Shown in pieces: positions 1 to 64,000 of a DNA stretch of 64,000 nt. Each line of letters starts with the position of its first letter. The stretch's first letter is position 1. A program made the position numbers and the translations under genes. Origin of the DNA: Mesorhizobium sp. J428 (GTDB lineage Bacteria > Pseudomonadota > Alphaproteobacteria > Rhizobiales > Rhizobiaceae); assembly GCF_024699925.1 (NCBI RefSeq), contig NZ_JAJOMX010000001.1:1650001-1714000 (forward strand), in the 5' to 3' direction. The notes beneath the pieces are model-generated. The model ran no database searches and was not told the DNA's origin. It saw only the letters and a list, made by a program, of their open reading frames with translations.

Positions 1-492
1 GGCGGCCATTTCGAGACCGGCCAGGTCGAGTGGCTGGAAAGCGAGCTGGACCGGCATCCCGAACTGCCGAAGCTGATCGTCATGCATCACGCGCCTGCGC
101 TCGATTTCCACGCCACGGAACTCGAATGGGAGTCGCTCTCCTTCGAAGGCACCGAGGCCCTGCGCCGCGTGCTCGAGGGCCGCAGCGGCATCCTCGGCAT
201 CCTGTCCGGCCACATCCACTACGACCGCGTGAGTCACTGGTGCGGGATTCCGGTCGTGGTCGGCATCGGCCAGCACGCGGCGACAGACGTGCTCTACCTG
301 CATGAGGGCCTGCGCATGGTCGCCGGGGCGTCCTTCGCACTCGGCACGGTCCGCGACTCGGGTCTCAGCATCTCCTTCGTGCCGCAGCCGGCCGACCGCC
401 GCGAGCTCAAGGTGCACACCTTCGCGGGTATGTCCGAGCTGATCAAGCACTACGAAACCGACGCGGCCGCCGCCGCGGTGGCAGCACAGTAA
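1..492 (+). CDS. Metallophosphoesterase, C-terminal part (5' end outside window)
   Basis: The reading frame is open from the first base and ends at a TAA, giving about 163 residues of a calcineurin-like phosphoesterase. Visible motifs are the late metal-binding ones: LIVMHHAP (about residues 25-32) and LSGHIHYD (about 67-74), the GH-x-H block that binds the dinuclear metal centre. This fits the CpdA/Icc phosphodiesterase group, whose members cleave cyclic nucleotides or glycerophosphodiesters. It lies 16 bp before the ABC importer below, on the same strand, so it probably processes the imported phosphoester or shares its regulation. The upstream half of the active site is missing from the window, so substrate class is inference. 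Confidence 0.85.
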   Translation, partial: GGHFETGQVEWLESELDRHPELPKLIVMHHAPALDFHATELEWESLSFEGTEALRRVLEGRSGILGILSGHIHYDRVSHWCGIPVVVGIGQHAATDVLYLHEGLRMVAGASFALGTVRDSGLSISFVPQPADRRELKVHTFAGMSELIKHYETDAAAAAVAAQ

Positions 493-508
493 ACCCAGGA
501 GTCCTCCC

Positions 509-1813
509 ATGAACCGCAAGACATTCCTGGCCGGCGCGACCGCGCTGGTCATGGCGGGCCTTTGCGCGCCCGCATTCACCCAGTCGATCCCCGCGACCGT
601 CGATCAGCCGGTGACGATCAGCTACTACAACTACAACCTCGCCTCGGCCGGCAACGGCGCGGAGGCGACCAAGAAGATGATCGCCGACTTCGAGAAGGCG
701 AATCCGAACATCAAGGTCGAGGGCGTCGGCGCGAGCTCGGCGGACATCACCAGCCGCATCCAGGCCGACGTGGCCGCCGGACGCATCCCCGACGTCGTCC
801 AGATGGTCTTCTCGGACCTGAACTTCACCGTCGACAATCTCGGCGCCGTAGCACTCGAGGACATCGTGCCGGCGGACGAGCTGAAGAAGCACTTCGAGGG
901 CATCACGCCCAACGGGCTGCAGCTCGGCGTGATCAACGGCAAGACCTACGGGCTGGCCTACACCTTCTCGACGCCCGTGCTGTTCTACAATGCGGACCTC
1001 TTCCGTCAGGCCGGGCTCGACCCGGAGAACCCGCCCAAGACCTGGGCCGAGGTGAAGGCTGCCGCGCTCGCGATCGTCGACAAGACGGACGCCGAGGGTA
1101 TCGCCACCGGCATCTTCGGACCGAGCGCGGGCGACTGGCTGTTCCAAGGCGTGCTGCGCTCCAACAATGGCGGCATCATCTCGGCCGACCGCAAGCAGCT
1201 CGCCTTCGCGGATCCGGCCTCGGTCGAGGCGGTGGCGATGCTGCGCGACCTCTATGACAGCGGCGCCTACACCAATGTCGAGATCCAGGCCGCCATGGAA
1301 GGCATGGCCTCCGGCAAGATCGGCATGTATCTGCAAACCTCGGCCATCCAGGGCTTCCTGGTGAAGGGCGCGGAAGGCAAGTTCGATCTGCGCGCCAGTA
1401 CCATGCCGCGCTTCGGCGACAAGCCGCAGCGGCCGAACAATTCCGGCAGCGCGCTGGTGATCCTGAGCAAGGACCCGGTCAAGCAGCGGGCCGCGTGGGA
1501 GCTGATGAAGGCGATGACCTCGAAGGAGGCCTACACCGTCATCACCTCGCAGATCGGCTACCTGCCGCTGCGCACCGACATCGTCGATGACCCGAACTAT
1601 CTCGGCGAATGGGTGAAGAAGCACCCGCTGATCAAGCCGAACCTCGAACAGCTCGCGATCCTAGAGCGCTGGGAATCCTTCCCCGGCCCGAACTACCGCC
1701 AGATCCAGAAGACCATGATGGAAGGCGCAGAGCTCGCCGTGTTCGGCGGCGTCGACCCGGCCGAGGCCATGCAGGCCGCGCAGGACAACGCCCAGGCCCT
1801 GATGCCGAAGTGA
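509..1813 (+). CDS. ABC transporter substrate-binding protein, family 1 (UgpB-like)
   Basis: 434 residues. An N-terminal signal peptide (basic MNRK, hydrophobic core about residues 6-20, likely cleavage near PAFTQS) sends the protein to the periplasm. The rest has the look of family 1 extracellular binding proteins of the carbohydrate/glycerol-3-phosphate type: DVVQMVFSDLNF near residue 95, LAYTFSTPVLFYNADLFRQA near 150 and the C-terminal WELMKAM block. An AGGAGT Shine-Dalgarno sits just before the ATG. It is followed by two permeases and an ATPase, giving a complete importer. The neighbouring phosphoesterase makes glycerophosphodiesters or another phosphorylated compound the likely ligand, but the binding pocket cannot be read by eye. 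Confidence 0.9.
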   Translation: MNRKTFLAGATALVMAGLCAPAFTQSIPATVDQPVTISYYNYNLASAGNGAEATKKMIADFEKANPNIKVEGVGASSADITSRIQADVAAGRIPDVVQMVFSDLNFTVDNLGAVALEDIVPADELKKHFEGITPNGLQLGVINGKTYGLAYTFSTPVLFYNADLFRQAGLDPENPPKTWAEVKAAALAIVDKTDAEGIATGIFGPSAGDWLFQGVLRSNNGGIISADRKQLAFADPASVEAVAMLRDLYDSGAYTNVEIQAAMEGMASGKIGMYLQTSAIQGFLVKGAEGKFDLRASTMPRFGDKPQRPNNSGSALVILSKDPVKQRAAWELMKAMTSKEAYTVITSQIGYLPLRTDIVDDPNYLGEWVKKHPLIKPNLEQLAILERWESFPGPNYRQIQKTMMEGAELAVFGGVDPAEAMQAAQDNAQALMPK

Positions 1814-1874
1814 CGACGCAAGGCGGCTGGTCCTCAGCGGCCGGCCGCCCCTTTCCCGACCAGCGGAGACGGCC

Positions 1875-2807
1875 ATGACCGCCATCCCCCTCGACAGACC
1901 GGCCAAGGTCGCACCGAAACGCGCTGCGAGCCCATGGCGCATCGCCCCCTGGCTCTACCTCACGCCTGCCGCCGCGACGCTGGTCCTGTGGATCTACTGG
2001 CCGCTGCTCGACGCGCTGAGACTGAGCTTCTACGAATGGAACATGCTGCCGGACTCGCCGATGACCTTCGTCGGCTGGCAGAACTACGTGAACATCTTCG
2101 CGCTGCCGAAATTCTGGCAGGCGCTGCGCAATACGGTGACCTACGTCATCGGCCTCCTGCCGCTCGCCGTGCTGATCCCGCTCGCGATCGCCATCTACAC
2201 CCACGACCTGCCGGCGCGCTCGCGCAACATCTACCGCGCCATCATCTTCGTGCCGATGATCATCGCCCCCGTCGTGGCCGCCGCCGTATGGCGCTGGCTG
2301 CTCGATCCGGGCCACGGCATGATCAACGAGACGATCGGCCTGTTTGGCTTTCGTCCGGTCCGTTTCCTCCAGGACCCGAAGATCGCCATCTGGACGATCA
2401 TCGTGCTCACCGGCTGGAAGCTCATCGGCTTCTCGACGCTCATCCTTTCGGCGGCCAACGCCAACATCAATCCGTCGCTGGTCGAGGCGGCGCGGATGGA
2501 CGGCGCCTCGCGCTGGGAGATCATCCGCGACATCCGCCTGCCGCTGCTGCGGTCCACCATCCTGTTCCTGTCGCTGATGACGATCCTGCTCGGCGCGCAG
2601 TGGAGCTTCTCCTACATCCACGTGCTCACAGGCGGCGGGCCGCTCGGCGCCACGACCAACATCTTCTACATCCTGTGGGACTTCGGCTTCTCCACCCTCT
2701 CAGTCGGCTGGAGTTCGGCGGCGGCGATCATCCTCTTCCTCGGCTTCGGCGCGCTGGCCTTTGTCCTGTTCCGCCTGATGGACAGGTATTCGTTCCATGA
2801 CAACTGA
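1875..2807 (+). CDS. ABC transporter permease (UgpA-like, first of pair)
   Basis: 310 residues with six predicted membrane helices, the first around residues 24-46 after a basic cytoplasmic tail. The MalF/UgpA-type coupling loop, which docks on the ATPase, is visible as EAARMDGASRWEIIRDIRLP near residue 205. Members of this family form a heterodimeric channel with the next gene product. The reading frame overlaps the start of that gene by 11 bp (2797-2807), so the two are translationally coupled. The gap of 61 bp after the binding-protein gene is ordinary. The inner-membrane location and importer role are secure; the substrate is not. Confidence 0.92.
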   Translation: MTAIPLDRPAKVAPKRAASPWRIAPWLYLTPAAATLVLWIYWPLLDALRLSFYEWNMLPDSPMTFVGWQNYVNIFALPKFWQALRNTVTYVIGLLPLAVLIPLAIAIYTHDLPARSRNIYRAIIFVPMIIAPVVAAAVWRWLLDPGHGMINETIGLFGFRPVRFLQDPKIAIWTIIVLTGWKLIGFSTLILSAANANINPSLVEAARMDGASRWEIIRDIRLPLLRSTILFLSLMTILLGAQWSFSYIHVLTGGGPLGATTNIFYILWDFGFSTLSVGWSSAAAIILFLGFGALAFVLFRLMDRYSFHDN

Positions 2808-3681
2808 CGTCTCCCTCTCTCCGGCGCTGCCCGGCGTCGCCCGCTCTCGCACCCGCCGCCGCGCCCAGTCGGCATCGCGGCTGAACACCGCGGCGGGCCA
2901 TGCCGTGATGGTTCTCCTGTCGATCTTCTGCCTGTTCCCGGTCTACTGGATGATTATCTCGTCGCTGCGGCCCGCCAATGCGATCTTCGAGACGAGCCTC
3001 TGGCCGACGGCGGCCTCGCTGGAAAACTACGCCTATGCACTGAACGCGATCCCGATCGGGGCGATGCTGGTGAACACGCTGGTGGTCTCCGTCCTCGTGA
3101 CGGTGGCGCAGCTCTTCACCGGCCTGCTCGCGGCCTATGCCTTCGCCCGCTGGCGCTTTCCCTTCGACAAGCTGATCTACACGATGATCGCCCTCACCTG
3201 GCTGGTTCCCTTCCAGGTGGTGATGATCCCGAACTATCTGTTGGTGGCCAATCTCGGCCTGCTCGACAGCCTGGCGGCGCTGATCCTGCCGCACTTCGCC
3301 GGCGCGCTCGCCGTCCTGTTGCTGGCGCAGGCGATGCGATCCTTCCCCGCCGAGGTGATCGAGGCGGCGCGCATGGACGGCGCCAAGAGCTGGCGCGTGC
3401 TGTGGGAAGTCATCACGCCCAACCTGCGCGGCACCATCGCCTCGCTCGCGATCCTCATCTTCATCTCGACCTGGAATGAGTATTTCTGGCCGCTGCTGCT
3501 TTCCCGCACGCCGGAGAACAGCGTCATCCAGATCGGCATCCAGATGTTCATGACCTCGGAGGGCACCGCCTGGGGACCGCTGATGGCGGCGTCGACACTG
3601 GCAAGCCTGCCAATCCTGGCGATCTACATCGTCCTCCAGCAGCAGGTCATCCAGTCCTTCATGAAATCGGGAATACGCTGA
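2797..3681 (+). CDS. ABC transporter permease (UgpE-like, second of pair)
   Basis: 294 residues of the MalG/UgpE permease type: a basic N-terminal tail, first membrane helix near residues 30-50 (VLLSIFCLFPVYWMIISSL), and the EAA coupling loop EAARMDGAKSWRVLWEVITP near residue 188. It pairs with the preceding permease. Its start overlaps that gene and its stop overlaps the next start by one base, as expected for a tightly coupled transport operon. Confidence 0.92.
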   Translation: MTTDVSLSPALPGVARSRTRRRAQSASRLNTAAGHAVMVLLSIFCLFPVYWMIISSLRPANAIFETSLWPTAASLENYAYALNAIPIGAMLVNTLVVSVLVTVAQLFTGLLAAYAFARWRFPFDKLIYTMIALTWLVPFQVVMIPNYLLVANLGLLDSLAALILPHFAGALAVLLLAQAMRSFPAEVIEAARMDGAKSWRVLWEVITPNLRGTIASLAILIFISTWNEYFWPLLLSRTPENSVIQIGIQMFMTSEGTAWGPLMAASTLASLPILAIYIVLQQQVIQSFMKSGIR

Positions 3682-4418
3682 TGCACGCGCCGATCGAACG
3701 CCACCTGGCCATTGCCGGAACATTCAACGTCCGCGACCTGGGCGGCTACCCCGTCCCCGGCGGCGCGACGCAATGGCGCCGCATCCTGCGTGCGGACGGC
3801 CTCCACCGTCTCGACGGCAACGGCATCGCCGAACTGAAAGGCCTCGGCGTGGCAACCGTCATCGACCTGCGGCGCGACGAGGAACTCGAAACCCACCCCA
3901 ATCCGCTGCGCCTGGAGCCGGGCATTGGCTACCGGCAGATCTCGCTGTTCGAGGAGCTGGCGCCCTCGGCCATGACTGCCGCCGACGTGCTGCACGACCT
4001 CTACCTGCAGGCGCTCTCGAGCCGCCGCGACCGGATCATCGAGGTCCTGTCGGCGATCGCCGACGCGCCGGACGGGATCGTCCTCTTCCACTGCACCGCG
4101 GGCAAGGACCGGACCGGCCTCATCGCCGCCCTGCTGCTCGCCCTTGCAGGCGTCGAGAACGACGTCATCGTGGCCGACTATGCCCTGACGAAGGAGCGCC
4201 TCGCGCCAGCGATCGAGGGCTTCGTCGCCGATGCGGTCGCGCGCGGCGTCGATGTCGAGGCCTTGCGGCCGCTGCTCGCCTGCGAGCCGGAAACCATGGC
4301 GGCGACGCTCGCTCACCTCGCCGACCGCTACGGATCGGTCGAAACCTACCTTCTGGATTCGGGCCTCGATCCGGCGACCATCGGCCGCCTCAGAGCCCGC
4401 CTGTCGGAGATCGCATGA
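3681..4418 (+). CDS. Tyrosine/serine protein-phosphatase-like protein (IphP/Y_phosphatase3 type)
   Basis: 245 residues. The start shares one base with the previous stop. FNVRDLGGYP near residue 14 and the P-loop HCTAGKDRTGL near residues 137-147 (Cys nucleophile, Arg for phosphate) are the signature of the IphP-like dual-specificity phosphatase family. These enzymes remove phosphate from proteins, phosphoinositides or small molecules through a cysteinyl-phosphate. There is no signal peptide, so it is cytoplasmic. Its place between the permease and ATPase genes of an importer, and near a phosphoesterase, suggests it dephosphorylates the imported compound rather than a signalling protein. That is inference. 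Confidence 0.88.
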   Translation: MHAPIERHLAIAGTFNVRDLGGYPVPGGATQWRRILRADGLHRLDGNGIAELKGLGVATVIDLRRDEELETHPNPLRLEPGIGYRQISLFEELAPSAMTAADVLHDLYLQALSSRRDRIIEVLSAIADAPDGIVLFHCTAGKDRTGLIAALLLALAGVENDVIVADYALTKERLAPAIEGFVADAVARGVDVEALRPLLACEPETMAATLAHLADRYGSVETYLLDSGLDPATIGRLRARLSEIA

Positions 4419-5533
4419 TGTCCCATCTGTCCATTCAAGCCCTGAAGAAGCGCTACGACGGCAAACAGGTGCTGCACGGCGTCGATGTCGAGATCGAGCA
4501 CGGCCAGTTCGTGGTCATCGTCGGCCCGTCCGGCTGCGGCAAGTCGACCCTGCTGCGCATGATCGCCGGGCTGGAAAGCATCACCGAGGGCGTCATCTCG
4601 ATCGACGGCGAGGAGATCAACGATCTCGACCCGGCCGACCGCGGCTGCGCGATGGTGTTCCAGAACTACGCGCTCTATCCGCACATGACGGTGCGCGAGA
4701 ACATGGCCTATCCGTTGAAGATCGCACGGATGGCGAAGGAGGAGCGGGAGAAGCGCGTCGCCGAGGCGGCCGCGATGCTGGACCTGACCGCCCTGCTCGA
4801 CCGCCGCCCCGCCCAGCTGTCGGGCGGCCAGCGCCAGCGTGTAGCGATGGGGCGGGCTCTGGTGCGCGAGCCGCGCGTCTTCCTGTTCGACGAACCGTTG
4901 TCCAACCTGGATGCGAAACTGCGCGTGACCATGCGCATCGAGATCAAGCGCTTGCACCGGCGCCTGAAGGCGACGTCGATCTTCGTCACGCACGACCAGA
5001 CCGAGGCGATGACGCTCGCCGACACAATGATCGTCATGAACGGCGGCAATGTCGAGCAGGTCGGCACGCCGCTGTCGATCTACCGCGAACCGGCCTCGAC
5101 TTTCGTCGCGAGCTTCCTCGGGGCGCCGGCGATGAACCTGATGCCGGCGCGGGCGAACGACCGCGGTGTCGTACTGCAGCATCTGCCGCAATTCGCCGTC
5201 GCGCTCGACAGCCAGTCGGTGGCCGATGGCGACGCGGTGACCTTCGGTATCAGGCCGGAGGACATCGTCGTCTCCCCGCCCGGGCCGACGGGCCATCCGG
5301 CGCGGATCGACCTGATCGAGGAACTCGGCGGCAGTCGGATCGCCTACTGCTCGCTCGGCAACCAGGAAGTCGCCGTCATGCTGCCGAAGGGCGGCGACCA
5401 CCGGGAGGGCGAGACAGTCCACCTGAGCTTCCCGGCGCGCTCAGTGCATCTGTTCGACATCAAGACCGGCCTGCGCCTGGTCCAGGGTTCGACCGAACCG
5501 GCCCGCGCAAGCCTCTCCCTCGTGCCGGCCTGA
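4415..5533 (+). CDS. ABC transporter ATP-binding protein (UgpC/MalK-like)
   Basis: 372 residues; ATGA overlap with the phosphatase stop decides the start at 4415 (a second ATG follows at once). Walker A GPSGCGKST is near residues 37-45, signature LSGGQRQRVAMGRAL near 134, Walker B VFLFDEPLSNLD near 155 and the switch histidine in FVTHDQTEA near 190. The C-terminal third is the TOBE/OB regulatory region typical of MalK/UgpC ATPases that power sugar and glycerophosphate importers. It completes the binding protein-permease-permease-ATPase set begun at 509. Confidence 0.93.
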   Translation: MMSHLSIQALKKRYDGKQVLHGVDVEIEHGQFVVIVGPSGCGKSTLLRMIAGLESITEGVISIDGEEINDLDPADRGCAMVFQNYALYPHMTVRENMAYPLKIARMAKEEREKRVAEAAAMLDLTALLDRRPAQLSGGQRQRVAMGRALVREPRVFLFDEPLSNLDAKLRVTMRIEIKRLHRRLKATSIFVTHDQTEAMTLADTMIVMNGGNVEQVGTPLSIYREPASTFVASFLGAPAMNLMPARANDRGVVLQHLPQFAVALDSQSVADGDAVTFGIRPEDIVVSPPGPTGHPARIDLIEELGGSRIAYCSLGNQEVAVMLPKGGDHREGETVHLSFPARSVHLFDIKTGLRLVQGSTEPARASLSLVPA

Positions 5534-5585
5534 TTCGAGGCCCGCCCTCTCCGAGGCCGGGCGACCGATCCACATCTTTTGACAG

Positions 5586-5622
5586 AGCCATCCCGAGAAT
5601 CGGACAGATTCTCGGGATGGCT
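5586..5622. terminator. 15-bp perfect inverted repeat after the ABC operon
   Basis: Arms at 5586-5600 and 5608-5622 are exact reverse complements (core CCATCCCGAGAAT) with a 7-base loop. It lies 52 bp after the ATPase stop and 143 bp before the RpiR-family gene. There is no T-run after it, so it is not a textbook intrinsic terminator. It could be a terminator-like mRNA 3' end, or an operator for the neighbouring RpiR regulator, whose family often binds inverted repeats. Confidence 0.5.
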
Positions 5623-5764
5623 TCGTTACGGGAATGGTGGATTTGAGGGGCTTGCCCGCACAGGCGTCCCGCCTTTCTGCGCGGACTGTAGAACTTTCTC
5701 CAAAATTGACAAACGCCAGCCATTTTGTAAGCTCTTCGTCATCGGGAGAGGAGCTTGAAGAGCG

Positions 5765-6682
5765 GTGTCGATACGGGAAGAGCTGGCGCACACGCAGTTG
5801 GCCCTCACTGCGGCGGAAAGGAAGATCGTTCAGGTGCTCCTGGCGGACTACCCGAAGTCTGGACTTGGCACGGCGACCCGCCTCGCGCGGCTGGCCGGCG
5901 TGAGCGATCCGACCGTCATGCGCCTGATGATCAAGCTCGGTTACGGCAAGTTCTCCGACTTCCAGACGAAGCTTCTGGAAGAAGTGGAATCCCGGCTGCA
6001 TTCGCCCCTCCTGATGATGGAGGCGAAGCGGCCCGCCAATGCCAGCGAGGGCACCGCGCTCGGCTATTTCAACTCGGTCATCCAGAGCCTTGAGCGCACG
6101 CGCACGCAGACGTCGTCCCAGGCCTATACCCGCGCCGTGTCGATGCTGCTCGAGACCAGGGGCAAGGTCTTGCTGCTCGGTGGCCGTTTCAGCCGCAACG
6201 TCGCCTCGATCCTGGCCAGTTACCTGGCGCAGTTGCGCGTGGGCGTGCACGACATGGAGAAGCTGTCCGCCTCCGATTTCGACGTGCTGATCGACATGGG
6301 CAAGAAGGATCTTCTCGTCGTGTTCGACTACCGCCGCTACCAGGCGGACGTGGTGAGCTTCGCTCGCCAGGCGCATGAGCGCGGCGTCGGCATCCTCCTC
6401 TTCACCGACCCCTGGCTGTCGCCGATCGCGGAGATCGCCGACCAGACGATGGTGGCGGCGATCGACTCGGATTCGCCGTTCGACACCTCGGCGTCCTGCG
6501 TCGCGCAGATCGAGGCCGTGGTCGCGCATGCGCTGGCCGTACGCGGCCCCTCGGTGCGCGGCCGCATCGAGGACATCGAGGCGATCCGCGACGCCAACGG
6601 CGTCACGCTCGACGCCGGCAACGACCCCGAACGGGGCAAGAATCCCGGCAGCCGCATCCAGTCGGCCGCAACGAAATCATGA
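5765..6682 (+). CDS. MurR/RpiR-family transcriptional regulator with SIS domain
   Basis: 305 residues from a GTG start. The N-terminal RpiR helix-turn-helix is visible at about residues 1-77 (LTAAERKIVQVLL, then LARLAGVSDPTVMRLMIKLGY). The C-terminal half has the SIS fold that binds phosphosugars or other effectors (KVLLLGGRFSRNVASILASYL near 135; later ILLFTDPWLSPIAEIADQ). Such proteins usually control the adjacent catabolic operon. It lies just 16 bp before the hydrolase below, so it is probably autoregulated and co-transcribed with the deacylation genes. The C-terminal tail past about residue 280 is not part of the domain and looks disordered. Confidence 0.9.
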   Translation: MSIREELAHTQLALTAAERKIVQVLLADYPKSGLGTATRLARLAGVSDPTVMRLMIKLGYGKFSDFQTKLLEEVESRLHSPLLMMEAKRPANASEGTALGYFNSVIQSLERTRTQTSSQAYTRAVSMLLETRGKVLLLGGRFSRNVASILASYLAQLRVGVHDMEKLSASDFDVLIDMGKKDLLVVFDYRRYQADVVSFARQAHERGVGILLFTDPWLSPIAEIADQTMVAAIDSDSPFDTSASCVAQIEAVVAHALAVRGPSVRGRIEDIEAIRDANGVTLDAGNDPERGKNPGSRIQSAATKS

Positions 6683-6698
6683 CCTTGTCGGAGACCAT

Positions 6699-7352
6699 AT
6701 GACCACCTCGCTTCCGCGCCGCGACCAGCCCTTTGCCAAGGGAGCGACGGCCCTCCTTCTCGTCGACATGCAGCGGATATGGCTGGAGCCGGGACTCGAC
6801 CCGGGCCACGCCGACTGGGGGCCGGATCACTACTTCTTCCGGCAGACCCGCGAGGTGACCATCCCGAACCAGATCGCACTGTTGAAGGCGGCGCGCGAGA
6901 ACGGCGTCGAGGTGCTGCACACCATCATCCAGAGCCTGACCGAGGACGGCCGCGACCGCTCGCTCGATCACAAGATGACGCCGATCCACATCCCGCCAAG
7001 CCTCAAGGAAGGCCTGCCGCCGAAGGAACTGGCGCCCGTCGGCGACGAGATCATGCTTCCCAAGACGTCGTCGGGCGTCTTCAACTCCACCAACATCGAC
7101 TACGTGCTGAAGAACCTCGGCATCCGCAATCTCGTAGTCTGCGGCGTGCTCACCGACCAGTGCGTCGACATGACGGTGCGCGACGGGGCGGACCGGGGCT
7201 ATCTGGTCACCTGTGTGGCCGACGCCTGCGCAGCCCCCACACCGGAGCGCCACAACGGTGCGCTGAAGGCCTTCGGCGGCTATTGCTGGGTGACCGACAC
7301 GCAGACGGTCGCCGGCCGCTTCGAAACTCTCGGACGCGAGGTCGCGGCATGA
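6699..7352 (+). CDS. Isochorismatase-like cysteine hydrolase
   Basis: 217 residues. The triad of the isochorismatase/nicotinamidase superfamily can be read: Asp in LLLVDMQRIW (about residue 24), Lys in MLPKTSSGVFNST (about 120) and the nucleophilic Cys in VCGVLTDQCVDMTVRDG (about 155). Members hydrolyse amides, N-carbamoyl compounds or vinyl ethers in the cytosol. The ATG at 6699 starts 17 bp after the regulator and the stop overlaps the next start (ATGA). In this operon of amide- and acyl-cleaving enzymes, an amidase or N-carbamoylase role is more likely than isochorismate cleavage. The substrate is unknown. Confidence 0.88.
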   Translation: MTTSLPRRDQPFAKGATALLLVDMQRIWLEPGLDPGHADWGPDHYFFRQTREVTIPNQIALLKAARENGVEVLHTIIQSLTEDGRDRSLDHKMTPIHIPPSLKEGLPPKELAPVGDEIMLPKTSSGVFNSTNIDYVLKNLGIRNLVVCGVLTDQCVDMTVRDGADRGYLVTCVADACAAPTPERHNGALKAFGGYCWVTDTQTVAGRFETLGREVAA

Positions 7353-8680
7353 GCGGCGCCCTGACACCCCTTGCCCATGTCGTGACGACGGACCTGGCCG
7401 CCGTGACGCGCGGCCGGCCCGTCACGGAGGAGCGGCTTCGCAAGGCGCAGACCACCGGCCTCGGCTGGGTGCCGGCCAATCTCTGCCTGACGCCGTTCAA
7501 CTCGATCGGCGAGAATCCGTGGGGCTCGTCCGGCGACCTGCGCCTCGTCCCCGATCTCTCGGCGCGCCACACAACCTCCGCGACCGGTGCCGCGACGCCG
7601 CTCGACCTCGTGATGGCGGACATCGTGGAGCTCGACGGCTCCCCCTGGGACGGCTGCCCGCGAACGCAATTGAAGAAGGCGCTCGCGGCGCTGAAAGAGG
7701 CGACCGGACTGTCGGTGATCTCCACGTTCGAGCAGGAATTCCTGCTGCTGCCGACAGCCTCGGACCCATCGCGGATCGCCGACCACGCCTTTTCGGTCGC
7801 GGCGTTCCGGGGCGCAGGCGACTTCGGGCCTATGCTCGCAAGCTGCTTGGAGGAGGCCGGGGTCGAGCCCGAGATGGTCCTGCCGGAATACGGCAACGAC
7901 CAGTTCGAGATCACGCACGCGCCGACCGACGCGCTCGCAGCCGCGGACCGCGCAGTCGTCATCCGCGAGGTGACGCGGGAGGTCGCGCGCACGCTCGGCC
8001 GCCGCGCCTGCTTCGCGCCGAAGCCGGTCCTCGACGCGGTCGGCAACGGCGTGCACATCCATTTCAGCCTCGTCGACGCGGACGGGCGGCCGGCGACCTA
8101 CGCGGCCGACGGTCCGGGCAAACTCTCGGAGGCAGCGGCCTCCTTCTGCGCAGGCGTCCTGAAGCATCTCCCGGCGCTCGTCGCGCTCACGGCATCGAGC
8201 CCGCCGTCCTACTACCGGCTGGCGCCGCACAACTGGAGCTCGTCCTACACCTGGCTCGGCGAACGGGACCGCGAGGCGACGCTGCGCATCTGCCCGTTCG
8301 TGACGATGGGAGGCGGTGATCCGGCGCGGCAGTTCAATATCGAATATCGCGCCGCCGACGCGACGGCCAACCCGTACCTGGCGCTGGCCGGCATCGTCCA
8401 CGCTGGGCTTGCCGGCATCGAGGCGAAGCTGCCCGCGCCGCCGATCGTGACCGGCGACCCGACGCTGATGACGCAGGACGAACTCGATGCAAAGGGTCTG
8501 CGCCGCCTGCCCGAAACGCTGGAGGCCGCGCTCGATGCACTCGCCGCGGACAGCGTCGTCCGCAGCTGGTTCCCGGAACGGCTGGTCGACAGCTTCTTCG
8601 CGGTCAAGCGCACCGAACTCGCCGCGATGGAGGGCAAGGAGAAGACCGAGATCTGCGCAGCCTACGGGGAACGATATTGA
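7349..8680 (+). CDS. Glutamine-synthetase-family ligase (gamma-glutamyl ligase-like)
   Basis: 443 residues from the ATG that overlaps the previous stop. The catalytic half carries glutamine-synthetase motifs: GNGVHIHFSL near residue 233 (metal/ATP), an Arg-rich loop in WSSSYTWLGERDREATLRI near 295, and EYRAADATANPYLALAGI near 333. The N-terminal beta-grasp part is short and divergent, unlike assimilatory GlnA, which argues for a ligase that joins glutamate to an amine (PuuA- or GlnA3-like). A gamma-glutamyl ligase fits beside the amide hydrolases of this operon. Its exact amine cannot be told. Confidence 0.88.
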   Translation: MSGALTPLAHVVTTDLAAVTRGRPVTEERLRKAQTTGLGWVPANLCLTPFNSIGENPWGSSGDLRLVPDLSARHTTSATGAATPLDLVMADIVELDGSPWDGCPRTQLKKALAALKEATGLSVISTFEQEFLLLPTASDPSRIADHAFSVAAFRGAGDFGPMLASCLEEAGVEPEMVLPEYGNDQFEITHAPTDALAAADRAVVIREVTREVARTLGRRACFAPKPVLDAVGNGVHIHFSLVDADGRPATYAADGPGKLSEAAASFCAGVLKHLPALVALTASSPPSYYRLAPHNWSSSYTWLGERDREATLRICPFVTMGGGDPARQFNIEYRAADATANPYLALAGIVHAGLAGIEAKLPAPPIVTGDPTLMTQDELDAKGLRRLPETLEAALDALAADSVVRSWFPERLVDSFFAVKRTELAAMEGKEKTEICAAYGERY

Positions 8681-9453
8681 GCACTGCAGCAAGCAGGGCA
8701 GTGTTTCCCGACTGGCCGGAGCCTGTCGAGATTCTGAACCCTGCCTCCACCTCGCCGCTGGTGCTGATCTGCGACCATGCATCGAATCATTTGCCGGCGA
8801 GCTATCGCGGCCTGGGACTGGATGCCGCCGACCTGAAGCGGCACATCGCCTACGACATCGGTGCCGCCGACGTGACCTGCGCGCTTGCCGCGCAGCTCGG
8901 CGCACCGGCCTTCCTCGGCACCTATTCGCGATTGCTGGTGGATCTCAACCGGCCCTTCGGTTCTCCGACCAGCATGCCGGCGCTCTCCGAAGCGACACGG
9001 ATTCCCGGCAACGAGGCTCCAAGCGAAGCCGAGAAGGCGCTCAGGCGCAGCCGCGTCTTCGATCCTTTCCACGCCGCGATCTCGGATTTCCTCGACCGGC
9101 GACATGCGCCGAGCCTCATCGTTGCGATCCACTCCTTTACGCCGGTGTTCCTCGGGGTCGAACGCCCCTGGCATATCGGCGTCCTGCACGAGAACAGGCC
9201 CGACCTCGCCGAGGCATTCCTGGCGCCGTTGCGGGCGGAGCCCGGCCTGAACGTCGGCGAGAACGTGCCTTACGTGATCGAGCGCGACAGCGACTATGCC
9301 ATCCCGATCCACGGCACGGATCGCGGCAATCCCGCGCTGCTGGTCGAGATCCGCAACGACCTGATCGCCACGCCGCGGGGCGTCGCCGAGTGGACCGGCC
9401 GCCTTGCGCCGATCCTCGACCATCTCGCCGCTACCTACGCCACCCCCAATTGA
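8677..9453 (+). CDS. N-formylglutamate amidohydrolase family protein
   Basis: 258 residues from a TTG codon that overlaps the previous stop (ATATTGA). Family motifs are clear: CDHASNHLP near residue 30, LLVDLNRPFGSPT near 87, AIHSFTPVF near 148 and the final ALLVEIRNDLI near 225. HutG-type enzymes in this fold split N-formylglutamate to formate and glutamate. Without hut genes nearby it is more likely to act on another N-formyl or N-acyl product of this pathway. Cytoplasmic, no signal peptide. Confidence 0.88.
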   Translation: MSTAASRAVFPDWPEPVEILNPASTSPLVLICDHASNHLPASYRGLGLDAADLKRHIAYDIGAADVTCALAAQLGAPAFLGTYSRLLVDLNRPFGSPTSMPALSEATRIPGNEAPSEAEKALRRSRVFDPFHAAISDFLDRRHAPSLIVAIHSFTPVFLGVERPWHIGVLHENRPDLAEAFLAPLRAEPGLNVGENVPYVIERDSDYAIPIHGTDRGNPALLVEIRNDLIATPRGVAEWTGRLAPILDHLAATYATPN

Positions 9454-9472
9454 CCGCAACTGAGAGGATGCC

Positions 9473-10792
9473 ATGTCGGATACGGAAGCCACGATCAAAG
9501 CCGTCCAGGATTTCATCGAGAAGGACCGCGATTTCGTCATCAACCTGACGCGCGACATCGTCCGCATCCCCTCGGTCAATCCGAAGTTCGAGACCGGCGA
9601 CGGCCTCAACCGCGAGGGCGATGTCCAGGCCCTTTTGGAAAAGGCCATCAAGGACGAGGGCTTTGCGACCGAACAGTTCGACGCCCTGCCCGCCCGCCCG
9701 AACCTGATCGGCGAGAAGCCCGGCTCGGAAGAGAAGAGCCTGATCCTGTGCGGTCATATCGACGTGGTGCCGACCGGCGCTCTGAAGGACTGGACGGTCG
9801 ATCCGTTCGGTGGCGAGATCCGCGACGGCAAGCTGTACGGACGCGGCGCGATCGACATGAAGGGCGGCGTGGCGGCCTGCGTCGCTGCCATGCGCGCGCT
9901 TAATCGGACGGGCGTGACGCTGGACGGGCGGCTCGCCTTCCACTCGGTCGTCGATGAGGAGGCCGGCGGCGGCGGCGCGATCGACAATGTCAGGCGCGGC
10001 AAGCTGGCCAAGGCGATCCTCGTCGCCGAACCGAGCTGGGGCGACGTGCATCCGGCCGAGGGCGGCCTCGAATGGGCGCGCGTCACCATCCGCGGCCGTA
10101 ACGGCCATTCCGCCTTCCGTTTCAACGAGATCTATCCACAGCAGCACACGCCCGACCGGATCGTGCCCGCGGTCAACGCCATCGACATCGCGGCACGCTT
10201 CATCCAGGCCGTTCACCTGTTCGAGCAGAACCGCGTCCGCGCCAAGGCGCATCCCCTGCTGCCGGCCGGCATGAACACGATCAATATCGGCGTGATGTGG
10301 GGCGGCACGGCGCTGGGCGAGAACGGCCTGCCGACGGTGATGACCAATCCGGCGATCATTCCGGACGCGGTGGTGCTCGACCTCGACATGAAGTTCCTGC
10401 CGGACGAAACCTCGAAACAGTACCGCAAGGACTTCGAGGATTTCGTCGCGCATTTCTGTGCGATGGACGACTGGCTCAAGGCCAACCCGATCAAGATCGA
10501 CTGGGAATTGGGCGGCCTGTTCTTCGCACCGATGAACACCTCGCCGGACCACCCGCTCGTCGCCTCCCTGATGAAACGGCAGGCTGAGATCGGCAAAGCG
10601 CCGACTATGAAGGGTTTCATAGCCGTCTGCGACGCCGCTCATTACTCTGGCGCAGGTGTCGATGGCGTCATCTTCGGACCAGGCGGCGACGGCTTCCACG
10701 GCGTAGACGAGTACGTCGATGTCGAGTCGCTGGTGAGCAGTGCCAAGGTGATCGCAGCCGCGGTCGTCGACTGGTGCGGCGTCAAGGCTTGA
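9473..10792 (+). CDS. M20-family metallopeptidase/deacylase (ArgE/DapE type)
   Basis: 439 residues, ATG after GAGAGG. Zinc-site motifs in order: ILCGHIDVVPTG near residue 97, LYGRGAIDMKGG near 122, DEEAGGGG near 160 and a closing GPGGDGFHGVDEYVDVESL near 400. This is the dinuclear-zinc aminoacylase/peptidase group, which removes acyl groups from amino acids or splits dipeptides. It sits in the operon between the N-formylglutamate-amidohydrolase-like gene and a second M20 hydrolase, which supports a pathway dedicated to N-acylated amino acids. Confidence 0.9.
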   Translation: MSDTEATIKAVQDFIEKDRDFVINLTRDIVRIPSVNPKFETGDGLNREGDVQALLEKAIKDEGFATEQFDALPARPNLIGEKPGSEEKSLILCGHIDVVPTGALKDWTVDPFGGEIRDGKLYGRGAIDMKGGVAACVAAMRALNRTGVTLDGRLAFHSVVDEEAGGGGAIDNVRRGKLAKAILVAEPSWGDVHPAEGGLEWARVTIRGRNGHSAFRFNEIYPQQHTPDRIVPAVNAIDIAARFIQAVHLFEQNRVRAKAHPLLPAGMNTINIGVMWGGTALGENGLPTVMTNPAIIPDAVVLDLDMKFLPDETSKQYRKDFEDFVAHFCAMDDWLKANPIKIDWELGGLFFAPMNTSPDHPLVASLMKRQAEIGKAPTMKGFIAVCDAAHYSGAGVDGVIFGPGGDGFHGVDEYVDVESLVSSAKVIAAAVVDWCGVKA

Positions 10793-10823
10793 CCGGAACG
10801 ACGGCCAATCGAAGGAGGCACTC

Positions 10824-12038
10824 ATGACGCGGACAATCCCGCTGGACAACAGCCTGATCGACGAGGCGACCGAGTGGCGGCGCTATCTCCATGCCCATCC
10901 CGAGACGGCCTTCGACGAGCATCGCACCGCCGATTTCGTCGCCGCCAAGCTGGAGGAATTCGGCATCGAGGTTCATCGGGGCCTCGGCGGAACGGGCGTG
11001 GTCGGAACGCTGAAGCGGGGCACCAGCCCCGCGGCCGTGGGCCTGCGCGCAGACATGGATGCTCTCTTCATCCATGAGGAAAACGATGTCGACTACCGTT
11101 CGACCGTGGACGGCAAGATGCATGCCTGCGGCCATGACGGGCACATGGCGATGCTGCTCGGCGCGGCCAGGCACCTTGCCCGCAACGGCGACTTCGACGG
11201 CACGGTGCGCTTCATCTTCCAGCCGGCCGAGGAGACGGGGGACGAGCGTTGCGGCGGCAACGAAATGGTGAAGGACGGGTTGTTCGAGAAGTTTCCCGTG
11301 CAGGCGATGTTCGGCATGCACAATTTTCCCGGCGCGCCACTCGGCACATTCATGATGCGTACCGGTCCGATGCTGGCCTCGATCGACACGTTCGAGTTCC
11401 ACATCGGAAGCGAACTGTCCCATCCGCATTCGCAGTTCTATGTCGCGGACCCGCTGCTCATCGCCGCCAGCCTCGTCCAGGACATGCACGCCTTCAAGGC
11501 GCGCTACGTCAATCCGGCGGAGCCTGTGGTGCTCTCCATCACCCAGTTCCAGAGCGGCAATCCGGCCGACCGGCAGAGTGTCCACGTGACGCCGGACAAG
11601 GCTGTCGTGCGCGGCACGCTCTATACGCTGAACGACACCATTCGCGGGCAGTTCGAGGCGGGACTGGAGAAGCTGGTGCGCAATGCCGCCGAGGCCAGCG
11701 GCGCGACCCACAAGTTCGTCTTCGAGCGGGGCTATCCGGTGCTGCGCAACACGCAGGAGGAAACCGAATTCGCCACATCGGTGGCGGAGGAGGTCGCAGG
11801 CGCGGACAAGGTGAGCGCGGCGATGCAACCGGTGATGGGCGCCGAGGACTTCGCCTTCATGCTCGGCAAGGTGCCCGGCTGCTATGTCTTCCTCGGTTCG
11901 GCACGGGAAGGCGAGGCGACGCCGCGCCAGCTGCACAATCCGGCCTACGACTTCAACGATGAAGCTCTGCCGGTCGGCATCCGTTACTGGGCGACGCTGG
12001 CGGAGCGCTACCTCAGTCAGGCATCCGCCCAGCAGTAA
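10824..12038 (+). CDS. M20D amidohydrolase (hippurate hydrolase-like)
   Basis: 404 residues. Distinctive M20D motifs are GLRADMDALFIHEEN near residue 74, MHACGHDGHMAMLLGAA near 98, FQPAEETGDERCGG near 133 and VMGAEDFAFML near 335. Family members (HipO, IAA-amino-acid hydrolases, N-acetyl-L,L-diaminopimelate deacetylases) release free amino acids from N-acyl or N-aroyl conjugates. It is the last gene of the plus-strand operon that begins with the RpiR regulator and runs head-to-head into the convergent Liv importer. Confidence 0.9.
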   Translation: MTRTIPLDNSLIDEATEWRRYLHAHPETAFDEHRTADFVAAKLEEFGIEVHRGLGGTGVVGTLKRGTSPAAVGLRADMDALFIHEENDVDYRSTVDGKMHACGHDGHMAMLLGAARHLARNGDFDGTVRFIFQPAEETGDERCGGNEMVKDGLFEKFPVQAMFGMHNFPGAPLGTFMMRTGPMLASIDTFEFHIGSELSHPHSQFYVADPLLIAASLVQDMHAFKARYVNPAEPVVLSITQFQSGNPADRQSVHVTPDKAVVRGTLYTLNDTIRGQFEAGLEKLVRNAAEASGATHKFVFERGYPVLRNTQEETEFATSVAEEVAGADKVSAAMQPVMGAEDFAFMLGKVPGCYVFLGSAREGEATPRQLHNPAYDFNDEALPVGIRYWATLAERYLSQASAQQ

Positions 12039-12047
12039 CGCAGAGGA

Positions 12048-12070
12048 GGCGTCCGGCCTTGCCGGGCGCC
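12048..12070. terminator. Bidirectional terminator hairpin between convergent operons
   Basis: A 10-bp stem (GGCGTCCGGC / GCCGGGCGCC, one G-T pair) with a CTT loop, followed by TATTT on the plus strand. It sits exactly between the stop of the M20D hydrolase and the stop of livM, as expected for a shared terminator. Confidence 0.7.
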
Positions 12071-13116
12071 TATTTCCGGCCTGATCCGCGACGGTTGAAC
12101 AGGACGTCGCCGGCGCTTTTCAGCATGCCCATGATGCCGCCCGGATAGGCAAGCATCACGACGAGGATGAGGATGGCGGTGATCATCGGCCGCCAGGCGC
12201 CAAAATCCGCCATCGCTTCCGAGAACACCGTCAGCACGAAGGAGGCGATGATCGCGCCGTAGATTGTACCGGTGCCGCCGAGCAGCACCATCGACAGGAT
12301 GATCGTGGCAAGGCTCATGCCGAAGACCTCGACCGACGCATTGCGCTGGTAGGCGGCATAGAAGGCGCCGACGACGCCGGTGAAAAACGCGCTGGCGGCC
12401 AGCGTGATCAGCCGCTGCCGAACCAGCGATATGCCGCGGCTGACCGCGTATTCCTCGTTGTCGCGGAGCGCCACGATGCTGATGCCCATGCGCGAGCGCA
12501 CGAAGATGCGCAGGAAGACGGTGCTGAGCGCCAGCAGTCCGAGAGCGATGTAGAAATAGGCGAACTTCGCGTCGCGGACCATGTTGTGGTCGAACCAGTA
12601 GAGGGCGGGGATGCGTACCAGACCCTGCGTGCCGCCCGTGTAGTCGGACTGGCTGAGAATGATCTGCATCACCAGCTGCGCGAAGCCGAAGGTCACGAGA
12701 ATGATGTAGATGCCCTTGAGCCGCAGGATCGGGATCGTCACCAGCACCGCGGCGAGCATTGCGACGATGCCGCTGGCGACCATCGCGATCCAGGGATCCA
12801 TTTCGGCGAGTTTCGTCAGCAGGCTGTAGGCGTAGACGCCGATGCCGAAGAGCGCGATGTGGCCGAAGTTGAAGACGCCTCCATAGCCGAGGCTGAGATC
12901 CCAGTTGGACGCGACGACGGCGTAGATGAACACCATGATGAGGACATGGCGGCTGTAGCTGTCGGTGAACACGAAGGGTGCCAGCGCCAGGAGCACGAAG
13001 CCGATCGCAAGCGCGATCGCCTCGCGCTGCCAGGACACGCGGCCCGGCGCCTTCGGCACGATCGCGGAAGATGCGGCAGGTTGGGTCATCGTCTCGGCGG
13101 AACTGGCGCTGGTCAT
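12070..13116 (-). CDS. livM: Branched-chain-type ABC transporter permease LivM
   Basis: 348 residues; ATG at 13116 chosen because it overlaps the livH stop by 4 bp. About ten hydrophobic segments; the LivM signature NWDLSLGYGGVFNFGHIALFGIGVYA lies near residue 75 (only key part: LGYGGVFNFGHIALFG), and the coupling region RQRLITLAASAFFTGVVGAF near 235. LivM and LivH form the channel of HAAT-family importers for leucine-type amino acids, amides and related compounds. It is the last gene of a minus-strand operon (binding protein, livG, livF, livH, livM), convergent with the hydrolase operon. Confidence 0.93.
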   Translation of the reverse strand: MTSASSAETMTQPAASSAIVPKAPGRVSWQREAIALAIGFVLLALAPFVFTDSYSRHVLIMVFIYAVVASNWDLSLGYGGVFNFGHIALFGIGVYAYSLLTKLAEMDPWIAMVASGIVAMLAAVLVTIPILRLKGIYIILVTFGFAQLVMQIILSQSDYTGGTQGLVRIPALYWFDHNMVRDAKFAYFYIALGLLALSTVFLRIFVRSRMGISIVALRDNEEYAVSRGISLVRQRLITLAASAFFTGVVGAFYAAYQRNASVEVFGMSLATIILSMVLLGGTGTIYGAIIASFVLTVFSEAMADFGAWRPMITAILILVVMLAYPGGIMGMLKSAGDVLFNRRGSGRK

Positions 13117-13991
13117 GCGAGCCCCCTGCCGCTGCCGGTGGAGAAGAGCCCTTCGGGCCGGACCATGAGGGTCAGGATGAGCGCGGCGAAGAGCAGCGCC
13201 GGCGTCCAGTAGAGGCCGAAATAGTAACTGCAGATCGCCTCGAAGAAGCCGATCACATAGGCCGCGAAGATCGGGCCCGAAATGCTCGATATGCCGCCGA
13301 AGACGACGACGATGAGCGCCTTCAGCAACGGATCGGCGCCCATGACCGGGGTCATGAAGCGATAACCGCCGAGGAAGATGCCGGCGAGCGCCGCAAGTGC
13401 TGCCGCTATGCCGAAGGCAAGCGCGTAGAGCGCCGTGACGTTGAGGCCGACCAAGCGGCTGGCATCCTCGTTCTGTGCGACGGCGCGCAGCGCAAGTCCC
13501 AGGCGCGTGCGGCTGAGGAACAGCCAGAGCGCCCCGAGGATGAGCGGCGTGATGACGATGATCGCGATCTGGTGCATCGACACGCCGATGCCGCCGATCA
13601 TGGCATTGCCCTCGAGCAGCGGCGGAACCTGCTTGGACCGGGGTCCCCAGGTGACGAGCACGCCGTTCTCGATCAGCGAGCCTGCGGCGAGCGTGGTGAT
13701 GACGACGACCAGGACCAGATTGGCGCGGCCGATCAGCGGCCTGACCACCGTCGCCTGCAGCAGCCAGCCGACGCCCGCCATCAGCGCCACAGCGAGGGGG
13801 AAGGCCGCGAACGGCGGCAAGCCCCACGCGCCGAGCTGCCAGGCGACATAGGCGCCGAGCATCATCAGCACGCCGTGGCTGAAGTTGAACACGCCGATCG
13901 TGGTCCACACCAGCGCGAGGCCGACCGCCATCATGGCGTAGAGCGAGCCCTGGAACAGGCCGCCGAACAGGATATCCGCCACCGTGTTCAT
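13113..13991 (-). CDS. livH: Branched-chain-type ABC transporter permease LivH
   Basis: 292 residues with eight or so membrane segments. The typical N-terminal signature GLFQGSLYAMMAVGLALVW (near residue 11) followed by GVFNFSHGVLMMLGAYVAW identifies LivH. The conserved late block DPLLKALIVVVFGGISSISG is near residue 222. It partners livM, with a 4-bp overlap. Confidence 0.94.
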   Translation of the reverse strand: MNTVADILFGGLFQGSLYAMMAVGLALVWTTIGVFNFSHGVLMMLGAYVAWQLGAWGLPPFAAFPLAVALMAGVGWLLQATVVRPLIGRANLVLVVVITTLAAGSLIENGVLVTWGPRSKQVPPLLEGNAMIGGIGVSMHQIAIIVITPLILGALWLFLSRTRLGLALRAVAQNEDASRLVGLNVTALYALAFGIAAALAALAGIFLGGYRFMTPVMGADPLLKALIVVVFGGISSISGPIFAAYVIGFFEAICSYYFGLYWTPALLFAALILTLMVRPEGLFSTGSGRGLA

Positions 13992-13994
13992 GGA

Positions 13995-14711
13995 TCAGTG
14001 CCCGAAATACATGGCCATGATGTCGGAGTGGGCCAGGCTTTCGCCCGGCTTGATCTCCGTTTCTACCTGGCCGTGATTGATGAAATAGAGGTGGTTCGTG
14101 AGTTCGAGCAGGAACTCGACGTCCTGCTCGACCACGATCAGCGGCACGCCGCTCTTCGAGATATCGAAGACCGCCTTGCACAGCTCGTCCTTGATCTTCG
14201 GCGCAAGGCCGAGCGTCGGCTCGTCGAGGATCAAAAGCTTCGGATGGCTCATCAGCGCGGTGCCGATCGACACCATCTGCCGTTCGCCGCCGGACAAGGT
14301 GCGCACGCGCTGCCGCCAGCGGGCGCGCAGCTTCGGAAAGAGCGCCAGCACCTTTTCCCGGTTCGCCTCCTCGGCGGCGCGGGCGCGCGGCGTATAGGCG
14401 CCGAGCGCCAGGCAGTCGGCGATGGTCAGGTCCGGGAACAGCGTGTTGCCCTGCGGGACGTGGATCAGCCCCCTGTCCACGATGGCCCTGGGGCTCATCC
14501 CGGTGATGTTCTCGCCTTCGAACTCGACCGCCCCGCCGCGCGGCTTGAGCAGTCCCGATATGGCGCGCAGCAGCGTGGTCTTGCCGTGGCCGTTGGGGCC
14601 GAACAGGCCGACATTGCCATTCGCGCCCGCGGCGACGGAAATCCCGTCGAGCACCGTCACCCGGCCATAGCCGGCGGAGAGGCGGGCGACGTTGAGCATG
14701 GGAGCGCTCAT
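13995..14711 (-). CDS. livF: Branched-chain-type ABC transporter ATP-binding protein LivF
   Basis: 238 residues from the ATG at 14711, which overlaps the livG stop. Walker A GPNGHGKTT (near residue 38), signature LSGGERQMVSIGTALM (near 137), Walker B LLILDEPTLGLAPKI (near 157) and EQDVEFLLE (near 192) are all present. LivF is the smaller of the two ATPases of HAAT importers. Confidence 0.93.
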   Translation of the reverse strand: MSAPMLNVARLSAGYGRVTVLDGISVAAGANGNVGLFGPNGHGKTTLLRAISGLLKPRGGAVEFEGENITGMSPRAIVDRGLIHVPQGNTLFPDLTIADCLALGAYTPRARAAEEANREKVLALFPKLRARWRQRVRTLSGGERQMVSIGTALMSHPKLLILDEPTLGLAPKIKDELCKAVFDISKSGVPLIVVEQDVEFLLELTNHLYFINHGQVETEIKPGESLAHSDIMAMYFGH

Positions 14712-15436
14712 GCGACCTTCCTGCTGCCGAGATAGGCTTCCACGACGCGCTGGTCCGCCACCACCGTGCGCGGATCGCCAAGCGCCAGCACCGAGCCTTC
14801 GTTGAGCACGAGCAGGTGCTGCGACAGGCTCATCAGCAGCGTCAGTACATGCTCGATGAGAAGAATGGTGATGCCGCGCGCGGCCGTGCGGCGGATGAGC
14901 TCGATCGAACTGTCGATCTCGGGCTTGGTCAGGCTGGACGCCGGCTCGTCGAGCAGCAGCATCTTCGGCTTCATCGCAATCGCCGTCGCGAGCATGAGGC
15001 ACTTGCGCTGGAATACCGACAGTTCGCCCGCCGGCCGGCCGAAGTCCTGCGCCGAAAAGCCGACGAATTCGAGCGCTTCGGCGGCCGAGGCCGCCGCCTC
15101 CACCGTCTGCTGGTCGCCAAAGGCCGAGCCCATCAGCGCATTCTCGAACACGGTCAGACCGTCGAAGGCGGTCTCGCGCTGGAAGGTGCGGGCAAGACCG
15201 AGCCGCGCGATCCGGTGGCCGCGCAGCTTCTGGATCTCCACGCCGTCGAAACGGATCGTGCCGTGGTCCGGTCCGAAGGGAATGCCGGTGATGGTGTTGA
15301 ACAGCGTGCTCTTGCCGCTGCCGTTCGGGCCGGCGATCCCGAAGATTTCGCCAGCCTCGACCTTAAAGGAGACGTTGTCGACGGCCTTCAGCGAGCCGAA
15401 GGCCTTCGAGACGCCGTCCAGTTCCAGCAACGCCAT
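14708..15436 (-). CDS. livG: Branched-chain-type ABC transporter ATP-binding protein LivG
   Basis: 242 residues. Walker A GPNGSGKSTLFNTITG (near residue 35), RTFQRETAFDGLTVFENALMG (near 84; the LivG-type RTFQ block), Walker B MLLLDEPASSLTKPEI (near 157) and IEHVLTLLMSLSQHLLVLNEG (near 193). The usual signature LSGGQ is replaced by LSVFQRKCLMLATAIA, a weak match for this ATPase subunit, but the family identity is clear. It follows the binding protein by 4 bp. Confidence 0.92.
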   Translation of the reverse strand: MALLELDGVSKAFGSLKAVDNVSFKVEAGEIFGIAGPNGSGKSTLFNTITGIPFGPDHGTIRFDGVEIQKLRGHRIARLGLARTFQRETAFDGLTVFENALMGSAFGDQQTVEAAASAAEALEFVGFSAQDFGRPAGELSVFQRKCLMLATAIAMKPKMLLLDEPASSLTKPEIDSSIELIRRTAARGITILLIEHVLTLLMSLSQHLLVLNEGSVLALGDPRTVVADQRVVEAYLGSRKVA

Positions 15437-15440
15437 TGCG

Positions 15441-16694
15441 TCACTTCATCCAGGGCTGGAGCTGGAATTCCCCGGTCGCATACTGCTCCGGCGAGATCAG
15501 GGTCCGCTTGCCGTCCCAGATCTGGAAGAAGGTGATCGGGATGAAGTCGTCGCCCTGCGTGGCGAGATGCGTCGCCTGGTCGAACTTCAGGCGGCCGGCG
15601 GAGATCTGCTTGTCGGTCTCGCCGAGCGCCTTCATGACGGCGGCATGGTCGGAGGCATCGCCCGCCTTCTTGAGCGCATCGAGATAGAGGTAGATGGTCT
15701 CGTAGAGCGCGACGCCGTAGGTACCGCTCTCGGTGCCGTATTTCGCCTTGTATTTCGCAGCCACCTCGTCCGCACGCGGGTTCTTCGGCGTCGTCAGCGG
15801 ACCTCCGAGCAGGTTGTAGATGATACCGGTCGAGTTCGCCTTCGTCAGCTCCACGAACTCAGGCACGCTCGGCGCATACTGCAGGAAGACGAGGCTCTTG
15901 GTCGGCTGCTCCATGAACTGGTTCAGGAACGACGCCGAGTTGCCCGGCAGGTAGTCGGTGTTGATGACCACGTCCGGAACGTCGCTGCGCACCTTGGTCA
16001 GGATGGCGCGCCAGTCGGTGACCTCGCCGAACGGCACGAGCTCGTCGACCGTGATCGTCCAGCCCTGTTCGGTGAAGGTCTTCTTCATGCCTTCCGAGAT
16101 GGTCTTCGAATAGGCATTGTCGGAGGAGATGATGGCCACCTTCTTGGTCGGCAGCTGGATCTTTCCGTCCTTGGCGAGCTTCTCGACGAAATAGGTCACG
16201 TCGGTGTTGTAGGCATCGAAGGACGGCGTCAGCGACCAGCAGCAGGTATACTTGGCCGGATCGGGCGCGATGATGTCGCGCGTCTGCTGCGACGTTGCGG
16301 AGAGCACGTAAGGCATCTCCGCCTCGGCCATGTTCTCGATCTCGAAATTGGTCAGGCTGGCGTAGCCCGTGGTCATGAAATGCACGTCGGGATCGCCGAG
16401 CAGGCGCTCCACCGCGCTGGTGACGTTGCCGGCCGACTGATCCTTCACGTCGCCGACGACGAGCTCGAAGGTGTTGCCGTTGAAGCCTCCGGCTGCATTG
16501 ATCTCGTCGATGGCGAGCTGTGCGCCGCGCTGGAACTCCTGGCCGTCTGCCGCGGCCGGTCCGGTCTGCGGCGCAAGCAGTCCGATCTTGATCGTGTCGG
16601 CCCACGCAGCCCCGCCGGCCGTGGTGGCCATTGCTGCGAGCGAAGCCCCCAGGAGAAGGCGGCGGACACGAGAACCGACGCTATTCGACATCAT
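15441..16694 (-). CDS. Branched-chain-type ABC transporter substrate-binding protein (LivK-like)
   Basis: 417 residues. Twin ATG start; signal peptide with basic RVRRLLLG and hydrophobic core (residues about 12-33, cleavage near AWA-DT). The mature part opens IKIGLLAPQTGPAAADGQEFQRGAQLAIDE (key: GLLAPQTGP), the Peripla_BP_6 fold of amino-acid and amide binding proteins. As first gene of the minus-strand liv operon it supplies the specificity. Convergent arrangement with the deacylase operon suggests an N-acyl amino acid, amide or urea-type ligand, but this is inference. Confidence 0.93.
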   Translation of the reverse strand: MMSNSVGSRVRRLLLGASLAAMATTAGGAAWADTIKIGLLAPQTGPAAADGQEFQRGAQLAIDEINAAGGFNGNTFELVVGDVKDQSAGNVTSAVERLLGDPDVHFMTTGYASLTNFEIENMAEAEMPYVLSATSQQTRDIIAPDPAKYTCCWSLTPSFDAYNTDVTYFVEKLAKDGKIQLPTKKVAIISSDNAYSKTISEGMKKTFTEQGWTITVDELVPFGEVTDWRAILTKVRSDVPDVVINTDYLPGNSASFLNQFMEQPTKSLVFLQYAPSVPEFVELTKANSTGIIYNLLGGPLTTPKNPRADEVAAKYKAKYGTESGTYGVALYETIYLYLDALKKAGDASDHAAVMKALGETDKQISAGRLKFDQATHLATQGDDFIPITFFQIWDGKRTLISPEQYATGEFQLQPWMK

Positions 16695-16838
16695 ATTACG
16701 ACCCCTCTGGAACCCTTGTTGGCAGGTTGAATAATTGACAATCTATGCACATGCGGTCCAATCTGAAAAGACATTTTCACACTCCGGCGCGATCTTTTGC
16801 CTATTCACTGGACTCGCCGACATGGGTGATGAATTGAT

Positions 16839-17702
16839 GTGCAGGCAGTGAATATCGCGAAAACGGAGGCCCCGGTGGCAACGAAGAAGTCCAAGATCGA
16901 GACAAGTCATGGCACGCTTGCGGTCCGGGAGACGGACAGTTCCGGCATGCCGTTGCTGATGATCCATGGCAATTCGTCAAGCAGCGAAGTCTTCCGCAAC
17001 CAGTTCGAGGGACAGATCGGCAGGGATTATCATTTGATCGCGTTCGACCTGCCCGGACACGGCGAGTCCGCCGACGCGGTCGATCCGGACCGCACCTACA
17101 ACATGCCCGGTTATGCCGACGCCTTCACCGAAGCGATGCTCAAGCTCGGCTACGATCGCGCGGCGATCTTCGGCTGGTCGCTCGGGGGTCATATCGGCCT
17201 CGAAATGATCGGCCTCTACAAGGGAATGCTCGGCCTGATGATCACCGGCACGCCACCCGTATCGGCGGCCGACCTCGGCAACGGATTCCTGCCGAGCCCG
17301 CATATGGGCCTGGCAGGAAAGCAGGACTTCACCGAGGAGGACGTCGACGCGTATGCGCGCAGCACCTGCGGCGAGCCGTTCGACCAAGTGCTCTACGATG
17401 CGGTCAAGCGCACCGATGGGCGAGCCCGGGCGATGATGCTCGGGAAGTTCGCCCAGGGCGTCGGCCGCGACCAGGCGCAGATCGTGCTCGGCGACACGCC
17501 GCCGATCGCCGTGGTCAACGGCGCCGACGAGCCCTTCGTCAACGTCGCCTTCGTCGACACGATCCCCTTCTCCAACCTGTGGGAAGGCAAGAAGTTCGTC
17601 ATCGAAAAATCCGGGCACGCGCCGTTCTGGGACTCGCCGGACCGTTTCGACCCGATCCTCGACCGGTTCCTCAAGAGCCTGGAACCCGCCTGGCGCAAAT
17701 AG
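16839..17702 (+). CDS. Alpha/beta-hydrolase fold protein
   Basis: 287 residues from a GTG; another GTG at 16848 would remove three residues. Hydrolase motifs: oxyanion MIHGNSSSS (near residue 45), LPGHGES (near 72), nucleophile elbow GWSLGGHIGLEM (near 110), acid NGADEPFV (near 228) and histidine SGHAPFWDSPDRF (near 260). The family is broad (esterases, C-C bond hydrolases, haloperoxidases). It is a single gene divergent from the liv operon (144 bp apart) and convergent with metH. The substrate is not predictable. Confidence 0.85.
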   Translation: MQAVNIAKTEAPVATKKSKIETSHGTLAVRETDSSGMPLLMIHGNSSSSEVFRNQFEGQIGRDYHLIAFDLPGHGESADAVDPDRTYNMPGYADAFTEAMLKLGYDRAAIFGWSLGGHIGLEMIGLYKGMLGLMITGTPPVSAADLGNGFLPSPHMGLAGKQDFTEEDVDAYARSTCGEPFDQVLYDAVKRTDGRARAMMLGKFAQGVGRDQAQIVLGDTPPIAVVNGADEPFVNVAFVDTIPFSNLWEGKKFVIEKSGHAPFWDSPDRFDPILDRFLKSLEPAWRK

Positions 17703-17729
17703 ACCACGACGGCGCGGTGGCGGGCGAGA

Positions 17730-21536
<3,807 letters not shown>

Positions 21537-21567
21537 GACCTGTCCTTTATGCGACGAGATCTTCGTC

Positions 21568-21587
21568 ACATAAAGACATCTTTATGT
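21568..21587. promoter_or_regulatory. 20-bp palindromic operator upstream of metH (SahR-like)
   Basis: ACATAAAGACATCTTTATGT: 8-bp arms with 4-base centre, 32 bp before the metH ATG. The TAAAGAYRTCTTTA core resembles, as I remember it, the site of ArsR-family SahR, an S-adenosylhomocysteine sensor that controls methionine genes in Proteobacteria. A further CTTTATG half-site is at 21545-21551. The protein assignment is inference; the palindrome is directly visible. Confidence 0.6.
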
Positions 21588-21617
21588 CAACATGCGGCAG
21601 GTTGCGGAACGAATTTG

Positions 21618-21803
21618 CTACTCGCCCTGCAACTCCTCGATCAACTCGCCGAAAAGACGTTTCAGCGTCCGCACGGCCGCCTCGTCCCGGTGGACGGCCA
21701 GCCGCTCCATCTGCGCCCGGGCGCCGGCGACGATGTCCGCCTCCGGGGGCTGCGCGACAAGCCAGCACAGGAACACCTGTTCCGGCGACGGCAAGGGCCG
21801 CAT
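21618..21803 (-). CDS. Small conserved-looking ORF downstream of nrdB
   Basis: 61 residues if begun at the ATG at 21803, which overlaps the nrdB stop as TGATG; a second ATG three codons upstream (21812) would give 64. The product (PLPSPEQVFLCWLVAQPPEAD... GELIEELQGE) is hydrophilic and helical, with no signal peptide or membrane segment. I do not recognise the family. Translational coupling to nrdB and normal codon use support a real gene. It could be a small partner of ribonucleotide reductase, but nothing in the sequence shows this. Confidence 0.6.
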   Translation of the reverse strand: MRPLPSPEQVFLCWLVAQPPEADIVAGARAQMERLAVHRDEAAVRTLKRLFGELIEELQGE

Positions 21804-22920
21804 CAGTCCCATGCGAGCGCCCCGCCGTTCTGGTATTCGATGACGCGGGTCTCGAAGAAGTTCTTCTCCTTCTTGAGATCCATCGCCTCCGACATCCACG
21901 GGAACGGGTTCTCCGCCTCCGCGAACACCGGAACGAGACCGAGCTGCGCGCAGCGGCGGTTGGCGATGAAGTGCATGTACTGCTCGCACAGCGCCGCGTT
22001 CAGCCCGAGGAAACCGCGCGGGATGGTGTCCCGGCCGTAGGCTGCCTCCAGCTGCGCTGCATTGGATATCATCCCGCGCACCTCGTCCTGAAACGCCTTC
22101 GTCCACAGATGCGGGTTCTCCAGCTTGATCTGGTTGATGACGTCGATGCCGAAGTTGAGGTGGATGGATTCGTCGCGCAGGATGTATGCTGATACTGCTC
22201 GGCGATGCCGACCATCTTGTTGCGCCGCCCGAGTGACAGGATCTGGGCGAAGCCGGTGTAGAACCACATGCCCTCGAAGATCACGTAGAAGGCGACGAGG
22301 TCGCGCAGGAAGGACTGGTCGGCCTCCGGCGTGCCGGTCCGGAAGTCCGGGTTGTCGAGGTTCTGCGTGTGCTTCAGCGCCCAGGCCGCCTTGTCGGTGA
22401 TCGACGGCACCTCGCGATACATGTTGAACAGCTCGCCCTCGTCGAGGCTGAGGCTTTCCACGATATACTGGAAGGTGTGGGTGTGGATCGCCTCCTCGAA
22501 GGCCTGCCGGAGCAGATACTGCCGGCACTCGGGATTGGTCAGGTGACGGTAGATGGCGAGCACGATGTTGTTCGCCACCAGGCTTTCGGAGGCGGCGAAG
22601 AAGCCGAGGTTGCGCTTGATCATGCGCCGCTCGTCGTCGGTCAGGCCCTCGCGCGACTTCCAGAGCGCGATGTCGGCCTGCATCGACACTTCGGTCGGCA
22701 TCCAGTGATTGTTGCAGCCGGAAAGATACTTCTCCCACGCCCAGCGATACTTCAGCGGCAGCAGCTGGTTCACGTCGGCCCGCGCATTGATCATGCGCTT
22801 GTCGTCCACCGACACGCGCGCACCGCCGCGCTCGATCTCGCCAAGGCCGGTGGCGTCGACGGCGGGAGCATTGGGAATGAGATTCGCCGCGGTGGCTTTC
22901 GGTTCGGACCAGTCGAGCAT
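21803..22920 (-). pseudogene. nrdB: Ribonucleotide reductase beta subunit NrdB (class Ia), frameshifted
   Basis: Begins at ATG 22920 with AAGGAG upstream. The first about 243 codons read as class Ia small subunit: iron ligands in the [16 protein letters not shown] region and [18 protein letters not shown]. The frame breaks after GIAEQYQ; the family sequence resumes in another frame as [19 protein letters not shown] and runs to GGALAWD. Two extra bases (TG at 22187-22188 on the plus strand) explain the break: without them the join reads EQYQYILRDES, as expected. NrdB makes the tyrosyl/di-iron cofactor for NrdA and is normally essential, so an assembly or sequencing error is likely. If real, another reductase must exist elsewhere. 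Confidence 0.88.
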
Positions 22921-22953
22921 TTTCTTGTTCTCCTTGAAATTCCTTGAGCGCTC

Positions 22954-23036
22954 GGCGCCGCCTCTCATCCGGCCCTTCGGGCCATCCTCTCCGTGAACGG
23001 GGAGGGTATGCCGTCAGGCAGGTGAGGGTCGGCGCC
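22954..23036. repeat. Palindromic intergenic repeat between nrdA and nrdB
   Basis: An 83-base element bounded by inverted GGCGCCGCCTCTCA / TGAGGGTCGGCGCC arms (12 of 14 paired), with inner palindromes GGCCCTTCGGGCC and CTCTCCGTGAACGGGGAG. Elements with ATCCGGCCCTTCGGGCC are frequent in Rhizobiales intergenic regions. It can fold into a long hairpin and may set the nrdA:nrdB transcript ratio. Family membership is from memory. Confidence 0.6.
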
Positions 23037-23059
23037 GGATTGCTCGATTGCAATCAGTC

Positions 23060-25951
23060 TTACTGGCAAGCCTCGCAGTCGGGATCATCGATGGCGCAGG
23101 CCTTGCCCCACGCGGCGTCCGGATTGACGATGATCTGCTGGGACACGGGTGCCGCGGCGACCACGGCCGACACCGCATTCAGCTTGCCGTCCGTGCCCTT
23201 CAGCGTCGACTTCTCGACATGGGTCGCCGAGCGCGAGCGCAGGTAGTAGGTCGTCTTCAACCCCTTCCTCCACGCCAGGCGATACAGCTCGTCCAGCTTC
23301 TTGCCCGACGGATTGGCGATGTAGAGGTTGAGCGACTGCGCCTGGTCGATCCATTTCTGCCGGCGCGAGGCTGCCTCGATCAGCCATGCGGTGTCGATCT
23401 CGAACGCGGTCGCATAGAGCGCCTTCAGGTCGTCCGGCACACGGTCGATCTGGCCGACGGACCCGTCGAAATATTTCAGGTCCAACACCATCACCTCGTC
23501 CCACAGGCCGCGCGTCTTCAGGTCGTGGACGAGCTGCGCGTTCACGACGGTGAAGTCGCCCGACATGTTCGATTTGACGAACAGGTTCTGGTAGCCCGGC
23601 TCGATCGACTGCGACACGCCGCAGATGTTCGAGATCGTCGCGGTGGGCGCGATCGCCATCGTGTTGGAGTTGCGCATGCCGGTGGTCTTCACCCGCCTGC
23701 GCAGCGTCTCCCAGTCGAGCGTCGAGGTTGCATCCATCTCGACGCCGGGCCGCGCCTCCTCCAGCAGGCGGATGGAATCGATCGGCAGGATGCCCTTCGA
23801 CCAGAGCGAACCCTCGAAGCTCGGATAGCGCCCGCGTTCGGCGGCAAGATCCACCGAGGCGGAGATCGCATTGTAGCTGATCGCCTCCATTGAGCGATCC
23901 GCGAACTCCACCGCGGCGTCCGACGCATAGGGGATGCGCAGGACCTGCAGCGCATCCTGGAAGCCCATCAGGCCGAGACCGACGGGACGGTGCCTGAGGT
24001 TCGAGCGCCGTGCTTCCGGGATCGTGTAGAAATTGATGTCGACGACATTGTCGAGCATGCGCATCGCCGTGCCGACTGTCCTCGCCAGGCGGTCGAGGTC
24101 GAGACCCTTTTCGGTGACGTGGTTGGCAAGGTTGACGGAGCCGAGATTGCACACCGCCACCTCGTCCCTCGACGTGTTCAGCGTGATCTCGGTGCACAGG
24201 TTGGAGGAGTGCACGACGCCGACATGGCCCTGCGGCGAGCGGATGTTGCAGGGATCCTTGAACGTGATCCAGGGATGCCCTGTCTCGAACAGCATGGTGA
24301 GCATCCTGCGCCACAGGTCCACGGCGCGGACCTTGCGGAACACCTTCAAGCCGCCGGCTGCCGCCTTCGCCTCATAGGCTTCGTAGGCCGCGCGGAACGT
24401 CTTGCCGTAGAGGTCGTGCAGATCCGGCACCTCGTCGGGCGAGAACAGCGTCCATTCGGCATCGGCCTCGACGCGCTCCATGAACAGGTCGGGCACCCAA
24501 TTGGCCGTGTTCATGTCGTGCGTGCGGCGGCGGTCGTCGCCGGTGTTCTTGCGCAGGTCGAGGAACTCCTCGATGTCGACATGCCACGTCTCGAGATAGG
24601 CACAGACCGCGCCCTTGCGCTTGCCGCCCTGGTTGACCGCGATCGCGGTGTCGTTGGCGACCTTCAGGAACGGCACTACGCCCTGGCTCTCGCCATTCGT
24701 GCCTTTGATGTGAGCACCGAGCCCGCGCACCGGCGTCCAGTCGTTTCCGAGACCGCCGGAATATTTGGCGAGCAGCGCATTGTCCTTGATGCCCTTGAAG
24801 ATCGCGTCGAGGTCGTCGCCGATCGTGGTCAGGAAGCAGGAGGAGAGCTGCGGCCGGGTCGTGCCCGAATTGAACAGCGTCGGCGTCGAGGCCATGAAGT
24901 CGAACGAGGAGAGCAGGTCGTAGAACTCGATCGCCCTCGCCTCGCGGTCGATCTCGCGGATCGCCAGCCCCATCGCGACCCGCATGAAGAAGGCCTGCGG
25001 CAGCTCGAACCGCTTGCCCTTCGTGTGCAGGAAGTAACGGTCGTAGAGGGTCTGGAGGCCGAGATACTGGAAGTTCAGGTCGCGTTCCGGCTTCAGGGCC
25101 GCGCCCAGCCTGGCGAGGTCGAAGCGGCCGAGCTCCGGATCGATCAGTTCGGCTTCGATGCCCGTCTTCACGAAATCAGGGAAATAGCTCGCATAGCGCG
25201 TGGCCATGTCGGCCTGCGTCGCCAGTTCCGTCCGGCCGGAGACGAAGGACAGCGCCTCCCGCCGCAGCCGGTCGAGCAGCAGGCGGGCGGAGACGAAGGC
25301 ATAGTTCGGCTCCTGCTCGACCAGCGTGCGCGCGGCGAGGATCGGGGCGAGCGACAGTTCGTCGAGCGTGATGCCGTCGTAAAGATTGCGCCGTGCCTCG
25401 GCGAGGATCGGCTGGGCCGAGACCGCATCGAGACCGTCGCAGGCCTCTTCGACGATCCGCGCCAGCCGCGCCTCGTCCAGCGGCAGGAGCACGCCGTCCT
25501 CGGCCTTGACGTGCAGCGACGGCGCCGCCTGTTCGACGGCCGCGGCCTTCTCGGCGGCGCGCTCGCGCGCCCGTTCCTCGCGGTAGAGCACATAGGCGCG
25601 CGCTACCTTGTGATGCTCGCCGCGCATCAAGGCGAGCTCGACCTGGTCCTGCACGTCCTCGATATGGAAGATGCGACCCTCGCCCGCGCGCCTTGTCAGC
25701 GCGGAAACGACCTGCTCGGTCAGGCCTTCCACAGCATCATGGACGCGCCGCGAACCGGCCGCCGTCGAGCCCTCCACCGCCAGGAAGGCCTTGGTGAGCG
25801 CCACGGTGATCTTCGTGGGATCGAACGGCGTCAGGCCGCCGTTGCGCCGGATGACCCGGTAGCCGGGCTCGGCGTCGCGCCGCGCACCGGTGTCGAGGGA
25901 GGGTGGAACCGGTGAGGTTCCCTTGGTGTCGAGTGTCGCAGTCGCCGGCAT
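23060..25951 (-). CDS. nrdA: Ribonucleotide reductase alpha subunit NrdA (class Ia)
   Basis: 963 residues; ATG at 25951 with GGGGA upstream. An N-terminal ATP-cone begins near residue 31 (YRVIRRNGGLTPFDPTKI). Catalytic barrel: LSSCFLTTIGDDLDAIF (near 365, first active-site Cys), NLCTEI (near 590, with N-C-E of the radical site), NSNTMAIAPTATISNICGVS (near 765). The C-terminus ends in CEACQ, the redox-active Cys pair. It reduces ribonucleoside diphosphates together with NrdB. Longer than E. coli NrdA, as usual in alphaproteobacteria. The leader carries a cobalamin riboswitch, so expression should rise when B12 is scarce. Confidence 0.96.
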   Translation of the reverse strand: MPATATLDTKGTSPVPPSLDTGARRDAEPGYRVIRRNGGLTPFDPTKITVALTKAFLAVEGSTAAGSRRVHDAVEGLTEQVVSALTRRAGEGRIFHIEDVQDQVELALMRGEHHKVARAYVLYREERARERAAEKAAAVEQAAPSLHVKAEDGVLLPLDEARLARIVEEACDGLDAVSAQPILAEARRNLYDGITLDELSLAPILAARTLVEQEPNYAFVSARLLLDRLRREALSFVSGRTELATQADMATRYASYFPDFVKTGIEAELIDPELGRFDLARLGAALKPERDLNFQYLGLQTLYDRYFLHTKGKRFELPQAFFMRVAMGLAIREIDREARAIEFYDLLSSFDFMASTPTLFNSGTTRPQLSSCFLTTIGDDLDAIFKGIKDNALLAKYSGGLGNDWTPVRGLGAHIKGTNGESQGVVPFLKVANDTAIAVNQGGKRKGAVCAYLETWHVDIEEFLDLRKNTGDDRRRTHDMNTANWVPDLFMERVEADAEWTLFSPDEVPDLHDLYGKTFRAAYEAYEAKAAAGGLKVFRKVRAVDLWRRMLTMLFETGHPWITFKDPCNIRSPQGHVGVVHSSNLCTEITLNTSRDEVAVCNLGSVNLANHVTEKGLDLDRLARTVGTAMRMLDNVVDINFYTIPEARRSNLRHRPVGLGLMGFQDALQVLRIPYASDAAVEFADRSMEAISYNAISASVDLAAERGRYPSFEGSLWSKGILPIDSIRLLEEARPGVEMDATSTLDWETLRRRVKTTGMRNSNTMAIAPTATISNICGVSQSIEPGYQNLFVKSNMSGDFTVVNAQLVHDLKTRGLWDEVMVLDLKYFDGSVGQIDRVPDDLKALYATAFEIDTAWLIEAASRRQKWIDQAQSLNLYIANPSGKKLDELYRLAWRKGLKTTYYLRSRSATHVEKSTLKGTDGKLNAVSAVVAAAPVSQQIIVNPDAAWGKACAIDDPDCEACQ

Positions 25952-25956
25952 CTTTT

Positions 25957-25979
25957 CCCCGTAGGCGTTGTGGACGGGG
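25957..25979 (-). promoter_or_regulatory. Hairpin sequestering the nrdA Shine-Dalgarno
   Basis: On the minus strand CCCCGT and ACGGGG pair around an 11-base loop; the second arm contains the GGGG of the nrdA ribosome-binding site, ending 6 bases before the ATG. It lies downstream of the cobalamin aptamer and fits a translational expression platform. Pairing is visible; switching is inferred. Confidence 0.5.
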
Positions 25980-26074
25980 ATGGCGTGGAACGCATGCCGG
26001 ACGCGGGCTCCTCAAGCCGCACGCAGACACAGCGCACCGCCGGGACACCCCGCCCGTGGTTCGTTCAGATCCGT

Positions 26075-26255
26075 CACGGCAGGTCTCCTGGCTCGCAGGT
26101 CGCCGCTTTTGTCGGCCTTCCCGGCGCCGTCGGGCACCAGTGGCAAAACTCGACGCAAGCTCACTGCTTACAGTTGCGGGGGCAGCGCCGGCATTGTGAA
26201 CACGCACCGGCTTCCCTCTTAGCTTCCGAGCTGGAACGACTCGGAAGAACCATGA
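26075..26255 (-). promoter_or_regulatory. Cobalamin riboswitch (nrdA leader)
   Basis: Read on the minus strand, the conserved B12-aptamer blocks appear in order: AAGAGGGAAGCCGGTG (26219-26204 region), the CCGGCGCTGCCCCCGCAAC core with CTGTAAGCAGTGAGC (about 26190-26155), CCACTG (about 26140), GGGAAGG, and the terminal GCGAGCCAGGAGACCTGCC (about 26097-26078). This is the classic adenosylcobalamin aptamer that turns genes off when B12 is present. Here it controls a B12-independent reductase. Ends are approximate. Confidence 0.93.
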
Positions 26256-26364
26256 CCACAACATCTAGAAGGAAAGGCCCTCGGACTGTCAACAGGTCGC
26301 TTCAACTGTTGTGTGAAAGTCCGTGTCGGTTATGTTTCGCCACCGAGCCTTGGGAGAAGTGGAC

Positions 26365-27396
26365 GTGACGAAGACACGCATTGCGATTGTCGGCCTCGGC
26401 ATGGCGGTGACACCGCATGCGCGCGGACTGACGGGTTTGGCCGATACGGTCGAGGTCGCGCATGCCTATGCGCGCAGCGAAGAACGACGACAGGCTTTCG
26501 GCGCGAAATTTCCTTTTCCGCTCTGCGACAGCCTCGACACGATCCTGAACGACGACAGCGTCGAAGCGGTGGCGGTTCTCTCGCCGGCCAACACGCATCG
26601 CGACATCGCGATGCGTTGCGCGGAGGCCGGCAAGCATGTGCTGATGGAGAAGCCGCTGGAGATCACCACCGCGCGCGCCGAGGAACTTGTGGCCGCCTGC
26701 CGCAAGGCGGGGGTCAGGCTCGGTGTCGTGCTGCAGCATCGGTTCCGGCCGGCCGGGGTTAAGCTGGCGGAGATGCTGCGCGCGGGCGAACTGGGCGCCA
26801 TCGTCGGCTGTTCCACGATCATCCGGCTGTGGCGTCCCCAGTCCTACTACGACGAGCCGGGTCGCGGCACTCTGGCCCGCGACGGTGGCGGCGTGCTGAT
26901 CTCGCAGGGCATCCACACGCTCGACCTGATGCTAAGCCTCGCCGGCCCGGTCGAGGAGGTGACCGGGTTCACGACGACCACGCCGGTTCACCGCATGGAG
27001 GCGGAAGACATGGTCTGTGCGGCCGCGCGGTTCGCCAATGGTGCGATCGGCACGATCGACGCGACGACGGCCGCCTATCCCGGCTTCCCCGAGGAGATTA
27101 TCCTCACCTGCGAGAAGGGCACCGCGCTGCTGCGCGGCACCGAACTCCTCGTGCAGTTTCAGGACGGCCGGAAGATCGCCATGGAACCCGACCGCTCGGC
27201 GGGAGGCACCGGAGCCGACCCGATGGCCTTCCCGCACGACTATCACCGAGCCGTCATGGCCGATTTCGTCGAGGCGATCCGCACCGGCCGCGACCCGAAG
27301 GTGACCGGCGAGGAAGCTCTCAAGGTCCACCGCCTGATCGACGCGCTGATCGAGACCGGCCGCGCAGGCCGGCCCGTCCGCTGCGAGGCGAGCTGA
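26365..27396 (+). CDS. Gfo/Idh/MocA-family oxidoreductase
   Basis: 343 residues from a GTG with GGGAGAAG upstream; in-frame starts at 26323 (GTG) and 26332 (ATG) would add up to 14 residues but lack a good ribosome site. N-terminal Rossmann fold RIAIVGLGMAVTPHARGL (residues about 4-21) and the catalytic EKPLEITTARAEELV block (near 98). C-terminal beta-sheet domain contains the HRMEAEDMVCAAARFANGAIGTI stretch typical of sugar, inositol and related dehydrogenases. A single gene, divergent from nrdA and convergent with rtcB; substrate unknown. Confidence 0.88.
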   Translation: MTKTRIAIVGLGMAVTPHARGLTGLADTVEVAHAYARSEERRQAFGAKFPFPLCDSLDTILNDDSVEAVAVLSPANTHRDIAMRCAEAGKHVLMEKPLEITTARAEELVAACRKAGVRLGVVLQHRFRPAGVKLAEMLRAGELGAIVGCSTIIRLWRPQSYYDEPGRGTLARDGGGVLISQGIHTLDLMLSLAGPVEEVTGFTTTTPVHRMEAEDMVCAAARFANGAIGTIDATTAAYPGFPEEIILTCEKGTALLRGTELLVQFQDGRKIAMEPDRSAGGTGADPMAFPHDYHRAVMADFVEAIRTGRDPKVTGEEALKVHRLIDALIETGRAGRPVRCEAS

Positions 27397-27485
27397 CGGT
27401 AATCGCCTGCAGCAGGCCGCTTACTTCCGGGTCGAGAAGCGGATCATTCTCATCCCCCCACACAGTTCTGGATGGTGCTTGCTCA

Positions 27486-28892
27486 TCAGGAACGCAGCAG
27501 CCGCTTCTTCCGCCAAGGCGCGTTGGCCTCCCAGTCGCCGGCCATGATGCAGCCATAGGGCAGCACTTCGTCGACGATCTCGGCAAGGCCATAGTCCTCG
27601 ATCTGCCGACGGACGGCGGACGCGCTCTTGTAGGCGCTCGGCAGTTCCGAGATGTCGGTGACACCCGAAAAGAACCGCGCGTCGATGCCCTTCGTTTCCT
27701 CGGCGAAGATCTCCTCGACGCTCCGGTGGCCCTGAAGCCGCTTGTGCTGGGTGCGCGAGAAGTTGCGCCCCGCGCCGTGCGGCGAGAAGCCCAATCCATG
27801 CGCTGCATCCTTTCCGCGCGCGATCAGCACCGGCTCCGCCATATTGAGCGGGATGAGCGTCAGGTCGGTCGCGTCGTCCGCCCAGTTATCGAAGGCGGGC
27901 GTCGCTCCCTTGCCGTGGTAGAACAGGCCGTCCGTGCGCCGGAAGACGAAATTGTGCTCGTTCCAGAACCGGTCGCCGACCTTGGCGGAAAGACGCTCCG
28001 CCGCGAGGTCGTGGATCAGTTCGTGGTTCGCCTTCGTCCAGGCGCGGATCGTCTGCAGCGCGTCCCAGTAGCTCTCGCCTTCCTGCGTGTCGGCGGGAAT
28101 CCAGGCGTTCTGGGGCAGGGTCGCCGGCGACAGCCGCCTGCGGAAGTCCTCTGCGATCTTCATGCCGCGGGAATAGAGCCGTGCGCCCGGCGCCCGCGAA
28201 CCGTGATGGGTCACAAGCGCCGTCTCGCCGGTCGACTTCAGCGTGCCGACGAAGGCGAAGTGGTTGCCGTCGCCCTGCGTACCGAAATGCTCGATCGCCA
28301 CGCTCATGTTGTCGCGCAGATAAGGATTGGCGTCGATTCGCGCGGCAAGCTCCGCCGGCGGCCGAATCTGCTGGCCGCGCGGCCGCCCGCCGGGTCCGAA
28401 ATGCGTCACCGCATGGACCGCGTCGAGCAGGGCGGCAGGCGACACGCCCGGAAAGATCGAGATCGCCATCGAGCAGCAGATGTCGGCCGAGTGCATGCCG
28501 GGATGAATGGCCTCGGAGACCACCACGCCTCCGACCGGAATCGTCCCAAGAGGGCCCGCCGGGCAGGCGTCGGGCATGATCGCGCCGGCGCGCACCACCG
28601 GCGTGCGCATCAGCACGCGCATGGAGTTGCTCACAGCCGCGACGTTCGCCGCCTCGTGGTCGTTCTCGGCCGCGATGTTGACGTGGAACGACACCGCGTC
28701 CTGCGCATGCAGCGGGATCGCCGGCGGCGGCTCGAAAGCTCGCGCAGCCGCGATCGCCTCGGCATGGGAGCCGCCGCGCGCGAGCACCTCGTTGCCGGCC
28801 GCCAGCGCGTCACGGAACCACTTGCCCTGCGCCAGTCCGGCGTCGATCAGATCCTGTCCACTCAGCACGTCAACCATCTCATCCATCCACAT
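27486..28892 (-). CDS. rtcB: RNA-splicing ligase RtcB
   Basis: 468 residues. RtcB joins a 2',3'-cyclic phosphate (via 3'-phosphate) to a 5'-OH RNA end using GTP and Mn2+. Motifs: HPGMHSADICCSMAI (near residue 130; metal Cys in the place of DIGCGM), GDGNHFAFVG (near 208), VTHHGSRAPGARLYSRGM (near 228) and SPHGAGRNFSRTQHKRL (near 370; the His that takes GMP). Several ATG codons cluster at the start (28892, 28886, 28877), so the exact start is uncertain. It is the distal gene after rsr and the Y RNA array; no rtcA cyclase is seen. The role is repair of cleaved RNAs such as tRNAs. Confidence 0.94.
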   Translation of the reverse strand: MWMDEMVDVLSGQDLIDAGLAQGKWFRDALAAGNEVLARGGSHAEAIAAARAFEPPPAIPLHAQDAVSFHVNIAAENDHEAANVAAVSNSMRVLMRTPVVRAGAIMPDACPAGPLGTIPVGGVVVSEAIHPGMHSADICCSMAISIFPGVSPAALLDAVHAVTHFGPGGRPRGQQIRPPAELAARIDANPYLRDNMSVAIEHFGTQGDGNHFAFVGTLKSTGETALVTHHGSRAPGARLYSRGMKIAEDFRRRLSPATLPQNAWIPADTQEGESYWDALQTIRAWTKANHELIHDLAAERLSAKVGDRFWNEHNFVFRRTDGLFYHGKGATPAFDNWADDATDLTLIPLNMAEPVLIARGKDAAHGLGFSPHGAGRNFSRTQHKRLQGHRSVEEIFAEETKGIDARFFSGVTDISELPSAYKSASAVRRQIEDYGLAEIVDEVLPYGCIMAGDWEANAPWRKKRLLRS

Positions 28893-28909
28893 TCATCCGT
28901 TCATTCAGT

Positions 28910-29044
28910 CCAGCGACGGCAAGGGTTGCGAGACGATTTTCCGCCACTTCGCCAGGAACGAAGGGAGGTCTCGATCCTCCACGCCTTTCGGCCACCCCGT
29001 GAGGGGCTGCGTCTACCTGTAGTCCCGCCGGCATCCGGCGCTGG
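28910..29044 (-). ncRNA. Y RNA 7: Leu-tRNA-like class II mimic
   Basis: Outer stem CCAGCG/CGCTGG, then the conserved internal loop strands GGATGCC and CCCTTGCCG, then inner helix GCGGGAC/GTCTCGC. The tRNA-like domain is circularly permuted and opened in the D-loop: it begins with GGTAGACGCAGC (3' side of a Leu-type D-arm), a CCCC/GGGG arm, a GCC-GAAA-GGC variable arm, a T-arm GGAGG-ATCGAGA-CCTCC, acceptor CTTCG/CGAAG closed by TTCCTGG, and ends GTGGCGGAA (5' side of a Leu-type D-arm). The 3' strand motif deviates little from the other units; the 5' motif (GCCGGATG) deviates most. Confidence 0.75.
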
Positions 29045-29054
29045 TATCGATGGT

Positions 29055-29151
29055 CGGACGACAAGAGGCTGCAGGACTCTCGACAGGCCTTTCGGCCCGT
29101 CGGGCGGATTCGAACCGCCATTACCGATGTAGTCCTGCACGCATTCGTCCT
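29055..29151 (-). ncRNA. Y RNA 6: minimal T-arm unit
   Basis: Outer stem GGACGA/TCGTCC containing GACGAATGC, opposite CTCTTGTCG. Inner helix TGCAGGAC/GTCCTGCA is a perfect 8 bp. T-arm GGCGG-TTCGAAT-CCGCC, then a 9-bp acceptor-like helix CGACGGGCC/GGCCTGTCG closed by a GAAA tetraloop. No D-arm is left, making this the smallest unit (97 nt). Confidence 0.8.
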
Positions 29152-29156
29152 TCCGG

Positions 29157-29289
29157 GTTGGCGACAAGAAACGTCACGACGGTTTCTGAGCTACTTCGCA
29201 CCTATACGGATGCGAGGGGCGACTTGAACGCCCGACCTCCCGGCCGAAGCAGGGTGCTCTATCCTGTAGTCCTGACTGCATTCGCCCTT
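29157..29289 (-). ncRNA. Y RNA 5: tRNA mimic opened in the D-loop
   Basis: Outer stem GGCGA/TCGCC with GGCGAATGC opposite TTCTTGTCG; inner helix GTCAGGAC/GTCGTGAC (one mismatch). The insert starts GGATAGAGCA (3' D-arm), then an arm CCC...GGG, AGGTC variable loop, T-arm GGGCG-TTCAAGT-CGCCC, acceptor TCGCA/TGCGA, and ends TAGCTCAG (5' D-arm). GCTC and GAGC at its two ends can restore the D-stem, so the tRNA is complete but cut in the D-loop. Confidence 0.8.
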
Positions 29290-29295
29290 CCATGC

Positions 29296-29420
29296 CTGGC
29301 GGCAAGGATCGGCAGGACCGATCTGCTGCGCTACCGCGGTTGCCTGCGGGGGTGAATCGAACACCCGACCTCCCGCTCGAAAGCGGGCGCGCTACCTGTA
29401 GTCCTGCCTGCATCCGCCAA
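29296..29420 (-). ncRNA. Y RNA 4: Pro-tRNA-like mimic opened in the D-loop
   Basis: Outer stem TGGCGG/CCGCCA; GGCGGATGC opposite ATCCTTGCCG; inner helix GGCAGGAC/GTCCTGCC, 8 perfect pairs. Insert: GGTAGCGC (3' D-arm), anticodon-arm-like CCCGCT-TTCG-AGCGGG, AGGTC, T-arm GGGTG-TTCGATT-CACCC, acceptor CCGC/GCGG with loop, and TAGCGCAGC (5' D-arm). The GGTAGCGCGCC...GAGCGGGAGGTC order is like bacterial tRNA-Pro. Confidence 0.8.
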
Positions 29421-29430
29421 TGCATTTAGT

Positions 29431-29556
29431 GAGCGGCGACAAGGATGACGAAACTCCGGGAACCCCGCTCATGCCAGAGAGCGCCTGCGAGGTGGGGAGT
29501 CGAACCCCACGGGCAGTCCCGCCTTCGATGCTGTAGTTCCGTCTGCATTCGCCGCG
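29431..29556 (-). ncRNA. Y RNA 3: mimic with class II-like variable arm
   Basis: Outer stem GCGGCGA/TCGCCGC (7 perfect pairs) with GGCGAATGC opposite ATCCTTGTCG; inner helix GACGGAAC/GTTTCGTC (8 pairs, one G-T). T-arm TGGGG-TTCGACT-CCCCA preceded by a GGC...GCC hairpin resembling a class II variable arm. The acceptor strand CCTCGC can pair with GCGGGG across a larger loop; the D-arm is degenerate. Confidence 0.8.
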
Positions 29557-29561
29557 ATAGG

Positions 29562-29675
29562 AGGCGTGACGACAAGGTGTCGCGGAACGTTGCTATCCAA
29601 TCAGCTACGACGTCTCTCGACCTCGGCGGGAATCGAACCCGCATACATGTAGTTCCGCGTTCATTCGTCACGCAG
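29562..29675 (-). ncRNA. Y RNA 2: canonical YrlA-like tRNA mimic
   Basis: The cleanest unit. Outer stem GCGTGACGA/TCGTCACGC (9 perfect pairs) with GACGAATG opposite CACCTTGTCG; inner helix GCGGAAC/GTTCCGC (7 perfect). T-arm GCGGG-TTCGATT-CCCGC; acceptor CGAGGTC/GACGTCG (6 of 7) closed by GAGA; then TA and D-arm GCT-GATTGGAT-AGC. No anticodon arm. T half first, D half second: a circularly permuted tRNA, as described for bacterial YrlA. Confidence 0.88.
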
Positions 29676-29716
29676 TGATATTGTCTCCTTTTTCCAGTCT
29701 CTTTGGCAATCCCGAT

Positions 29717-29873
29717 ACGCGATGACGACAAGGGTGATGAAACGTCGCCCGCCTTTCGGCGAACACCTGCTCTATCCGCTGAGCTACGGGCCCGCAGTGG
29801 TGGACCCGGCGGGATTCGAACCCGCGACCTGGAGGGTAACAGCCTGTAGTACCATCGGCATTCGTCATGCGCT
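29717..29873 (-). ncRNA. Y RNA 1: first and longest unit, with CCA-like loop
   Basis: Outer stem ATGACGA/TCGTCAT (plus GCG/CGC past a bulge) with GACGAATGC opposite CACCCTTGTCG; inner helix GATGGTAC/GTTTCATC. T-arm GCGGG-TTCGAAT-CCCGC; acceptor CGGGTCC/GGGCCCG closed by ACCACTGC, so an ACCA follows the acceptor 3' strand as in a true tRNA; TA; D-arm GCTC-AGCGGATA-GAGC. A piece CTGTTACCCTCC before the AGGTC variable loop looks like an anticodon-arm relic. An extra CGCC-GAAA-GGCG hairpin follows the D-arm. Confidence 0.85.
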
Positions 29874-29881
29874 TTCGGGTG

Positions 29882-29906
29882 CTCCCGGCGGACGCGCCGC
29901 CGGAAG
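29882..29906 (-). terminator. Hairpin between rsr stop and first Y RNA
   Basis: On the minus strand a 10-bp stem CTTCCGGCGG/CCGCCGGGAG (one G-T) with loop CGCGT starts 5 bases after the rsr stop codon. There is no U-tract, so it is more likely an mRNA 3'-end stabiliser or processing site separating rsr mRNA from Y RNA than a full terminator. Confidence 0.5.
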
Positions 29907-29911
29907 CCTGG

Positions 29912-31471
29912 TCAGAGTTTGGTCGCCTCGATGGCGCGGACCCAGTGATCCGGGTCGTTACCGCTCGACACGAAGCCCGCGACCACGTCGAACACACGGT
30001 CCGAGAAGCCGCCGACGTTCAGCACGTCGCCGGAGCCCTTCGCCTGCGTCGTCGCATAAGGCTGGATGTCGATGCAGACCAGCTTGGCCTTCGGGTTCAT
30101 CGCCTTCAGCTTTCGCCATTCCTGCATCGTCCCCGTCCCCTGGTGCGGATGCGCCGTAGCGTCGACCCAGGACTGGTTGTCCGAGACGAACAGCACCAGG
30201 TCGACTTTTGCACGCTCGCTCACCAGCCGCGCCAGCGGAGCCGAACAGTTCGTTCCGCCACCGCCGATCGCCGCGAGCTTCGCCGCATTGGTCATCACCG
30301 TGTCGCGAACGTTGAGACGGATGTCCACCACATCGTTCTCGAACGGCAGGACCCGCGCCGTCGGGTTGCGCCGCAGGACGGACGCCGCCACCAGGGCAGC
30401 GACATCGATGCAGCGGACCGTCGAAGTGGATCCCTTGCGGAATCCCGTCACGGATGACCCCATCGACCCCGACACGTCCGGGCAGACGACCACGTTTCCG
30501 CCGAACGACGGAACGTTGGCGAGTGCCACGTCCATGGCGTCCTGCAACGCGTCCCGGACGACCTGTGGCACGGCCGGATCGACGTTCATGAACGCGACCA
30601 TCAGCTGGTAGGGGAAGACGCGCGAGCGCTTCACCTCACCGGCGTCGGCCAGCCGACGGGCAAGCCGCTCGGCAAACCCCTCCACCTCGAACACGCCGTG
30701 GCGTGCGAAGGTGTTGAGGTTCTGCCGCAGCATCTGCCAGCCGGCCGTCGCGGCGATCCCCACCCAGTGCTCCTTCGTCAGGGGCAGCGCGGTGAGCATC
30801 TGGAACGGCACGTTCGGCACCGGCAGCGACGGGTCGCGCTTGAACGCCTCGAACGCCTGCACAAGGCCGGGCAAAGCGTTCACATCGTGCGGCTTGCCGA
30901 TCAGATAGCCGTAGAGCGCTTCACGCGAGGCCGAGGCCGGCTTCGGGTGAACCATCTTCACGATATCCGCCAGCGACGGGTCGTTGCCGACCGCGGCGCG
31001 CATGATCTCGACGTCCGTGGCCCTCTCCAGCCACGAAAGCACCAGCCGCTTGGGACGCGTTCCGAGCGACTTGCGCCCGGTCGCACCCGACCGCATGACC
31101 TGCACGAAGGTGCGCAGCATCTTGCCGTTCTTCACGATCCGGCCGAACGCGCGCTCGAACTGGTCGCCTTGCATCTGCGACAGGACAGCCAGCAGGAACG
31201 CCGGCATGTCCTTCATGTAGCCCTGCTCGAAGGCATGCACGGCGGTCTTGGCCAGGAACTCCGGCTCGACCTGCCATGCCAGCTTCGTGACCTCGTCCAG
31301 CTGCTCCCGCGCATCCGCGTAGAAGGTCGCGTTGAACGTTCCCGTCGCAGCGAGCTGCGCGAGAGCCTGATGCAGCGTCAAGCCGTAGGCCGGCGCGCCC
31401 TCATGGTTCGTCGCGTCGGTGCGCGGGAGCAGCTTTCCCCTGATCGCCGCAAACACGGATTTGTTTGCCAT
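29912..31471 (-). CDS. rsr: Ro60 ortholog Rsr (TROVE domain protein)
   Basis: 519 residues from ATG 31471, preferred because AGAAGGA lies 9 bases upstream; in-frame ATGs at 31480 and 31489 are too close to that site. The N-terminal two thirds are the helical-repeat TROVE ring (LTLHQALAQLAATGTFNATFY near residue 30; GYMKDMPAFLLAVLSQMQGD near 85). A von Willebrand A-like domain follows with the MIDAS DVSGSMGSS near 337 and GGGTNCSAPLARL near 405. Ro60 rings bind misfolded RNA in the hole and Y RNA on the outside; in bacteria they work with PNPase and in stress responses. First gene of the sigma-54 operon leading to the Y RNAs and rtcB. Confidence 0.95.
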   Translation of the reverse strand: MANKSVFAAIRGKLLPRTDATNHEGAPAYGLTLHQALAQLAATGTFNATFYADAREQLDEVTKLAWQVEPEFLAKTAVHAFEQGYMKDMPAFLLAVLSQMQGDQFERAFGRIVKNGKMLRTFVQVMRSGATGRKSLGTRPKRLVLSWLERATDVEIMRAAVGNDPSLADIVKMVHPKPASASREALYGYLIGKPHDVNALPGLVQAFEAFKRDPSLPVPNVPFQMLTALPLTKEHWVGIAATAGWQMLRQNLNTFARHGVFEVEGFAERLARRLADAGEVKRSRVFPYQLMVAFMNVDPAVPQVVRDALQDAMDVALANVPSFGGNVVVCPDVSGSMGSSVTGFRKGSTSTVRCIDVAALVAASVLRRNPTARVLPFENDVVDIRLNVRDTVMTNAAKLAAIGGGGTNCSAPLARLVSERAKVDLVLFVSDNQSWVDATAHPHQGTGTMQEWRKLKAMNPKAKLVCIDIQPYATTQAKGSGDVLNVGGFSDRVFDVVAGFVSSGNDPDHWVRAIEATKL

Positions 31472-31505
31472 CGTTCTCATCCTTCTCATTCACGGCATAC
31501 TCAGA

Positions 31506-31520
31506 TCAAAAGGCGTGCCA
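31506..31520 (-). promoter_or_regulatory. Sigma-54 promoter (-24/-12) of the rsr-Y RNA-rtcB operon
   Basis: Minus strand TGGCACGCCTTTTGA: matches the consensus TGGCACG-N4-TTGC at every fixed position but the last (A for C) with exact spacing. It lies 35 bp upstream of the rsr start and faces the divergent rtcR, whose product is a sigma-54 activator. This makes the regulation of the operon directly readable. Confidence 0.85.
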
Positions 31521-31608
31521 GTTTGAGGAGAAAACAGGTGGAGTTGGCGTCGAATTAAGATAAGCGTCTGATAATAAAAGTAAAAAATTTTAGAGCGGGG
31601 GCGGTCCG

Positions 31609-31668
31609 AATGATCATTGACGGAGGTGCCCTGCAAGTGAAATGATCTGACAGGATAGAAGATTATCC
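31609..31668. promoter_or_regulatory. Possible RtcR upstream activating sites
   Basis: Two small palindromes 100-150 bp upstream of the sigma-54 promoter: AATGATCATT (31609-31618) and GGATA-N6-TATCC (31653-31668). Position is right for an enhancer-binding protein, but I cannot match either to a known RtcR site. The second also overlaps the leader of rtcR. Confidence 0.3.
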
Positions 31669-31680
31669 AGCAGGATAAGA

Positions 31681-33294
31681 ATGAAGCGCCGTGTCGTGAT
31701 CAGCATCCTCGGTACCACGCTCGACGCCGGCGGCCGCGACGACCGCTGGAAGCGCTGGCGGCCAACGGTCTCCCTCTGCATGCAACCCAGCCTCTTCATC
31801 GACCGGCTTGAGCTCATCCACGGTCCGGGATCCGGGAGGCTGGCGAGACAGATCGTCGGCGACATTGAGCAGGTCTCCCCCGGAACGGAGGTACGCGAGC
31901 ATCTGATGAGCCTGCGCGACCACTGGGATTTCAGCGAGGTCTACACGAACCTGCGCGACTTTGCCCGCGCCTATATCTTTGACACCGAGCGGGAGGACTA
32001 CCTCGTCAACATCACCACCGGCACGCATGTCGCACAGATCTGCTGGTTCCTGCTCACGGAGGCGCGCTTCATCCCCGCCCGGCTGCTGCAACTGTCGCCG
32101 CCGCCACGCCGAACCTCACCCGAGGATCCCGTCGAGATTGTCGGCAGCCATTCGATCATCGATCTCGACCTGTCGCGCTATGATGCCATCGCGACGCGCT
32201 TCGCCGCCGAGCGCGACGAGGCGACGTCCTTTCTCAAATCCGGCATCGCGACGCGCAGCCCCGCTTTCAACCAGATGATCGACCAGATCGAGAAGGTCGC
32301 GATCCGCTCGCGCGCGCCGGTGCTGCTGACCGGTCCCACCGGCGCCGGGAAGTCGCAACTCGCCAAGCGGATATATGAGCTTAAGAAGGCGCAGCGTCAG
32401 GTTTCGGGCGATTTCATCGAGGTCAACTGCGCGACGCTGCGCGGCGACCAGGCAATGTCGACGCTGTTCGGCCATGTGAAGGGCGCCTTCACCGGCGCGC
32501 AGGCCGAACGGGCGGGGCTGATGAAGTCCGCCGACAAGGGCGTGCTGTTCCTCGACGAGATCGGCGAGCTCGGACTGGATGAGCAGGCAATGTGCCTGCG
32601 GGCCATCGAGGAGAAGCGGTTCCTGCCTGTCGGCGCCGATCGCGACACGACGTCGGACTTCCAGCTCCTGGCTGGCACCAATCGCGACCTCTCCGTCAGT
32701 GTCAGGGAGGGCCGGTTCCGCGAGGACCTGTTCGCCCGGCTTAATCTTTGGACCTTCAGCCTGCCGGCGCTGAAGGACCGCAAGGAAGACATCGAGCCGA
32801 ACCTGGAGTTCGAGTTGCGGCGATACAGTGAGCGCGAAGGCCAGAACGTCACCTTCAACAGGGAGGCGCGCGAGGCCTATCTCCGGTTTGCCGCGGCACC
32901 GGAAGCCACGTGGCGCGCCAACTTCCGGGACCTGTCCGCCTCGGTGACGCGCATGGCGACTTTGGCGCCGCAAGGCCGCATCAACGAGGAGACCGTCCGC
33001 GACGAGATCGCGCGCCTCCGCCTCCTGTGGTCCACGGGAGCCAACACTCCCGGGAGTGAAGATGTGCTTGTTGAGCTTCTTGGATCCGATCGCGCCGAGG
33101 CTATCGACCTGTTCGAAAGCGCGCAGCTGGCAACCGTGATCTCCGCGTGCCGGGAGACTGGCTCACTCAGTGCTGCCGGACGACGGCTGTTCGCGGTCTC
33201 CCGCTTGGAAAAGACAAGCAGCAACGACGCTGACCGCCTGCGAAAATACCTGGCTCGGTTTGGATTGAGCTTCGACATGGTCGTTCGGCCATGA
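31681..33294 (+). CDS. rtcR: RtcR, sigma-54-dependent activator with CARF sensor domain
   Basis: 537 residues. N-terminal about 180 residues form the CARF-type sensor of RtcR (MKRRVVISILGTTLDAGG; NITTGTHVAQICWFLL near 110). The AAA+ domain has Walker A GPTGAGKSQLAKRI (near 218), the GAFTGA loop that contacts sigma-54 (FGHVKGAFTGAQAER, near 262), Walker B GVLFLDEIGELG (near 285) and an arginine-finger region RFREDLFARLNLW. A C-terminal helix-turn-helix is suggested by ISACRETGSLSAAGRRLF. In Salmonella RtcR the CARF domain senses cleaved tRNA ends; here it should drive rsr, the Y RNAs and rtcB. Confidence 0.95.
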   Translation: MKRRVVISILGTTLDAGGRDDRWKRWRPTVSLCMQPSLFIDRLELIHGPGSGRLARQIVGDIEQVSPGTEVREHLMSLRDHWDFSEVYTNLRDFARAYIFDTEREDYLVNITTGTHVAQICWFLLTEARFIPARLLQLSPPPRRTSPEDPVEIVGSHSIIDLDLSRYDAIATRFAAERDEATSFLKSGIATRSPAFNQMIDQIEKVAIRSRAPVLLTGPTGAGKSQLAKRIYELKKAQRQVSGDFIEVNCATLRGDQAMSTLFGHVKGAFTGAQAERAGLMKSADKGVLFLDEIGELGLDEQAMCLRAIEEKRFLPVGADRDTTSDFQLLAGTNRDLSVSVREGRFREDLFARLNLWTFSLPALKDRKEDIEPNLEFELRRYSEREGQNVTFNREAREAYLRFAAAPEATWRANFRDLSASVTRMATLAPQGRINEETVRDEIARLRLLWSTGANTPGSEDVLVELLGSDRAEAIDLFESAQLATVISACRETGSLSAAGRRLFAVSRLEKTSSNDADRLRKYLARFGLSFDMVVRP

Positions 33295-33474
33295 AGTGAT
33301 TGACCGACGGCTTTTGGGAACAGGCAAAGACGTAGATCGAGACTACGGACCCCAACGAATCGGCATGCCTGTGGCCAGCTATCCACTTACTCGCATTTAG
33401 CGAAGCTCATTGTCAGCGTGACGCTCCATCGGATTCGCGATTACTCCGTCCTCCGCGGAACGGCTTTCGGGGCT

Positions 33475-34203
33475 TCATGCAGACCGAATATTGTCCAAGA
33501 CTTCGGCGCTTTCGATGTCGACGCCGGCGACCTCAAGCGCGGCCAAGATGCCGATCATCGTGGAATCGAGCACGGGGATGCCGATCCTGCCTTCCATTTC
33601 CCGCGCCAGCGCGAAGCCCGGCAGGTTGGTGCTCCAGATCAGAACGGCGTCCAGCCGCCCGTTCGCGGCCAGCTGTTCCGTCAGACCTGTGATCTGCTCC
33701 CTCGAGACCCGGGATGCCTCGAAATTATCCGAGATACCGAGATGGTACGCCGCGGCAACGTGGATACCTCTTCGGGCGAGATTGCCGACCAGCTTTTGGC
33801 CCTCCTCGGAGTTTCCCTGAGCGATGAGCCCGATGTGGGTCAGCTTCCTGGATGTCAGCAGGTCGAGCGTGGCCAGCGCGGTCGTGGTGACGGGAATACC
33901 GGTGCGGTGTTCCAACAGATCGCAAAGCCGTCTGTCCGGCTCGAAACCGAGCAACGCACCACGCGTCGCGTTCCAGCAGATCACGTCGACACGCGCTTCC
34001 GCCAGCATCGCGGCGCCGGTCTCGAAGCAAGCGGTGTCGTAGCCGTCGGCCGGGTGGCCGCCATACGGAACCCGTGCGAAGCAGGCGTCCATGCCGGGCA
34101 CGCGTTCAAGGATCCTCCGTGTCGCACGCTCGACGATGCGGTTGGAAGAGGGCACGATAAAGCCGATGGCGGGGCTGGCTGCCGACGTCGTTTCCCTGTT
34201 CAT
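33475..34203 (-). CDS. Asp/Glu racemase superfamily protein (maleate isomerase-like)
   Basis: 242 residues; ATG at 34203 overlaps the ATPase stop (ATGA). The two catalytic cysteines of the Asp/Glu/hydantoin racemase fold are not both obvious: the first motif reads FIVPSSNRIVE and the region VICWNATRGA (near 90) has a Cys, with VLIWSTNLPGF (near 190) in the second position. This is the arylmalonate decarboxylase/maleate isomerase branch, which lacks one or both classic Cys contexts. It is the last gene of the polyamine-type ABC operon and probably acts on the imported dicarboxylate or amide. Function uncertain. Confidence 0.75.
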   Translation of the reverse strand: MNRETTSAASPAIGFIVPSSNRIVERATRRILERVPGMDACFARVPYGGHPADGYDTACFETGAAMLAEARVDVICWNATRGALLGFEPDRRLCDLLEHRTGIPVTTTALATLDLLTSRKLTHIGLIAQGNSEEGQKLVGNLARRGIHVAAAYHLGISDNFEASRVSREQITGLTEQLAANGRLDAVLIWSTNLPGFALAREMEGRIGIPVLDSTMIGILAALEVAGVDIESAEVLDNIRSA

Positions 34204-35318
34204 TGCTCGCGCATCACCAACGTGCGCTCCGGCGACCAGGAGGCCGTCCAAGTCTCGCCGGGCTGCGGATTGACGGCGCCGGTCGCTTCGATCGGCAGCG
34301 AGACGGCGAACTCCATGCCCGAGGGCAAACCGATCCAGACGGACAGGGTCTGTCCCTTGAACACCGTCCTCAGCACGACGCCGCAAACCGTGTTGACCAT
34401 GCCGGCGTCAGCCGGGTTGCCGAGTGCAAGCGTCACGCTTTCGGGCCGGATGGCCACGATCGCCCGGCTGCCCGCAGCCATCGACGGCGCGACGGTGCTT
34501 TGGAAGGTGCGGTTGTTTTCGCCTTCGAGTCGCATGCCATCGCCGCTCTGGCTGACGACGGTCGCGGGGAGAAAATTCGACGTGCCGATGAAACCGGCCA
34601 CGAAATGCGACGCCGGCCGCTCATAGACCGAGCGCGCGGAGGCCGCCTGCTCGATACGCCCGTCGCGCATCACCGCGATCTGGTCGGCTAGAACCAGGGC
34701 CTCCTCCTGGTCGTGGGTGACGAGGATGGTGGTCAGGCCGAGGTCGTTGCAGAGCTGGCGCAGCTCGATCTGCATTTCCTCGCGCAGCTTCCTGTCGAGC
34801 GCACCGAAGGGTTCGTCGAGCAGCAGCACCCGCGGACGGTAGACGATGGCGCGCGCCATGGCGACGCGCTGCTGTTGCCCTCCGGAAAGGGCTGCCGGCA
34901 TGCGGTCCTCGAAGCCGGCGAGCCGCACGAGCCGCAGCGCCTCCTTCGCCTTGCCGGCGATCTCCTGCTTCGGAACTCCGCGCATCTGCAGGCCGAAGGC
35001 GACATTCTCCAGGACCGTGAGGTGAGGAAACAGCGCATAGTTCTGGAACAGCATGCCGAGATTGCGCCTGTGCACCGGCAGGCCGGTGATGGGCTTGCCG
35101 TCGATCGTGATGTCGCCGGACGTCGGTTCGACGAGACCCGCGATCATCCGCAGCGTCGTGGTCTTGCCGCATCCGGACGGGCCGAGCAGAGCGAGGATTT
35201 CCCCGCCGGAGGCAGTCAGATCGACGTCGCGGACGACGTGATTGTCGCCGTAGCTCCGGCACAGTCCTGTGAGCCGGACCTCCGCGCCGCGCGACTCTGG
35301 TGCAGATGCTGCGAACAT
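34200..35318 (-). CDS. ABC transporter ATP-binding protein (PotA-like)
   Basis: 372 residues. Walker A GPSGCGKTTTLRMIAGL (near 45), LFQNYALFPHLTVLENV (near 93), signature LSGGQQQRVAMARAIV (near 145), Walker B LLLDEPFGALDRKLRE (near 167), VTHDQEEAL (near 202), and a TOBE domain after about 290. This is the spermidine/putrescine/Fe(III) importer ATPase class. It partners the binding protein and two permeases upstream on the same strand. Confidence 0.92.
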   Translation of the reverse strand: MFAASAPESRGAEVRLTGLCRSYGDNHVVRDVDLTASGGEILALLGPSGCGKTTTLRMIAGLVEPTSGDITIDGKPITGLPVHRRNLGMLFQNYALFPHLTVLENVAFGLQMRGVPKQEIAGKAKEALRLVRLAGFEDRMPAALSGGQQQRVAMARAIVYRPRVLLLDEPFGALDRKLREEMQIELRQLCNDLGLTTILVTHDQEEALVLADQIAVMRDGRIEQAASARSVYERPASHFVAGFIGTSNFLPATVVSQSGDGMRLEGENNRTFQSTVAPSMAAGSRAIVAIRPESVTLALGNPADAGMVNTVCGVVLRTVFKGQTLSVWIGLPSGMEFAVSLPIEATGAVNPQPGETWTASWSPERTLVMREQ

Positions 35319-35342
35319 GGCGCTTTCCCTTTTCGATGCGAA

Positions 35343-35365
35343 GCTGCCAGCCGGCGGCTGGCAGC
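35343..35365 (-). terminator. Intercistronic hairpin between binding-protein and ATPase genes
   Basis: Perfect 10-bp stem GCTGCCAGCC/GGCTGGCAGC with a 3-base loop, located in the 61-bp gap after the binding-protein stop. No T-run. Such hairpins in importer operons protect the upstream binding-protein mRNA, so attenuation or stabilisation is likelier than full termination. Confidence 0.5.
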
Positions 35366-35379
35366 CATTCGGCCAGCGA

Positions 35380-36450
35380 TCAGACGGCGAAGATGCCGTT
35401 CAGCTTTTCGGTCCACCCGGAACGCTTCGCGTTGATGAATTCCCAGTCCGGTGTGAACAGGCCGCGGCTGTCCATCTCCTCGACGGGATAGGCGATGTAT
35501 TTCAGCGTCTCTTCCGAGAACTCGATGCCGGAGACCGGCGGGGCGGTCAGCGCATATTCGGAGAAAGCCTTCTGTACCGCCGGTTCCAGCATCCGGTTCA
35601 TGAAGGCAACGGCGAGGTCCTGGTTCGGCCCACCCTTGACGAGCACCTGGCAGTTGTTGCCGGCGAAGCTGCCTTCCTTCGGGAAGCTCATCGTCACCGG
35701 CGCGCCCTTGGCGGTGTAGGGATAGATGTATTTCGACAGTTCCAGCAGCCCGATGTCGGCCTGCCCCTGCGCGACCTCGTTCGCGGCCTGCGGCCCGTTG
35801 TCGAACAGGTTCATGATGTTGGGCTTCAGCTCGGCCACCTTGTCGAAGGCGTCGTCGATTTCGTATTGCGCCTCGGCCAGCGGCTTGCCGCTCTTTACCG
35901 CCGAGGCGACGATCAGGAAGAACACCGAGGGCGTGTTCTTGGGGCTGACCAGCTTCAGCTTGCCGGCATATTTCGGATCCCACAGCTCGGCATAGGTTTC
36001 CGGCGGGGTCACGCTCGTGTTGTGGAACAGGCTCGCCACCGAGATGGCAAGCGCCGTGCCCCATCCGTCGAAGCCGAAGCGCGGATAGAGCTTTTCCAGT
36101 GCCGGCATGTCCGCCTTGGGCAATTCGGCGATCAGCCCCTCCTGCTTGCAGATCGGGATCGCCACGTCGTCGATGAACATCACCGAGAATTTCGGGTTGT
36201 CCTTGGTCGCGCGCATCTTGCCGACATTGGCAAGGGTGAAGCCCTCTTCGGCAATAACAGTGCAGTCGAAGTCGCTCTGGAAGGCGGGGATGATCTCCTT
36301 CTTGACGAACTCGCCCTGCGAGCCGCCCCAGATACCGATGCTGATTTCCTTGCCGGCAGCCCAGCCGTTTCGCATGAAGCCCATCGGTGCGGCGAGCGCG
36401 GCGGTGCCGAGCGCGAGCTTGCCGAAGGTTCTTCTGCTCATTCGTGTCAT
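35380..36450 (-). CDS. ABC transporter substrate-binding protein (PotD-like, Tat-type signal)
   Basis: 356 residues. The N-terminus MTRMSRRTFGKLALGTAALAAP carries a twin-arginine motif (SRRTFGK), suggesting folded export by Tat. The mature protein has the PotD/family 1 pattern (ISIGIWGGSQGEFVKKEI near 35; DVAIPICKQEGLI near 93; late LFTPDWEFINAKRSGW near 335). PotD-like proteins bind polyamines, amino-acid derivatives or opines. Expressed between the permeases and ATPase on the minus strand. Confidence 0.9.
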   Translation of the reverse strand: MTRMSRRTFGKLALGTAALAAPMGFMRNGWAAGKEISIGIWGGSQGEFVKKEIIPAFQSDFDCTVIAEEGFTLANVGKMRATKDNPKFSVMFIDDVAIPICKQEGLIAELPKADMPALEKLYPRFGFDGWGTALAISVASLFHNTSVTPPETYAELWDPKYAGKLKLVSPKNTPSVFFLIVASAVKSGKPLAEAQYEIDDAFDKVAELKPNIMNLFDNGPQAANEVAQGQADIGLLELSKYIYPYTAKGAPVTMSFPKEGSFAGNNCQVLVKGGPNQDLAVAFMNRMLEPAVQKAFSEYALTAPPVSGIEFSEETLKYIAYPVEEMDSRGLFTPDWEFINAKRSGWTEKLNGIFAV

Positions 36451-36508
36451 TGAACTGCTCCTTTTCCTGGGGCGATATTTGGGGAGGATGAACGGTACGC
36501 GGCCGGCA

Positions 36509-37303
36509 TCAGGTGGCGAGCCTCGCCAGGCTGATGCCGAAGACTTTCTCGATGACGAGCACGAGAAGAAGGGCGAAGAAGATCATCAGCGACGCGATCG
36601 CGGCGATCGAGGGGTCGAAGGAGCGCTCGATCACCGTGAAGAGATAGAGAGGGATCGGGAAATTGTTGCCGTCGGCCAGCCACATCGAGATCGGATAGTC
36701 GTCGAAGGAGACGATGAAGGAGAACACCGCGCCGGCGAGGATGCCGGGCCGCACCTGCGGCCAGATCACCCGCGTGGCAACGACATGCGGCGGCGCCCCG
36801 AGTACGGCGGCCGCGTCCTCCAGGTTGCGGTTGACCAGCACGAAGCTCGCCGAGACCGCGCGGATGACATAGGGCAGGCAGACCACCGTGTGGCCGATGA
36901 CGAGCTGCATGAAGGTTGCCCGCGATCCCAGCATGGAGAAGAGCTGGAGCAACGCAACGCCGGTGACGATCAGCGGCACGATCAGCGGCGACAGGATCAG
37001 CCCCAGCACCGCCTCCTGTCCGGGAAGGCGGTAGCGCGTCAGTCCCGCCGCGCAGGGCACGCCCAGGGCGAGCGCGATGAGCGTGACCGCGGCGGCGAGC
37101 CTGAGCGAGAACAGGAAGCTGCCCCGCGCTTCGGGATTGGCCAGCACCTCGCCGTACCAATGCAGGGTGAAGCCCTGCGGCGGAAAGACGATAAAGGGCG
37201 TGTCGGAGATCGACATCAGGATCGGCACGACCAGCGGCGCGACGACGAGTGCGAGGATGATCGCGACGACGATCTTGATGAAGGGGCCGAGTTCTTCGTT
37301 CAT
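36509..37303 (-). CDS. ABC transporter permease (PotC-like)
   Basis: 264 residues; ATG at 37303 overlaps the previous permease stop (ATGA). Six hydrophobic segments; coupling loop EDAAAVLGAPPHVVATRVIWPQV (key EDAAAVLGAPP) near residue 175. Pairs with the PotB-like subunit upstream. Confidence 0.92.
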   Translation of the reverse strand: MNEELGPFIKIVVAIILALVVAPLVVPILMSISDTPFIVFPPQGFTLHWYGEVLANPEARGSFLFSLRLAAAVTLIALALGVPCAAGLTRYRLPGQEAVLGLILSPLIVPLIVTGVALLQLFSMLGSRATFMQLVIGHTVVCLPYVIRAVSASFVLVNRNLEDAAAVLGAPPHVVATRVIWPQVRPGILAGAVFSFIVSFDDYPISMWLADGNNFPIPLYLFTVIERSFDPSIAAIASLMIFFALLLVLVIEKVFGISLARLAT

Positions 37304-38277
37304 CGCGCGCCTGCCGTCCAGCGCGCGAAGCGCCGGTTTGCCAGTCTGAGGAAAACGAGGTTCATCGCCAGGACCATGGCGATGAGCAGCGTCGAGATCG
37401 CCGCGCCGAACGGCCAGTCGTTGAGGGTCAGAATCTGCTGCTCGATCAGCGTCCCCAAGAGCGGCGAGAAGTTGCCGCCGAGGATCTGAGGCGTGACATA
37501 GGCGGCGGCGCTCAGCGAGAAGACGAGCGACACGCCGACCGCCAGTCCCGGCAGGCTGAGCGGGAATATGATGCGGAGGAAAACCGCCAGGCGCGGTGCG
37601 CCGGCGACGCGGGCGGCTTCGGCGACCGTGCGGTCGATGCGGCCGATGGCGGTGGCGAGCGGCATCACCATGAACGGCAGGTAGACGTGCACGCAGGCAA
37701 TCAGCACCGCCCATTCGGTGTAGAGCAGCATCGGTGGGTTCTCGATGCCGAAGAGCTTCAGCACCCAGGCGAGCGCGCCGGTCTTGTTGAGGATTGCCTG
37801 CCATCCGTAGGAGCGCACCACGACGTTGACCAGCAGCGGCGCCAGGATCGTGATCGTCACCAGCCTGGCGAGCGAGGGGCCACCGCGCGCGATCGCGATC
37901 GCCAGCGGATAAGCGAGGATCGCGGCGATCAGACTCGTCATCACCGCGATGCGGATCGTGCGCAGCAGGATCCGGAAATAGAGATCGGTCGAGAAAAGCC
38001 GGAGGTAGTTCTCCAGCGTGAAACCGTCGACCATAGCGCCGTCTACATTGCGCGATGAGACGCTGAGAGCCACCATCGAAAGCACCGGCCACAGGAACCA
38101 GATCGCCAGGAAGAGCACCGTCGGCGCGACCAGCAGGTAGCCGGCGAGGCGATTGCCGGCCACCCGGTAGAGATGCCTCGCGAAATCCCCGGCGATCCCC
38201 CTTCCGTCCGTCGGCGGCGAGCCGGTGACGGAACGGCTGATGCCAGCGATCGGCTTTGCGCTGTCCAGACCGTTCAT
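37300..38277 (-). CDS. ABC transporter permease (PotB-like)
   Basis: 325 residues from ATG 38277, chosen for its AAGGGGA ribosome site; the longer frame from 38421 runs back through the divergent promoter region. A long basic cytoplasmic tail precedes the first helix (YLLVAPTVLFLAIWFLWPVL near 50). Coupling loop EAARVAGAPRLAVFLRIIFP near 215. First gene of the importer operon, divergent from the LysR gene. Confidence 0.92.
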   Translation of the reverse strand: MNGLDSAKPIAGISRSVTGSPPTDGRGIAGDFARHLYRVAGNRLAGYLLVAPTVLFLAIWFLWPVLSMVALSVSSRNVDGAMVDGFTLENYLRLFSTDLYFRILLRTIRIAVMTSLIAAILAYPLAIAIARGGPSLARLVTITILAPLLVNVVVRSYGWQAILNKTGALAWVLKLFGIENPPMLLYTEWAVLIACVHVYLPFMVMPLATAIGRIDRTVAEAARVAGAPRLAVFLRIIFPLSLPGLAVGVSLVFSLSAAAYVTPQILGGNFSPLLGTLIEQQILTLNDWPFGAAISTLLIAMVLAMNLVFLRLANRRFARWTAGAR

Positions 38278-38419
38278 CCGAGTTCCCCTTGTCCGAACCT
38301 CAGATGTGATTGCGGACGATGGCCTTTTGACCTTGGAGCGAATGATCCGGGAAAAGTGCATTGCCGTCCAGCGCAGCTTGGGCAACAATGAGTTCGAAAT
38401 TTTAGAATGGAAACCCTGC

Positions 38420-39373
38420 ATGCGCGGCTCGCTCGTTCCCGCCTCGTTGCGCTACGTCGATCAGGTTGCCCGGTCCGGCTCTATCCAGCGGGCGGCGAAG
38501 GAGCTCAACGTCGCGGCGTCGGCGATAGACCGGCAGATATTGCTGCTCGAACAGGATCTTGAGGTCGCCCTGTTCGAGCGGGTTCCGCGCGGAATGCGGC
38601 TCACCGCGGCCGGTGACGCGCTGGTCACCCTGGCCCGCCGCTGGCGCGCGGATGAGCGGCGCACCGCAACCGAGGTCCGGCAGCTGCAGGGCATCAGCCA
38701 GGGCCATGTCCGTCTTGTCGCCATGGACAGCCACGTCAACGGGTTCCTCCCGCAGTTCATCGCGCGGCTGGCGAGCGAGCACCCGCGAATCTCGCTCGAG
38801 GTGGAGGTCGCCAGCCCGGACGATGCGTTGACGGAGCTTCTTTCCGGAAATGCCGACCTTGTCGCCGCCTTCAACCTGTCGCCGCGCCGCGACGTGCATA
38901 TCCTCTGGGGAGCGGACCTGCCCTTCGGCTGCGTGACGGCGCCGGGCCACCAGCTGTCGGGCGCTGGGACGATCAGTCTCCAGGAAGCCGTCGCCTTTCC
39001 CATCGCCCTGCAAAGCAAGGCGCTCCCGATCCGCCGCTATCTGGATGCCCGCTACGGCTGGCTCTTCTCCGATACAGGGAAGACGCTGGTCACCAACTCG
39101 CTGCAGCTCGTCAAGACGCTCGCCAGAAGCGGCCGCTACATCGCCTTCACGTCGGAGCTCGATGCCGCGCCCGAACTGGCCGAAGGATCGCTGGTGTTCC
39201 TGCCGGTGCGCGACAAGGGTGCGGAGCCTCAGACCGTCAGCGTCGCCATCGACGCTCGCAAACCGCTGTCACGTATCGGCCGCATCGTTGCGGAGGCTCT
39301 CACCGACTGTATCCGGGACTGTCTGGACAAGGCGCGCTCTGCCGGACGCACGGTCGGACTGAGTGATGGGTAA
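38420..39373 (+). CDS. LysR-family transcriptional regulator
   Basis: 317 residues from ATG 38420 (the frame is open upstream but the DNA-binding domain begins here). Winged helix at residues 5-65: LRYVDQVARSGSIQRAAKELNVAASAIDRQI, with LEQDLEVALFERVPRGMRLTAAG after it (both given in part). The remainder is the periplasmic-binding-like effector domain. It is divergent from the PotBCDA-type importer across 142 bp, the classic LysR layout, so it probably activates that operon in response to its substrate. Confidence 0.9.
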   Translation: MRGSLVPASLRYVDQVARSGSIQRAAKELNVAASAIDRQILLLEQDLEVALFERVPRGMRLTAAGDALVTLARRWRADERRTATEVRQLQGISQGHVRLVAMDSHVNGFLPQFIARLASEHPRISLEVEVASPDDALTELLSGNADLVAAFNLSPRRDVHILWGADLPFGCVTAPGHQLSGAGTISLQEAVAFPIALQSKALPIRRYLDARYGWLFSDTGKTLVTNSLQLVKTLARSGRYIAFTSELDAAPELAEGSLVFLPVRDKGAEPQTVSVAIDARKPLSRIGRIVAEALTDCIRDCLDKARSAGRTVGLSDG

Positions 39374-39549
39374 ACGGCGCCAAGCTCGTCGTGGCGCCGG
39401 CCTATGGTCTGACGGTGAATGTTGTCACAATCGGGCGTCGCTGCGACCGATCCGGCTTAGCCCCTTCGACACCTCGCCTCTTTCTCCCGCCATCCGGCGC
39501 CGGCAAGCTGAGATATTTGCCGGGCTTTGACCGAGGCTGGAGGCCATTC

Positions 39550-40404
39550 TCAGCCGCCGACCGCGACGGTCATCTCTCCGATCCCCTCGATCCACGCATG
39601 CATGCGGTCGCCTGGCACGACCGGGGCCACGCCCTCGGGCGTGCCGGTCATGAACACGTCGCCGGGATAGAGCGTATAGGCCCTGGACGCGTAGGCGATC
39701 AGCTTCTGGACGTTCCAGATCAGGAGGCCGGTGTTCGATTTCTGGCGGGTCTCGCCGTTCACCCTGATCTCGAAGTCGAGACTGTTCGGATCGCCGATCT
39801 CGTCCGCCGTGACCATGTGCGGACCGAACACGGTGAAGGTGTCGAGCGACTTGCGGAACGATCGGTCCTCGGTGCCGCGGATGGTCATGTCGAGGCCTAT
39901 CATGTAGCCCGCGACATGCGAGAGCGCGTCCTCTTCCGCGATGCGAAAGCCCTGCTTGCCGATGACAAAGGCGAGCTCGATCTCGTGGTCGATGCGCCGC
40001 TCCGGCCAGTCGGCCACAACGACGTCGCCGGCGCCGATCATCGAGCTCGTCGCCTTCAGGAAGACGCCGTAGTCGTCGATCGTCTTGACCTGCGTGCCGA
40101 AATTGATTTGCGTGTCGGCCCGGGACTCGTCGAGGTGAAGCTTGTAGTTCACCGGCGCGGCGACGATCTTGCCGGGGTTCGCCACCGGCGAGAGCAGCTT
40201 GACCTCCGAGACAGGCCTGCCCGGCACGGTCTTCGCCATCGCCTCGATCCTCGGCCGAAGCCGGTCGAGATGGTTGAAGAAGTGGTCGCCCCGCGGCAGC
40301 GGCCATTTCAGCGCGGGCAGTTCGTCGGCGACGGCGGTCACGTCGTGGACCAGTCCGTTGGAGACGACACCCAGGCGGTCGTCGTCGAAGCGGCAGATAC
40401 GCAT
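39550..40404 (-). CDS. Fumarylacetoacetate hydrolase family protein
   Basis: 284 residues. FAH-fold landmarks: KIVAAPVNYKLHLDES near 78, metal ligands in RRIDHEIELAFVIGK (near 136) and GYMIGLDMTIRG (near 167), and the closing DVFMTGTPEGVAPVVPGDRM (near 248). These enzymes hydrolyse or decarboxylate acylpyruvates after ring cleavage. It is 28 bp downstream of the gentisate dioxygenase gene, so hydrolysis of maleylpyruvate or fumarylpyruvate is the likely role. A second FAH gene at 50558 may divide the work. Confidence 0.9.
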   Translation of the reverse strand: MRICRFDDDRLGVVSNGLVHDVTAVADELPALKWPLPRGDHFFNHLDRLRPRIEAMAKTVPGRPVSEVKLLSPVANPGKIVAAPVNYKLHLDESRADTQINFGTQVKTIDDYGVFLKATSSMIGAGDVVVADWPERRIDHEIELAFVIGKQGFRIAEEDALSHVAGYMIGLDMTIRGTEDRSFRKSLDTFTVFGPHMVTADEIGDPNSLDFEIRVNGETRQKSNTGLLIWNVQKLIAYASRAYTLYPGDVFMTGTPEGVAPVVPGDRMHAWIEGIGEMTVAVGG

Positions 40405-40432
40405 GCTGATTTTCCTGCAGTTCGGTTGCCGA

Positions 40433-41473
40433 CTAGGAGCGCTGCTTGCGCCACAGGCCGAGCTTCTCCTGCGCGACGCGGTCGGAGAAGCAGAAAATGA
40501 AGCTGTCCTGTGACGCCTTGAAGCTTCTCCAGGTCCATCCGGGCGAGACGGCCACGTCCTTTTCCGCCATGTCGAAGGTCTTGTCGCCGATGCGGGCGGT
40601 CATCGCGCCTTCTCCCAGGGCCATGACGATGCCGTCGGTCGAGCGGATGGGTTTCGTCTCGAAGCCCCTGGGGACGAAGGTCATCCATGCGGCCATCGTG
40701 GGCATCGCCCAGCCGCCGTCGATCGGATTGGAATAGCGCAGCGTCACTGCCTCGTGCGGATCGGGACCGTCGCCTTCGGCCGCGGCGACGAGAGCGGCCC
40801 GGGTCCGCTCGTAGGGATAGTTGAAGATCGGCGTGGTCATGCCGTAGCGGCTGGTGGCGTTGAGCGGCAGCATGTTGGAGCCGAACCGCGCCAGCGCGTC
40901 GCCTTCCGGCCGCACGATCGACTGGCGCTCGTCGTTGTAGTGCTCGTTGAACCCAGCCTCGAAGAATGCGACCAGCGGCAGGTCGAGACCGTCCAGCCAG
41001 GCGCACGGCTCGGTGCCTTCGTTGCCGTGGTCGTGGAACGCCCAGGACGGCGTGATGATGAAGTCGCCGCGTCTCATCGTCGTCCGCTCGCCGCCCACGG
41101 CGGTGAAGGCGCCCTCGCCCTCCAGCATGAACCTGAGGGCGGACGGTGTATGGCGGTGGGCGGGCGCAGTCTCGCCCGGCATGATGAGCTGGATACCGGC
41201 ATACATGGTCGAGGTTGCGCGCGACATGCCGGGAAGGGCGGGGTTCTCGAGCACCAGAACGCGCCGTTCCGCCTCTTGCGCGGTCAGCAGCTTGCCCGAC
41301 TCCATCACCAGCGGTCGCACGTCCGAGTAGCGCCAGCGATGCGGCGCGGCCTTGGATTTCGGCTCGTCCGGCAGCAGCCCCTTCAGCTTCTCCCACAGCG
41401 GAGCGAGGTTCTGCGGCTCGAGACGATCGTAGAAGGCCTGCCGCTGTTCGGGGCTCGACGATGGCGCGTTCAT
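40433..41473 (-). CDS. Gentisate 1,2-dioxygenase-like bicupin
   Basis: 346 residues. The first cupin shows the Fe(II) ligands in APAHRHTPSALRFMLEGEGA (near 100) and GDFIITPSWAFHDHGNEG (near 135). The N-terminal LAPLWEKLKGLLP and the IQLIMPGETAPAHRH context are those of gentisate or 1-hydroxy-2-naphthoate dioxygenases. The second cupin is degenerate. The reaction opens gentisate (or a substituted salicylate) to maleylpyruvate. Co-operonic with the FAH hydrolase and a TRAP importer. Confidence 0.88.
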   Translation of the reverse strand: MNAPSSSPEQRQAFYDRLEPQNLAPLWEKLKGLLPDEPKSKAAPHRWRYSDVRPLVMESGKLLTAQEAERRVLVLENPALPGMSRATSTMYAGIQLIMPGETAPAHRHTPSALRFMLEGEGAFTAVGGERTTMRRGDFIITPSWAFHDHGNEGTEPCAWLDGLDLPLVAFFEAGFNEHYNDERQSIVRPEGDALARFGSNMLPLNATSRYGMTTPIFNYPYERTRAALVAAAEGDGPDPHEAVTLRYSNPIDGGWAMPTMAAWMTFVPRGFETKPIRSTDGIVMALGEGAMTARIGDKTFDMAEKDVAVSPGWTWRSFKASQDSFIFCFSDRVAQEKLGLWRKQRS

Positions 41474-41498
41474 GTCTGGTCCTTTCCTGGTCTAACGA

Positions 41499-43454
41499 CT
41501 ACTCGGCGGCGACTTCATGATGGGTCGCGGCCGCCTTCCTGCCGAAGTAGTTTGCGGCCAGCGCCGCCACACAGAGGGCGAGGCCGGCAACGTTGAGATA
41601 GCCGGCGATGGAGAACATCTCGATGGGGATCATCAGCAGTCCGCCACCGATGACAAAGGCGACCCGCAGCTGGGCGGAGAGACGACCGAGGGCGTATCCG
41701 ATCATGCCGGCGGAGACGAACCACACCCCCAGCATCGCGGTGGAGATGGAGAGGGCCGTTTCCGTCCACGAACCGCTCTGCAGGAGCAAGCTGGGCGAGA
41801 AAACGAACAGGAAGGGCACGATGTAGGCCGTCCACGAGAAGCGCATCGCGGCCCAGCCGGTCCTGAACGGGTCGGCCTTCGCCAGGTTCGCGGCGAAGAA
41901 GGCCGCGATCGCCACCGGCGGCGTCACGAAGGACATCATTCCGAGGTAGATGATGAACATGTGCGCGGCGAGCGGCGGGATGCCCGTCTCGACCAGCGCC
42001 GGCACGATCAGCACCGCGAGCAGGACGTAGACGCCCAGCGTCGGCATTCCCATCCCGAGCACGATGCAGAGGACCGCCGCGATGATGAGCAGCAGGTAGA
42101 CGTTCCCGGCGCCGAGATCGACCAGATACAGCGTCAGCGCGAAGCTCAGCCCCGTGAGCTGGAGGATGCCCATGATGAAGCCGGCCGCGGCCGAGATCAT
42201 GATGATGTCGGCCGACGATACGCCGGTCCGGACCACGCAGTTCCAGACTTCCTTCGGCGTCAGCCGATGCGTTCCGTAGCCGAAGGAAAACCCGATCGCC
42301 ATCACGGCGATGCAGGCGAAGATCGCCGCGTTCTCGGGTTCCCGGTTCTGCCAGAACAGCGCGTAGATCAGGACGGCGAAGGGCAGAAGGAACAGCCAGC
42401 CCTTCATGAGCACGCCGACTATTCGGGGTATCTCGCTGGCGGGCACCGGGAGGATCTTGCCCTTGGCCGCTTCGAGGTCGGCCTGGATGAACAGCGCGCA
42501 ATAGTAGAGCACCGACGGCACGAGTGCCGCGACGGCCACCTCGGCGTAGCTGATCTGGAGGAAGTCGGCCATTAGGAACGCGACCGCGCCCATCACCGGC
42601 GGCATGAGCTGACCACCGTTCGAGGCGCTGGCCTCGATGGCCGCCGCATGTTCCGGCTTGAAGCCCGACTTCTTCATCATCGGGATGGTGACTACGCCTG
42701 TCGCCAGGATGTTGGAAACGACGATGCCGTTGATGGAGCCGAACAGAGAGGAAGCGAGAATCGCGATTTTGGCCGCGCCGCCACGGAAGCGGCCCATCAG
42801 GACGAGCGAGACGTCGTTGAAGAAGCTCGCGCCGCCGGACGAGGAGAGAAGCTGGCCGAAGAAGACGAATGGAATGACCACGGTCACGCCGATGAGGAGG
42901 ACCAGTCCGAACAGGCCGCTTGTGTCGAGTGCAAGGTAGACGACCATTCCAGTCGCCTCGACCTCACGCGTCTGTAACGCGCCGCCAACGCGATGGCCGA
43001 CGAGGGCGTAGAGGAAGAAGCACATGACGGTGACAACGAGCGGCCAGCCGGAGGCGCGGCGCAGCGCCTCCATCACGAGCACGAACAGCAGCCACGCGAC
43101 GATCAGCACGTCGGGCGGCGAATTGAAGAACTCCCCCAGCATGCGGGGATAGTTCCATGCCATGTAGGTGCCGATCCCGAGCGACAGGACCACGAGGCAC
43201 CAGTCGTACCACGGCGCCGTCGTCCTGATGCCCACCCCGCCGCGAAACGGGCGGACCAGGAAGACGATCGACATGGCCAGACCGAGGATCACCGCGAGGA
43301 ACTGCTCGGCCAGGAAGTTCAAGCCGAACTGGCGGTACAGGTCCGCCCCCCACGCAATGCCCGCCAGGGCGATGACGGATCCGAGGATCGTGGTGGCGTA
43401 GCCGACCGGGCCATACGTGGGCGCGGTCAATTCCACTTCTGTATCAACGCTCAT
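41499..43454 (-). CDS. TRAP transporter fused permease (4TM/12TM, TAXI type)
   Basis: 651 residues from ATG 43454; upstream in-frame ATG (43550) would lie inside the binding-protein gene. An N-terminal four-helix DctQ-like part (about residues 15-190) is fused to a DctM-like membrane domain with the signature FASSNGGQLMPPVMGAVAFL-type block (ASASNGGQLMPPVMGAVAFL near 290) and MPTLGVYVLLAVLIVPAL near 470. The fusion is typical of TAXI-type TRAP systems. It imports an organic acid by ion gradient, here probably the aromatic substrate of the dioxygenase. Confidence 0.92.
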   Translation of the reverse strand: MSVDTEVELTAPTYGPVGYATTILGSVIALAGIAWGADLYRQFGLNFLAEQFLAVILGLAMSIVFLVRPFRGGVGIRTTAPWYDWCLVVLSLGIGTYMAWNYPRMLGEFFNSPPDVLIVAWLLFVLVMEALRRASGWPLVVTVMCFFLYALVGHRVGGALQTREVEATGMVVYLALDTSGLFGLVLLIGVTVVIPFVFFGQLLSSSGGASFFNDVSLVLMGRFRGGAAKIAILASSLFGSINGIVVSNILATGVVTIPMMKKSGFKPEHAAAIEASASNGGQLMPPVMGAVAFLMADFLQISYAEVAVAALVPSVLYYCALFIQADLEAAKGKILPVPASEIPRIVGVLMKGWLFLLPFAVLIYALFWQNREPENAAIFACIAVMAIGFSFGYGTHRLTPKEVWNCVVRTGVSSADIIMISAAAGFIMGILQLTGLSFALTLYLVDLGAGNVYLLLIIAAVLCIVLGMGMPTLGVYVLLAVLIVPALVETGIPPLAAHMFIIYLGMMSFVTPPVAIAAFFAANLAKADPFRTGWAAMRFSWTAYIVPFLFVFSPSLLLQSGSWTETALSISTAMLGVWFVSAGMIGYALGRLSAQLRVAFVIGGGLLMIPIEMFSIAGYLNVAGLALCVAALAANYFGRKAAATHHEVAAE

Positions 43455-43503
43455 GGGTCGTGTCCGGATCCGTCTCGCTGGTTCGATCAGGCGAAGTCGA
43501 GGG

Positions 43504-44472
43504 TCACTCTCCCTTCCAGATTCCGATCTCCTTGTAGTAGCGGACGGCACCCGGGTGATATTTCACGTCGGGCTGGAGAACCGAGATATTGTCCGGGTTC
43601 ATCGCGTTGAAAGAGGGATGCGCTGCCACGAGGGCGTCCTTGTTCTCGTGGAGCGCCTTGACGACCTTGTAGACGGTCTCCTCGTCCACGTCGGAGCTGG
43701 CGGCGACCGTCATCGCATACTGCATCAGATTGGTCTCGCCGATGACGCCGTTGAGGTGCGGCAGAGGCGTCTGCGGTGCGACGGTGTATTCGGGGCGGAT
43801 CGCCGCCATGGCGGCCTTGGCCTGATCGGCATCGTCGAGGCTCAGGAAGCGGATCTTCACCGAAGCGTCGATCTCGGCCATCTTGGGAGCGCCGACTGCG
43901 AACACCGTCGCGTCCAGCCGCCCGGCCTTGAAGTCGTCCGCCGCGCGCAGCAGGTTCACGGTCGGAACGCCGTCGGTATCCGCGAGCGAGAGCCCGGCGG
44001 TTGCGAGGATCGCGTTCGAGAGGGCGATGCCCTGCGGGAAGCCCTGCCAGCCGGTCGGGAAGCGCTTGCCCTTCAGGTCCGCCACGGTCTTGATGTCGGA
44101 ATCGTCGCGCACCAGCACGCCAACCTTGAACGGAAACACCGTCGCGGCAAGCTGGAGCTTGTCCAGCGGCTTGCCGGCGTGCTCATCCTTGCCGCGCACC
44201 GCGATGCCGACCTCGTCGTTCGACATGAAGGTGAAGCCGGCTTCGCCCGCCTGCACCGCGCCCATGCTCGCCGCAGGCGAGTTGAAGGTGATGACACGCA
44301 TCTGGATGCCTGCCTTCTCCTGCACGACTTTCGCGATGGCCTGGGTCTGGACGTTGTTGATAGATCCAGGCGGCAGCGTCGATATGCTGACCGTCTGGGC
44401 CTGGGCGGACAGCGTCCAGGACGAGGCGAGCGCGACGGCGCCCGCCAAAGCGGCTTTCGAGAACAGATTCAT
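43504..44472 (-). CDS. TAXI-family TRAP transporter solute-binding subunit
   Basis: 322 residues with a signal peptide (residues 1-25, ending SAQAQT). TAXI signature: VSISTLPPGSINNVQTQAIA near 28 and the GFTFMSNDEVGIAVRGK stretch near 80. These periplasmic proteins deliver ligand to the fused permease just downstream. Known ligands are dicarboxylates, glutamate and aromatic acids. Confidence 0.92.
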   Translation of the reverse strand: MNLFSKAALAGAVALASSWTLSAQAQTVSISTLPPGSINNVQTQAIAKVVQEKAGIQMRVITFNSPAASMGAVQAGEAGFTFMSNDEVGIAVRGKDEHAGKPLDKLQLAATVFPFKVGVLVRDDSDIKTVADLKGKRFPTGWQGFPQGIALSNAILATAGLSLADTDGVPTVNLLRAADDFKAGRLDATVFAVGAPKMAEIDASVKIRFLSLDDADQAKAAMAAIRPEYTVAPQTPLPHLNGVIGETNLMQYAMTVAASSDVDEETVYKVVKALHENKDALVAAHPSFNAMNPDNISVLQPDVKYHPGAVRYYKEIGIWKGE

Positions 44473-44558
44473 GTTTTTCCTCCTTTGCCCCGTCTTTCAC
44501 AGGGCTGGTTTCGCCGGCGCCGGTTCTCCTCCCCGACGCCGGTATCTGGTCTGCGCCC

Positions 44559-45212
44559 TCAGGCGCCGGAAGCCGACGCCCTTTGGTAGCGCATCTCGTC
44601 TTCCGTCACGGCGTGTTGAATGGCAGCGAAACGGACGACCTGGGTGGCCACCGTCTCAAGCTGCAGTTCCACTTCACGGTTGGCGGGCAACCCGCTTTCG
44701 AACGGCTTGTTCTGCGAATTCAGCGCCGCGCCGAACGGCGTCGGCCAGCCGCGCAGCGCATGCACGATAGAGCGGACGCCAACCAGCGTGGTGCCGAGAG
44801 CCTGCGCTCCGAACGCCGTGACGATTACGCCCACGGCCCGCCCGTCGAAATAGGGCCGGGCGTCCCCGCGCATGTCCTCGACATAGTCGAGCGCGTTCTT
44901 GATCACGCCCGACAGCGCCCCGTGGTAGCTCGGCGTCGAGATGATCACTCCGTCAGCACGGCGCAGCGACTGCACCAGGCGGCGCGCCGAGGGGCTGCGA
45001 TGGTCGTCCGAAGGATCGTACATCGGCAGGTCGAGCAGCGGCCCGACGATCATCTCCGTCGACGCGCCCAGCCGCTCGGCCGCAGCGAGCGTAAAGCGGA
45101 GTGCCGTTTCCGACGATGATCCGATCCTCGTGGTTCCGCCGATGCCGACGACATGCGGCCGATGACCCCCGCGACCGGGCGGAACACCGAAGGAGCTGGT
45201 CTTGTCGAGCAT
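44559..45212 (-). CDS. NADPH-dependent FMN reductase family protein
   Basis: 217 residues. Flavodoxin-like motifs: VVGIGGTTRIGSSSETALR near 21 and IISTPSYHGALSGVIKNALDYVED near 88 (key STPSYHGALSG). Such proteins supply reduced flavin to monooxygenases or reduce quinones. An FMN reductase beside a luciferase-like (LLM) monooxygenase gene (46996) fits a two-component hydroxylase feeding the gentisate route. First intact gene upstream of the TRAP genes. Confidence 0.88.
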   Translation of the reverse strand: MLDKTSSFGVPPGRGGHRPHVVGIGGTTRIGSSSETALRFTLAAAERLGASTEMIVGPLLDLPMYDPSDDHRSPSARRLVQSLRRADGVIISTPSYHGALSGVIKNALDYVEDMRGDARPYFDGRAVGVIVTAFGAQALGTTLVGVRSIVHALRGWPTPFGAALNSQNKPFESGLPANREVELQLETVATQVVRFAAIQHAVTEDEMRYQRASASGA

Positions 45213-45230
45213 ATCCGAACTCCGTCCTAT

Positions 45231-46081
45231 TCAGCGGCCTGGGCGAGGAGCCCGCCCGCCCGTACGCGCCGCGTCGAAGCCCGCGCGAATCCGCTCGTGC
45301 CGCGCCTCCAGCCAATGCTGCGTCTCGGGATGCGTGAAGATGTAGAACTCGTTCAGCTCGATGGCCGCGGCGACCTGCTCGCCGATGTCCTCGGGCCTGG
45401 CGCTGTCCTTGATGAGGTCGCCCATGAAATGGTTTTCCGGACGAACATAGGCGCCGCCGAGACGATCCGGACGGCTCCTTTCGGACAGATGGATGCCCGT
45501 GTCGACCGCTGCCGGAGCGAGAACCGACACGCCCACATTCGTGCCTGCGAGCTCGTTCTGCATCCCTTCGCTGAGTGCGACGACGGCATATTTCGTCATG
45601 GAATAGGCGCTGGTGAGGAAGTTCGGATTGACCTGGAAGCCGCCGATCGAGGCGGTGTTCACGACATGCGCCGGCTTTCCGGCTGCGAGCATGCGGGGGC
45701 ATGAACACATTCATTCCGTGGATCACGCCGACGTACGTTGACGCCGATCACCCAGTCCCAGTCGGCCTGCTTGATCTCGTGAAGCGGCACCCCGTGCATC
45801 GCGATCCCGGCATTGTTGCAGAGGATCGACACCGCTCCGAAAGCGGCGGACACGGCATCGGCCGCCTCTTCGACGGACTCGCGAACGGAGACGTCGGCCT
45901 TGACCGCGAGCGCCTTCCCACCCGCCGCCTTGATCAGGGAAGCGGTTTTCTCGGCATCGTCCAGCCGGATGTCGCAGACCCCGACGCTCACGCCACGATG
46001 GGCAAGCGCCAGTGCAATCCCGCGGCCGATTCCCGATCCTGCGCCGGTGACGAACGCAGCCATTCCGGGCTCAATCTTCAT
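45231..46081 (-). pseudogene. SDR-family dehydrogenase, two frameshifts
   Basis: Starts ATG 46081 with the Rossmann motif TGAGSGIGRGIALAL and continues NNAGIAMHG to VIGVNV, then breaks. The next codons belong to a second frame (VIHGMNVFMP) and then a third (RMLAAGKPAHVVNTASIGGFQ, SAYSMTKYAVVAL). The breaks match an extra four bases (duplicated ACGT at 45731-45738) and one extra G in the run 45695-45699. Restoring both gives a normal classical SDR with catalytic S-Y-K. Tandem duplication and homopolymer slip are typical of sequencing or assembly error, but true decay is possible. Confidence 0.85.
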
Positions 46082-46128
46082 CTCGCTCCCCTGTGGCGCC
46101 TGGCGACGCCAGCTCGTATGATTGGATT

Positions 46129-46200
46129 ATCGTATACAAAACGCCCGTTCGGTCAACTGATTATGCGGCAATATGCGTCACCGATCCCAATATCGTATAC
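46129..46200. promoter_or_regulatory. Paired operators for the divergent GntR regulator
   Basis: Two exact copies of ATCGTATAC (46129-46137 and 46192-46200), 63 bp apart, about six helical turns. The core TCGTATACAA resembles the TNGTNNNACNA half-sites of FCD-type GntR proteins. They fill the 181-bp gap between the SDR/TRAP/dioxygenase operon and the GntR gene, placing one site near each promoter and allowing looping. Confidence 0.6.
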
Positions 46201-46262
46201 CTCGTTGAATACCTTGCAGGCGCCGACACCCTGTGCGATTGGTCCAAATCCGATCGACCCGC

Positions 46263-46973
46263 ATGGCTTCGCTCATGGACAGCAAAAACTCCGGCACAGT
46301 GCCGTCGAAAGACGCTTCCGATGCGAACGGGGCAGTTGAGATCGCCTACCGCCATATTCGCGCAGCGATCATTTCCGGTGACCTTCGCTCCGGCGAAACC
46401 CTGCAGGAGGCCAAGCTCGCGGAGAGGATCGGCGTCAGCCGCACGCCCATCCGCGAGGCGCTGAGCCGGCTCGGCAACGAAGGCCTCGTCGTCCTCGAAC
46501 GCTACAGGCGCGGCCAGGTCGCGAGCTTCTCGATGGCGGATGTCGCGGAGATCTTCCGCCTCCGCGCCAAACTCGAGGGCCACGGCGCCAGGCGCGCCGC
46601 GCTGCGGATCACCCCGGCGCAGATCGCCCACCTGGAGGCGATCGAATCCGAGATGGAAGCTGTCTTCGCCGATCTCGGCTGGCACAGGCACCTTTCCCGT
46701 TTCGACGAGCTCAACAACGAGTTCCATGCCACCATAGCGCGGGCTGCGGACAGCCCCCGGCTGGAGAAGATCCTGGCGTCTTCCCTCGAGCTTCCCGCCT
46801 CGATCTTCAACCAGTACAGCGAGCCTGTGGACGAGCGGACCAAACGCACCCACCGGCAGCACAACGAGATCATCGCCGCCCTGAAGACGCGCAACCCCGA
46901 CTGGGCGGAAGCGGCGATGAGCGGCCATCTGTTCTCGATCCTCCACGATCCGAAGCCCGACCCCGAAAGCTGA
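46263..46973 (+). CDS. GntR-family (FCD) transcriptional regulator
   Basis: 236 residues from ATG 46263. Winged helix near residues 18-85: IRAAIISGDLRSGETLQEAKLAERIGVSRTPIREALSRL (core GVSRTPIREALSRL). The all-helical FCD effector domain follows (DVAEIFRLRAKLEGHGARRA; HIARAA-type metal-binding FHATIARA near 160). FCD proteins usually repress operons for organic-acid or aromatic catabolism. It is divergent from that operon with two shared operator copies. Confidence 0.92.
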   Translation: MASLMDSKNSGTVPSKDASDANGAVEIAYRHIRAAIISGDLRSGETLQEAKLAERIGVSRTPIREALSRLGNEGLVVLERYRRGQVASFSMADVAEIFRLRAKLEGHGARRAALRITPAQIAHLEAIESEMEAVFADLGWHRHLSRFDELNNEFHATIARAADSPRLEKILASSLELPASIFNQYSEPVDERTKRTHRQHNEIIAALKTRNPDWAEAAMSGHLFSILHDPKPDPES

Positions 46974-46995
46974 GGTCAGCAGCGCCGACCGGCCG

Positions 46996-48165
46996 TCACT
47001 CCGCGGCTTCCGCGACCTTGGCGGCCGCATTGGCGCGCAGATACGGGATCACCTCCGTCGCATAGAGCTCCATGCTCTTGCGCGTGAGCTCGGCCGGCAA
47101 CGTGCCGAACTGCAGCAGCGACAGCAGGTGGCCGAAGCCGATCTCCCCGTGATATTCGGATAGCTTCTGGCGCACCGTCTCGGGGCTGCCGCAGATGAAC
47201 ATGCCCTTTTCCATCACGGTATCGATCGTCTGCTGCCCGCCGATCGCCGACTTCGCCTGCATCACGCCCAGCATCGACTTGAGCGACAGATAGCCGGGCG
47301 GCAGGAGCATCTCTTTCGGCATGCGCAGGAACTTGTTGAGGAAGTTCTCGATGTGCGGCTTGGCCTCGCGGCGCGCGATCTCGTCCGACTCGGCGACATA
47401 GATCGGAACCGACCAGCCGAGCTGATCCTCGGTTGCCTCATAGCCGTGGCCCTTTGCCATGTCCTTGTACATCTTCATGTATTTGGCGAGCATGGAGACC
47501 GGCGTGAAGGTCTGCAGGTAGGTGTAGCGGCGATCCGGATGCGAGGCCCATTCGATCGTCTCGCTCGACCCCTGCGACGGGATCCAGATCGGCGGACGCG
47601 GAGTCTGGTAGGGGCGCGGCCACAGGTTCACATATTCGAAGTGATAGTGCTTGCCCTCGAAAGAGAACGGACCGGTCTCGGTCCAGGCGCGCAGGATCAG
47701 GTCATGCGCTTCGTGGAAGCGATCGTGCGAATCCGCCGGGTTGGAGCTCCAGGCGTGATACTCCGCGCCGATGCCGCGCACGAAGCCGGCGATGAACCGG
47801 CCCTCGGTGATGTTGTCCACCATCGCGAACTCCTCCGCGACCGTGACCGGATTGTTGAGCAGCGGCAGGGCGCGGCCGAGGATCGCGATCTTGACCTTCT
47901 TGGTGCGCCGCGCGAGCGCGCCGGCCATTACGCCGGGCTGCGGCATCAGCCCATAGGCGTTCTGGTGGTGTTCGTTGACGCAGACGCCGTCGAAGCCGAG
48001 CTGATCGGCATATTCCAGTTCGTCGAGGTAGCGATTGTAGAGCTTCGCGCCCTTCTTCGGGTCGTAATAGCTGTTGGGCAGCGTGATCCAGGCCGAGTTG
48101 TACGTCTTGTCGTAGTCGAGATCGAGATCCGCATACGGCATCAGATGCATCATGTAGAATTTCAT
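46996..48165 (-). CDS. LLM-class flavin-dependent monooxygenase
   Basis: 389 residues from ATG 48165, which overlaps the hydrolase stop. Bacterial luciferase-like barrel: GVCVNEHHQNAYGLMPQPGV near 55, ILGRALPLLNNPVTVAEEFA near 88, GRFIAGFVRGIGAEYHAW near 112. Members hydroxylate or oxidise organic substrates with reduced FMN from a separate reductase. The FMN reductase at 44559 is a natural partner. With the alpha/beta hydrolase it forms a two-gene minus-strand unit. Confidence 0.9.
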   Translation of the reverse strand: MKFYMMHLMPYADLDLDYDKTYNSAWITLPNSYYDPKKGAKLYNRYLDELEYADQLGFDGVCVNEHHQNAYGLMPQPGVMAGALARRTKKVKIAILGRALPLLNNPVTVAEEFAMVDNITEGRFIAGFVRGIGAEYHAWSSNPADSHDRFHEAHDLILRAWTETGPFSFEGKHYHFEYVNLWPRPYQTPRPPIWIPSQGSSETIEWASHPDRRYTYLQTFTPVSMLAKYMKMYKDMAKGHGYEATEDQLGWSVPIYVAESDEIARREAKPHIENFLNKFLRMPKEMLLPPGYLSLKSMLGVMQAKSAIGGQQTIDTVMEKGMFICGSPETVRQKLSEYHGEIGFGHLLSLLQFGTLPAELTRKSMELYATEVIPYLRANAAAKVAEAAE

Positions 48166-48941
48166 CACGCGGCTCCCTGGATGAAGTTGACCACCTTGGA
48201 GGTGAACTCCTGGGCCTTTTCCACATGCGGCAGGTGTCCGCATTCGGAGATGATCTCGAGCTCGGAGTTCGGGATGAGGTCGCGGTAGGCCGGACCGTAT
48301 CCGGCCGGGATCAGCTTGTCGTCGTCACCCCAGACAATCAGCGTCGGGACATCGACGCGGTGCAGCCACTTGCGCAGGTGCGGATTGTAGAAGCGCGGCT
48401 GCCAACCCAGTTTGGCCGTCATCAGCCGGTTCTTCAAAACGACCATCAGTTCCTCGTCATTGCCCGGCTGAGGCATCGCCTTGGCGATTTCCTGGTTGTG
48501 GAAGAGGTTCTGCGCCAGTTCCTCCGGCGACCACATGAACATGTCGCCCTTCTTGAGCCCCTTCACATGGATGCCCGCCGGCGCCACCAGAGTGAGCGTC
48601 TTGATCTTCTCGCAGGAACGGGTGGCAAGCTCCGCGGCGATCCAGCCGCCGATCGACGTGCCGACGAGGTGGACGCCGTCCAGCCCGAGATGGTCGATCA
48701 CGTCCAGGTAGAAATAAGCGAGGTCGCCGACCGTATCGAGCCATTCGGGCGTGTCGGAACCGCCGAAGCCGGGATGCTCGGGGACGATGACGTCGTAGCG
48801 CTCCGACAGCATCTCCATGAAGGGGAGCCAGCGGCCTGCGCCCGACGCACCATGCAGGAAGAGCAACGGTTCGCCCTTGCCCTTGCGCATCACGCGGATG
48901 CTGCAATCCGCGACCGTTTCGATCGTTTCCGTATGCGCCAT
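48165..48941 (-). CDS. Alpha/beta hydrolase (meta-cleavage hydrolase-like)
   Basis: 258 residues from ATG 48941 with GGGAGG upstream; an upstream start at 49025 is weaker. Motifs: LLFLHGASGAGRW near 28, PEHPGFGGSDTPEWLD near 54, nucleophile GTSIGGWIAAELA near 95, acid WGDDDKLIPAGY near 205, His ISECGHLPHVEKAQEF near 233. The pattern is that of C-C bond hydrolases and esterases in aromatic pathways. Co-transcribed with the LLM monooxygenase. Confidence 0.9.
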   Translation of the reverse strand: MAHTETIETVADCSIRVMRKGKGEPLLFLHGASGAGRWLPFMEMLSERYDVIVPEHPGFGGSDTPEWLDTVGDLAYFYLDVIDHLGLDGVHLVGTSIGGWIAAELATRSCEKIKTLTLVAPAGIHVKGLKKGDMFMWSPEELAQNLFHNQEIAKAMPQPGNDEELMVVLKNRLMTAKLGWQPRFYNPHLRKWLHRVDVPTLIVWGDDDKLIPAGYGPAYRDLIPNSELEIISECGHLPHVEKAQEFTSKVVNFIQGAA

Positions 48942-49174
48942 TGCGCCAACCTCCCTGCGTGTCGTCTCGCCGCTCCGGGCGCTCCATCCGGGTCGATCTA
49001 CACCGGAAAAATACAATTCCGTCAAGAAGCGCTCTCATGTAAGCGAACCACGCCAAGCGGTGAATCATACCAAGCAATTGATATTATTATTATAATTTTT
49101 CAGTTCCATTTTCGCTTGCCAATCGATCGGAAATCCGTTTGGCATACAAAATCGAATTTCAGGGAGGCTGAACG

Positions 49175-49960
49175 GTGACTGGGCGCTTTTCGATGGCCGG
49201 CAAGGTGGCCATGGTGACGGGGGCGGCGAGCGGACTGGGTCTGGCAATCGCCGAGGTCCTCGCAGAGGCTGGCGCGCACGTGGCGCTGGCGGATATCGAC
49301 CGCGAAGGACTGGACCGGGCGGTGGGGGCGATCGCGGCAGCCGGTGGAAGGGCGGAGCCGGTTCAGCTTGACGTCTCCGACCGCGGAGCCATCCGGCAGG
49401 CGACCGACGATCTCGTCGCCCGGCGGGGGAGGCTGGACGCGATGGTGGCCAACGCCGGCGTGACCGCCGGTCCGGGCTATCTCACCGAACTGGGACAGAT
49501 CAACGCGGTCGACGACGGCCAGTGGGACCGGGTGCTGCAGATCAACCTAACCGGCGTCTTCGCAACCATCCAGGCGGCGGCCAAGCACATGAAGGCGCAG
49601 AAGAGCGGCCGTATCATCGCGGTCGCCTCCGTGGCCGGGCTGAAATCCGAAGTCATGTGCGGCTACGCCTACACTGCGACGAAATCGGCGGTGGTGAACC
49701 TCGTCCGCCAGTCGGCGATGGAACTCGCAGCCTATGACGTCATGGTCAACGGCATCGCGCCCGGCCCGTTCAGGACGAACATCGCCGGCGGCCGCATCCG
49801 CCAACCGGACGTGGCGCAGCAGTTCGCCTCGATGGTACCGCTGGGACGGATCGCGGATCCGGATGAGATCAAGGGTCTTGCCCTTCTGCTTGCCTCGCCC
49901 GCATCGAGCTTCATGACGGGAGTGACGATCCCGATCGATGGCGGCATCATGGCGAGGTGA
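49175..49960 (+). CDS. SDR-family oxidoreductase
   Basis: 261 residues from a GTG with AGGGAGG upstream. Classical SDR: VTGAASGLGLAIAEVL (near 15), NAGVTAG (near 93), catalytic S-Y-K in ASVAGLKSEVMCGYAYTATK (near 150), and GGIMAR at the C-terminus. It opens the plus-strand catabolic operon (SDR, VOC, FAH, isomerase), divergent from the LLM unit across 233 bp. That gap holds an AT-rich stretch and a TTTGGCATACAAAATCG sequence weakly like the GntR site. Confidence 0.9.
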   Translation: MTGRFSMAGKVAMVTGAASGLGLAIAEVLAEAGAHVALADIDREGLDRAVGAIAAAGGRAEPVQLDVSDRGAIRQATDDLVARRGRLDAMVANAGVTAGPGYLTELGQINAVDDGQWDRVLQINLTGVFATIQAAAKHMKAQKSGRIIAVASVAGLKSEVMCGYAYTATKSAVVNLVRQSAMELAAYDVMVNGIAPGPFRTNIAGGRIRQPDVAQQFASMVPLGRIADPDEIKGLALLLASPASSFMTGVTIPIDGGIMAR

Positions 49961-49967
49961 GACCGAA

Positions 49968-50513
49968 ATGAGCAAGTTCGACATCGCTCCGGCCGCAGGC
50001 CGGCTGATCCAGACGGCCTTCATCACGAAGGACATCCACGCCTCGATGCGGGAGATGACGCGCACGATGGGCGTCGGCCCCTGGTTCCTGCGCGAGCGCG
50101 GCGTTTTTCCCCGGCAGATCTATCGCGGTCAGCCTTCTTCCACCGCGCTCGCCATCGCAATGGGCTATGCCGGCGACATGCAGTTCGAGATCATCCAGCA
50201 ACTCGACGACTCGCCGTCGGTCTATCGCGAGGTCGCCGAGCGCAGCGGATACGGGCTGCATCATTTCGGCGTCGCCGCCGATGACTACGACGCGGCGATC
50301 GCCCACTATGGAAGCGAAGGCTACACGCTCGCCTACGAGGCGGAAGTGGCTCACGGCGCGCGCGTCGGATATTTCGATACACACGGCGCCCTGCCGGCCA
50401 TGATCGAGGTGATTGAGTTCAGGCCGGCGACACGCGCCATGTTCGACGGTTTTCGCGATGCCGCGCGCGGCTGGGATGGACAGGATCCCGTCCGCATCAG
50501 AGCACCGATCTGA
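49968..50513 (+). CDS. VOC/glyoxalase-fold protein
   Basis: 181 residues from ATG 49968. Two half-modules of the vicinal-oxygen-chelate fold: QTAFITKDIHASMREMTRTM (near 14) and GLHHFGVAADDYDAAIAHYG (near 92), with metal-type residues H in LHHFGV and E in MIEVIEF (near 154). The arrangement resembles the VOC proteins found in aromatic and steroid degradation operons, often isomerases or dioxygenase-like enzymes. It starts 7 bp after the SDR. Reaction not known. Confidence 0.85.
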   Translation: MSKFDIAPAAGRLIQTAFITKDIHASMREMTRTMGVGPWFLRERGVFPRQIYRGQPSSTALAIAMGYAGDMQFEIIQQLDDSPSVYREVAERSGYGLHHFGVAADDYDAAIAHYGSEGYTLAYEAEVAHGARVGYFDTHGALPAMIEVIEFRPATRAMFDGFRDAARGWDGQDPVRIRAPI

Positions 50514-50557
50514 CTCCGTCGCAGCCTTTCCAGCAGATACTCCAGCAGGAACCATCG

Positions 50558-51253
50558 ATGTCCAGACGCCTCTTCAGCTCGCCCGACTACCCGACGATAC
50601 CCACCTCCGGGGGCGGTCTCTACCCGGTTCACCGCATCTTCTGCGTGGGACGCAACTATGTGGAACACGCCAGGGAAATGGGCGTCGAAGTCGACCGGGA
50701 AGCGCCGTTCTACTTCCTCAAGGACGCGCAGGCGATCGTGCCGAGCGGTTCGGCCATTCCCTATCCGCCCGGCACGGACAACTTCCATTACGAGATGGAA
50801 TTGGTGATTGCGGTCGGGACACCGGTCTTCCGCGCATCCGAGAGTCAGGCAGCGGCGGCCATCTGGGGCTACGGCTGCGGCCTCGACATGACGCGCCGCG
50901 ATCTCCAGCTTGCCGCCCGCGCCAAGCAGAGGCCGTGGGACCTCGGAAAGAACTTCGAGAAATCGGCGGTGATGGCCGCGCTCACTCCCGCCGCGGTTGT
51001 CGGAACCGTCGGGCCGCAGCGGATCACGCTGAAGGTCAACGAGACGATCCGGCAGGACGCGCATCTCTCAGACCTCGTCTGGTCGCCGGTCGAGATCGTG
51101 GTCCATCTCTCCCAGTACTATCACCTCGCGCCGGGCGACCTGATCTACACCGGAACGCCGGCCGGCGTTGGCCCGGTCGTCGCGGGCGACCGCATCCATG
51201 GCGAGATCGACGGACTGGCGCCGGTCGATCTCACGGTGGGAGGCGCGGCGTGA
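50558..51253 (+). CDS. Fumarylpyruvate hydrolase-like FAH family protein
   Basis: 231 residues. HRIFCVGRNYVEHAREMG near 24 and the metal-binding NFHYEMELVIAVG (near 70) and GYGCGLDMTRRDLQ (near 107), closing with DLIYTGTPAGVGPVVAGDRI (near 190). This short, C-terminal-only FAH form is like NagK/fumarylpyruvate hydrolase of the gentisate pathway, splitting fumarylpyruvate to fumarate and pyruvate. The next gene overlaps by 4 bp and is an isomerase, which supports the assignment. Confidence 0.9.
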   Translation: MSRRLFSSPDYPTIPTSGGGLYPVHRIFCVGRNYVEHAREMGVEVDREAPFYFLKDAQAIVPSGSAIPYPPGTDNFHYEMELVIAVGTPVFRASESQAAAAIWGYGCGLDMTRRDLQLAARAKQRPWDLGKNFEKSAVMAALTPAAVVGTVGPQRITLKVNETIRQDAHLSDLVWSPVEIVVHLSQYYHLAPGDLIYTGTPAGVGPVVAGDRIHGEIDGLAPVDLTVGGAA

Positions 51254-51899
51254 AATACTACGGCTACTTCCGCTCGTCGGCTGCGTACCGCCTGCGCGTC
51301 GGCTTCGGTCTCAAGGGTCTCGCACCCGACCTGATCCCCGTCCATCTCACGAAGGACGGTGGTCAGCAGAAGAGCGATGTCTATCGCGCGGTGAACCCTC
51401 AGGCTCTGGTTCCGTCCGTCGTGACAGACGATGGCGACGTCCTGACCCAATCGCTCGCGATCCTGGAATGGCTCGAAGAAACATTTCCGCAACCGCCGCT
51501 CCTGCCGCGCGACCCGATCGAGAGGGCCCATGTGCGCGCCTTCGCGAACGTCATCTGCTGCGACATCCATCCACTGCAGAACCTGCGCGTCCTGCAATAT
51601 CTGCGACGGGATGCGGCAAGGACCAGGGGGAGATCGATGCCTGGTGCCGCCGCTGGCTCGGAGACGGACTGGCCGCCTGCGAGGCGCTGGTCGCCCGTCA
51701 CGGGGAACACGACTTCTGCTTCGGCGATACGCCCGGTCTGGCGGATGTATGCCTTGTGCCGCAACTGTTCTCGGCCGATCGGTTCGGCGTAGACTTGGCG
51801 CCCATGCCACGCCTTCGCAGGATACGGGCACTGTGCGAGGCCCTGCCTGCTTTCGTGGACGCACATCCGTCGCGGCAGCTCGACTGGAGCGAAAACTAG
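51250..51899 (+). pseudogene. Maleylpyruvate/maleylacetoacetate isomerase (zeta GST type), frameshifted
   Basis: Starts at a GTG overlapping the FAH stop. The N-terminal thioredoxin-like part has the zeta-class motif YFRSSAAYRLRVGFGLKG and NPQALVPSVVTDDG. The frame breaks after HPLQNLRVLQYLR and resumes in another frame as DQGEIDAWCRRWLGDGLAACEA, through HDFCFGDTPGLADVCLVPQLF to the TAG. Indels within 51605-51625 (about one base lost net) explain it. Isomerises maleylpyruvate to fumarylpyruvate with glutathione, the missing step between the dioxygenase and FAH. Otherwise intact, so an error in the sequence is likely. Confidence 0.85.
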
Positions 51900-52208
51900 G
51901 GACCCTCCGGCCATTTGTAGCAGCTAGTGCAGCATAGTGTCCGGGGTACCTGGCGAGCAGGATCAGGTGGGAGTGCTCGGGGTTGCGCGTCCCGATCACC
52001 GCCACGGGAACCTTCACCGGTGTTCCGCTATGTATCTGCACCACCTCGGAGCCTCTGACGGTTCGACCGCTTCGCATTCATCGTCGATACGGAACAGCCG
52101 CTCCCAGCGGCGCGAAACAGGATCGACCGTGACCTCGCACCGATCGATCAGCAGACTCTCGCCCGGGTGCCGGAATATCATCATGGCGAGCGCAAACCGG
52201 GGCGCTCT
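51900..52208. other. Gene-poor gap with a possible degraded ORF
   Basis: Between the isomerase and pyrF no clear gene is visible. On the minus strand a 57-codon frame (about 52015-52188, MMIFRHPGESLLIDRCEV...) runs up to a stop, and another frame just below it (about 51935-52077, VRGSEVVQIHSGTPVKVPVAV) looks protein-like. Together they could be one broken small gene. I recognise neither. Confidence 0.3.
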
Positions 52209-53108
52209 TCAACGCCCCGAATAGGCCGCAGCCCAGGCCTCGTCCCGATACCGCTTGATCGCCTCGCGCAGCCTTGCAACGCTCGGCCCCTGCGCCAGGA
52301 TCCCGCGCGACACCGATGGCAGCGTTCTCCGTACGGCGTCACCGAACTTCTCCCTGACGTCGGAAATCCCGGCGCCCTGAGCGCCGACACCTGGCGCCAG
52401 CACGAGCGAGAGGGGCAAGCGATCGAGCACCGCATTGTCCGCCGTATCGATCGTCGCTCCGATCACTGCACCGACATGTCCGATGCCGTCCCCTGTCTCG
52501 CGATTGATCGCCGTGATGGAATCCGCGAGCGCGTCCGAGACGGTCCGGCCATCGTCATGCACCGCCCTCTGCAGGAAATGTCCGTCGGCGTTCGACGAGC
52601 GCACCACGACGAAGACGGCCGCGCCGCAGGCAGCCGCCCTGTCGATCACCGGTCGGAGCGCGTCCAGTCCGAGATAGGCCGTGACGGTCATCGCGTCGCC
52701 TCCGAACCCGCTGTCGGCTCCGAGCATTGCCTGGGCATACCCCGTCATCGTCCTGGAGAAGTCGCCCCGCTTGCAGTCGATGAGCGCGAGCGAACCCTGA
52801 CTCTTGGCCTGTGCGACCACCTTCGCCATGACCTGCATCCCGCCGGGGCCCAGACGCTCGAAGAAGCCGCATTGCGGCTTTACAACCGCGATCTGGTCAT
52901 CCGCCGCTTCGAGGACCGTTTGGCAGAAGCGATGCATTCCCTCGACCGTGTCGTCCAGCCCCCATAGGCGGATGAGATCCTCCGAGGGATCCAGCCCCAG
53001 ACACAGTGGCGAGCGCGCCTTGGCCAGATCGACAAACCGCTCGGCGAAGCGCCGCGTCGCGGGCCTGTTTGCATTTCCGGGCTCGGGTCGATGTGTCGCT
53101 GCTGACAT
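52209..53108 (-). CDS. pyrF: Orotidine 5'-phosphate decarboxylase PyrF (type 2)
   Basis: 299 residues. The catalytic Lys-Asp block LALIDCKRGDFSRT (near 108), the start CLGLDPSEDLI (near 36) and VLAPGVGAQGA (near 235) identify OMP decarboxylase, which forms UMP. The length, and the FFERLGPGGMQVM insertion, place it in the long type 2 group rather than the usual alphaproteobacterial short PyrF. It lies 12 bp after dctM in the TRAP operon, an odd home for a housekeeping gene, suggesting a second, salvage-linked copy. Confidence 0.93.
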   Translation of the reverse strand: MSAATHRPEPGNANRPATRRFAERFVDLAKARSPLCLGLDPSEDLIRLWGLDDTVEGMHRFCQTVLEAADDQIAVVKPQCGFFERLGPGGMQVMAKVVAQAKSQGSLALIDCKRGDFSRTMTGYAQAMLGADSGFGGDAMTVTAYLGLDALRPVIDRAAACGAAVFVVVRSSNADGHFLQRAVHDDGRTVSDALADSITAINRETGDGIGHVGAVIGATIDTADNAVLDRLPLSLVLAPGVGAQGAGISDVREKFGDAVRRTLPSVSRGILAQGPSVARLREAIKRYRDEAWAAAYSGR

Positions 53109-53120
53109 GCTCTGCTCCCG

Positions 53121-54398
53121 CTAGAAGATCAGGTTCGGTAGGAAGGTCGACAACCAGGGCACATAGCTGACAAGCGCCAGGACCAGCAGGTTGACGGCGA
53201 TGAAGGGCATGATGCCGGCCACGACCTGCTCGACCGGTCGTCCAAGCGTTGCGGAGGTCACCGCGAGGTCCAGCCCGACCGGCGGCGTTATCATGCCGGT
53301 GCAGACGTTCAGCGTCACGATCATGCCGAAATGGACCGGGTCTATCCCGAGCGCCGTCGAGACCGGGAAGAGCGTGGGCAGGAAAATCACCATGATCGAG
53401 TTCGGATCGAGGAACATGCCGCAGATCAGAAACAGCACGTTCACGCACAGCATGAACACGATCCAGTTCACGTTGTTGTCCTGGATGATCCCCAGCAGCG
53501 TGCGATCGAAGCCGGCAAGGGTGATGAAGTAGGCAAGCAGCGCGCCCATCGACAGCAGAATGAAGATAACCCCGGTGGAGACGGCGCTGTCGCGCGCGAT
53601 GGCAAAGACTTCGCGCAACGACAGGGAGCGGAAGATGAACACCTCCACGATCACGGCATAGACGGCCGAGACCGCGGCCGCTTCCGTTGCCGTGAAGACG
53701 CCGCTGAAAATTCCGGCCAGGATGATGACCTGCATCAATAGCGCCCAGAAGGCGTCGACAAAGGCCGACCATCTGCCCCGCCAAGGTACGCGCTCGATCC
53801 CTGGGATGCCTTCCCTCCAGGCAGTGAACGCAACCAGCGCCATGAAACCGAGGCCGAGAACGATGCCCACCATCATGCCGGCCGCGAAGAGCGCGGCGAT
53901 CGAGGTTCCCGTCAGCCAGCTGTAAACGACGAACGTGATCGACGGCGGGATGAGGAGTGCGCATTCCGCACTTGAGGCGATCAGGCCGAGGCTGAAGCGC
54001 TCGCTGAAGCCGGAGCGCCTGAGCTCGGGGAAAGCGACACGCCCCATGGCCGCCACCGTGGCGGGAGCGGACCCTGCCGCGGCACCGAACACCATGCAGG
54101 TCACGACGGTCGAATGGCCAAGTCCTCCCTGTCGATGGCCGACCAAAGCGCGGAACAGACCGGCAAGCTGTCCTGCCATCCTGCCCCGGGCCATCAGGTC
54201 CGCCGCGAAAATGAAGAAGGGGATGGCGAGCAGCGTTACAACCTCGACCCCGCCGACCAGACGCTGTCCGATGATCAGGTCGGGCATCGTCGGATACATG
54301 AGGTACTTGGTCAGGACCGCCGGAACGCCGAGGACCAGGAATATTTCCGCGGCGAGCGCCAGAAGGACGGCCGCGAGAACGAAGAGCAAGGCAACCAT
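53121..54398 (-). CDS. TRAP transporter large permease DctM-like
   Basis: 425 residues, about twelve hydrophobic segments. DctM signatures: GVPAVLTKYLMYPTMPDLIIGQRLVGG near 30 (key LVGGVEVVTLLAIPFFIFA) and CSAECALLIPPSITFVVYSWL-like SSAECALLIPPSITFVVYSW near 145. This is the ion-coupled transport subunit. The operon order dctP-dctQ-dctM-pyrF on the minus strand ties transport to pyrimidine synthesis. Confidence 0.93.
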   Translation of the reverse strand: MVALLFVLAAVLLALAAEIFLVLGVPAVLTKYLMYPTMPDLIIGQRLVGGVEVVTLLAIPFFIFAADLMARGRMAGQLAGLFRALVGHRQGGLGHSTVVTCMVFGAAAGSAPATVAAMGRVAFPELRRSGFSERFSLGLIASSAECALLIPPSITFVVYSWLTGTSIAALFAAGMMVGIVLGLGFMALVAFTAWREGIPGIERVPWRGRWSAFVDAFWALLMQVIILAGIFSGVFTATEAAAVSAVYAVIVEVFIFRSLSLREVFAIARDSAVSTGVIFILLSMGALLAYFITLAGFDRTLLGIIQDNNVNWIVFMLCVNVLFLICGMFLDPNSIMVIFLPTLFPVSTALGIDPVHFGMIVTLNVCTGMITPPVGLDLAVTSATLGRPVEQVVAGIMPFIAVNLLVLALVSYVPWLSTFLPNLIF

Positions 54399-54405
54399 GT
54401 GACCG

Positions 54406-54927
54406 CTACAGATGGTGCATGGGATCGATTTCGCGCGCGAAGCGGTCCGACCATCCTAGCAATTCAACCAGATATTGCGCCGCAAGCAGGAGGAATCCGA
54501 CGGGCATGACCCAATAGAGCCACGCGACGGAGAAGCCGAGCGTCGGGCTCGCCTGCCCGCTGCGCGCCACGAAGGCCGTGATCTCCCAGCCAACCTTCAC
54601 CATGTAGAGGCTGAAGACCAGGCCGAGGAGATTGATGACGATCTTCACCGCACGCCGGGCCGGCGGCGGCATGCGGTCGAGCAGCATTCGCATGCTGATA
54701 TGGCGCCCGCTTTCCAGCGCCAGACCGATCGCCAGGAAAACGATCCACACCAGCCCGAACAGCGCGACCTCGTCGATCCACGCCAGCCTGGGCGCAAATG
54801 AGGGCACGACTTCGCGAACCAGGACATTGGTCGCGTAGCCGAAGGTCATCGCAAGCATGAGCAGGCCGAGCAGGAAACCCTGCACGGCCTGCACGCGCCC
54901 AAGCGCGGCGACGAACCGCGCGCCCAT
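54406..54927 (-). CDS. TRAP transporter small permease DctQ-like
   Basis: 173 residues with four membrane helices (near 15-35, 48-66, 90-110, 133-153). Conserved WIDEVALFGLVWIVFLAIGLALESGRHI near 48-75 (key DEVALFGLVWIVFLA) is the DctQ signature. It overlaps the dctP stop by one base. Confidence 0.92.
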   Translation of the reverse strand: MGARFVAALGRVQAVQGFLLGLLMLAMTFGYATNVLVREVVPSFAPRLAWIDEVALFGLVWIVFLAIGLALESGRHISMRMLLDRMPPPARRAVKIVINLLGLVFSLYMVKVGWEITAFVARSGQASPTLGFSVAWLYWVMPVGFLLLAAQYLVELLGWSDRFAREIDPMHHL

Positions 54928-55961
54928 CAGCCGGCGAGCTTCTTGTACTCGGCGTCGTAAGTCTTGAGCATGTCCTCGCCCTCGGCGCCCGCCAGCGTCA
55001 CATAGGCTTCGCGGGCCTTCGGCGCTGTCGCGTCGCGCAGCTTCGCGCGCTCTGCTTCATCCGCGACCCTCACATTGACGCCTGAGGCCTTGATGATTTC
55101 CAGCGCTGCGCTGGCCGATGCTTCCTTCATCTTTTCGACTTCGGGTCTCACCTCGTCGAAAGCCTTCGCGATGATATCCCTGTGTCCGTCCGGCAGCGCT
55201 TGCCACCAGGTCGGGTTGAACAGGACAAAGTCTTCCATGGCACCATGCTCGGTCACGACGAGGTTCTTCTGCACCTCGTGGAACTTCATGGTGGTGATGG
55301 TGTCGAGCGGGTTCTCCTGGCCGTCGACCAGGCCCGTCTGGAGCGAGGTGTAGAGTTCGCCGAAATTGATCGCGACCGCAGTAGCGCCGACCGCGGCGAA
55401 CTGATCGATCAGGATCTTGGAGTCCATGACGCGGAACTTTTGTCCCGCAAGCTCGACCAGATTGTCGAGCGATTTGTTCGAGGTCAGGCTTTTGCGGCCA
55501 TTCGGCCATTCTGTCAGCGCATGCAGACCGCGCTTCTCGAAGCTTTCGAGCAAAGCCTTGCCGAATGGCCCCTCGCGCAATTGCTGTGACAGCGCGCGAT
55601 CGGTCGGCAGGAGGTAGGGAACGTCGAGAACCGACACCACCGGATTGAAGCCGCCGAGGAAGGCGGCCGGCTGCACCGTACATTCGATGGCGCCAAACTG
55701 TGTGCCCTCGATCATCTGGCGCGCATTGCCAAGCTGGGAGAGCGGGTAGAGGGTGAACTCGACTTCGCCGCCTGTCCGCTCCTTCACCAGCGAGCCGACT
55801 TTCTCAAGTCCCTTGTGGCGCGGCTGCGCCGGAGATTCGAGATGCGCGACTTTCACCGGATATTTCGCGGCCTGGCCGAACGCGACCCTCGGCATCATCG
55901 CCGCGGCCGCCGTCAATGCTCCCGATGTCAGGACTGTCCTTCTGGATACCATCTTGTTCAC
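54927..55961 (-). CDS. TRAP transporter substrate-binding protein DctP-like
   Basis: 344 residues with a signal peptide (VSRRTVLTSGALTAAAAMMPRVAFGQ; twin Arg at 5-6). DctP motifs: GALIDVPYLL-like VLDVPYLLPTDRALSQ (near 118), KFRVMDSKI (near 170; ligand Arg) and NPLDTITTMKFHEVQKNLVV (near 225, key: GQENPLDTI). Binds an organic acid in the periplasm. Given pyrF, pyrD, pyrE and a carbamoylase nearby, orotate, dihydroorotate or N-carbamoyl-aspartate are attractive ligands. It has the shared operator immediately upstream. Confidence 0.92.
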   Translation of the reverse strand: MNKMVSRRTVLTSGALTAAAAMMPRVAFGQAAKYPVKVAHLESPAQPRHKGLEKVGSLVKERTGGEVEFTLYPLSQLGNARQMIEGTQFGAIECTVQPAAFLGGFNPVVSVLDVPYLLPTDRALSQQLREGPFGKALLESFEKRGLHALTEWPNGRKSLTSNKSLDNLVELAGQKFRVMDSKILIDQFAAVGATAVAINFGELYTSLQTGLVDGQENPLDTITTMKFHEVQKNLVVTEHGAMEDFVLFNPTWWQALPDGHRDIIAKAFDEVRPEVEKMKEASASAALEIIKASGVNVRVADEAERAKLRDATAPKAREAYVTLAGAEGEDMLKTYDAEYKKLAG

Positions 55962-55974
55962 CCTCTTTTTCGGA

Positions 55975-55994
55975 TTGTCTCATTTTTGAGAATT
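55975..55994. promoter_or_regulatory. XRE operator copy A (dctP promoter)
   Basis: TTGTCTCATTTTTGAGAATT, 14 bp before dctP. Same pattern, TTGTCTC-N8-GA, as copies B (59628) and C (61468). The consensus palindrome is TTGTCTCA-N4-TGAGACAA. Confidence 0.65.
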
Positions 55995-56049
55995 GATCCA
56001 TATTTTGAGTATCGAGTCAACGCCCGCACGACGCGAAAGTGCCTCCGGA

Positions 56050-56418
56050 TCAGGAGGAGACAGACAAGTCGGCAAGCCCGACCCGATTGGTGAGGGCGAT
56101 TAGGCCCTCGACATCACCCGGCGGCAGTCCGCTTGCTTCGCGTACGAGGGCATTGAGTTGGCTCAGCGCTTGACTGGCGGTGGACAGGTCGAGGGGCTCG
56201 CCATCGAATTCGTCTGCGAAGCAACCCGACAGATCGGCCAACAGCCTGAGCAGGCCAGCCTGACGGCCGTGCGAAGCGCGAAGCGCCAGAGACCTTCGCT
56301 GGAACTCATAGAAGGTTGCCACGCCGCCCTTCTGCATTTCCAGCCATTGCAGGAGTCCTGGAAGCCCCTCCTGTGTCTGCGTTTCCAGATTGATGCTTGC
56401 GGAACGTTCGCCACTCAT
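56050..56418 (-). CDS. Hypothetical protein after the M20 hydrolase
   Basis: 122 residues, overlapping the hydrolase stop by 4 bp (ATGA), so translationally coupled. Soluble and helical, no signal peptide. Readable features are FYEFQRRSLALRASHGRQAGLL (near 37, partly) and an Asp/Ser-rich middle with DLSTASQALSQLNALV. I do not recognise the family. As the last gene of the pyrK-pyrD-hydrolase operon it may be an accessory protein of that pathway. Confidence 0.7.
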   Translation of the reverse strand: MSGERSASINLETQTQEGLPGLLQWLEMQKGGVATFYEFQRRSLALRASHGRQAGLLRLLADLSGCFADEFDGEPLDLSTASQALSQLNALVREASGLPPGDVEGLIALTNRVGLADLSVSS

Positions 56419-57779
56419 CTTGATCTTCCTTCCAACTGCGGATCACGGTCGCTTTCTTCGTCGATGGACCTGGCCAGCCGTTCACCCCCACGAGACATCG
56501 CCGCCTCCTGGATCGCGGCATGCATCACATCTATCCCCGCGATCAGATCCGACAGGTCCATTGTCTCGCGCGGATTGTGTGAACCGTGCCGGTTGCGCAC
56601 GAAGACCATGGCGCTCGGCACGCCGGCATTTGCGAACACCGCCGCGTCGTGCCCGGCGCCACTGGCGATCGTCTCGAAGGGCAGGTTCAGCCGACCGGCT
56701 GCGGCGGTCAGTCGCTCGATCCACGTCTTGTCCATAGTGGCGCCGGCAGCCTCCACCTTCTCATCGAACCGAAAGGACACGCCGCGTTCCCTGGCGACCG
56801 AGGCGCATTCAGACAGGAAGAGTTGGTAGACGGCGTCGAGCGTGGCCCTACTTTGACTGCGAATTTCGAAGGCAAAACGCACGAGTTCGGGAATGCGGGC
56901 GATTGCATTGACCTTCGGATCGGTCGCGACAATGCCCGAGGTGAGCACCAGATCGTGACCCCGCTCGAGCAGCGTCCTCCAGTGCGCATCGAGATGGGTG
57001 ATCAGTTCGCACATCCCGAAAACGGCGTCGTGGCGCAGCCATCTCGGCACTGCCCCCGAATGGCCGGCCTGGCCGACACATTCGACCGCGCGGTGCCTGA
57101 TGTTGCCGCGGATTCCCGAGACGATCCCTATCGGCAGGTTGCGCGCAGTGAGCACCGGGCCCTGCTCGATATGGAGTTCCACCCAGGCTGCCACCGACGT
57201 CGGCTCAAGCAATACCTCTCGCGCTGCGATGCGGTCGACCGCGACACCGACGCTGCGCATGCAGTCGCCCATCGAGCGACCGTCGTCCTCAGCCTTGGTC
57301 TCCAGATCGGACGGCGTCAGCTTGCCAAAGAGACAGCTTGATCCGAGATAGGGTTTACCAAATCGCGCGCTCTCTTCGCCGCGCAACGCGAACAGCTTGA
57401 CGGTGCGCTTCAGTGGTCTTTCCAGCGCCTTCAAACGGCGCATGACGGCGAGTGCCGCGACGACGCCGGCCGCTCCGTCGAAATTTCCGCCTTGCGGCAC
57501 CGAATCGATATGCGAGCCACAGGCGATGAAGGGAAGGTCCCCATCCGATCCGGGCAGCGTTGCGACGAGGTTGGCGGCGGCGTCCCTTTCGGTGGTCAGA
57601 CCGACGCGCCGAGCCTCAACCTCGATCATCTCAAGAGCCTGGCTCTCCGCCTCGCTATAGGCGAGGCGGCTGATCCCCACGCCATCGAATGCCGCGTTCC
57701 GAAGTGCATCGAACAGCGTCGAGAGTTCGTCGTGTTCTCTGTGCGCGTGTCCGGGAGTGCGCGCGACCGACGCCATCAT
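56415..57779 (-). CDS. Zn-dependent hydrolase (M20, N-carbamoylase/allantoate amidohydrolase type)
   Basis: 454 residues; ATG 57779 overlaps pyrD's stop. Metal site: IACGSHIDSVPQGGNFDGAAGV (near 84, key GSHIDSVPQGGNFDG), LRGEESARFG (near 128), VELHIEQGPVL (near 195), and GAGHDAAVFANAGVPSAMVFV (near 385, partly). This is the AllC/AmaB/beta-ureidopropionase group, which removes carbamoyl groups from N-carbamoyl amino acids or allantoate. Beside PyrD and a TRAP importer, hydrolysis of N-carbamoyl-aspartate or a ring-opened pyrimidine is plausible. Confidence 0.9.
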   Translation of the reverse strand: MMASVARTPGHAHREHDELSTLFDALRNAAFDGVGISRLAYSEAESQALEMIEVEARRVGLTTERDAAANLVATLPGSDGDLPFIACGSHIDSVPQGGNFDGAAGVVAALAVMRRLKALERPLKRTVKLFALRGEESARFGKPYLGSSCLFGKLTPSDLETKAEDDGRSMGDCMRSVGVAVDRIAAREVLLEPTSVAAWVELHIEQGPVLTARNLPIGIVSGIRGNIRHRAVECVGQAGHSGAVPRWLRHDAVFGMCELITHLDAHWRTLLERGHDLVLTSGIVATDPKVNAIARIPELVRFAFEIRSQSRATLDAVYQLFLSECASVARERGVSFRFDEKVEAAGATMDKTWIERLTAAAGRLNLPFETIASGAGHDAAVFANAGVPSAMVFVRNRHGSHNPRETMDLSDLIAGIDVMHAAIQEAAMSRGGERLARSIDEESDRDPQLEGRSR

Positions 57780-58726
57780 TGCGCCGGCTCCGTCCACGCC
57801 ATGTCGGGTTCGTCGCTTTCCTCGATGACGAGCGCACCGGACAGGTCAGCGATCTTCGCTATGTCCCGGTGCATACAGAATTGCGCGAGGCCGTCGATGA
57901 TCCGGAGCAGCGCATCCGGCTGAACAAAGGAGGCGGTGCCGATCTGCACGGCCGTCGCTCCCGCGAGCAGGAATTCCACCACGTCCTCGGCGGTGGAAAT
58001 ACCACCGCATCCGATGATCGGGACGCTCGCCGCGCGCGCACACTGGTAGACCTGCCGCAGGATGATCGGCTTGACCGCCGGCCCGGACAGTCCACCCATG
58101 ATATTGCCCAGGGAGGGCCTGAACGTCTTCAGGTCCACGGCCATTGCCAGGATCGTATTGGCGACGACAAGGGCGTCCGCACCTGCGTCCTCGCTGGCGC
58201 GCGCGACCGCCGCGATGTCCCCGGTGTTTGGCGTCAGCTTCGCCCACAGGGGAAGAGTTGTCGCCCGGCGCAGTGCAGCGGTCACGCGCGCCGCCGACCT
58301 GGGGCTCATCGCGAAGGCCTTGCCGTCTTCCTCGATGTTGGGACAGGAGATATTGGCCTCGATCGCGGCAACGCCCGGCACGGAGACGGCTTCGGCGAGA
58401 TAGGCAAATCCCTCCACGGTCGGCGCCGAGATACTCACCACGAGAGGTGTCGAATAATCGGCGTAGAGCGGCAACGTCTCGTCTATGAAGTGGTCGATGC
58501 CCTTTGACGGGATTCCGATCGAATTGATCATGCTGTCGGGTTGTTCCACGACGCGCGGCAGGGGGTTGCCGGCCCGCAGTTCGCGCGTGATCGTTTTGGT
58601 GACCAGCGCGCCAAGCCGGTTGAAGTCGATGACGCGATCGAGACCCTCGGCGAAGGTTCCGGAGGCAGGCATGACGGGATTGCGCAGACTCAGCGACCCG
58701 ACCTTGACGGCGAGATCGACGCTCAT
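57776..58726 (-). CDS. pyrD: Dihydroorotate dehydrogenase, type 1B catalytic subunit PyrD
   Basis: 316 residues from ATG 58726. FMN barrel motifs: NPVMPASGTFAEG (near 15), INSIGIPSKGID (near 67), the catalytic Cys in ANISCPNIEEDG (near 125, type 1 uses Cys), and IIGCGGISTAEDVVEFLLAG (near 232, partly). With PyrK next door it forms the NAD-dependent 1B enzyme, which makes orotate. Most alphaproteobacteria use the membrane-bound type 2 enzyme, so this is probably an extra, acquired copy. Confidence 0.93.
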   Translation of the reverse strand: MSVDLAVKVGSLSLRNPVMPASGTFAEGLDRVIDFNRLGALVTKTITRELRAGNPLPRVVEQPDSMINSIGIPSKGIDHFIDETLPLYADYSTPLVVSISAPTVEGFAYLAEAVSVPGVAAIEANISCPNIEEDGKAFAMSPRSAARVTAALRRATTLPLWAKLTPNTGDIAAVARASEDAGADALVVANTILAMAVDLKTFRPSLGNIMGGLSGPAVKPIILRQVYQCARAASVPIIGCGGISTAEDVVEFLLAGATAVQIGTASFVQPDALLRIIDGLAQFCMHRDIAKIADLSGALVIEESDEPDMAWTEPAQ

Positions 58727-59570
58727 GGCATCGCCTCCGCCAGGTCGAACACGGGACCGTCCCAGCACACGCGCCGGCTGATGATCTCGCCATCGACGTT
58801 GAAGTCGCGAACACAGCAGTAGCAAAGGCCGATGCCGCAGGCCATTTGCTGCTCGAGCGCGATCTGGCCGGGTATGCCGAACTCATGCGCCAGGCGCTGC
58901 TGCACGCGCATCAGCCGGGCCGAGCCGCAGGTGAACAAGGCGTCGCAATTGTCCTGTGCGATCAGGGCGCGCAGAATCTTCTCGACATTGGCGGGACCGC
59001 TGGTGGCTTCGGCGTCGGTCACGCCGATCACGTCTGCGCCATAGGTCTGGAAAAGGTCGACGGAGACCAGAAGGTCGGGACGGCGCGCGCTCAGGATCGC
59101 CGTGACGCGAATGTTCATCCCGGCCGCCGCGCGAGCCAACGGCGCAAGGGTCGCCAGGCCTGCGCCACGCCCGACGACCACGATGTGGCGCCAACGTGGA
59201 TCGAGCGTGAAGCCAACGCCGAGTGGCCCAAAGACATCGATGGCATCGCCGGCCTGAAGGGTCGCCAGGCCTCGCGTGCCGGCACCTGTCACCTGTACAG
59301 AAACTCGATCCGACGGGGATCTGCCTGCGTCGCATAGATGCTCATCGGACGTCGCAGGAACGGCTTTTCGCCAGCTGGCTGCGGGCAGAGGAGCTGAAAG
59401 AACTGGCCAGGACGTGCGCTCGCGGCGAGCGCGCCGCAAGAGAGAACGAGGTGCCTGTAGTCGCTCGCGATGGGCCGATTGGAGACAACAGTCGCGATCT
59501 CGGCCATCGCCTTCGGCTGCCACGCCGCACCTGATCCTGAACCGACTTGCTGTCCTGACGTCTGAAGCAT
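58723..59570 (-). pseudogene. pyrK: PyrK electron-transfer subunit of dihydroorotate dehydrogenase, frameshifted
   Basis: ATG at 59570; the N-terminal FAD domain includes PGQFFQLLCP and FLRRPMSIY (FAD). The frame reads IEFLYR then a TGA, while the family sequence continues one frame over as VTGAGTRGLATLQAGD through VVVGRGAGLATLAPLA to the 2Fe-2S cysteines in CGIGLCYCCVRD and RRVCWDGPVF. One missing base near 59294 (TACAGGTGAC for TACAAGGTGAC on the minus strand) explains the break, giving LYKVTGAG. PyrK passes electrons from PyrD to NAD. Otherwise intact and coupled to pyrD by a 4-bp overlap. Confidence 0.88.
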
Positions 59571-59627
59571 GCTGCAGTCACCGGCTAAAAAGAAAGCCTG
59601 CCACAGGCAAATCTCAATTGCAACGCT

Positions 59628-59647
59628 TTGTCTCTTTTTTGCGACAA
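59628..59647. promoter_or_regulatory. XRE operator copy B (pyrK/pyrE divergent promoter)
   Basis: TTGTCTCTTTTTTGCGACAA in the 241-bp gap between pyrK and pyrE. Matches copies A and C at TTGTCTC and the GAC at fixed spacing, with the full TTGTC/GACAA inverted arms. Confidence 0.65.
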
Positions 59648-59811
59648 ACAAGGCATTGGTATCGATATTCGAATTTCGTCGTATTTTTCAAATTCGACGT
59701 TGACGAGCCGCCGCCTGGAGGCCAGAAGAGGCCGTTTATGTACCCAGCAAGCGCCCGCCTCAGACAACACCGCGCCGGTGAACGCCGGCGCGCAGCCATG
59801 GAGAACGACCC

Positions 59812-60516
59812 ATGCCCAGCCTCTACACGCCCGTCGACAGGGAGACGATCGCCAAGGAAGCAGCGAAGATGCTGCTCGAGATCAAAGCCGTTCATTTCTA
59901 CGACGAGAAGCCGTTTTTCTTCACGTCGGGTTGGGCAAGTCCCGTCTACATCGACTGCCGCAAGATCATCTCATATCCACGGCTGCGCTCATCGCTCATC
60001 GACTTCGCGGCGGCGACGATCGTGCGCGATATCGGCTACGAGTCGATCGACTGCGTCGCCGGCGGCGAGACCGCCGGTATCCCGTTCGCAGCATGGATTT
60101 CCGACCGGCTGATGCTGCCGATGCAATATGTGCGCAAGAAGGCCAAGGGCTTTGGACGCAACGCCCAGATCGAGGGGGAGATCGCTTCGGGCGCCCGCAC
60201 GATCCTGGTCGAAGACCTGGCGACCGACGGACGAAGCAAGGTCAATTTCTGCCAGGCGCTGCGCGAGGCCGGAGCGCATGTCGATCATTGCTTCGTGCTG
60301 TTCTACTACGACATCTTCCCGAAGAGCCGCGAACTGATGGAGGAGTTGGGCGTTCGCCTGCACCATCTGACGACATGGTGGCATGTTCTGAATGTCGCCA
60401 AGGCAAGCGGCCATTTCGAGCCGAAGGTCCTGGGCGAGGTCGAGCGATTCCTGAATGACCCGGCAACGTGGTCAGCGGCTCACGGCGGAATCTCGGACTT
60501 CGGCAAGGCCAGCTGA
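59812..60516 (+). CDS. pyrE: Orotate phosphoribosyltransferase PyrE
   Basis: 234 residues. PRPP-binding loop [14 protein letters not shown] near 122-135 and the N-terminal [19 protein letters not shown] block (near 34) are PyrE features; [19 protein letters not shown] is near 83. It joins orotate and PRPP to give OMP for PyrF. Stands alone on the plus strand, divergent from pyrK, and shares operator B. Confidence 0.95.
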
Positions 60517-60532
60517 GGCGCCCATCAAAAGT

Positions 60533-61450
60533 TCAGGCCGGCGTCGCGATGCGACGGCGGCCTGGCACACCGATCGCCGACCGCGACAGCACCGTGCGCA
60601 AAAGATCGGCGGCTTCCCTGCCCTTACGCGCCCGCTTCCAGAGATCGTCGACAAGCCGTTCATAGAGCTGCACCGGCTCGAGATCAGCCGTCACGGTTGC
60701 AACCCCGGACCGGATGTTGGGCAGATCTCCTCCGAGCCGAAACGGACTGACGCAGAGATAAGTCTTCTCGGCAGTGCGGAACAGCTGGAAGGCGGTGTTC
60801 GGCAAAACCTCTTCCAGAAGACCGATCTGGATACCCATCGGCTCGCTTTCGATCAGCGTGATGAGGTGCTCGACCTCGTCACGCGCTGCCCGTCGCCGCT
60901 CGGCCAGTTCGGGACCGGACATGTCGAAGCGGCCGACAATGCCGAGCTTCAGCCAACGCTCGATTTCCAGCAGATTGACGAAATTGACGACGCTCAAGCG
61001 CCGCTGCTGACTCGACTGCTTGCGCTCGTCGAGGATGGAGATGATCAGGTCGACGTCGCTTTCCGCGGCCTTCTCGTGAACGTGCGGCGGCGTCTCGAGC
61101 AATGAGCGTTTCAGATAGGCCGGGAAGGCGTCGGAGGTCAGCAGATAGGACAGCGGCGGGAAGTGGGCGACAACCTGGTCTGCATCCGCCTCGATCTGGC
61201 GCATGCGCTCGAAATAACTGATCGGGCTGGCGTAATATTCCACGCCTGCGCCGAGCAGCGAAGCGACCGTCGTGCCGAGAACGACAGCCAGCTTTTCAAG
61301 AGTTTCGATCTTCACGACGTCGCCGGTCTCGATCCGATAGACGGCGGCGCGCGATATTCCCAGGTCGTCGGCGATGGCATCGGCGGTGAGGCCCTTGCCC
61401 ATCCGGTAGGCCTTCAATCGCCGGCCAATCTCCTCGAACTGGCTCGCCAT
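60533..61450 (-). CDS. XRE-family transcriptional regulator (putative pyrimidine-module regulator)
   Basis: 305 residues from ATG 61450 with GGGAGGGG upstream. N-terminal HTH_3 domain: IGRRLKAYRMGKGLTADAIADDLGISRAAVYRIETGDV (key DDLGISRAAVYRIETG near 25-45). The long C-terminal part (about residues 70-300) has no motif I know and probably binds an effector. It lies convergent to pyrE (16 bp). Its own promoter carries operator C, matching those of dctP and pyrK/pyrE, so it is the best candidate for their shared regulator. Confidence 0.88.
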   Translation of the reverse strand: MASQFEEIGRRLKAYRMGKGLTADAIADDLGISRAAVYRIETGDVVKIETLEKLAVVLGTTVASLLGAGVEYYASPISYFERMRQIEADADQVVAHFPPLSYLLTSDAFPAYLKRSLLETPPHVHEKAAESDVDLIISILDERKQSSQQRRLSVVNFVNLLEIERWLKLGIVGRFDMSGPELAERRRAARDEVEHLITLIESEPMGIQIGLLEEVLPNTAFQLFRTAEKTYLCVSPFRLGGDLPNIRSGVATVTADLEPVQLYERLVDDLWKRARKGREAADLLRTVLSRSAIGVPGRRRIATPA

Positions 61451-61467
61451 GGCCCCTCCCAAATCGC

Positions 61468-61487
61468 TTGTCTCATTATTTAGACGC
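61468..61487. promoter_or_regulatory. XRE operator copy C (regulator's own promoter)
   Basis: TTGTCTCATTATTTAGACGC, 18 bp upstream of the regulator start. First ten bases identical to copy A; GAC at the same spacing as copy B. Position suggests autoregulation. Confidence 0.65.
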
Positions 61488-61489
61488 AC

Positions 61490-62287
61490 TTATCGTAAAT
61501 ACAACCTGCTGCAAAGCTCATCCGCCTTCCAACGCCAAACGTTCCCGAGCGTCGGCATTTCGTGCCACCTGAGCATTCGCCGTTCGACATGATCCACGGC
61601 CATGAACAGGGCATAGCCCAAAAGTGACAGCAGGGTAACGCTGATCAAGACCAGGCCGATGTCGGAGGTCTCCTGGCCGAGACTCAAGAGATAACCCAAT
61701 CCCGCACGGGCGCCCATGAGTTCGCCGATCACCGCTGCGGTGACGGCCAGCGTGATGCCGACCTTCATCCCTGTGAACAGGAGCGGCAGGGCCTGCGGCA
61801 GCTCGATCCGCCACAGGCGACTCCAGGCGCTCATGCGCAGGATCCTTGCCAATGCGAGGAGATTCGGGTCGATCGTCCGCAGCGCGCTGATCATGTTGGA
61901 CAGGACCGGAAAGAAGACGACTATCGCCACCAGCACGACCTTTGGCGTTGCCCCCAGCCCCAGCCACAGCAGCAGCAGCGGCGCGATGGCGATCTTCGGC
62001 GCCGTCTGTACGAAAATGATCACGGGGTTCATGACGATCTCGAGCAGGGGAACGCGTACGAACAGCACGGCGAGGCCAATGCCGAGCGCCGTGCCGATGA
62101 CGAAGCCCAGCACGATTTCCATCAGGGTGACGGGAACATGGCTGAACAGCCCGGCCTGCGTCGCCAGGAACCAGAATTTCGCCGCCAGCGTGGGCGGCGA
62201 CGGCACGAGGTAGTCGGGAACGCCGAACACCCAGACCGCGCCCCACCAAACGGCGACGAACACCAAGAGCGAAAAGACTGCTCGCAA
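61490..62287 (-). CDS. ABC transporter permease (SsuC/TauC/nitrate family)
   Basis: 265 residues from a TTG at 62287 with GGGAGA upstream; no ATG fits near the preceding stop. Six hydrophobic segments and the family's coupling loop, ALARILRMSAWSRLWRIELPQALP near 160 (key RMSAWSRLWRIELPQ), with GLGYLLSLGQE near 217. Pairs with the binding protein upstream. No ATPase gene is in the window; it may lie beyond the edge. Confidence 0.9.
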   Translation of the reverse strand: MRAVFSLLVFVAVWWGAVWVFGVPDYLVPSPPTLAAKFWFLATQAGLFSHVPVTLMEIVLGFVIGTALGIGLAVLFVRVPLLEIVMNPVIIFVQTAPKIAIAPLLLLWLGLGATPKVVLVAIVVFFPVLSNMISALRTIDPNLLALARILRMSAWSRLWRIELPQALPLLFTGMKVGITLAVTAAVIGELMGARAGLGYLLSLGQETSDIGLVLISVTLLSLLGYALFMAVDHVERRMLRWHEMPTLGNVWRWKADELCSRLYLR

Positions 62288-62333
62288 ATCAGGTCTCCCG
62301 GCGCTCCAGCCCCAACCGGAGCGCCGCCTTGCG

Positions 62334-63341
62334 CTAGAGATTGGATGGCTTCTCGACGACGAGATCGGCGGCCGGGAAGGCCTCCGGTATCGCCTTGTAT
62401 TCGGCAGCGACGTCGATCGTCTTCTGCCAGCCGGCGATGTTGCCATAGCCGAAGCCGTTCGCATTCGTGTCTTCGCTCTGCCACAGGGTCTTGATGAAGA
62501 CCTCCTTGATGATTTCGGTGACGATCTTTTCCTGCGGGGCGAAAGTCGGCGCATAGTCGGCGATCGCCATCTTGACCTCCTTTTCGACGTCACCCTCGAC
62601 GATGTGCTTGAGAGCCTTGTCGAGCGCGGCGATGAAGCCCTTCACCTGCTGCGGATTGGACGCGAGATAGCTGTCCGAGGTCACAAGCACGTTGCCGTGG
62701 CTGGGCAGGAAATCGTCCGAAGCGATCATGCCGACATCCACGCCTTCGGCCTTGAGCGCGTAGTAGCGCAGCATGGAGAAGACGATCGCATCGACCTGGT
62801 CCGACTTCAATGCGTCGAGGATCGCGCCGGTGCCGACGATCTCGACCTTGACGTCGTCGATGGACTTGCCGGCCTGGCTCATCATGACCTGAAGCTGAAT
62901 GTAGTTCGGGCTGCCATAGCTTGTCACGGCAACCTTCTTGCCAACGAGGTCGGCCGGGGACTTGATGCCGCTCGCATTCTTGAACAGCACCGCGCCGATG
63001 CCGCGCTGATAGGTCGAATGGACAACCTTGACCGGAATGCCGTTTGCACGGGCGGAGATCACGGCGTCACCGTTCGGAAAGCCGAACTGAACATTACCGG
63101 CGGCGACGTTGTTCAGGATGTCCGCGGCATTGGCATAGAGGAACTCGACCTCGAGACCCTGTTCCTTGAAGTATCCTTCCTTCTGCGCGACGTACAGCGG
63201 AAGATAGTAGGGCACCGCCGCGCCATCGATCTGGATCGTCACCTTCTCATCGGCTCTGGCGACGAGCGTTGCGGCCGTCAGCGCCAGCAGCGCAAGCGGA
63301 ATTGCCAGTGCGGCCGCCCTTAGGATTGCGTGCAGTCTCAT
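62334..63341 (-). CDS. ABC transporter substrate-binding protein (NMT1/THI5-like)
   Basis: 335 residues with a signal peptide (residues about 1-30, ending ARA-DE). NMT1/THI5 features: PYYLPLYVAQKEGYFKEQGLEVEF near 44 (key PLYVAQKEGYFKEQGL), AGNVQFGF near 80, and the GYGNIAGWQKT block near 300. The fold binds thiamine-precursor pyrimidines, riboflavin, sulfonates and similar molecules. With a nucleoside phosphorylase just upstream, a pyrimidine or nucleoside-derived ligand is likely. Confidence 0.9.
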   Translation of the reverse strand: MRLHAILRAAALAIPLALLALTAATLVARADEKVTIQIDGAAVPYYLPLYVAQKEGYFKEQGLEVEFLYANAADILNNVAAGNVQFGFPNGDAVISARANGIPVKVVHSTYQRGIGAVLFKNASGIKSPADLVGKKVAVTSYGSPNYIQLQVMMSQAGKSIDDVKVEIVGTGAILDALKSDQVDAIVFSMLRYYALKAEGVDVGMIASDDFLPSHGNVLVTSDSYLASNPQQVKGFIAALDKALKHIVEGDVEKEVKMAIADYAPTFAPQEKIVTEIIKEVFIKTLWQSEDTNANGFGYGNIAGWQKTIDVAAEYKAIPEAFPAADLVVEKPSNL

Positions 63342-63359
63342 GAGATTCTCCTCTGTCGG

Positions 63360-64000
63360 TTATTGTGGCTTGAAGGTTTCGATCATGGTCGCCGCCGCCT
63401 CAGCGCCGATGCGCAGCAGGTTGCGCTGGGTCGCCTCGTAGTCTTCGAGCCAACCATCGCTGCGCCGATGAGCGTGCACGGCCAGAACGGCGCCGGCGCG
63501 CACATTGCATGCGGACGCCACCGCCAGGATCACTTCGGCTTCCATTTCGACGACATCGGCACCGGCCGCCGCGAAGCGATCGAGCAGGCCGGCATCTCCC
63601 TGGCCATTGGCGGTGTTCGGCCGGCCCTGGGCGCGGTAATATCCATCGGCGGTCAGGCATATTCCGGGACGGGCCGTCAATCGAAGCGATCTGCAGGCGT
63701 CAAGCAGCGCCGAGCTGACAGAGGCATCCGCGCCGACCGCGATCGCGGGGTCCGGCTGATAGATCGCGGCGACGCCGCTGTTGCGGACAGCCTCCTGCAC
63801 GATCAGGAAATCGCCAAGCGACAGATCGTCGGCAAGCGCGCCGCAGCCGCCCGTTCGGATGAGGATGGTCGCGCCCATCGCGGCAAGTTCCACCGTCGCG
63901 ATCTCGGCGGATGCGCCGCCGATACCGGTCGAACACACCCCGATCAGCGCCTCTCCAAGATAGCCGCACCCCAGCCGGAACTCCCGGTTCTGGCCGACGA
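63360..64000 (-). CDS. Nucleoside phosphorylase (uridine/purine type), C-terminal part
   Basis: The frame is open to the window edge, so the N-terminus is missing. About 213 residues: REFRLGCGYLGEALIGVCSTGIGGASAEIA (key VCSTGIGGASAEIA), ILIRTGGCGAL, and the ligand motif VVEMEAEVILAVASACNVRAGAVL (key DVVEMEAE). This is the PNP/UDP phosphorylase family, which splits nucleosides with phosphate. It is 18 bp upstream of the binding-protein gene in the same operon, fitting import and phosphorolysis of nucleosides. Confidence 0.9.
   Translation of the reverse strand, partial: VGQNREFRLGCGYLGEALIGVCSTGIGGASAEIATVELAAMGATILIRTGGCGALADDLSLGDFLIVQEAVRNSGVAAIYQPDPAIAVGADASVSSALLDACRSLRLTARPGICLTADGYYRAQGRPNTANGQGDAGLLDRFAAAGADVVEMEAEVILAVASACNVRAGAVLAVHAHRRSDGWLEDYEATQRNLLRIGAEAAATMIETFKPQ

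Follow-up and report, generated by a model that had tools for sequence, protein, structure and literature searches.

A Y RNA array with permuted tRNA-like heads in an RtcR-type RNA repair operon of Mesorhizobium

The rsr-rtcB operon and its Y RNA array

The locus lies in the window (the whole 64-kb stretch of Mesorhizobium DNA that was analyzed) and comprises rsr, rtcB, a divergent rtcR, and an array of predicted small RNA units (Table 1). The rsr product matched the Deinococcus radiodurans Rsr structure 2nvo (E 1.6e-17), and by this structure-sequence match and Pfam the units are encoded beside rsr; the NCBIfam Rsr equivalog model gave 63.4 bits (cut-off, 900), and the NCBIfam RtcB models also stayed below their cut-offs. 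The open reading frame list showed no evident rtcA next to rtcB. The RtcR activator and the sigma-54 promoter-like site upstream of rsr and rtcB are those of an RtcR-controlled RNA repair operon. The sigma-54 pattern was no commoner than chance in the window (7 occurrences; chance mean, 10.2), so the evidence for the site is its position and conservation: with two mismatches or fewer, it stood upstream of rsr in 35/35 loci (1.3 expected from mononucleotide shuffles).

Table 1. Features of the operon, with coordinates in the window
Feature	Coordinates	Strand	Remarks
rtcB (RNA ligase family)	27486..28892	minus	Pfam RtcB 118.6 bits, cut-off 27
Unit 7 (U7)	29039-28915	minus	Permuted class II tRNA-Leu head, D-loop opening
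Unit 6 (U6)	29149-29057	minus	Minimal head
Unit 5 (U5)	29286-29160	minus	Permuted tRNA head, D-loop opening
Unit 4 (U4)	29418-29298	minus	Permuted tRNA head, D-loop opening
Unit 3 (U3)	29553-29435	minus	T arm and near-invariant hairpin
Unit 2 (U2)	29669-29568	minus	Classical YrlA layout
Unit 1 (U1)	29866-29724	minus	Y RNA, permuted tRNA head
U1 anticodon-like hairpin	29845-29833	minus	3 bp, 7-nt loop CUGUUAC
U1 T arm	29825-29809	minus	
U1 acceptor loop ACCACUGC	29794..29801	minus	Sequence reading; flanked by the two acceptor strands, 3' (29808-29802) and 5' (29793-29787)
U1 extra GAAA-capped hairpin	29744..29766	minus	Between D arm and Y stem
rsr (Ro60-related protein)	29912..31489	minus	Pfam vWA_Ro60 and TROVE above cut-off
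Sigma-54 -24/-12 promoter-like site TGGCACGCCTTTTGAT	31505..31520	minus	Just upstream of rsr, one mismatch
rtcR (sigma-54 activator, RtcR sensor domain), divergent	31681..33294	plus	NCBIfam RNA_repair_RtcR 819.1 bits, cut-off 650

Sequence reading and a motif script confirmed that the gap between rsr and rtcB is filled by seven head-to-tail Y RNA units on the minus strand (predicted lengths, 93 to 143 nt), as an earlier sequence-only reading had proposed; its assignment of a Y RNA array beside rsr in an RtcR-type operon is likewise upheld by the Y motif, Pfam, and the RtcR match (819.1 bits). The basal stem and core (GNCGRAUG ... GRACUACA ... CYUUGYCG) were found in 7/7 units, with one mismatch in the core of U1 (GUACUACA) and one in the basal stem of U7. 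A scan of the whole host genome for the Y motif, allowing up to one mismatch, found six array units and nothing else; the motif of U4 has two mismatches, and at that tolerance chance occurrences become common in this genome. Y RNAs near rsr were reportedly noted by Chen in 2014 in more than 250 species.

A covariance-model search for YrlA, suggested by the earlier reading, succeeded in part: the Rfam model (RF02553; cmscan) matched five units at E≤0.043 (U2, 61.0 bits; U1, 46.4; U6, 40.6; U4, 37.9; U3, 24.2), but none, including the best, reached the gathering score of 69 bits, and U5 and U7 had no match at E≤1. This score was exceeded in relatives by units of loci L027 (77.5 bits), L030 (72.4 bits), and L051 (69.6 bits). 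ARAGORN called no tRNA and no tmRNA within the window.

tRNA heads and their opening points

Rotated covariance models built from host tRNAs alone (home-made, with rough E-values) matched U1, U2, U4, and U5 and nothing else in the window; U3 and U6 were not matched, nor was U7 by the class I models. The best-fitting break point among models R1, R2, and R3 differed from unit to unit (R1/R2/R3: U1, 47.1/67.1/64.8 bits; U2, 21.6/29.8/31.2 bits), R1 scoring 58.1 bits in U4 against 36.3 for R2 and 28.0 for R3, and 43.3 bits in U5 against 19.5 and 13.4. The heads of U1 and U2 open on the anticodon side, like known YrlA, and those of U4, U5, and U7 open in the D loop directly before G18G19, with the D stem divided between both head ends and not a hairpin. 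Aligned to host tRNA-Leu(CAG) with the arm included, U7, which keeps a long variable arm (GCCGAAAGGC), scored 64.0 rotated and 53.5 unrotated (shuffles: mean, 29.5; sd, 3.6). Five of the seven units match circularly permuted host tRNAs, and the arrangement typical of permuted tRNA genes, a 3' half followed by an intervening sequence and a 5' half that can be rotated into a tRNA, was found in U1, U2, U4, and U5 by the models and in U7 by alignment. The nearest isotype of U1, U2, U4, and U5 shifts between species, with a close runner-up; the isotype match is firm for the Leu type alone.

The sequence-only reading had seen tRNA-like features throughout. This held by test for five heads but not for U3 (z, 1.7) or U6 (z, 1.8), neither of which rose above shuffles in circular alignment to tRNA or was matched by the rotated models, ruling out seven tRNAs out of seven. 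A T arm, read by eye, is present in 7/7 units, but the acceptor hairpin claimed for each is lacking in U3; the D arm claimed for most is absent from U6 and split in the three D-loop-opened heads. A YrlA-type head (T, acceptor, and D arms, opening on the anticodon side) describes U1 and U2; it does not fit U3 (no acceptor), U6 (no D arm), or U4, U5, and U7 (D-loop opening).

U1 also has a 7-bp acceptor stem, an NCCA, and a D arm; in its acceptor loop ACCACUGC, discriminator-CCA takes tRNA positions 73 to 76, followed by 4 nt. The extra GAAA-capped hairpin is missing from 124-nt forms of unit 1. U2 has a T arm, acceptor hairpin, and D arm and lacks an anticodon arm; in circular alignment it equaled but did not exceed the best shuffle and the unrotated score and was not significant among the 232 units tested, so its reading as tRNA rests on the models and on its counterpart, the second unit of L027 (YrlA, 77.5 bits; circular alignment z, 10.8). 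U3 consists of a T arm and the near-invariant hairpin GCGCUCUCUGGCAUGAGCG, without an acceptor stem (fold from 20 sequences of the type). The anticodon arm of U4 is capped by a UUCG tetraloop; circular alignment put the U4 break at 20/21, and model comparison favors a D-loop break. U5 opens in the D loop (GAUAGAGC ... GUAGCUCAG), with the break at 17/18 by circular alignment, and its best anticodon-arm hairpin has a 7-nt loop. In U6, the T arm adjoins a GAAA-capped acceptor-like hairpin, with no D or anticodon arm.

The permuted heads, the two opening points, and the Leu mimic with its long variable arm go beyond the earlier reading, as do the encoded NCCA end and 7-nt anticodon-like loop of U1.

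Compensatory changes support the predicted folds of the U1, U4, and U7 types and of the U3 and U6 types. In three type-wise alignments (U4, U1, and U7 types), 96.5 to 98.5% of cells were paired and 12 to 16 pairs changed on both sides, values reached by 0/500 shuffles; one further measure in the U7-type alignment was reached by 1/500. The claim that inner-helix pairing is kept while the sequence changes is thereby supported. The U1-type alignment (A8) held 24 sequences and leaves out L067, L084, and L061; changes on both sides affected 16/33 pairs in the U4 type, one of them in the D stem, and 11/23 pairs in the U6 type (18 sequences).

Arrays in related genomes

Relatives were picked by similarity to the host Rsr and are not independent samples. 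Because a motif script located the units, the array sizes given are minima. Arrays ranged from 1 to 7 units; 9 of 58 distinct arrays hold seven and 25/58 five or more, which overturns the earlier suggestion that seven copies are exceptional. Two other surveys said less: the short Y motif matched 14/385 genomes of the class and its backwards control 23, so this survey alone says nothing on spread, and Rfam matched 13/61 genomes of relatives at E≤0.01 with control genomes also matched (9/14), for which reason it was left uncounted.

The permuted heads recur across genera. At 35 related loci, 108 places matched by the rotated models (after removal of four clusters at three ordinary tRNA genes; one unit may contribute two places) divided into 43 with a D-loop break (27 loci), 55 with an anticodon-side break (34 loci), and 10 undecided. 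A call required a margin of 10 bits or more, and the largest margins are inflated because model scores absent at E above 0.01 were set to zero. Circular alignment was applied to 232 of 243 units (11 were excluded, their inner part being too short); 153 outscored every one of 60 shuffles at z≥4, and for 141 of these the score was at least 6 above the unrotated reading. Of the 153 units, 53 break in the D loop and 66 just past the D stem; in the other 34 the break lies elsewhere or is undefined. Units with a D-loop break were found in 29/58 arrays, so the operon does not require the full panel.

An earlier "Leu type" label (17 units) was defined by isotype and cannot show Leu identity; units were therefore reassigned to types by overall similarity to the window units. 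All 16 unit-7-type units of relatives had Leu as the nearest isotype, and 15 had a D-loop break, the other one not being above shuffles; the 16 unit-4-type units comprised 13 with a D-loop break and 3 not above shuffles. Most unit-3-like (31/33) and unit-6-like (16/21) units of relatives were not above shuffles; the panel of heads is thus not wholly tRNA.

Possible roles and known systems

The units are likely, on balance, a panel of tRNA-shaped handles that would dock on Rsr and bring in tRNA-handling enzymes when tRNAs break. From published Salmonella and Deinococcus work we infer that tRNA halves with 2',3'-cyclic phosphate would switch RtcR on, that the operon would then be transcribed under RtcR and sigma-54, that each Y RNA would bind Rsr via the common stem, and that its head would recruit or occupy an enzyme recognizing tRNA shape. 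PNPase is a published partner of the head; RtcB and tRNA-processing enzymes are guesses. Binding of RtcR to tRNA halves with cyclic phosphate and the tRNA-like domain of YrlA are described in PMC7790460, and tethering of PNPase by YrlA in PMC8394870. Our own analysis suggests that the variety of heads would serve to represent several tRNA architectures. U1 would cover a tRNA body bearing CCA together with an anticodon-like loop, U4 and less clearly U5 would be D-loop-opened bodies, with a tetraloop in most of the kind, U7 would cover class II tRNA, and U2, U3, and U6 would be partial heads. Where a tetraloop replaces the anticodon loop, as in most of the U4 kind, the RNA should withstand the anticodon nucleases whose damage triggers the response; Salmonella YrlA is described as uncut by anticodon nuclease (PMC7790460), so a protective loop may be unneeded.

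The heads might instead be decoys that absorb anticodon nucleases or other tRNA-attacking toxins and spare real tRNAs, a role suggested for YrlA in PMC7790460. The 7-nt anticodon-like loop of U1 would suit such bait, as would the second units of six relatives, which carry the exact host tRNA-Leu(CAG) loop UUCAGGU. We nevertheless consider it unlikely: U2, U3, and U6 have no anticodon arm, and a 4-nt anticodon-arm loop, ill suited to an anticodon-loop decoy, closes 27/38 non-Leu units with a D-loop break (the count is limited to these 38, the variable arm having been wrongly picked in some Leu-type units). These tetraloops rule out anticodon-loop decoy as the sole role of most D-loop-break units.

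A permuted tRNA precursor is a similarly tentative reading of U1, in which the acceptor loop would be excised as in the host permuted tmRNA, leaving a two-piece, CCA-ended RNA on Rsr. The host tmRNA gene runs acceptor-ACCA-spacer-acceptor, matching the U1 layout, acceptor loops in the arrays range from 0 to 98 nt, and 47/81 start with N-CCA at the exact tRNA position, other offsets occurring 0 to 2 times. Of 84 units fitting a loose pattern in which the D arm lies 3' to the T arm, 3 with fewer than 6 of 7 acceptor pairs were removed, leaving the 81 loops; at least four of these belong to D-loop-break units (L029 4, L043 3, L053 5, and L068 4). Against excision, exact N-CCA is missing from 34/81 loops and from U4, U5, and U7, and the anticodon-like triplet of the unit 1 type is not conserved. 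At its fullest, and with as little probability, this reading would make U1 and its relatives disguised bacterial permuted tRNA genes whose acceptor loop is cut by the tmRNA machinery, exposing CCA and loading the Ro protein with a tRNA that is split and possibly charged, with anticodon-less and class II shapes as neighboring units; if so, the operon would provide stress-induced artificial tRNAs to sort, shield, or replace broken ones.

Somewhat less probable again is drift of paralogues, with one YrlA duplicated and its heads diverging without separate roles, extra copies raising dosage only. Arrays do vary from 1 to 7 units, and types come and go (the D-loop type leads the array in L089 and precedes the last unit of L076), but types recur across arrays with compensatory changes, their order is identical in the window and L027 and similar in other long arrays, the unit-7 type is Leu-like in 16/16, and drift from one YrlA would hardly move the break from its anticodon-side position into the D loop. 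If the region were a collection of tRNA gene remnants deposited by mobile elements inserting at tRNAs, this would explain why pieces match tRNAs where ARAGORN calls none, yet each piece is enclosed by a conserved Y stem with pairing kept by both-side changes across genera, and this covariation contradicts relics, making them very improbable.

Y RNAs are known as tRNA mimics; a family of mimics within a single operon, showing different arms, two opening points, and one clear isotype, allows the reason for the mimicry to be examined by arm: which enzyme binds each arm, whether CCA and the anticodon loop matter, and why class II is copied. Mesorhizobium and its relatives are workable hosts for such arm-by-arm study, and the arrays offer a natural set of tRNA permutations for comparing folding, modification, and RNase P recognition.

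With YrlA (RF02553; Salmonella structure PDB 6CU1), whose head is described as a circularly permuted tRNA (PMC11472068), the units share the basal stem and core, the rsr/rtcB neighborhood, and, in U1 and U2, a tRNA-like head of T, acceptor, and D arms. They differ in having seven divergent heads per operon, three of the seven opened in the D loop, in the anticodon-like hairpin and NCCA added by U1, in the mimicry of class II tRNA-Leu by U7, and in falling under the Rfam cut-off throughout the window. Membership of the YrlA family would further entail Rsr binding and tRNA modifications. The Salmonella rsr-yrlBA-rtcBA operon, as described in PMC7790460 and PMC9879122, arranges RtcR, the sigma-54 promoter, rsr, Y RNAs, and rtcB alike, with two Y RNAs against seven in the window. 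RYPER of Deinococcus (Rsr-Y RNA-PNPase; described in PMC7790460 and PMC8394870), the source of the adaptor idea, has Rsr and Y RNAs in common with this operon; the head types differ, and PNPase is here a putative partner.

In algae and Thermofilum, according to PMC3978253, circularly permuted tRNA genes also run 3' half, intervening sequence (1 to 74 bp), 5' half, and one type out of four has its junction in the D loop (20/21). There, working tRNAs arise after BHB splicing, whereas here the Y stem holds the ends and the D-loop break falls just before G18G19. The permuted tmRNA of Alphaproteobacteria (RF01849; also RF04321), of which the same genome has one, likewise places ACCA and then a spacer between the acceptor 3' strand and the 5' strand; U1 is not called a tmRNA, and its tmRNA_permuted match is weak (30.2 bits; cut-off, 47). 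That YrlA mimics a permuted tRNA has been published before; as far as the literature could be searched, an array of differing mimics, a second break point, a class II mimic of tRNA-Leu, and an encoded CCA are new.

A seven-unit array and its folding signal

The sequence-only reading had placed seven units, arranged head to tail, on the minus strand between rsr and rtcB, and the window sequence, scanned with a motif script, confirmed them (U1 to U7, U1 nearest rsr). Every unit has a 5′ GNCGRAUG, an inner helix followed by a conserved GRACUACA (in U1, GUACUACA) and a 3′ CYUUGYCG. Across the whole host genome, matches to the Y motif with no more than one mismatch are confined to six of the seven units; U4 differs from it at two positions. 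The likeness to YrlA, the bacterial Y RNA with a tRNA-like head, held in part: the Rfam model matched U1, U2, U3, U4 and U6 (5/7 units, E ≤ 0.043) with at most 61.0 bits, all below the cut-off of 69, and left U5 and U7 unmatched in the window. No tRNA was called within the 64-kb window.

The window genes do not reach the NCBIfam cut-offs for Rsr and RtcB (see table for naming). A sigma-54 promoter-like site lies upstream of rsr, with a counterpart (≤2 mismatches) upstream of rsr at 35/35 named related loci versus 1.3 expected.

Pairs were counted on a given structure, with slid controls and 500 shuffles that ignore relatedness. Cells were 98.1% paired for the U4 type (19 sequences; both-side changes in 16/33 pairs), 98.5% for the U1 type (24 sequences; 12/31) and 96.5% for the U7 type (16 sequences; 15/34), versus 35 to 58% in slid controls. 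These values were reached by 0/500 shuffles; one further U7-type measure was reached once. Among the U4-type changes, one (C-G to A-U in 3 sequences) is in the D stem joining the two head ends. Both-side changes were also found in 11/23 predicted pairs of the U6 type and 5/29 of the U3 type.

Positions of features in the window and in related loci
Feature	Sequence	Positions	Remark
rtcB	Window	27486-28892	Named by Pfam
U3	Window	29435-29553	
tRNA model match, U1 and U2	Window	29618-29793	
U1 extra hairpin	Window	29744-29766	GAAA loop
rsr	Window	29912-31489	Named by Pfam and a match to a solved Rsr
RtcR	Window	31681-33294	Divergent; named by NCBIfam
Site of swollen unit-1-type loop	L032	6627-6840	
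Site of swollen unit-1-type loop	L038	6623-6853	
Site of swollen unit-1-type loop	L039	6624-6855	
Site of swollen unit-1-type loop	L041	6629-6804	
Site of swollen unit-1-type loop	L059	6622-6816	

Five heads match tRNAs opened at two points

Each unit was read as a circle and aligned with 43 host tRNAs (Rfam tRNA model on the host genome), using 200 dinucleotide shuffles as control. The z scores were 11.0 (U1), 9.7 (U7), 5.8 (U4), 4.5 (U5) and 3.7 (U2, whose score merely ties with the highest shuffle and with the unrotated reading); U3 (1.7) and U6 (1.8) showed no excess over shuffles in this alignment. U7 aligned best with tRNA-Leu CAG, and also scored high unrotated (53.5, versus 64.0 rotated), since its tRNA part is largely contiguous.

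Covariance models were built from 16/43 host tRNAs, with zero Y RNAs included, and with the opening placed in the D loop ahead of G18G19 (R1), between the D and anticodon stems (R2) or in the anticodon loop (R3). On the 64-kb window, all matches at E ≤ 1 fall on units. R1/R2/R3 gave 58.1/36.3/28.0 bits for U4, 43.3/19.5/13.4 for U5, 47.1/67.1/64.8 for U1 and 21.6/29.8/31.2 for U2; therefore, the opening point differs among units. U7 was unmatched in the window by these class I models, and its likeness to tRNA-Leu rests on the alignments and relatives. The Rfam tRNA model also matched across two units (U1 D arm, U2 T arm; 25.5 bits, under the cut-off of 29), as would follow from a permuted tRNA in each unit.

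Rsr-protein searches yielded 35 named loci from GTDB species and, in the order, 30 loci in 29/397 genomes (the window's own included); the 66 loci with the window reduce to 58 distinct arrays. Detected units numbered seven in 9 arrays, six in 6, five in 10, four in 9, three in 12, two in 10 and one in 2, and in a near relative (L027) all seven types are retained, ordered as in the window. At the 35 named loci, R1 to R3 marked 108 places, after removal of four clusters at three ordinary tRNA genes. A D-loop break was favoured by ≥10 bits at 43 places in 27 loci (smallest margin, 17.8), an anticodon-side break at 55 places in 34 loci, and 10 fell below the margin; 27/35 loci have both classes.

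Circular alignment placed 153/232 tested units above all 60 shuffles (z ≥ 4), with rotated beating unrotated by ≥6 in 141 of these. With units assigned to types by overall similarity alone, Leu was nearest for 16/16 clear unit-7 relatives (D-loop break in 15), 13 of 16 unit-4 relatives had a D-loop break (3 were not above shuffles) and 65 of 66 unit-1 relatives were broken elsewhere. No excess over shuffles was found for 31/33 unit-3 and 16/21 unit-6 relatives. The D-loop class was seen again outside the family (37 further loci, some overlapping); comparing R1 and R2 only, locus L077 gave 57.2 versus 29.0 bits and L076 gave 50.9 versus 25.1. A class-wide motif survey did no better than its backwards control. 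In a Candidatus Kapaibacterium metagenome-assembled genome, from another phylum, rsr is 58% identical to the window's and unit-1-like RNAs score 52.6 and 48.7 bits with R2, reflecting either gene transfer or a binning error.

Hairpins and the acceptor end

At the anticodon-arm place, the U1 type has a 3-bp hairpin with a mostly 7-nt loop and a variable triplet; one stem pair covaries (G-C to A-U in 8/24, unpaired in 1/24) and another fails in 4/24. Non-Leu D-loop-break units have a 4-nt anticodon-arm loop in 27/38, GNRA in 17 of those 27. U4, counted outside the 38 owing to its break placement in circular alignment, has a UUCG loop, and the best hairpin of U5 has a 7-nt loop. AGC-UUCAGGU-GCU occurs in the second unit of six arrays (L031, L033, L038, L039, L048 and L057), five also with a GGCCGAGUGGU-like D arm; UUCAGGU is identical to the anticodon loop of the host's tRNA-Leu(CAG).

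The U3 type (28/58 arrays) lacks an acceptor and has a nearly invariant hairpin resembling a D arm whose loop contains GG; its exact 19-mer GCGCTCTCTGGCACGAGCG was found in 20 units, a constancy that suggests a protein contact. An extra hairpin between the D arm and Y stem of U1 is present in forms of ~143 nt and absent from the 124-nt forms of close relatives.

A loose pattern (D arm downstream of T arm) found 84 units, 81 with an acceptor stem at the exact tRNA place. The acceptor loops (0 to 98 nt) start with N-CCA in 47/81, and CCA occurs 0 to 2 times at each other offset. Five unit-1-type loops are swollen to 40 to 98 nt by inserts directly after N-CC(A), four continuing with a near-identical TCCTGCTT; the insert is tolerated at the place of the intervening sequence in a permuted pre-tRNA.

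Proposed role and known systems

RtcR senses tRNA halves with a cyclic phosphate, and the YrlA head is a possible inhibitor of an anticodon nuclease (PMC7790460); tRNA modification enzymes act on YrlA, which also tethers PNPase (PMC8394870). The array would supply Rsr with a set of tRNA-shaped adaptors during tRNA damage. Tetraloops point to heads shaped to withstand anticodon nucleases, and a plain decoy role is therefore disfavoured for the D-loop-break heads.

A literature search, with the main bacterial Y RNA papers outside its reach, found no account of arrays of different tRNA mimics, nor of Y RNAs that open in the D loop, mimic a class II tRNA-Leu or encode CCA. Mimicry of permuted tRNAs was already known, as were the operon and Y RNAs next to rsr, and the Salmonella YrlA head is a circularly permuted tRNA (PMC11472068). 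In the host's permuted tmRNA gene, the acceptor 3′ strand, ACCA, spacer and acceptor 5′ strand follow in the same order as in the N-CCA units; on the boldest reading, suggested by the N-CCA end, U1 may be opened like permuted tmRNA.
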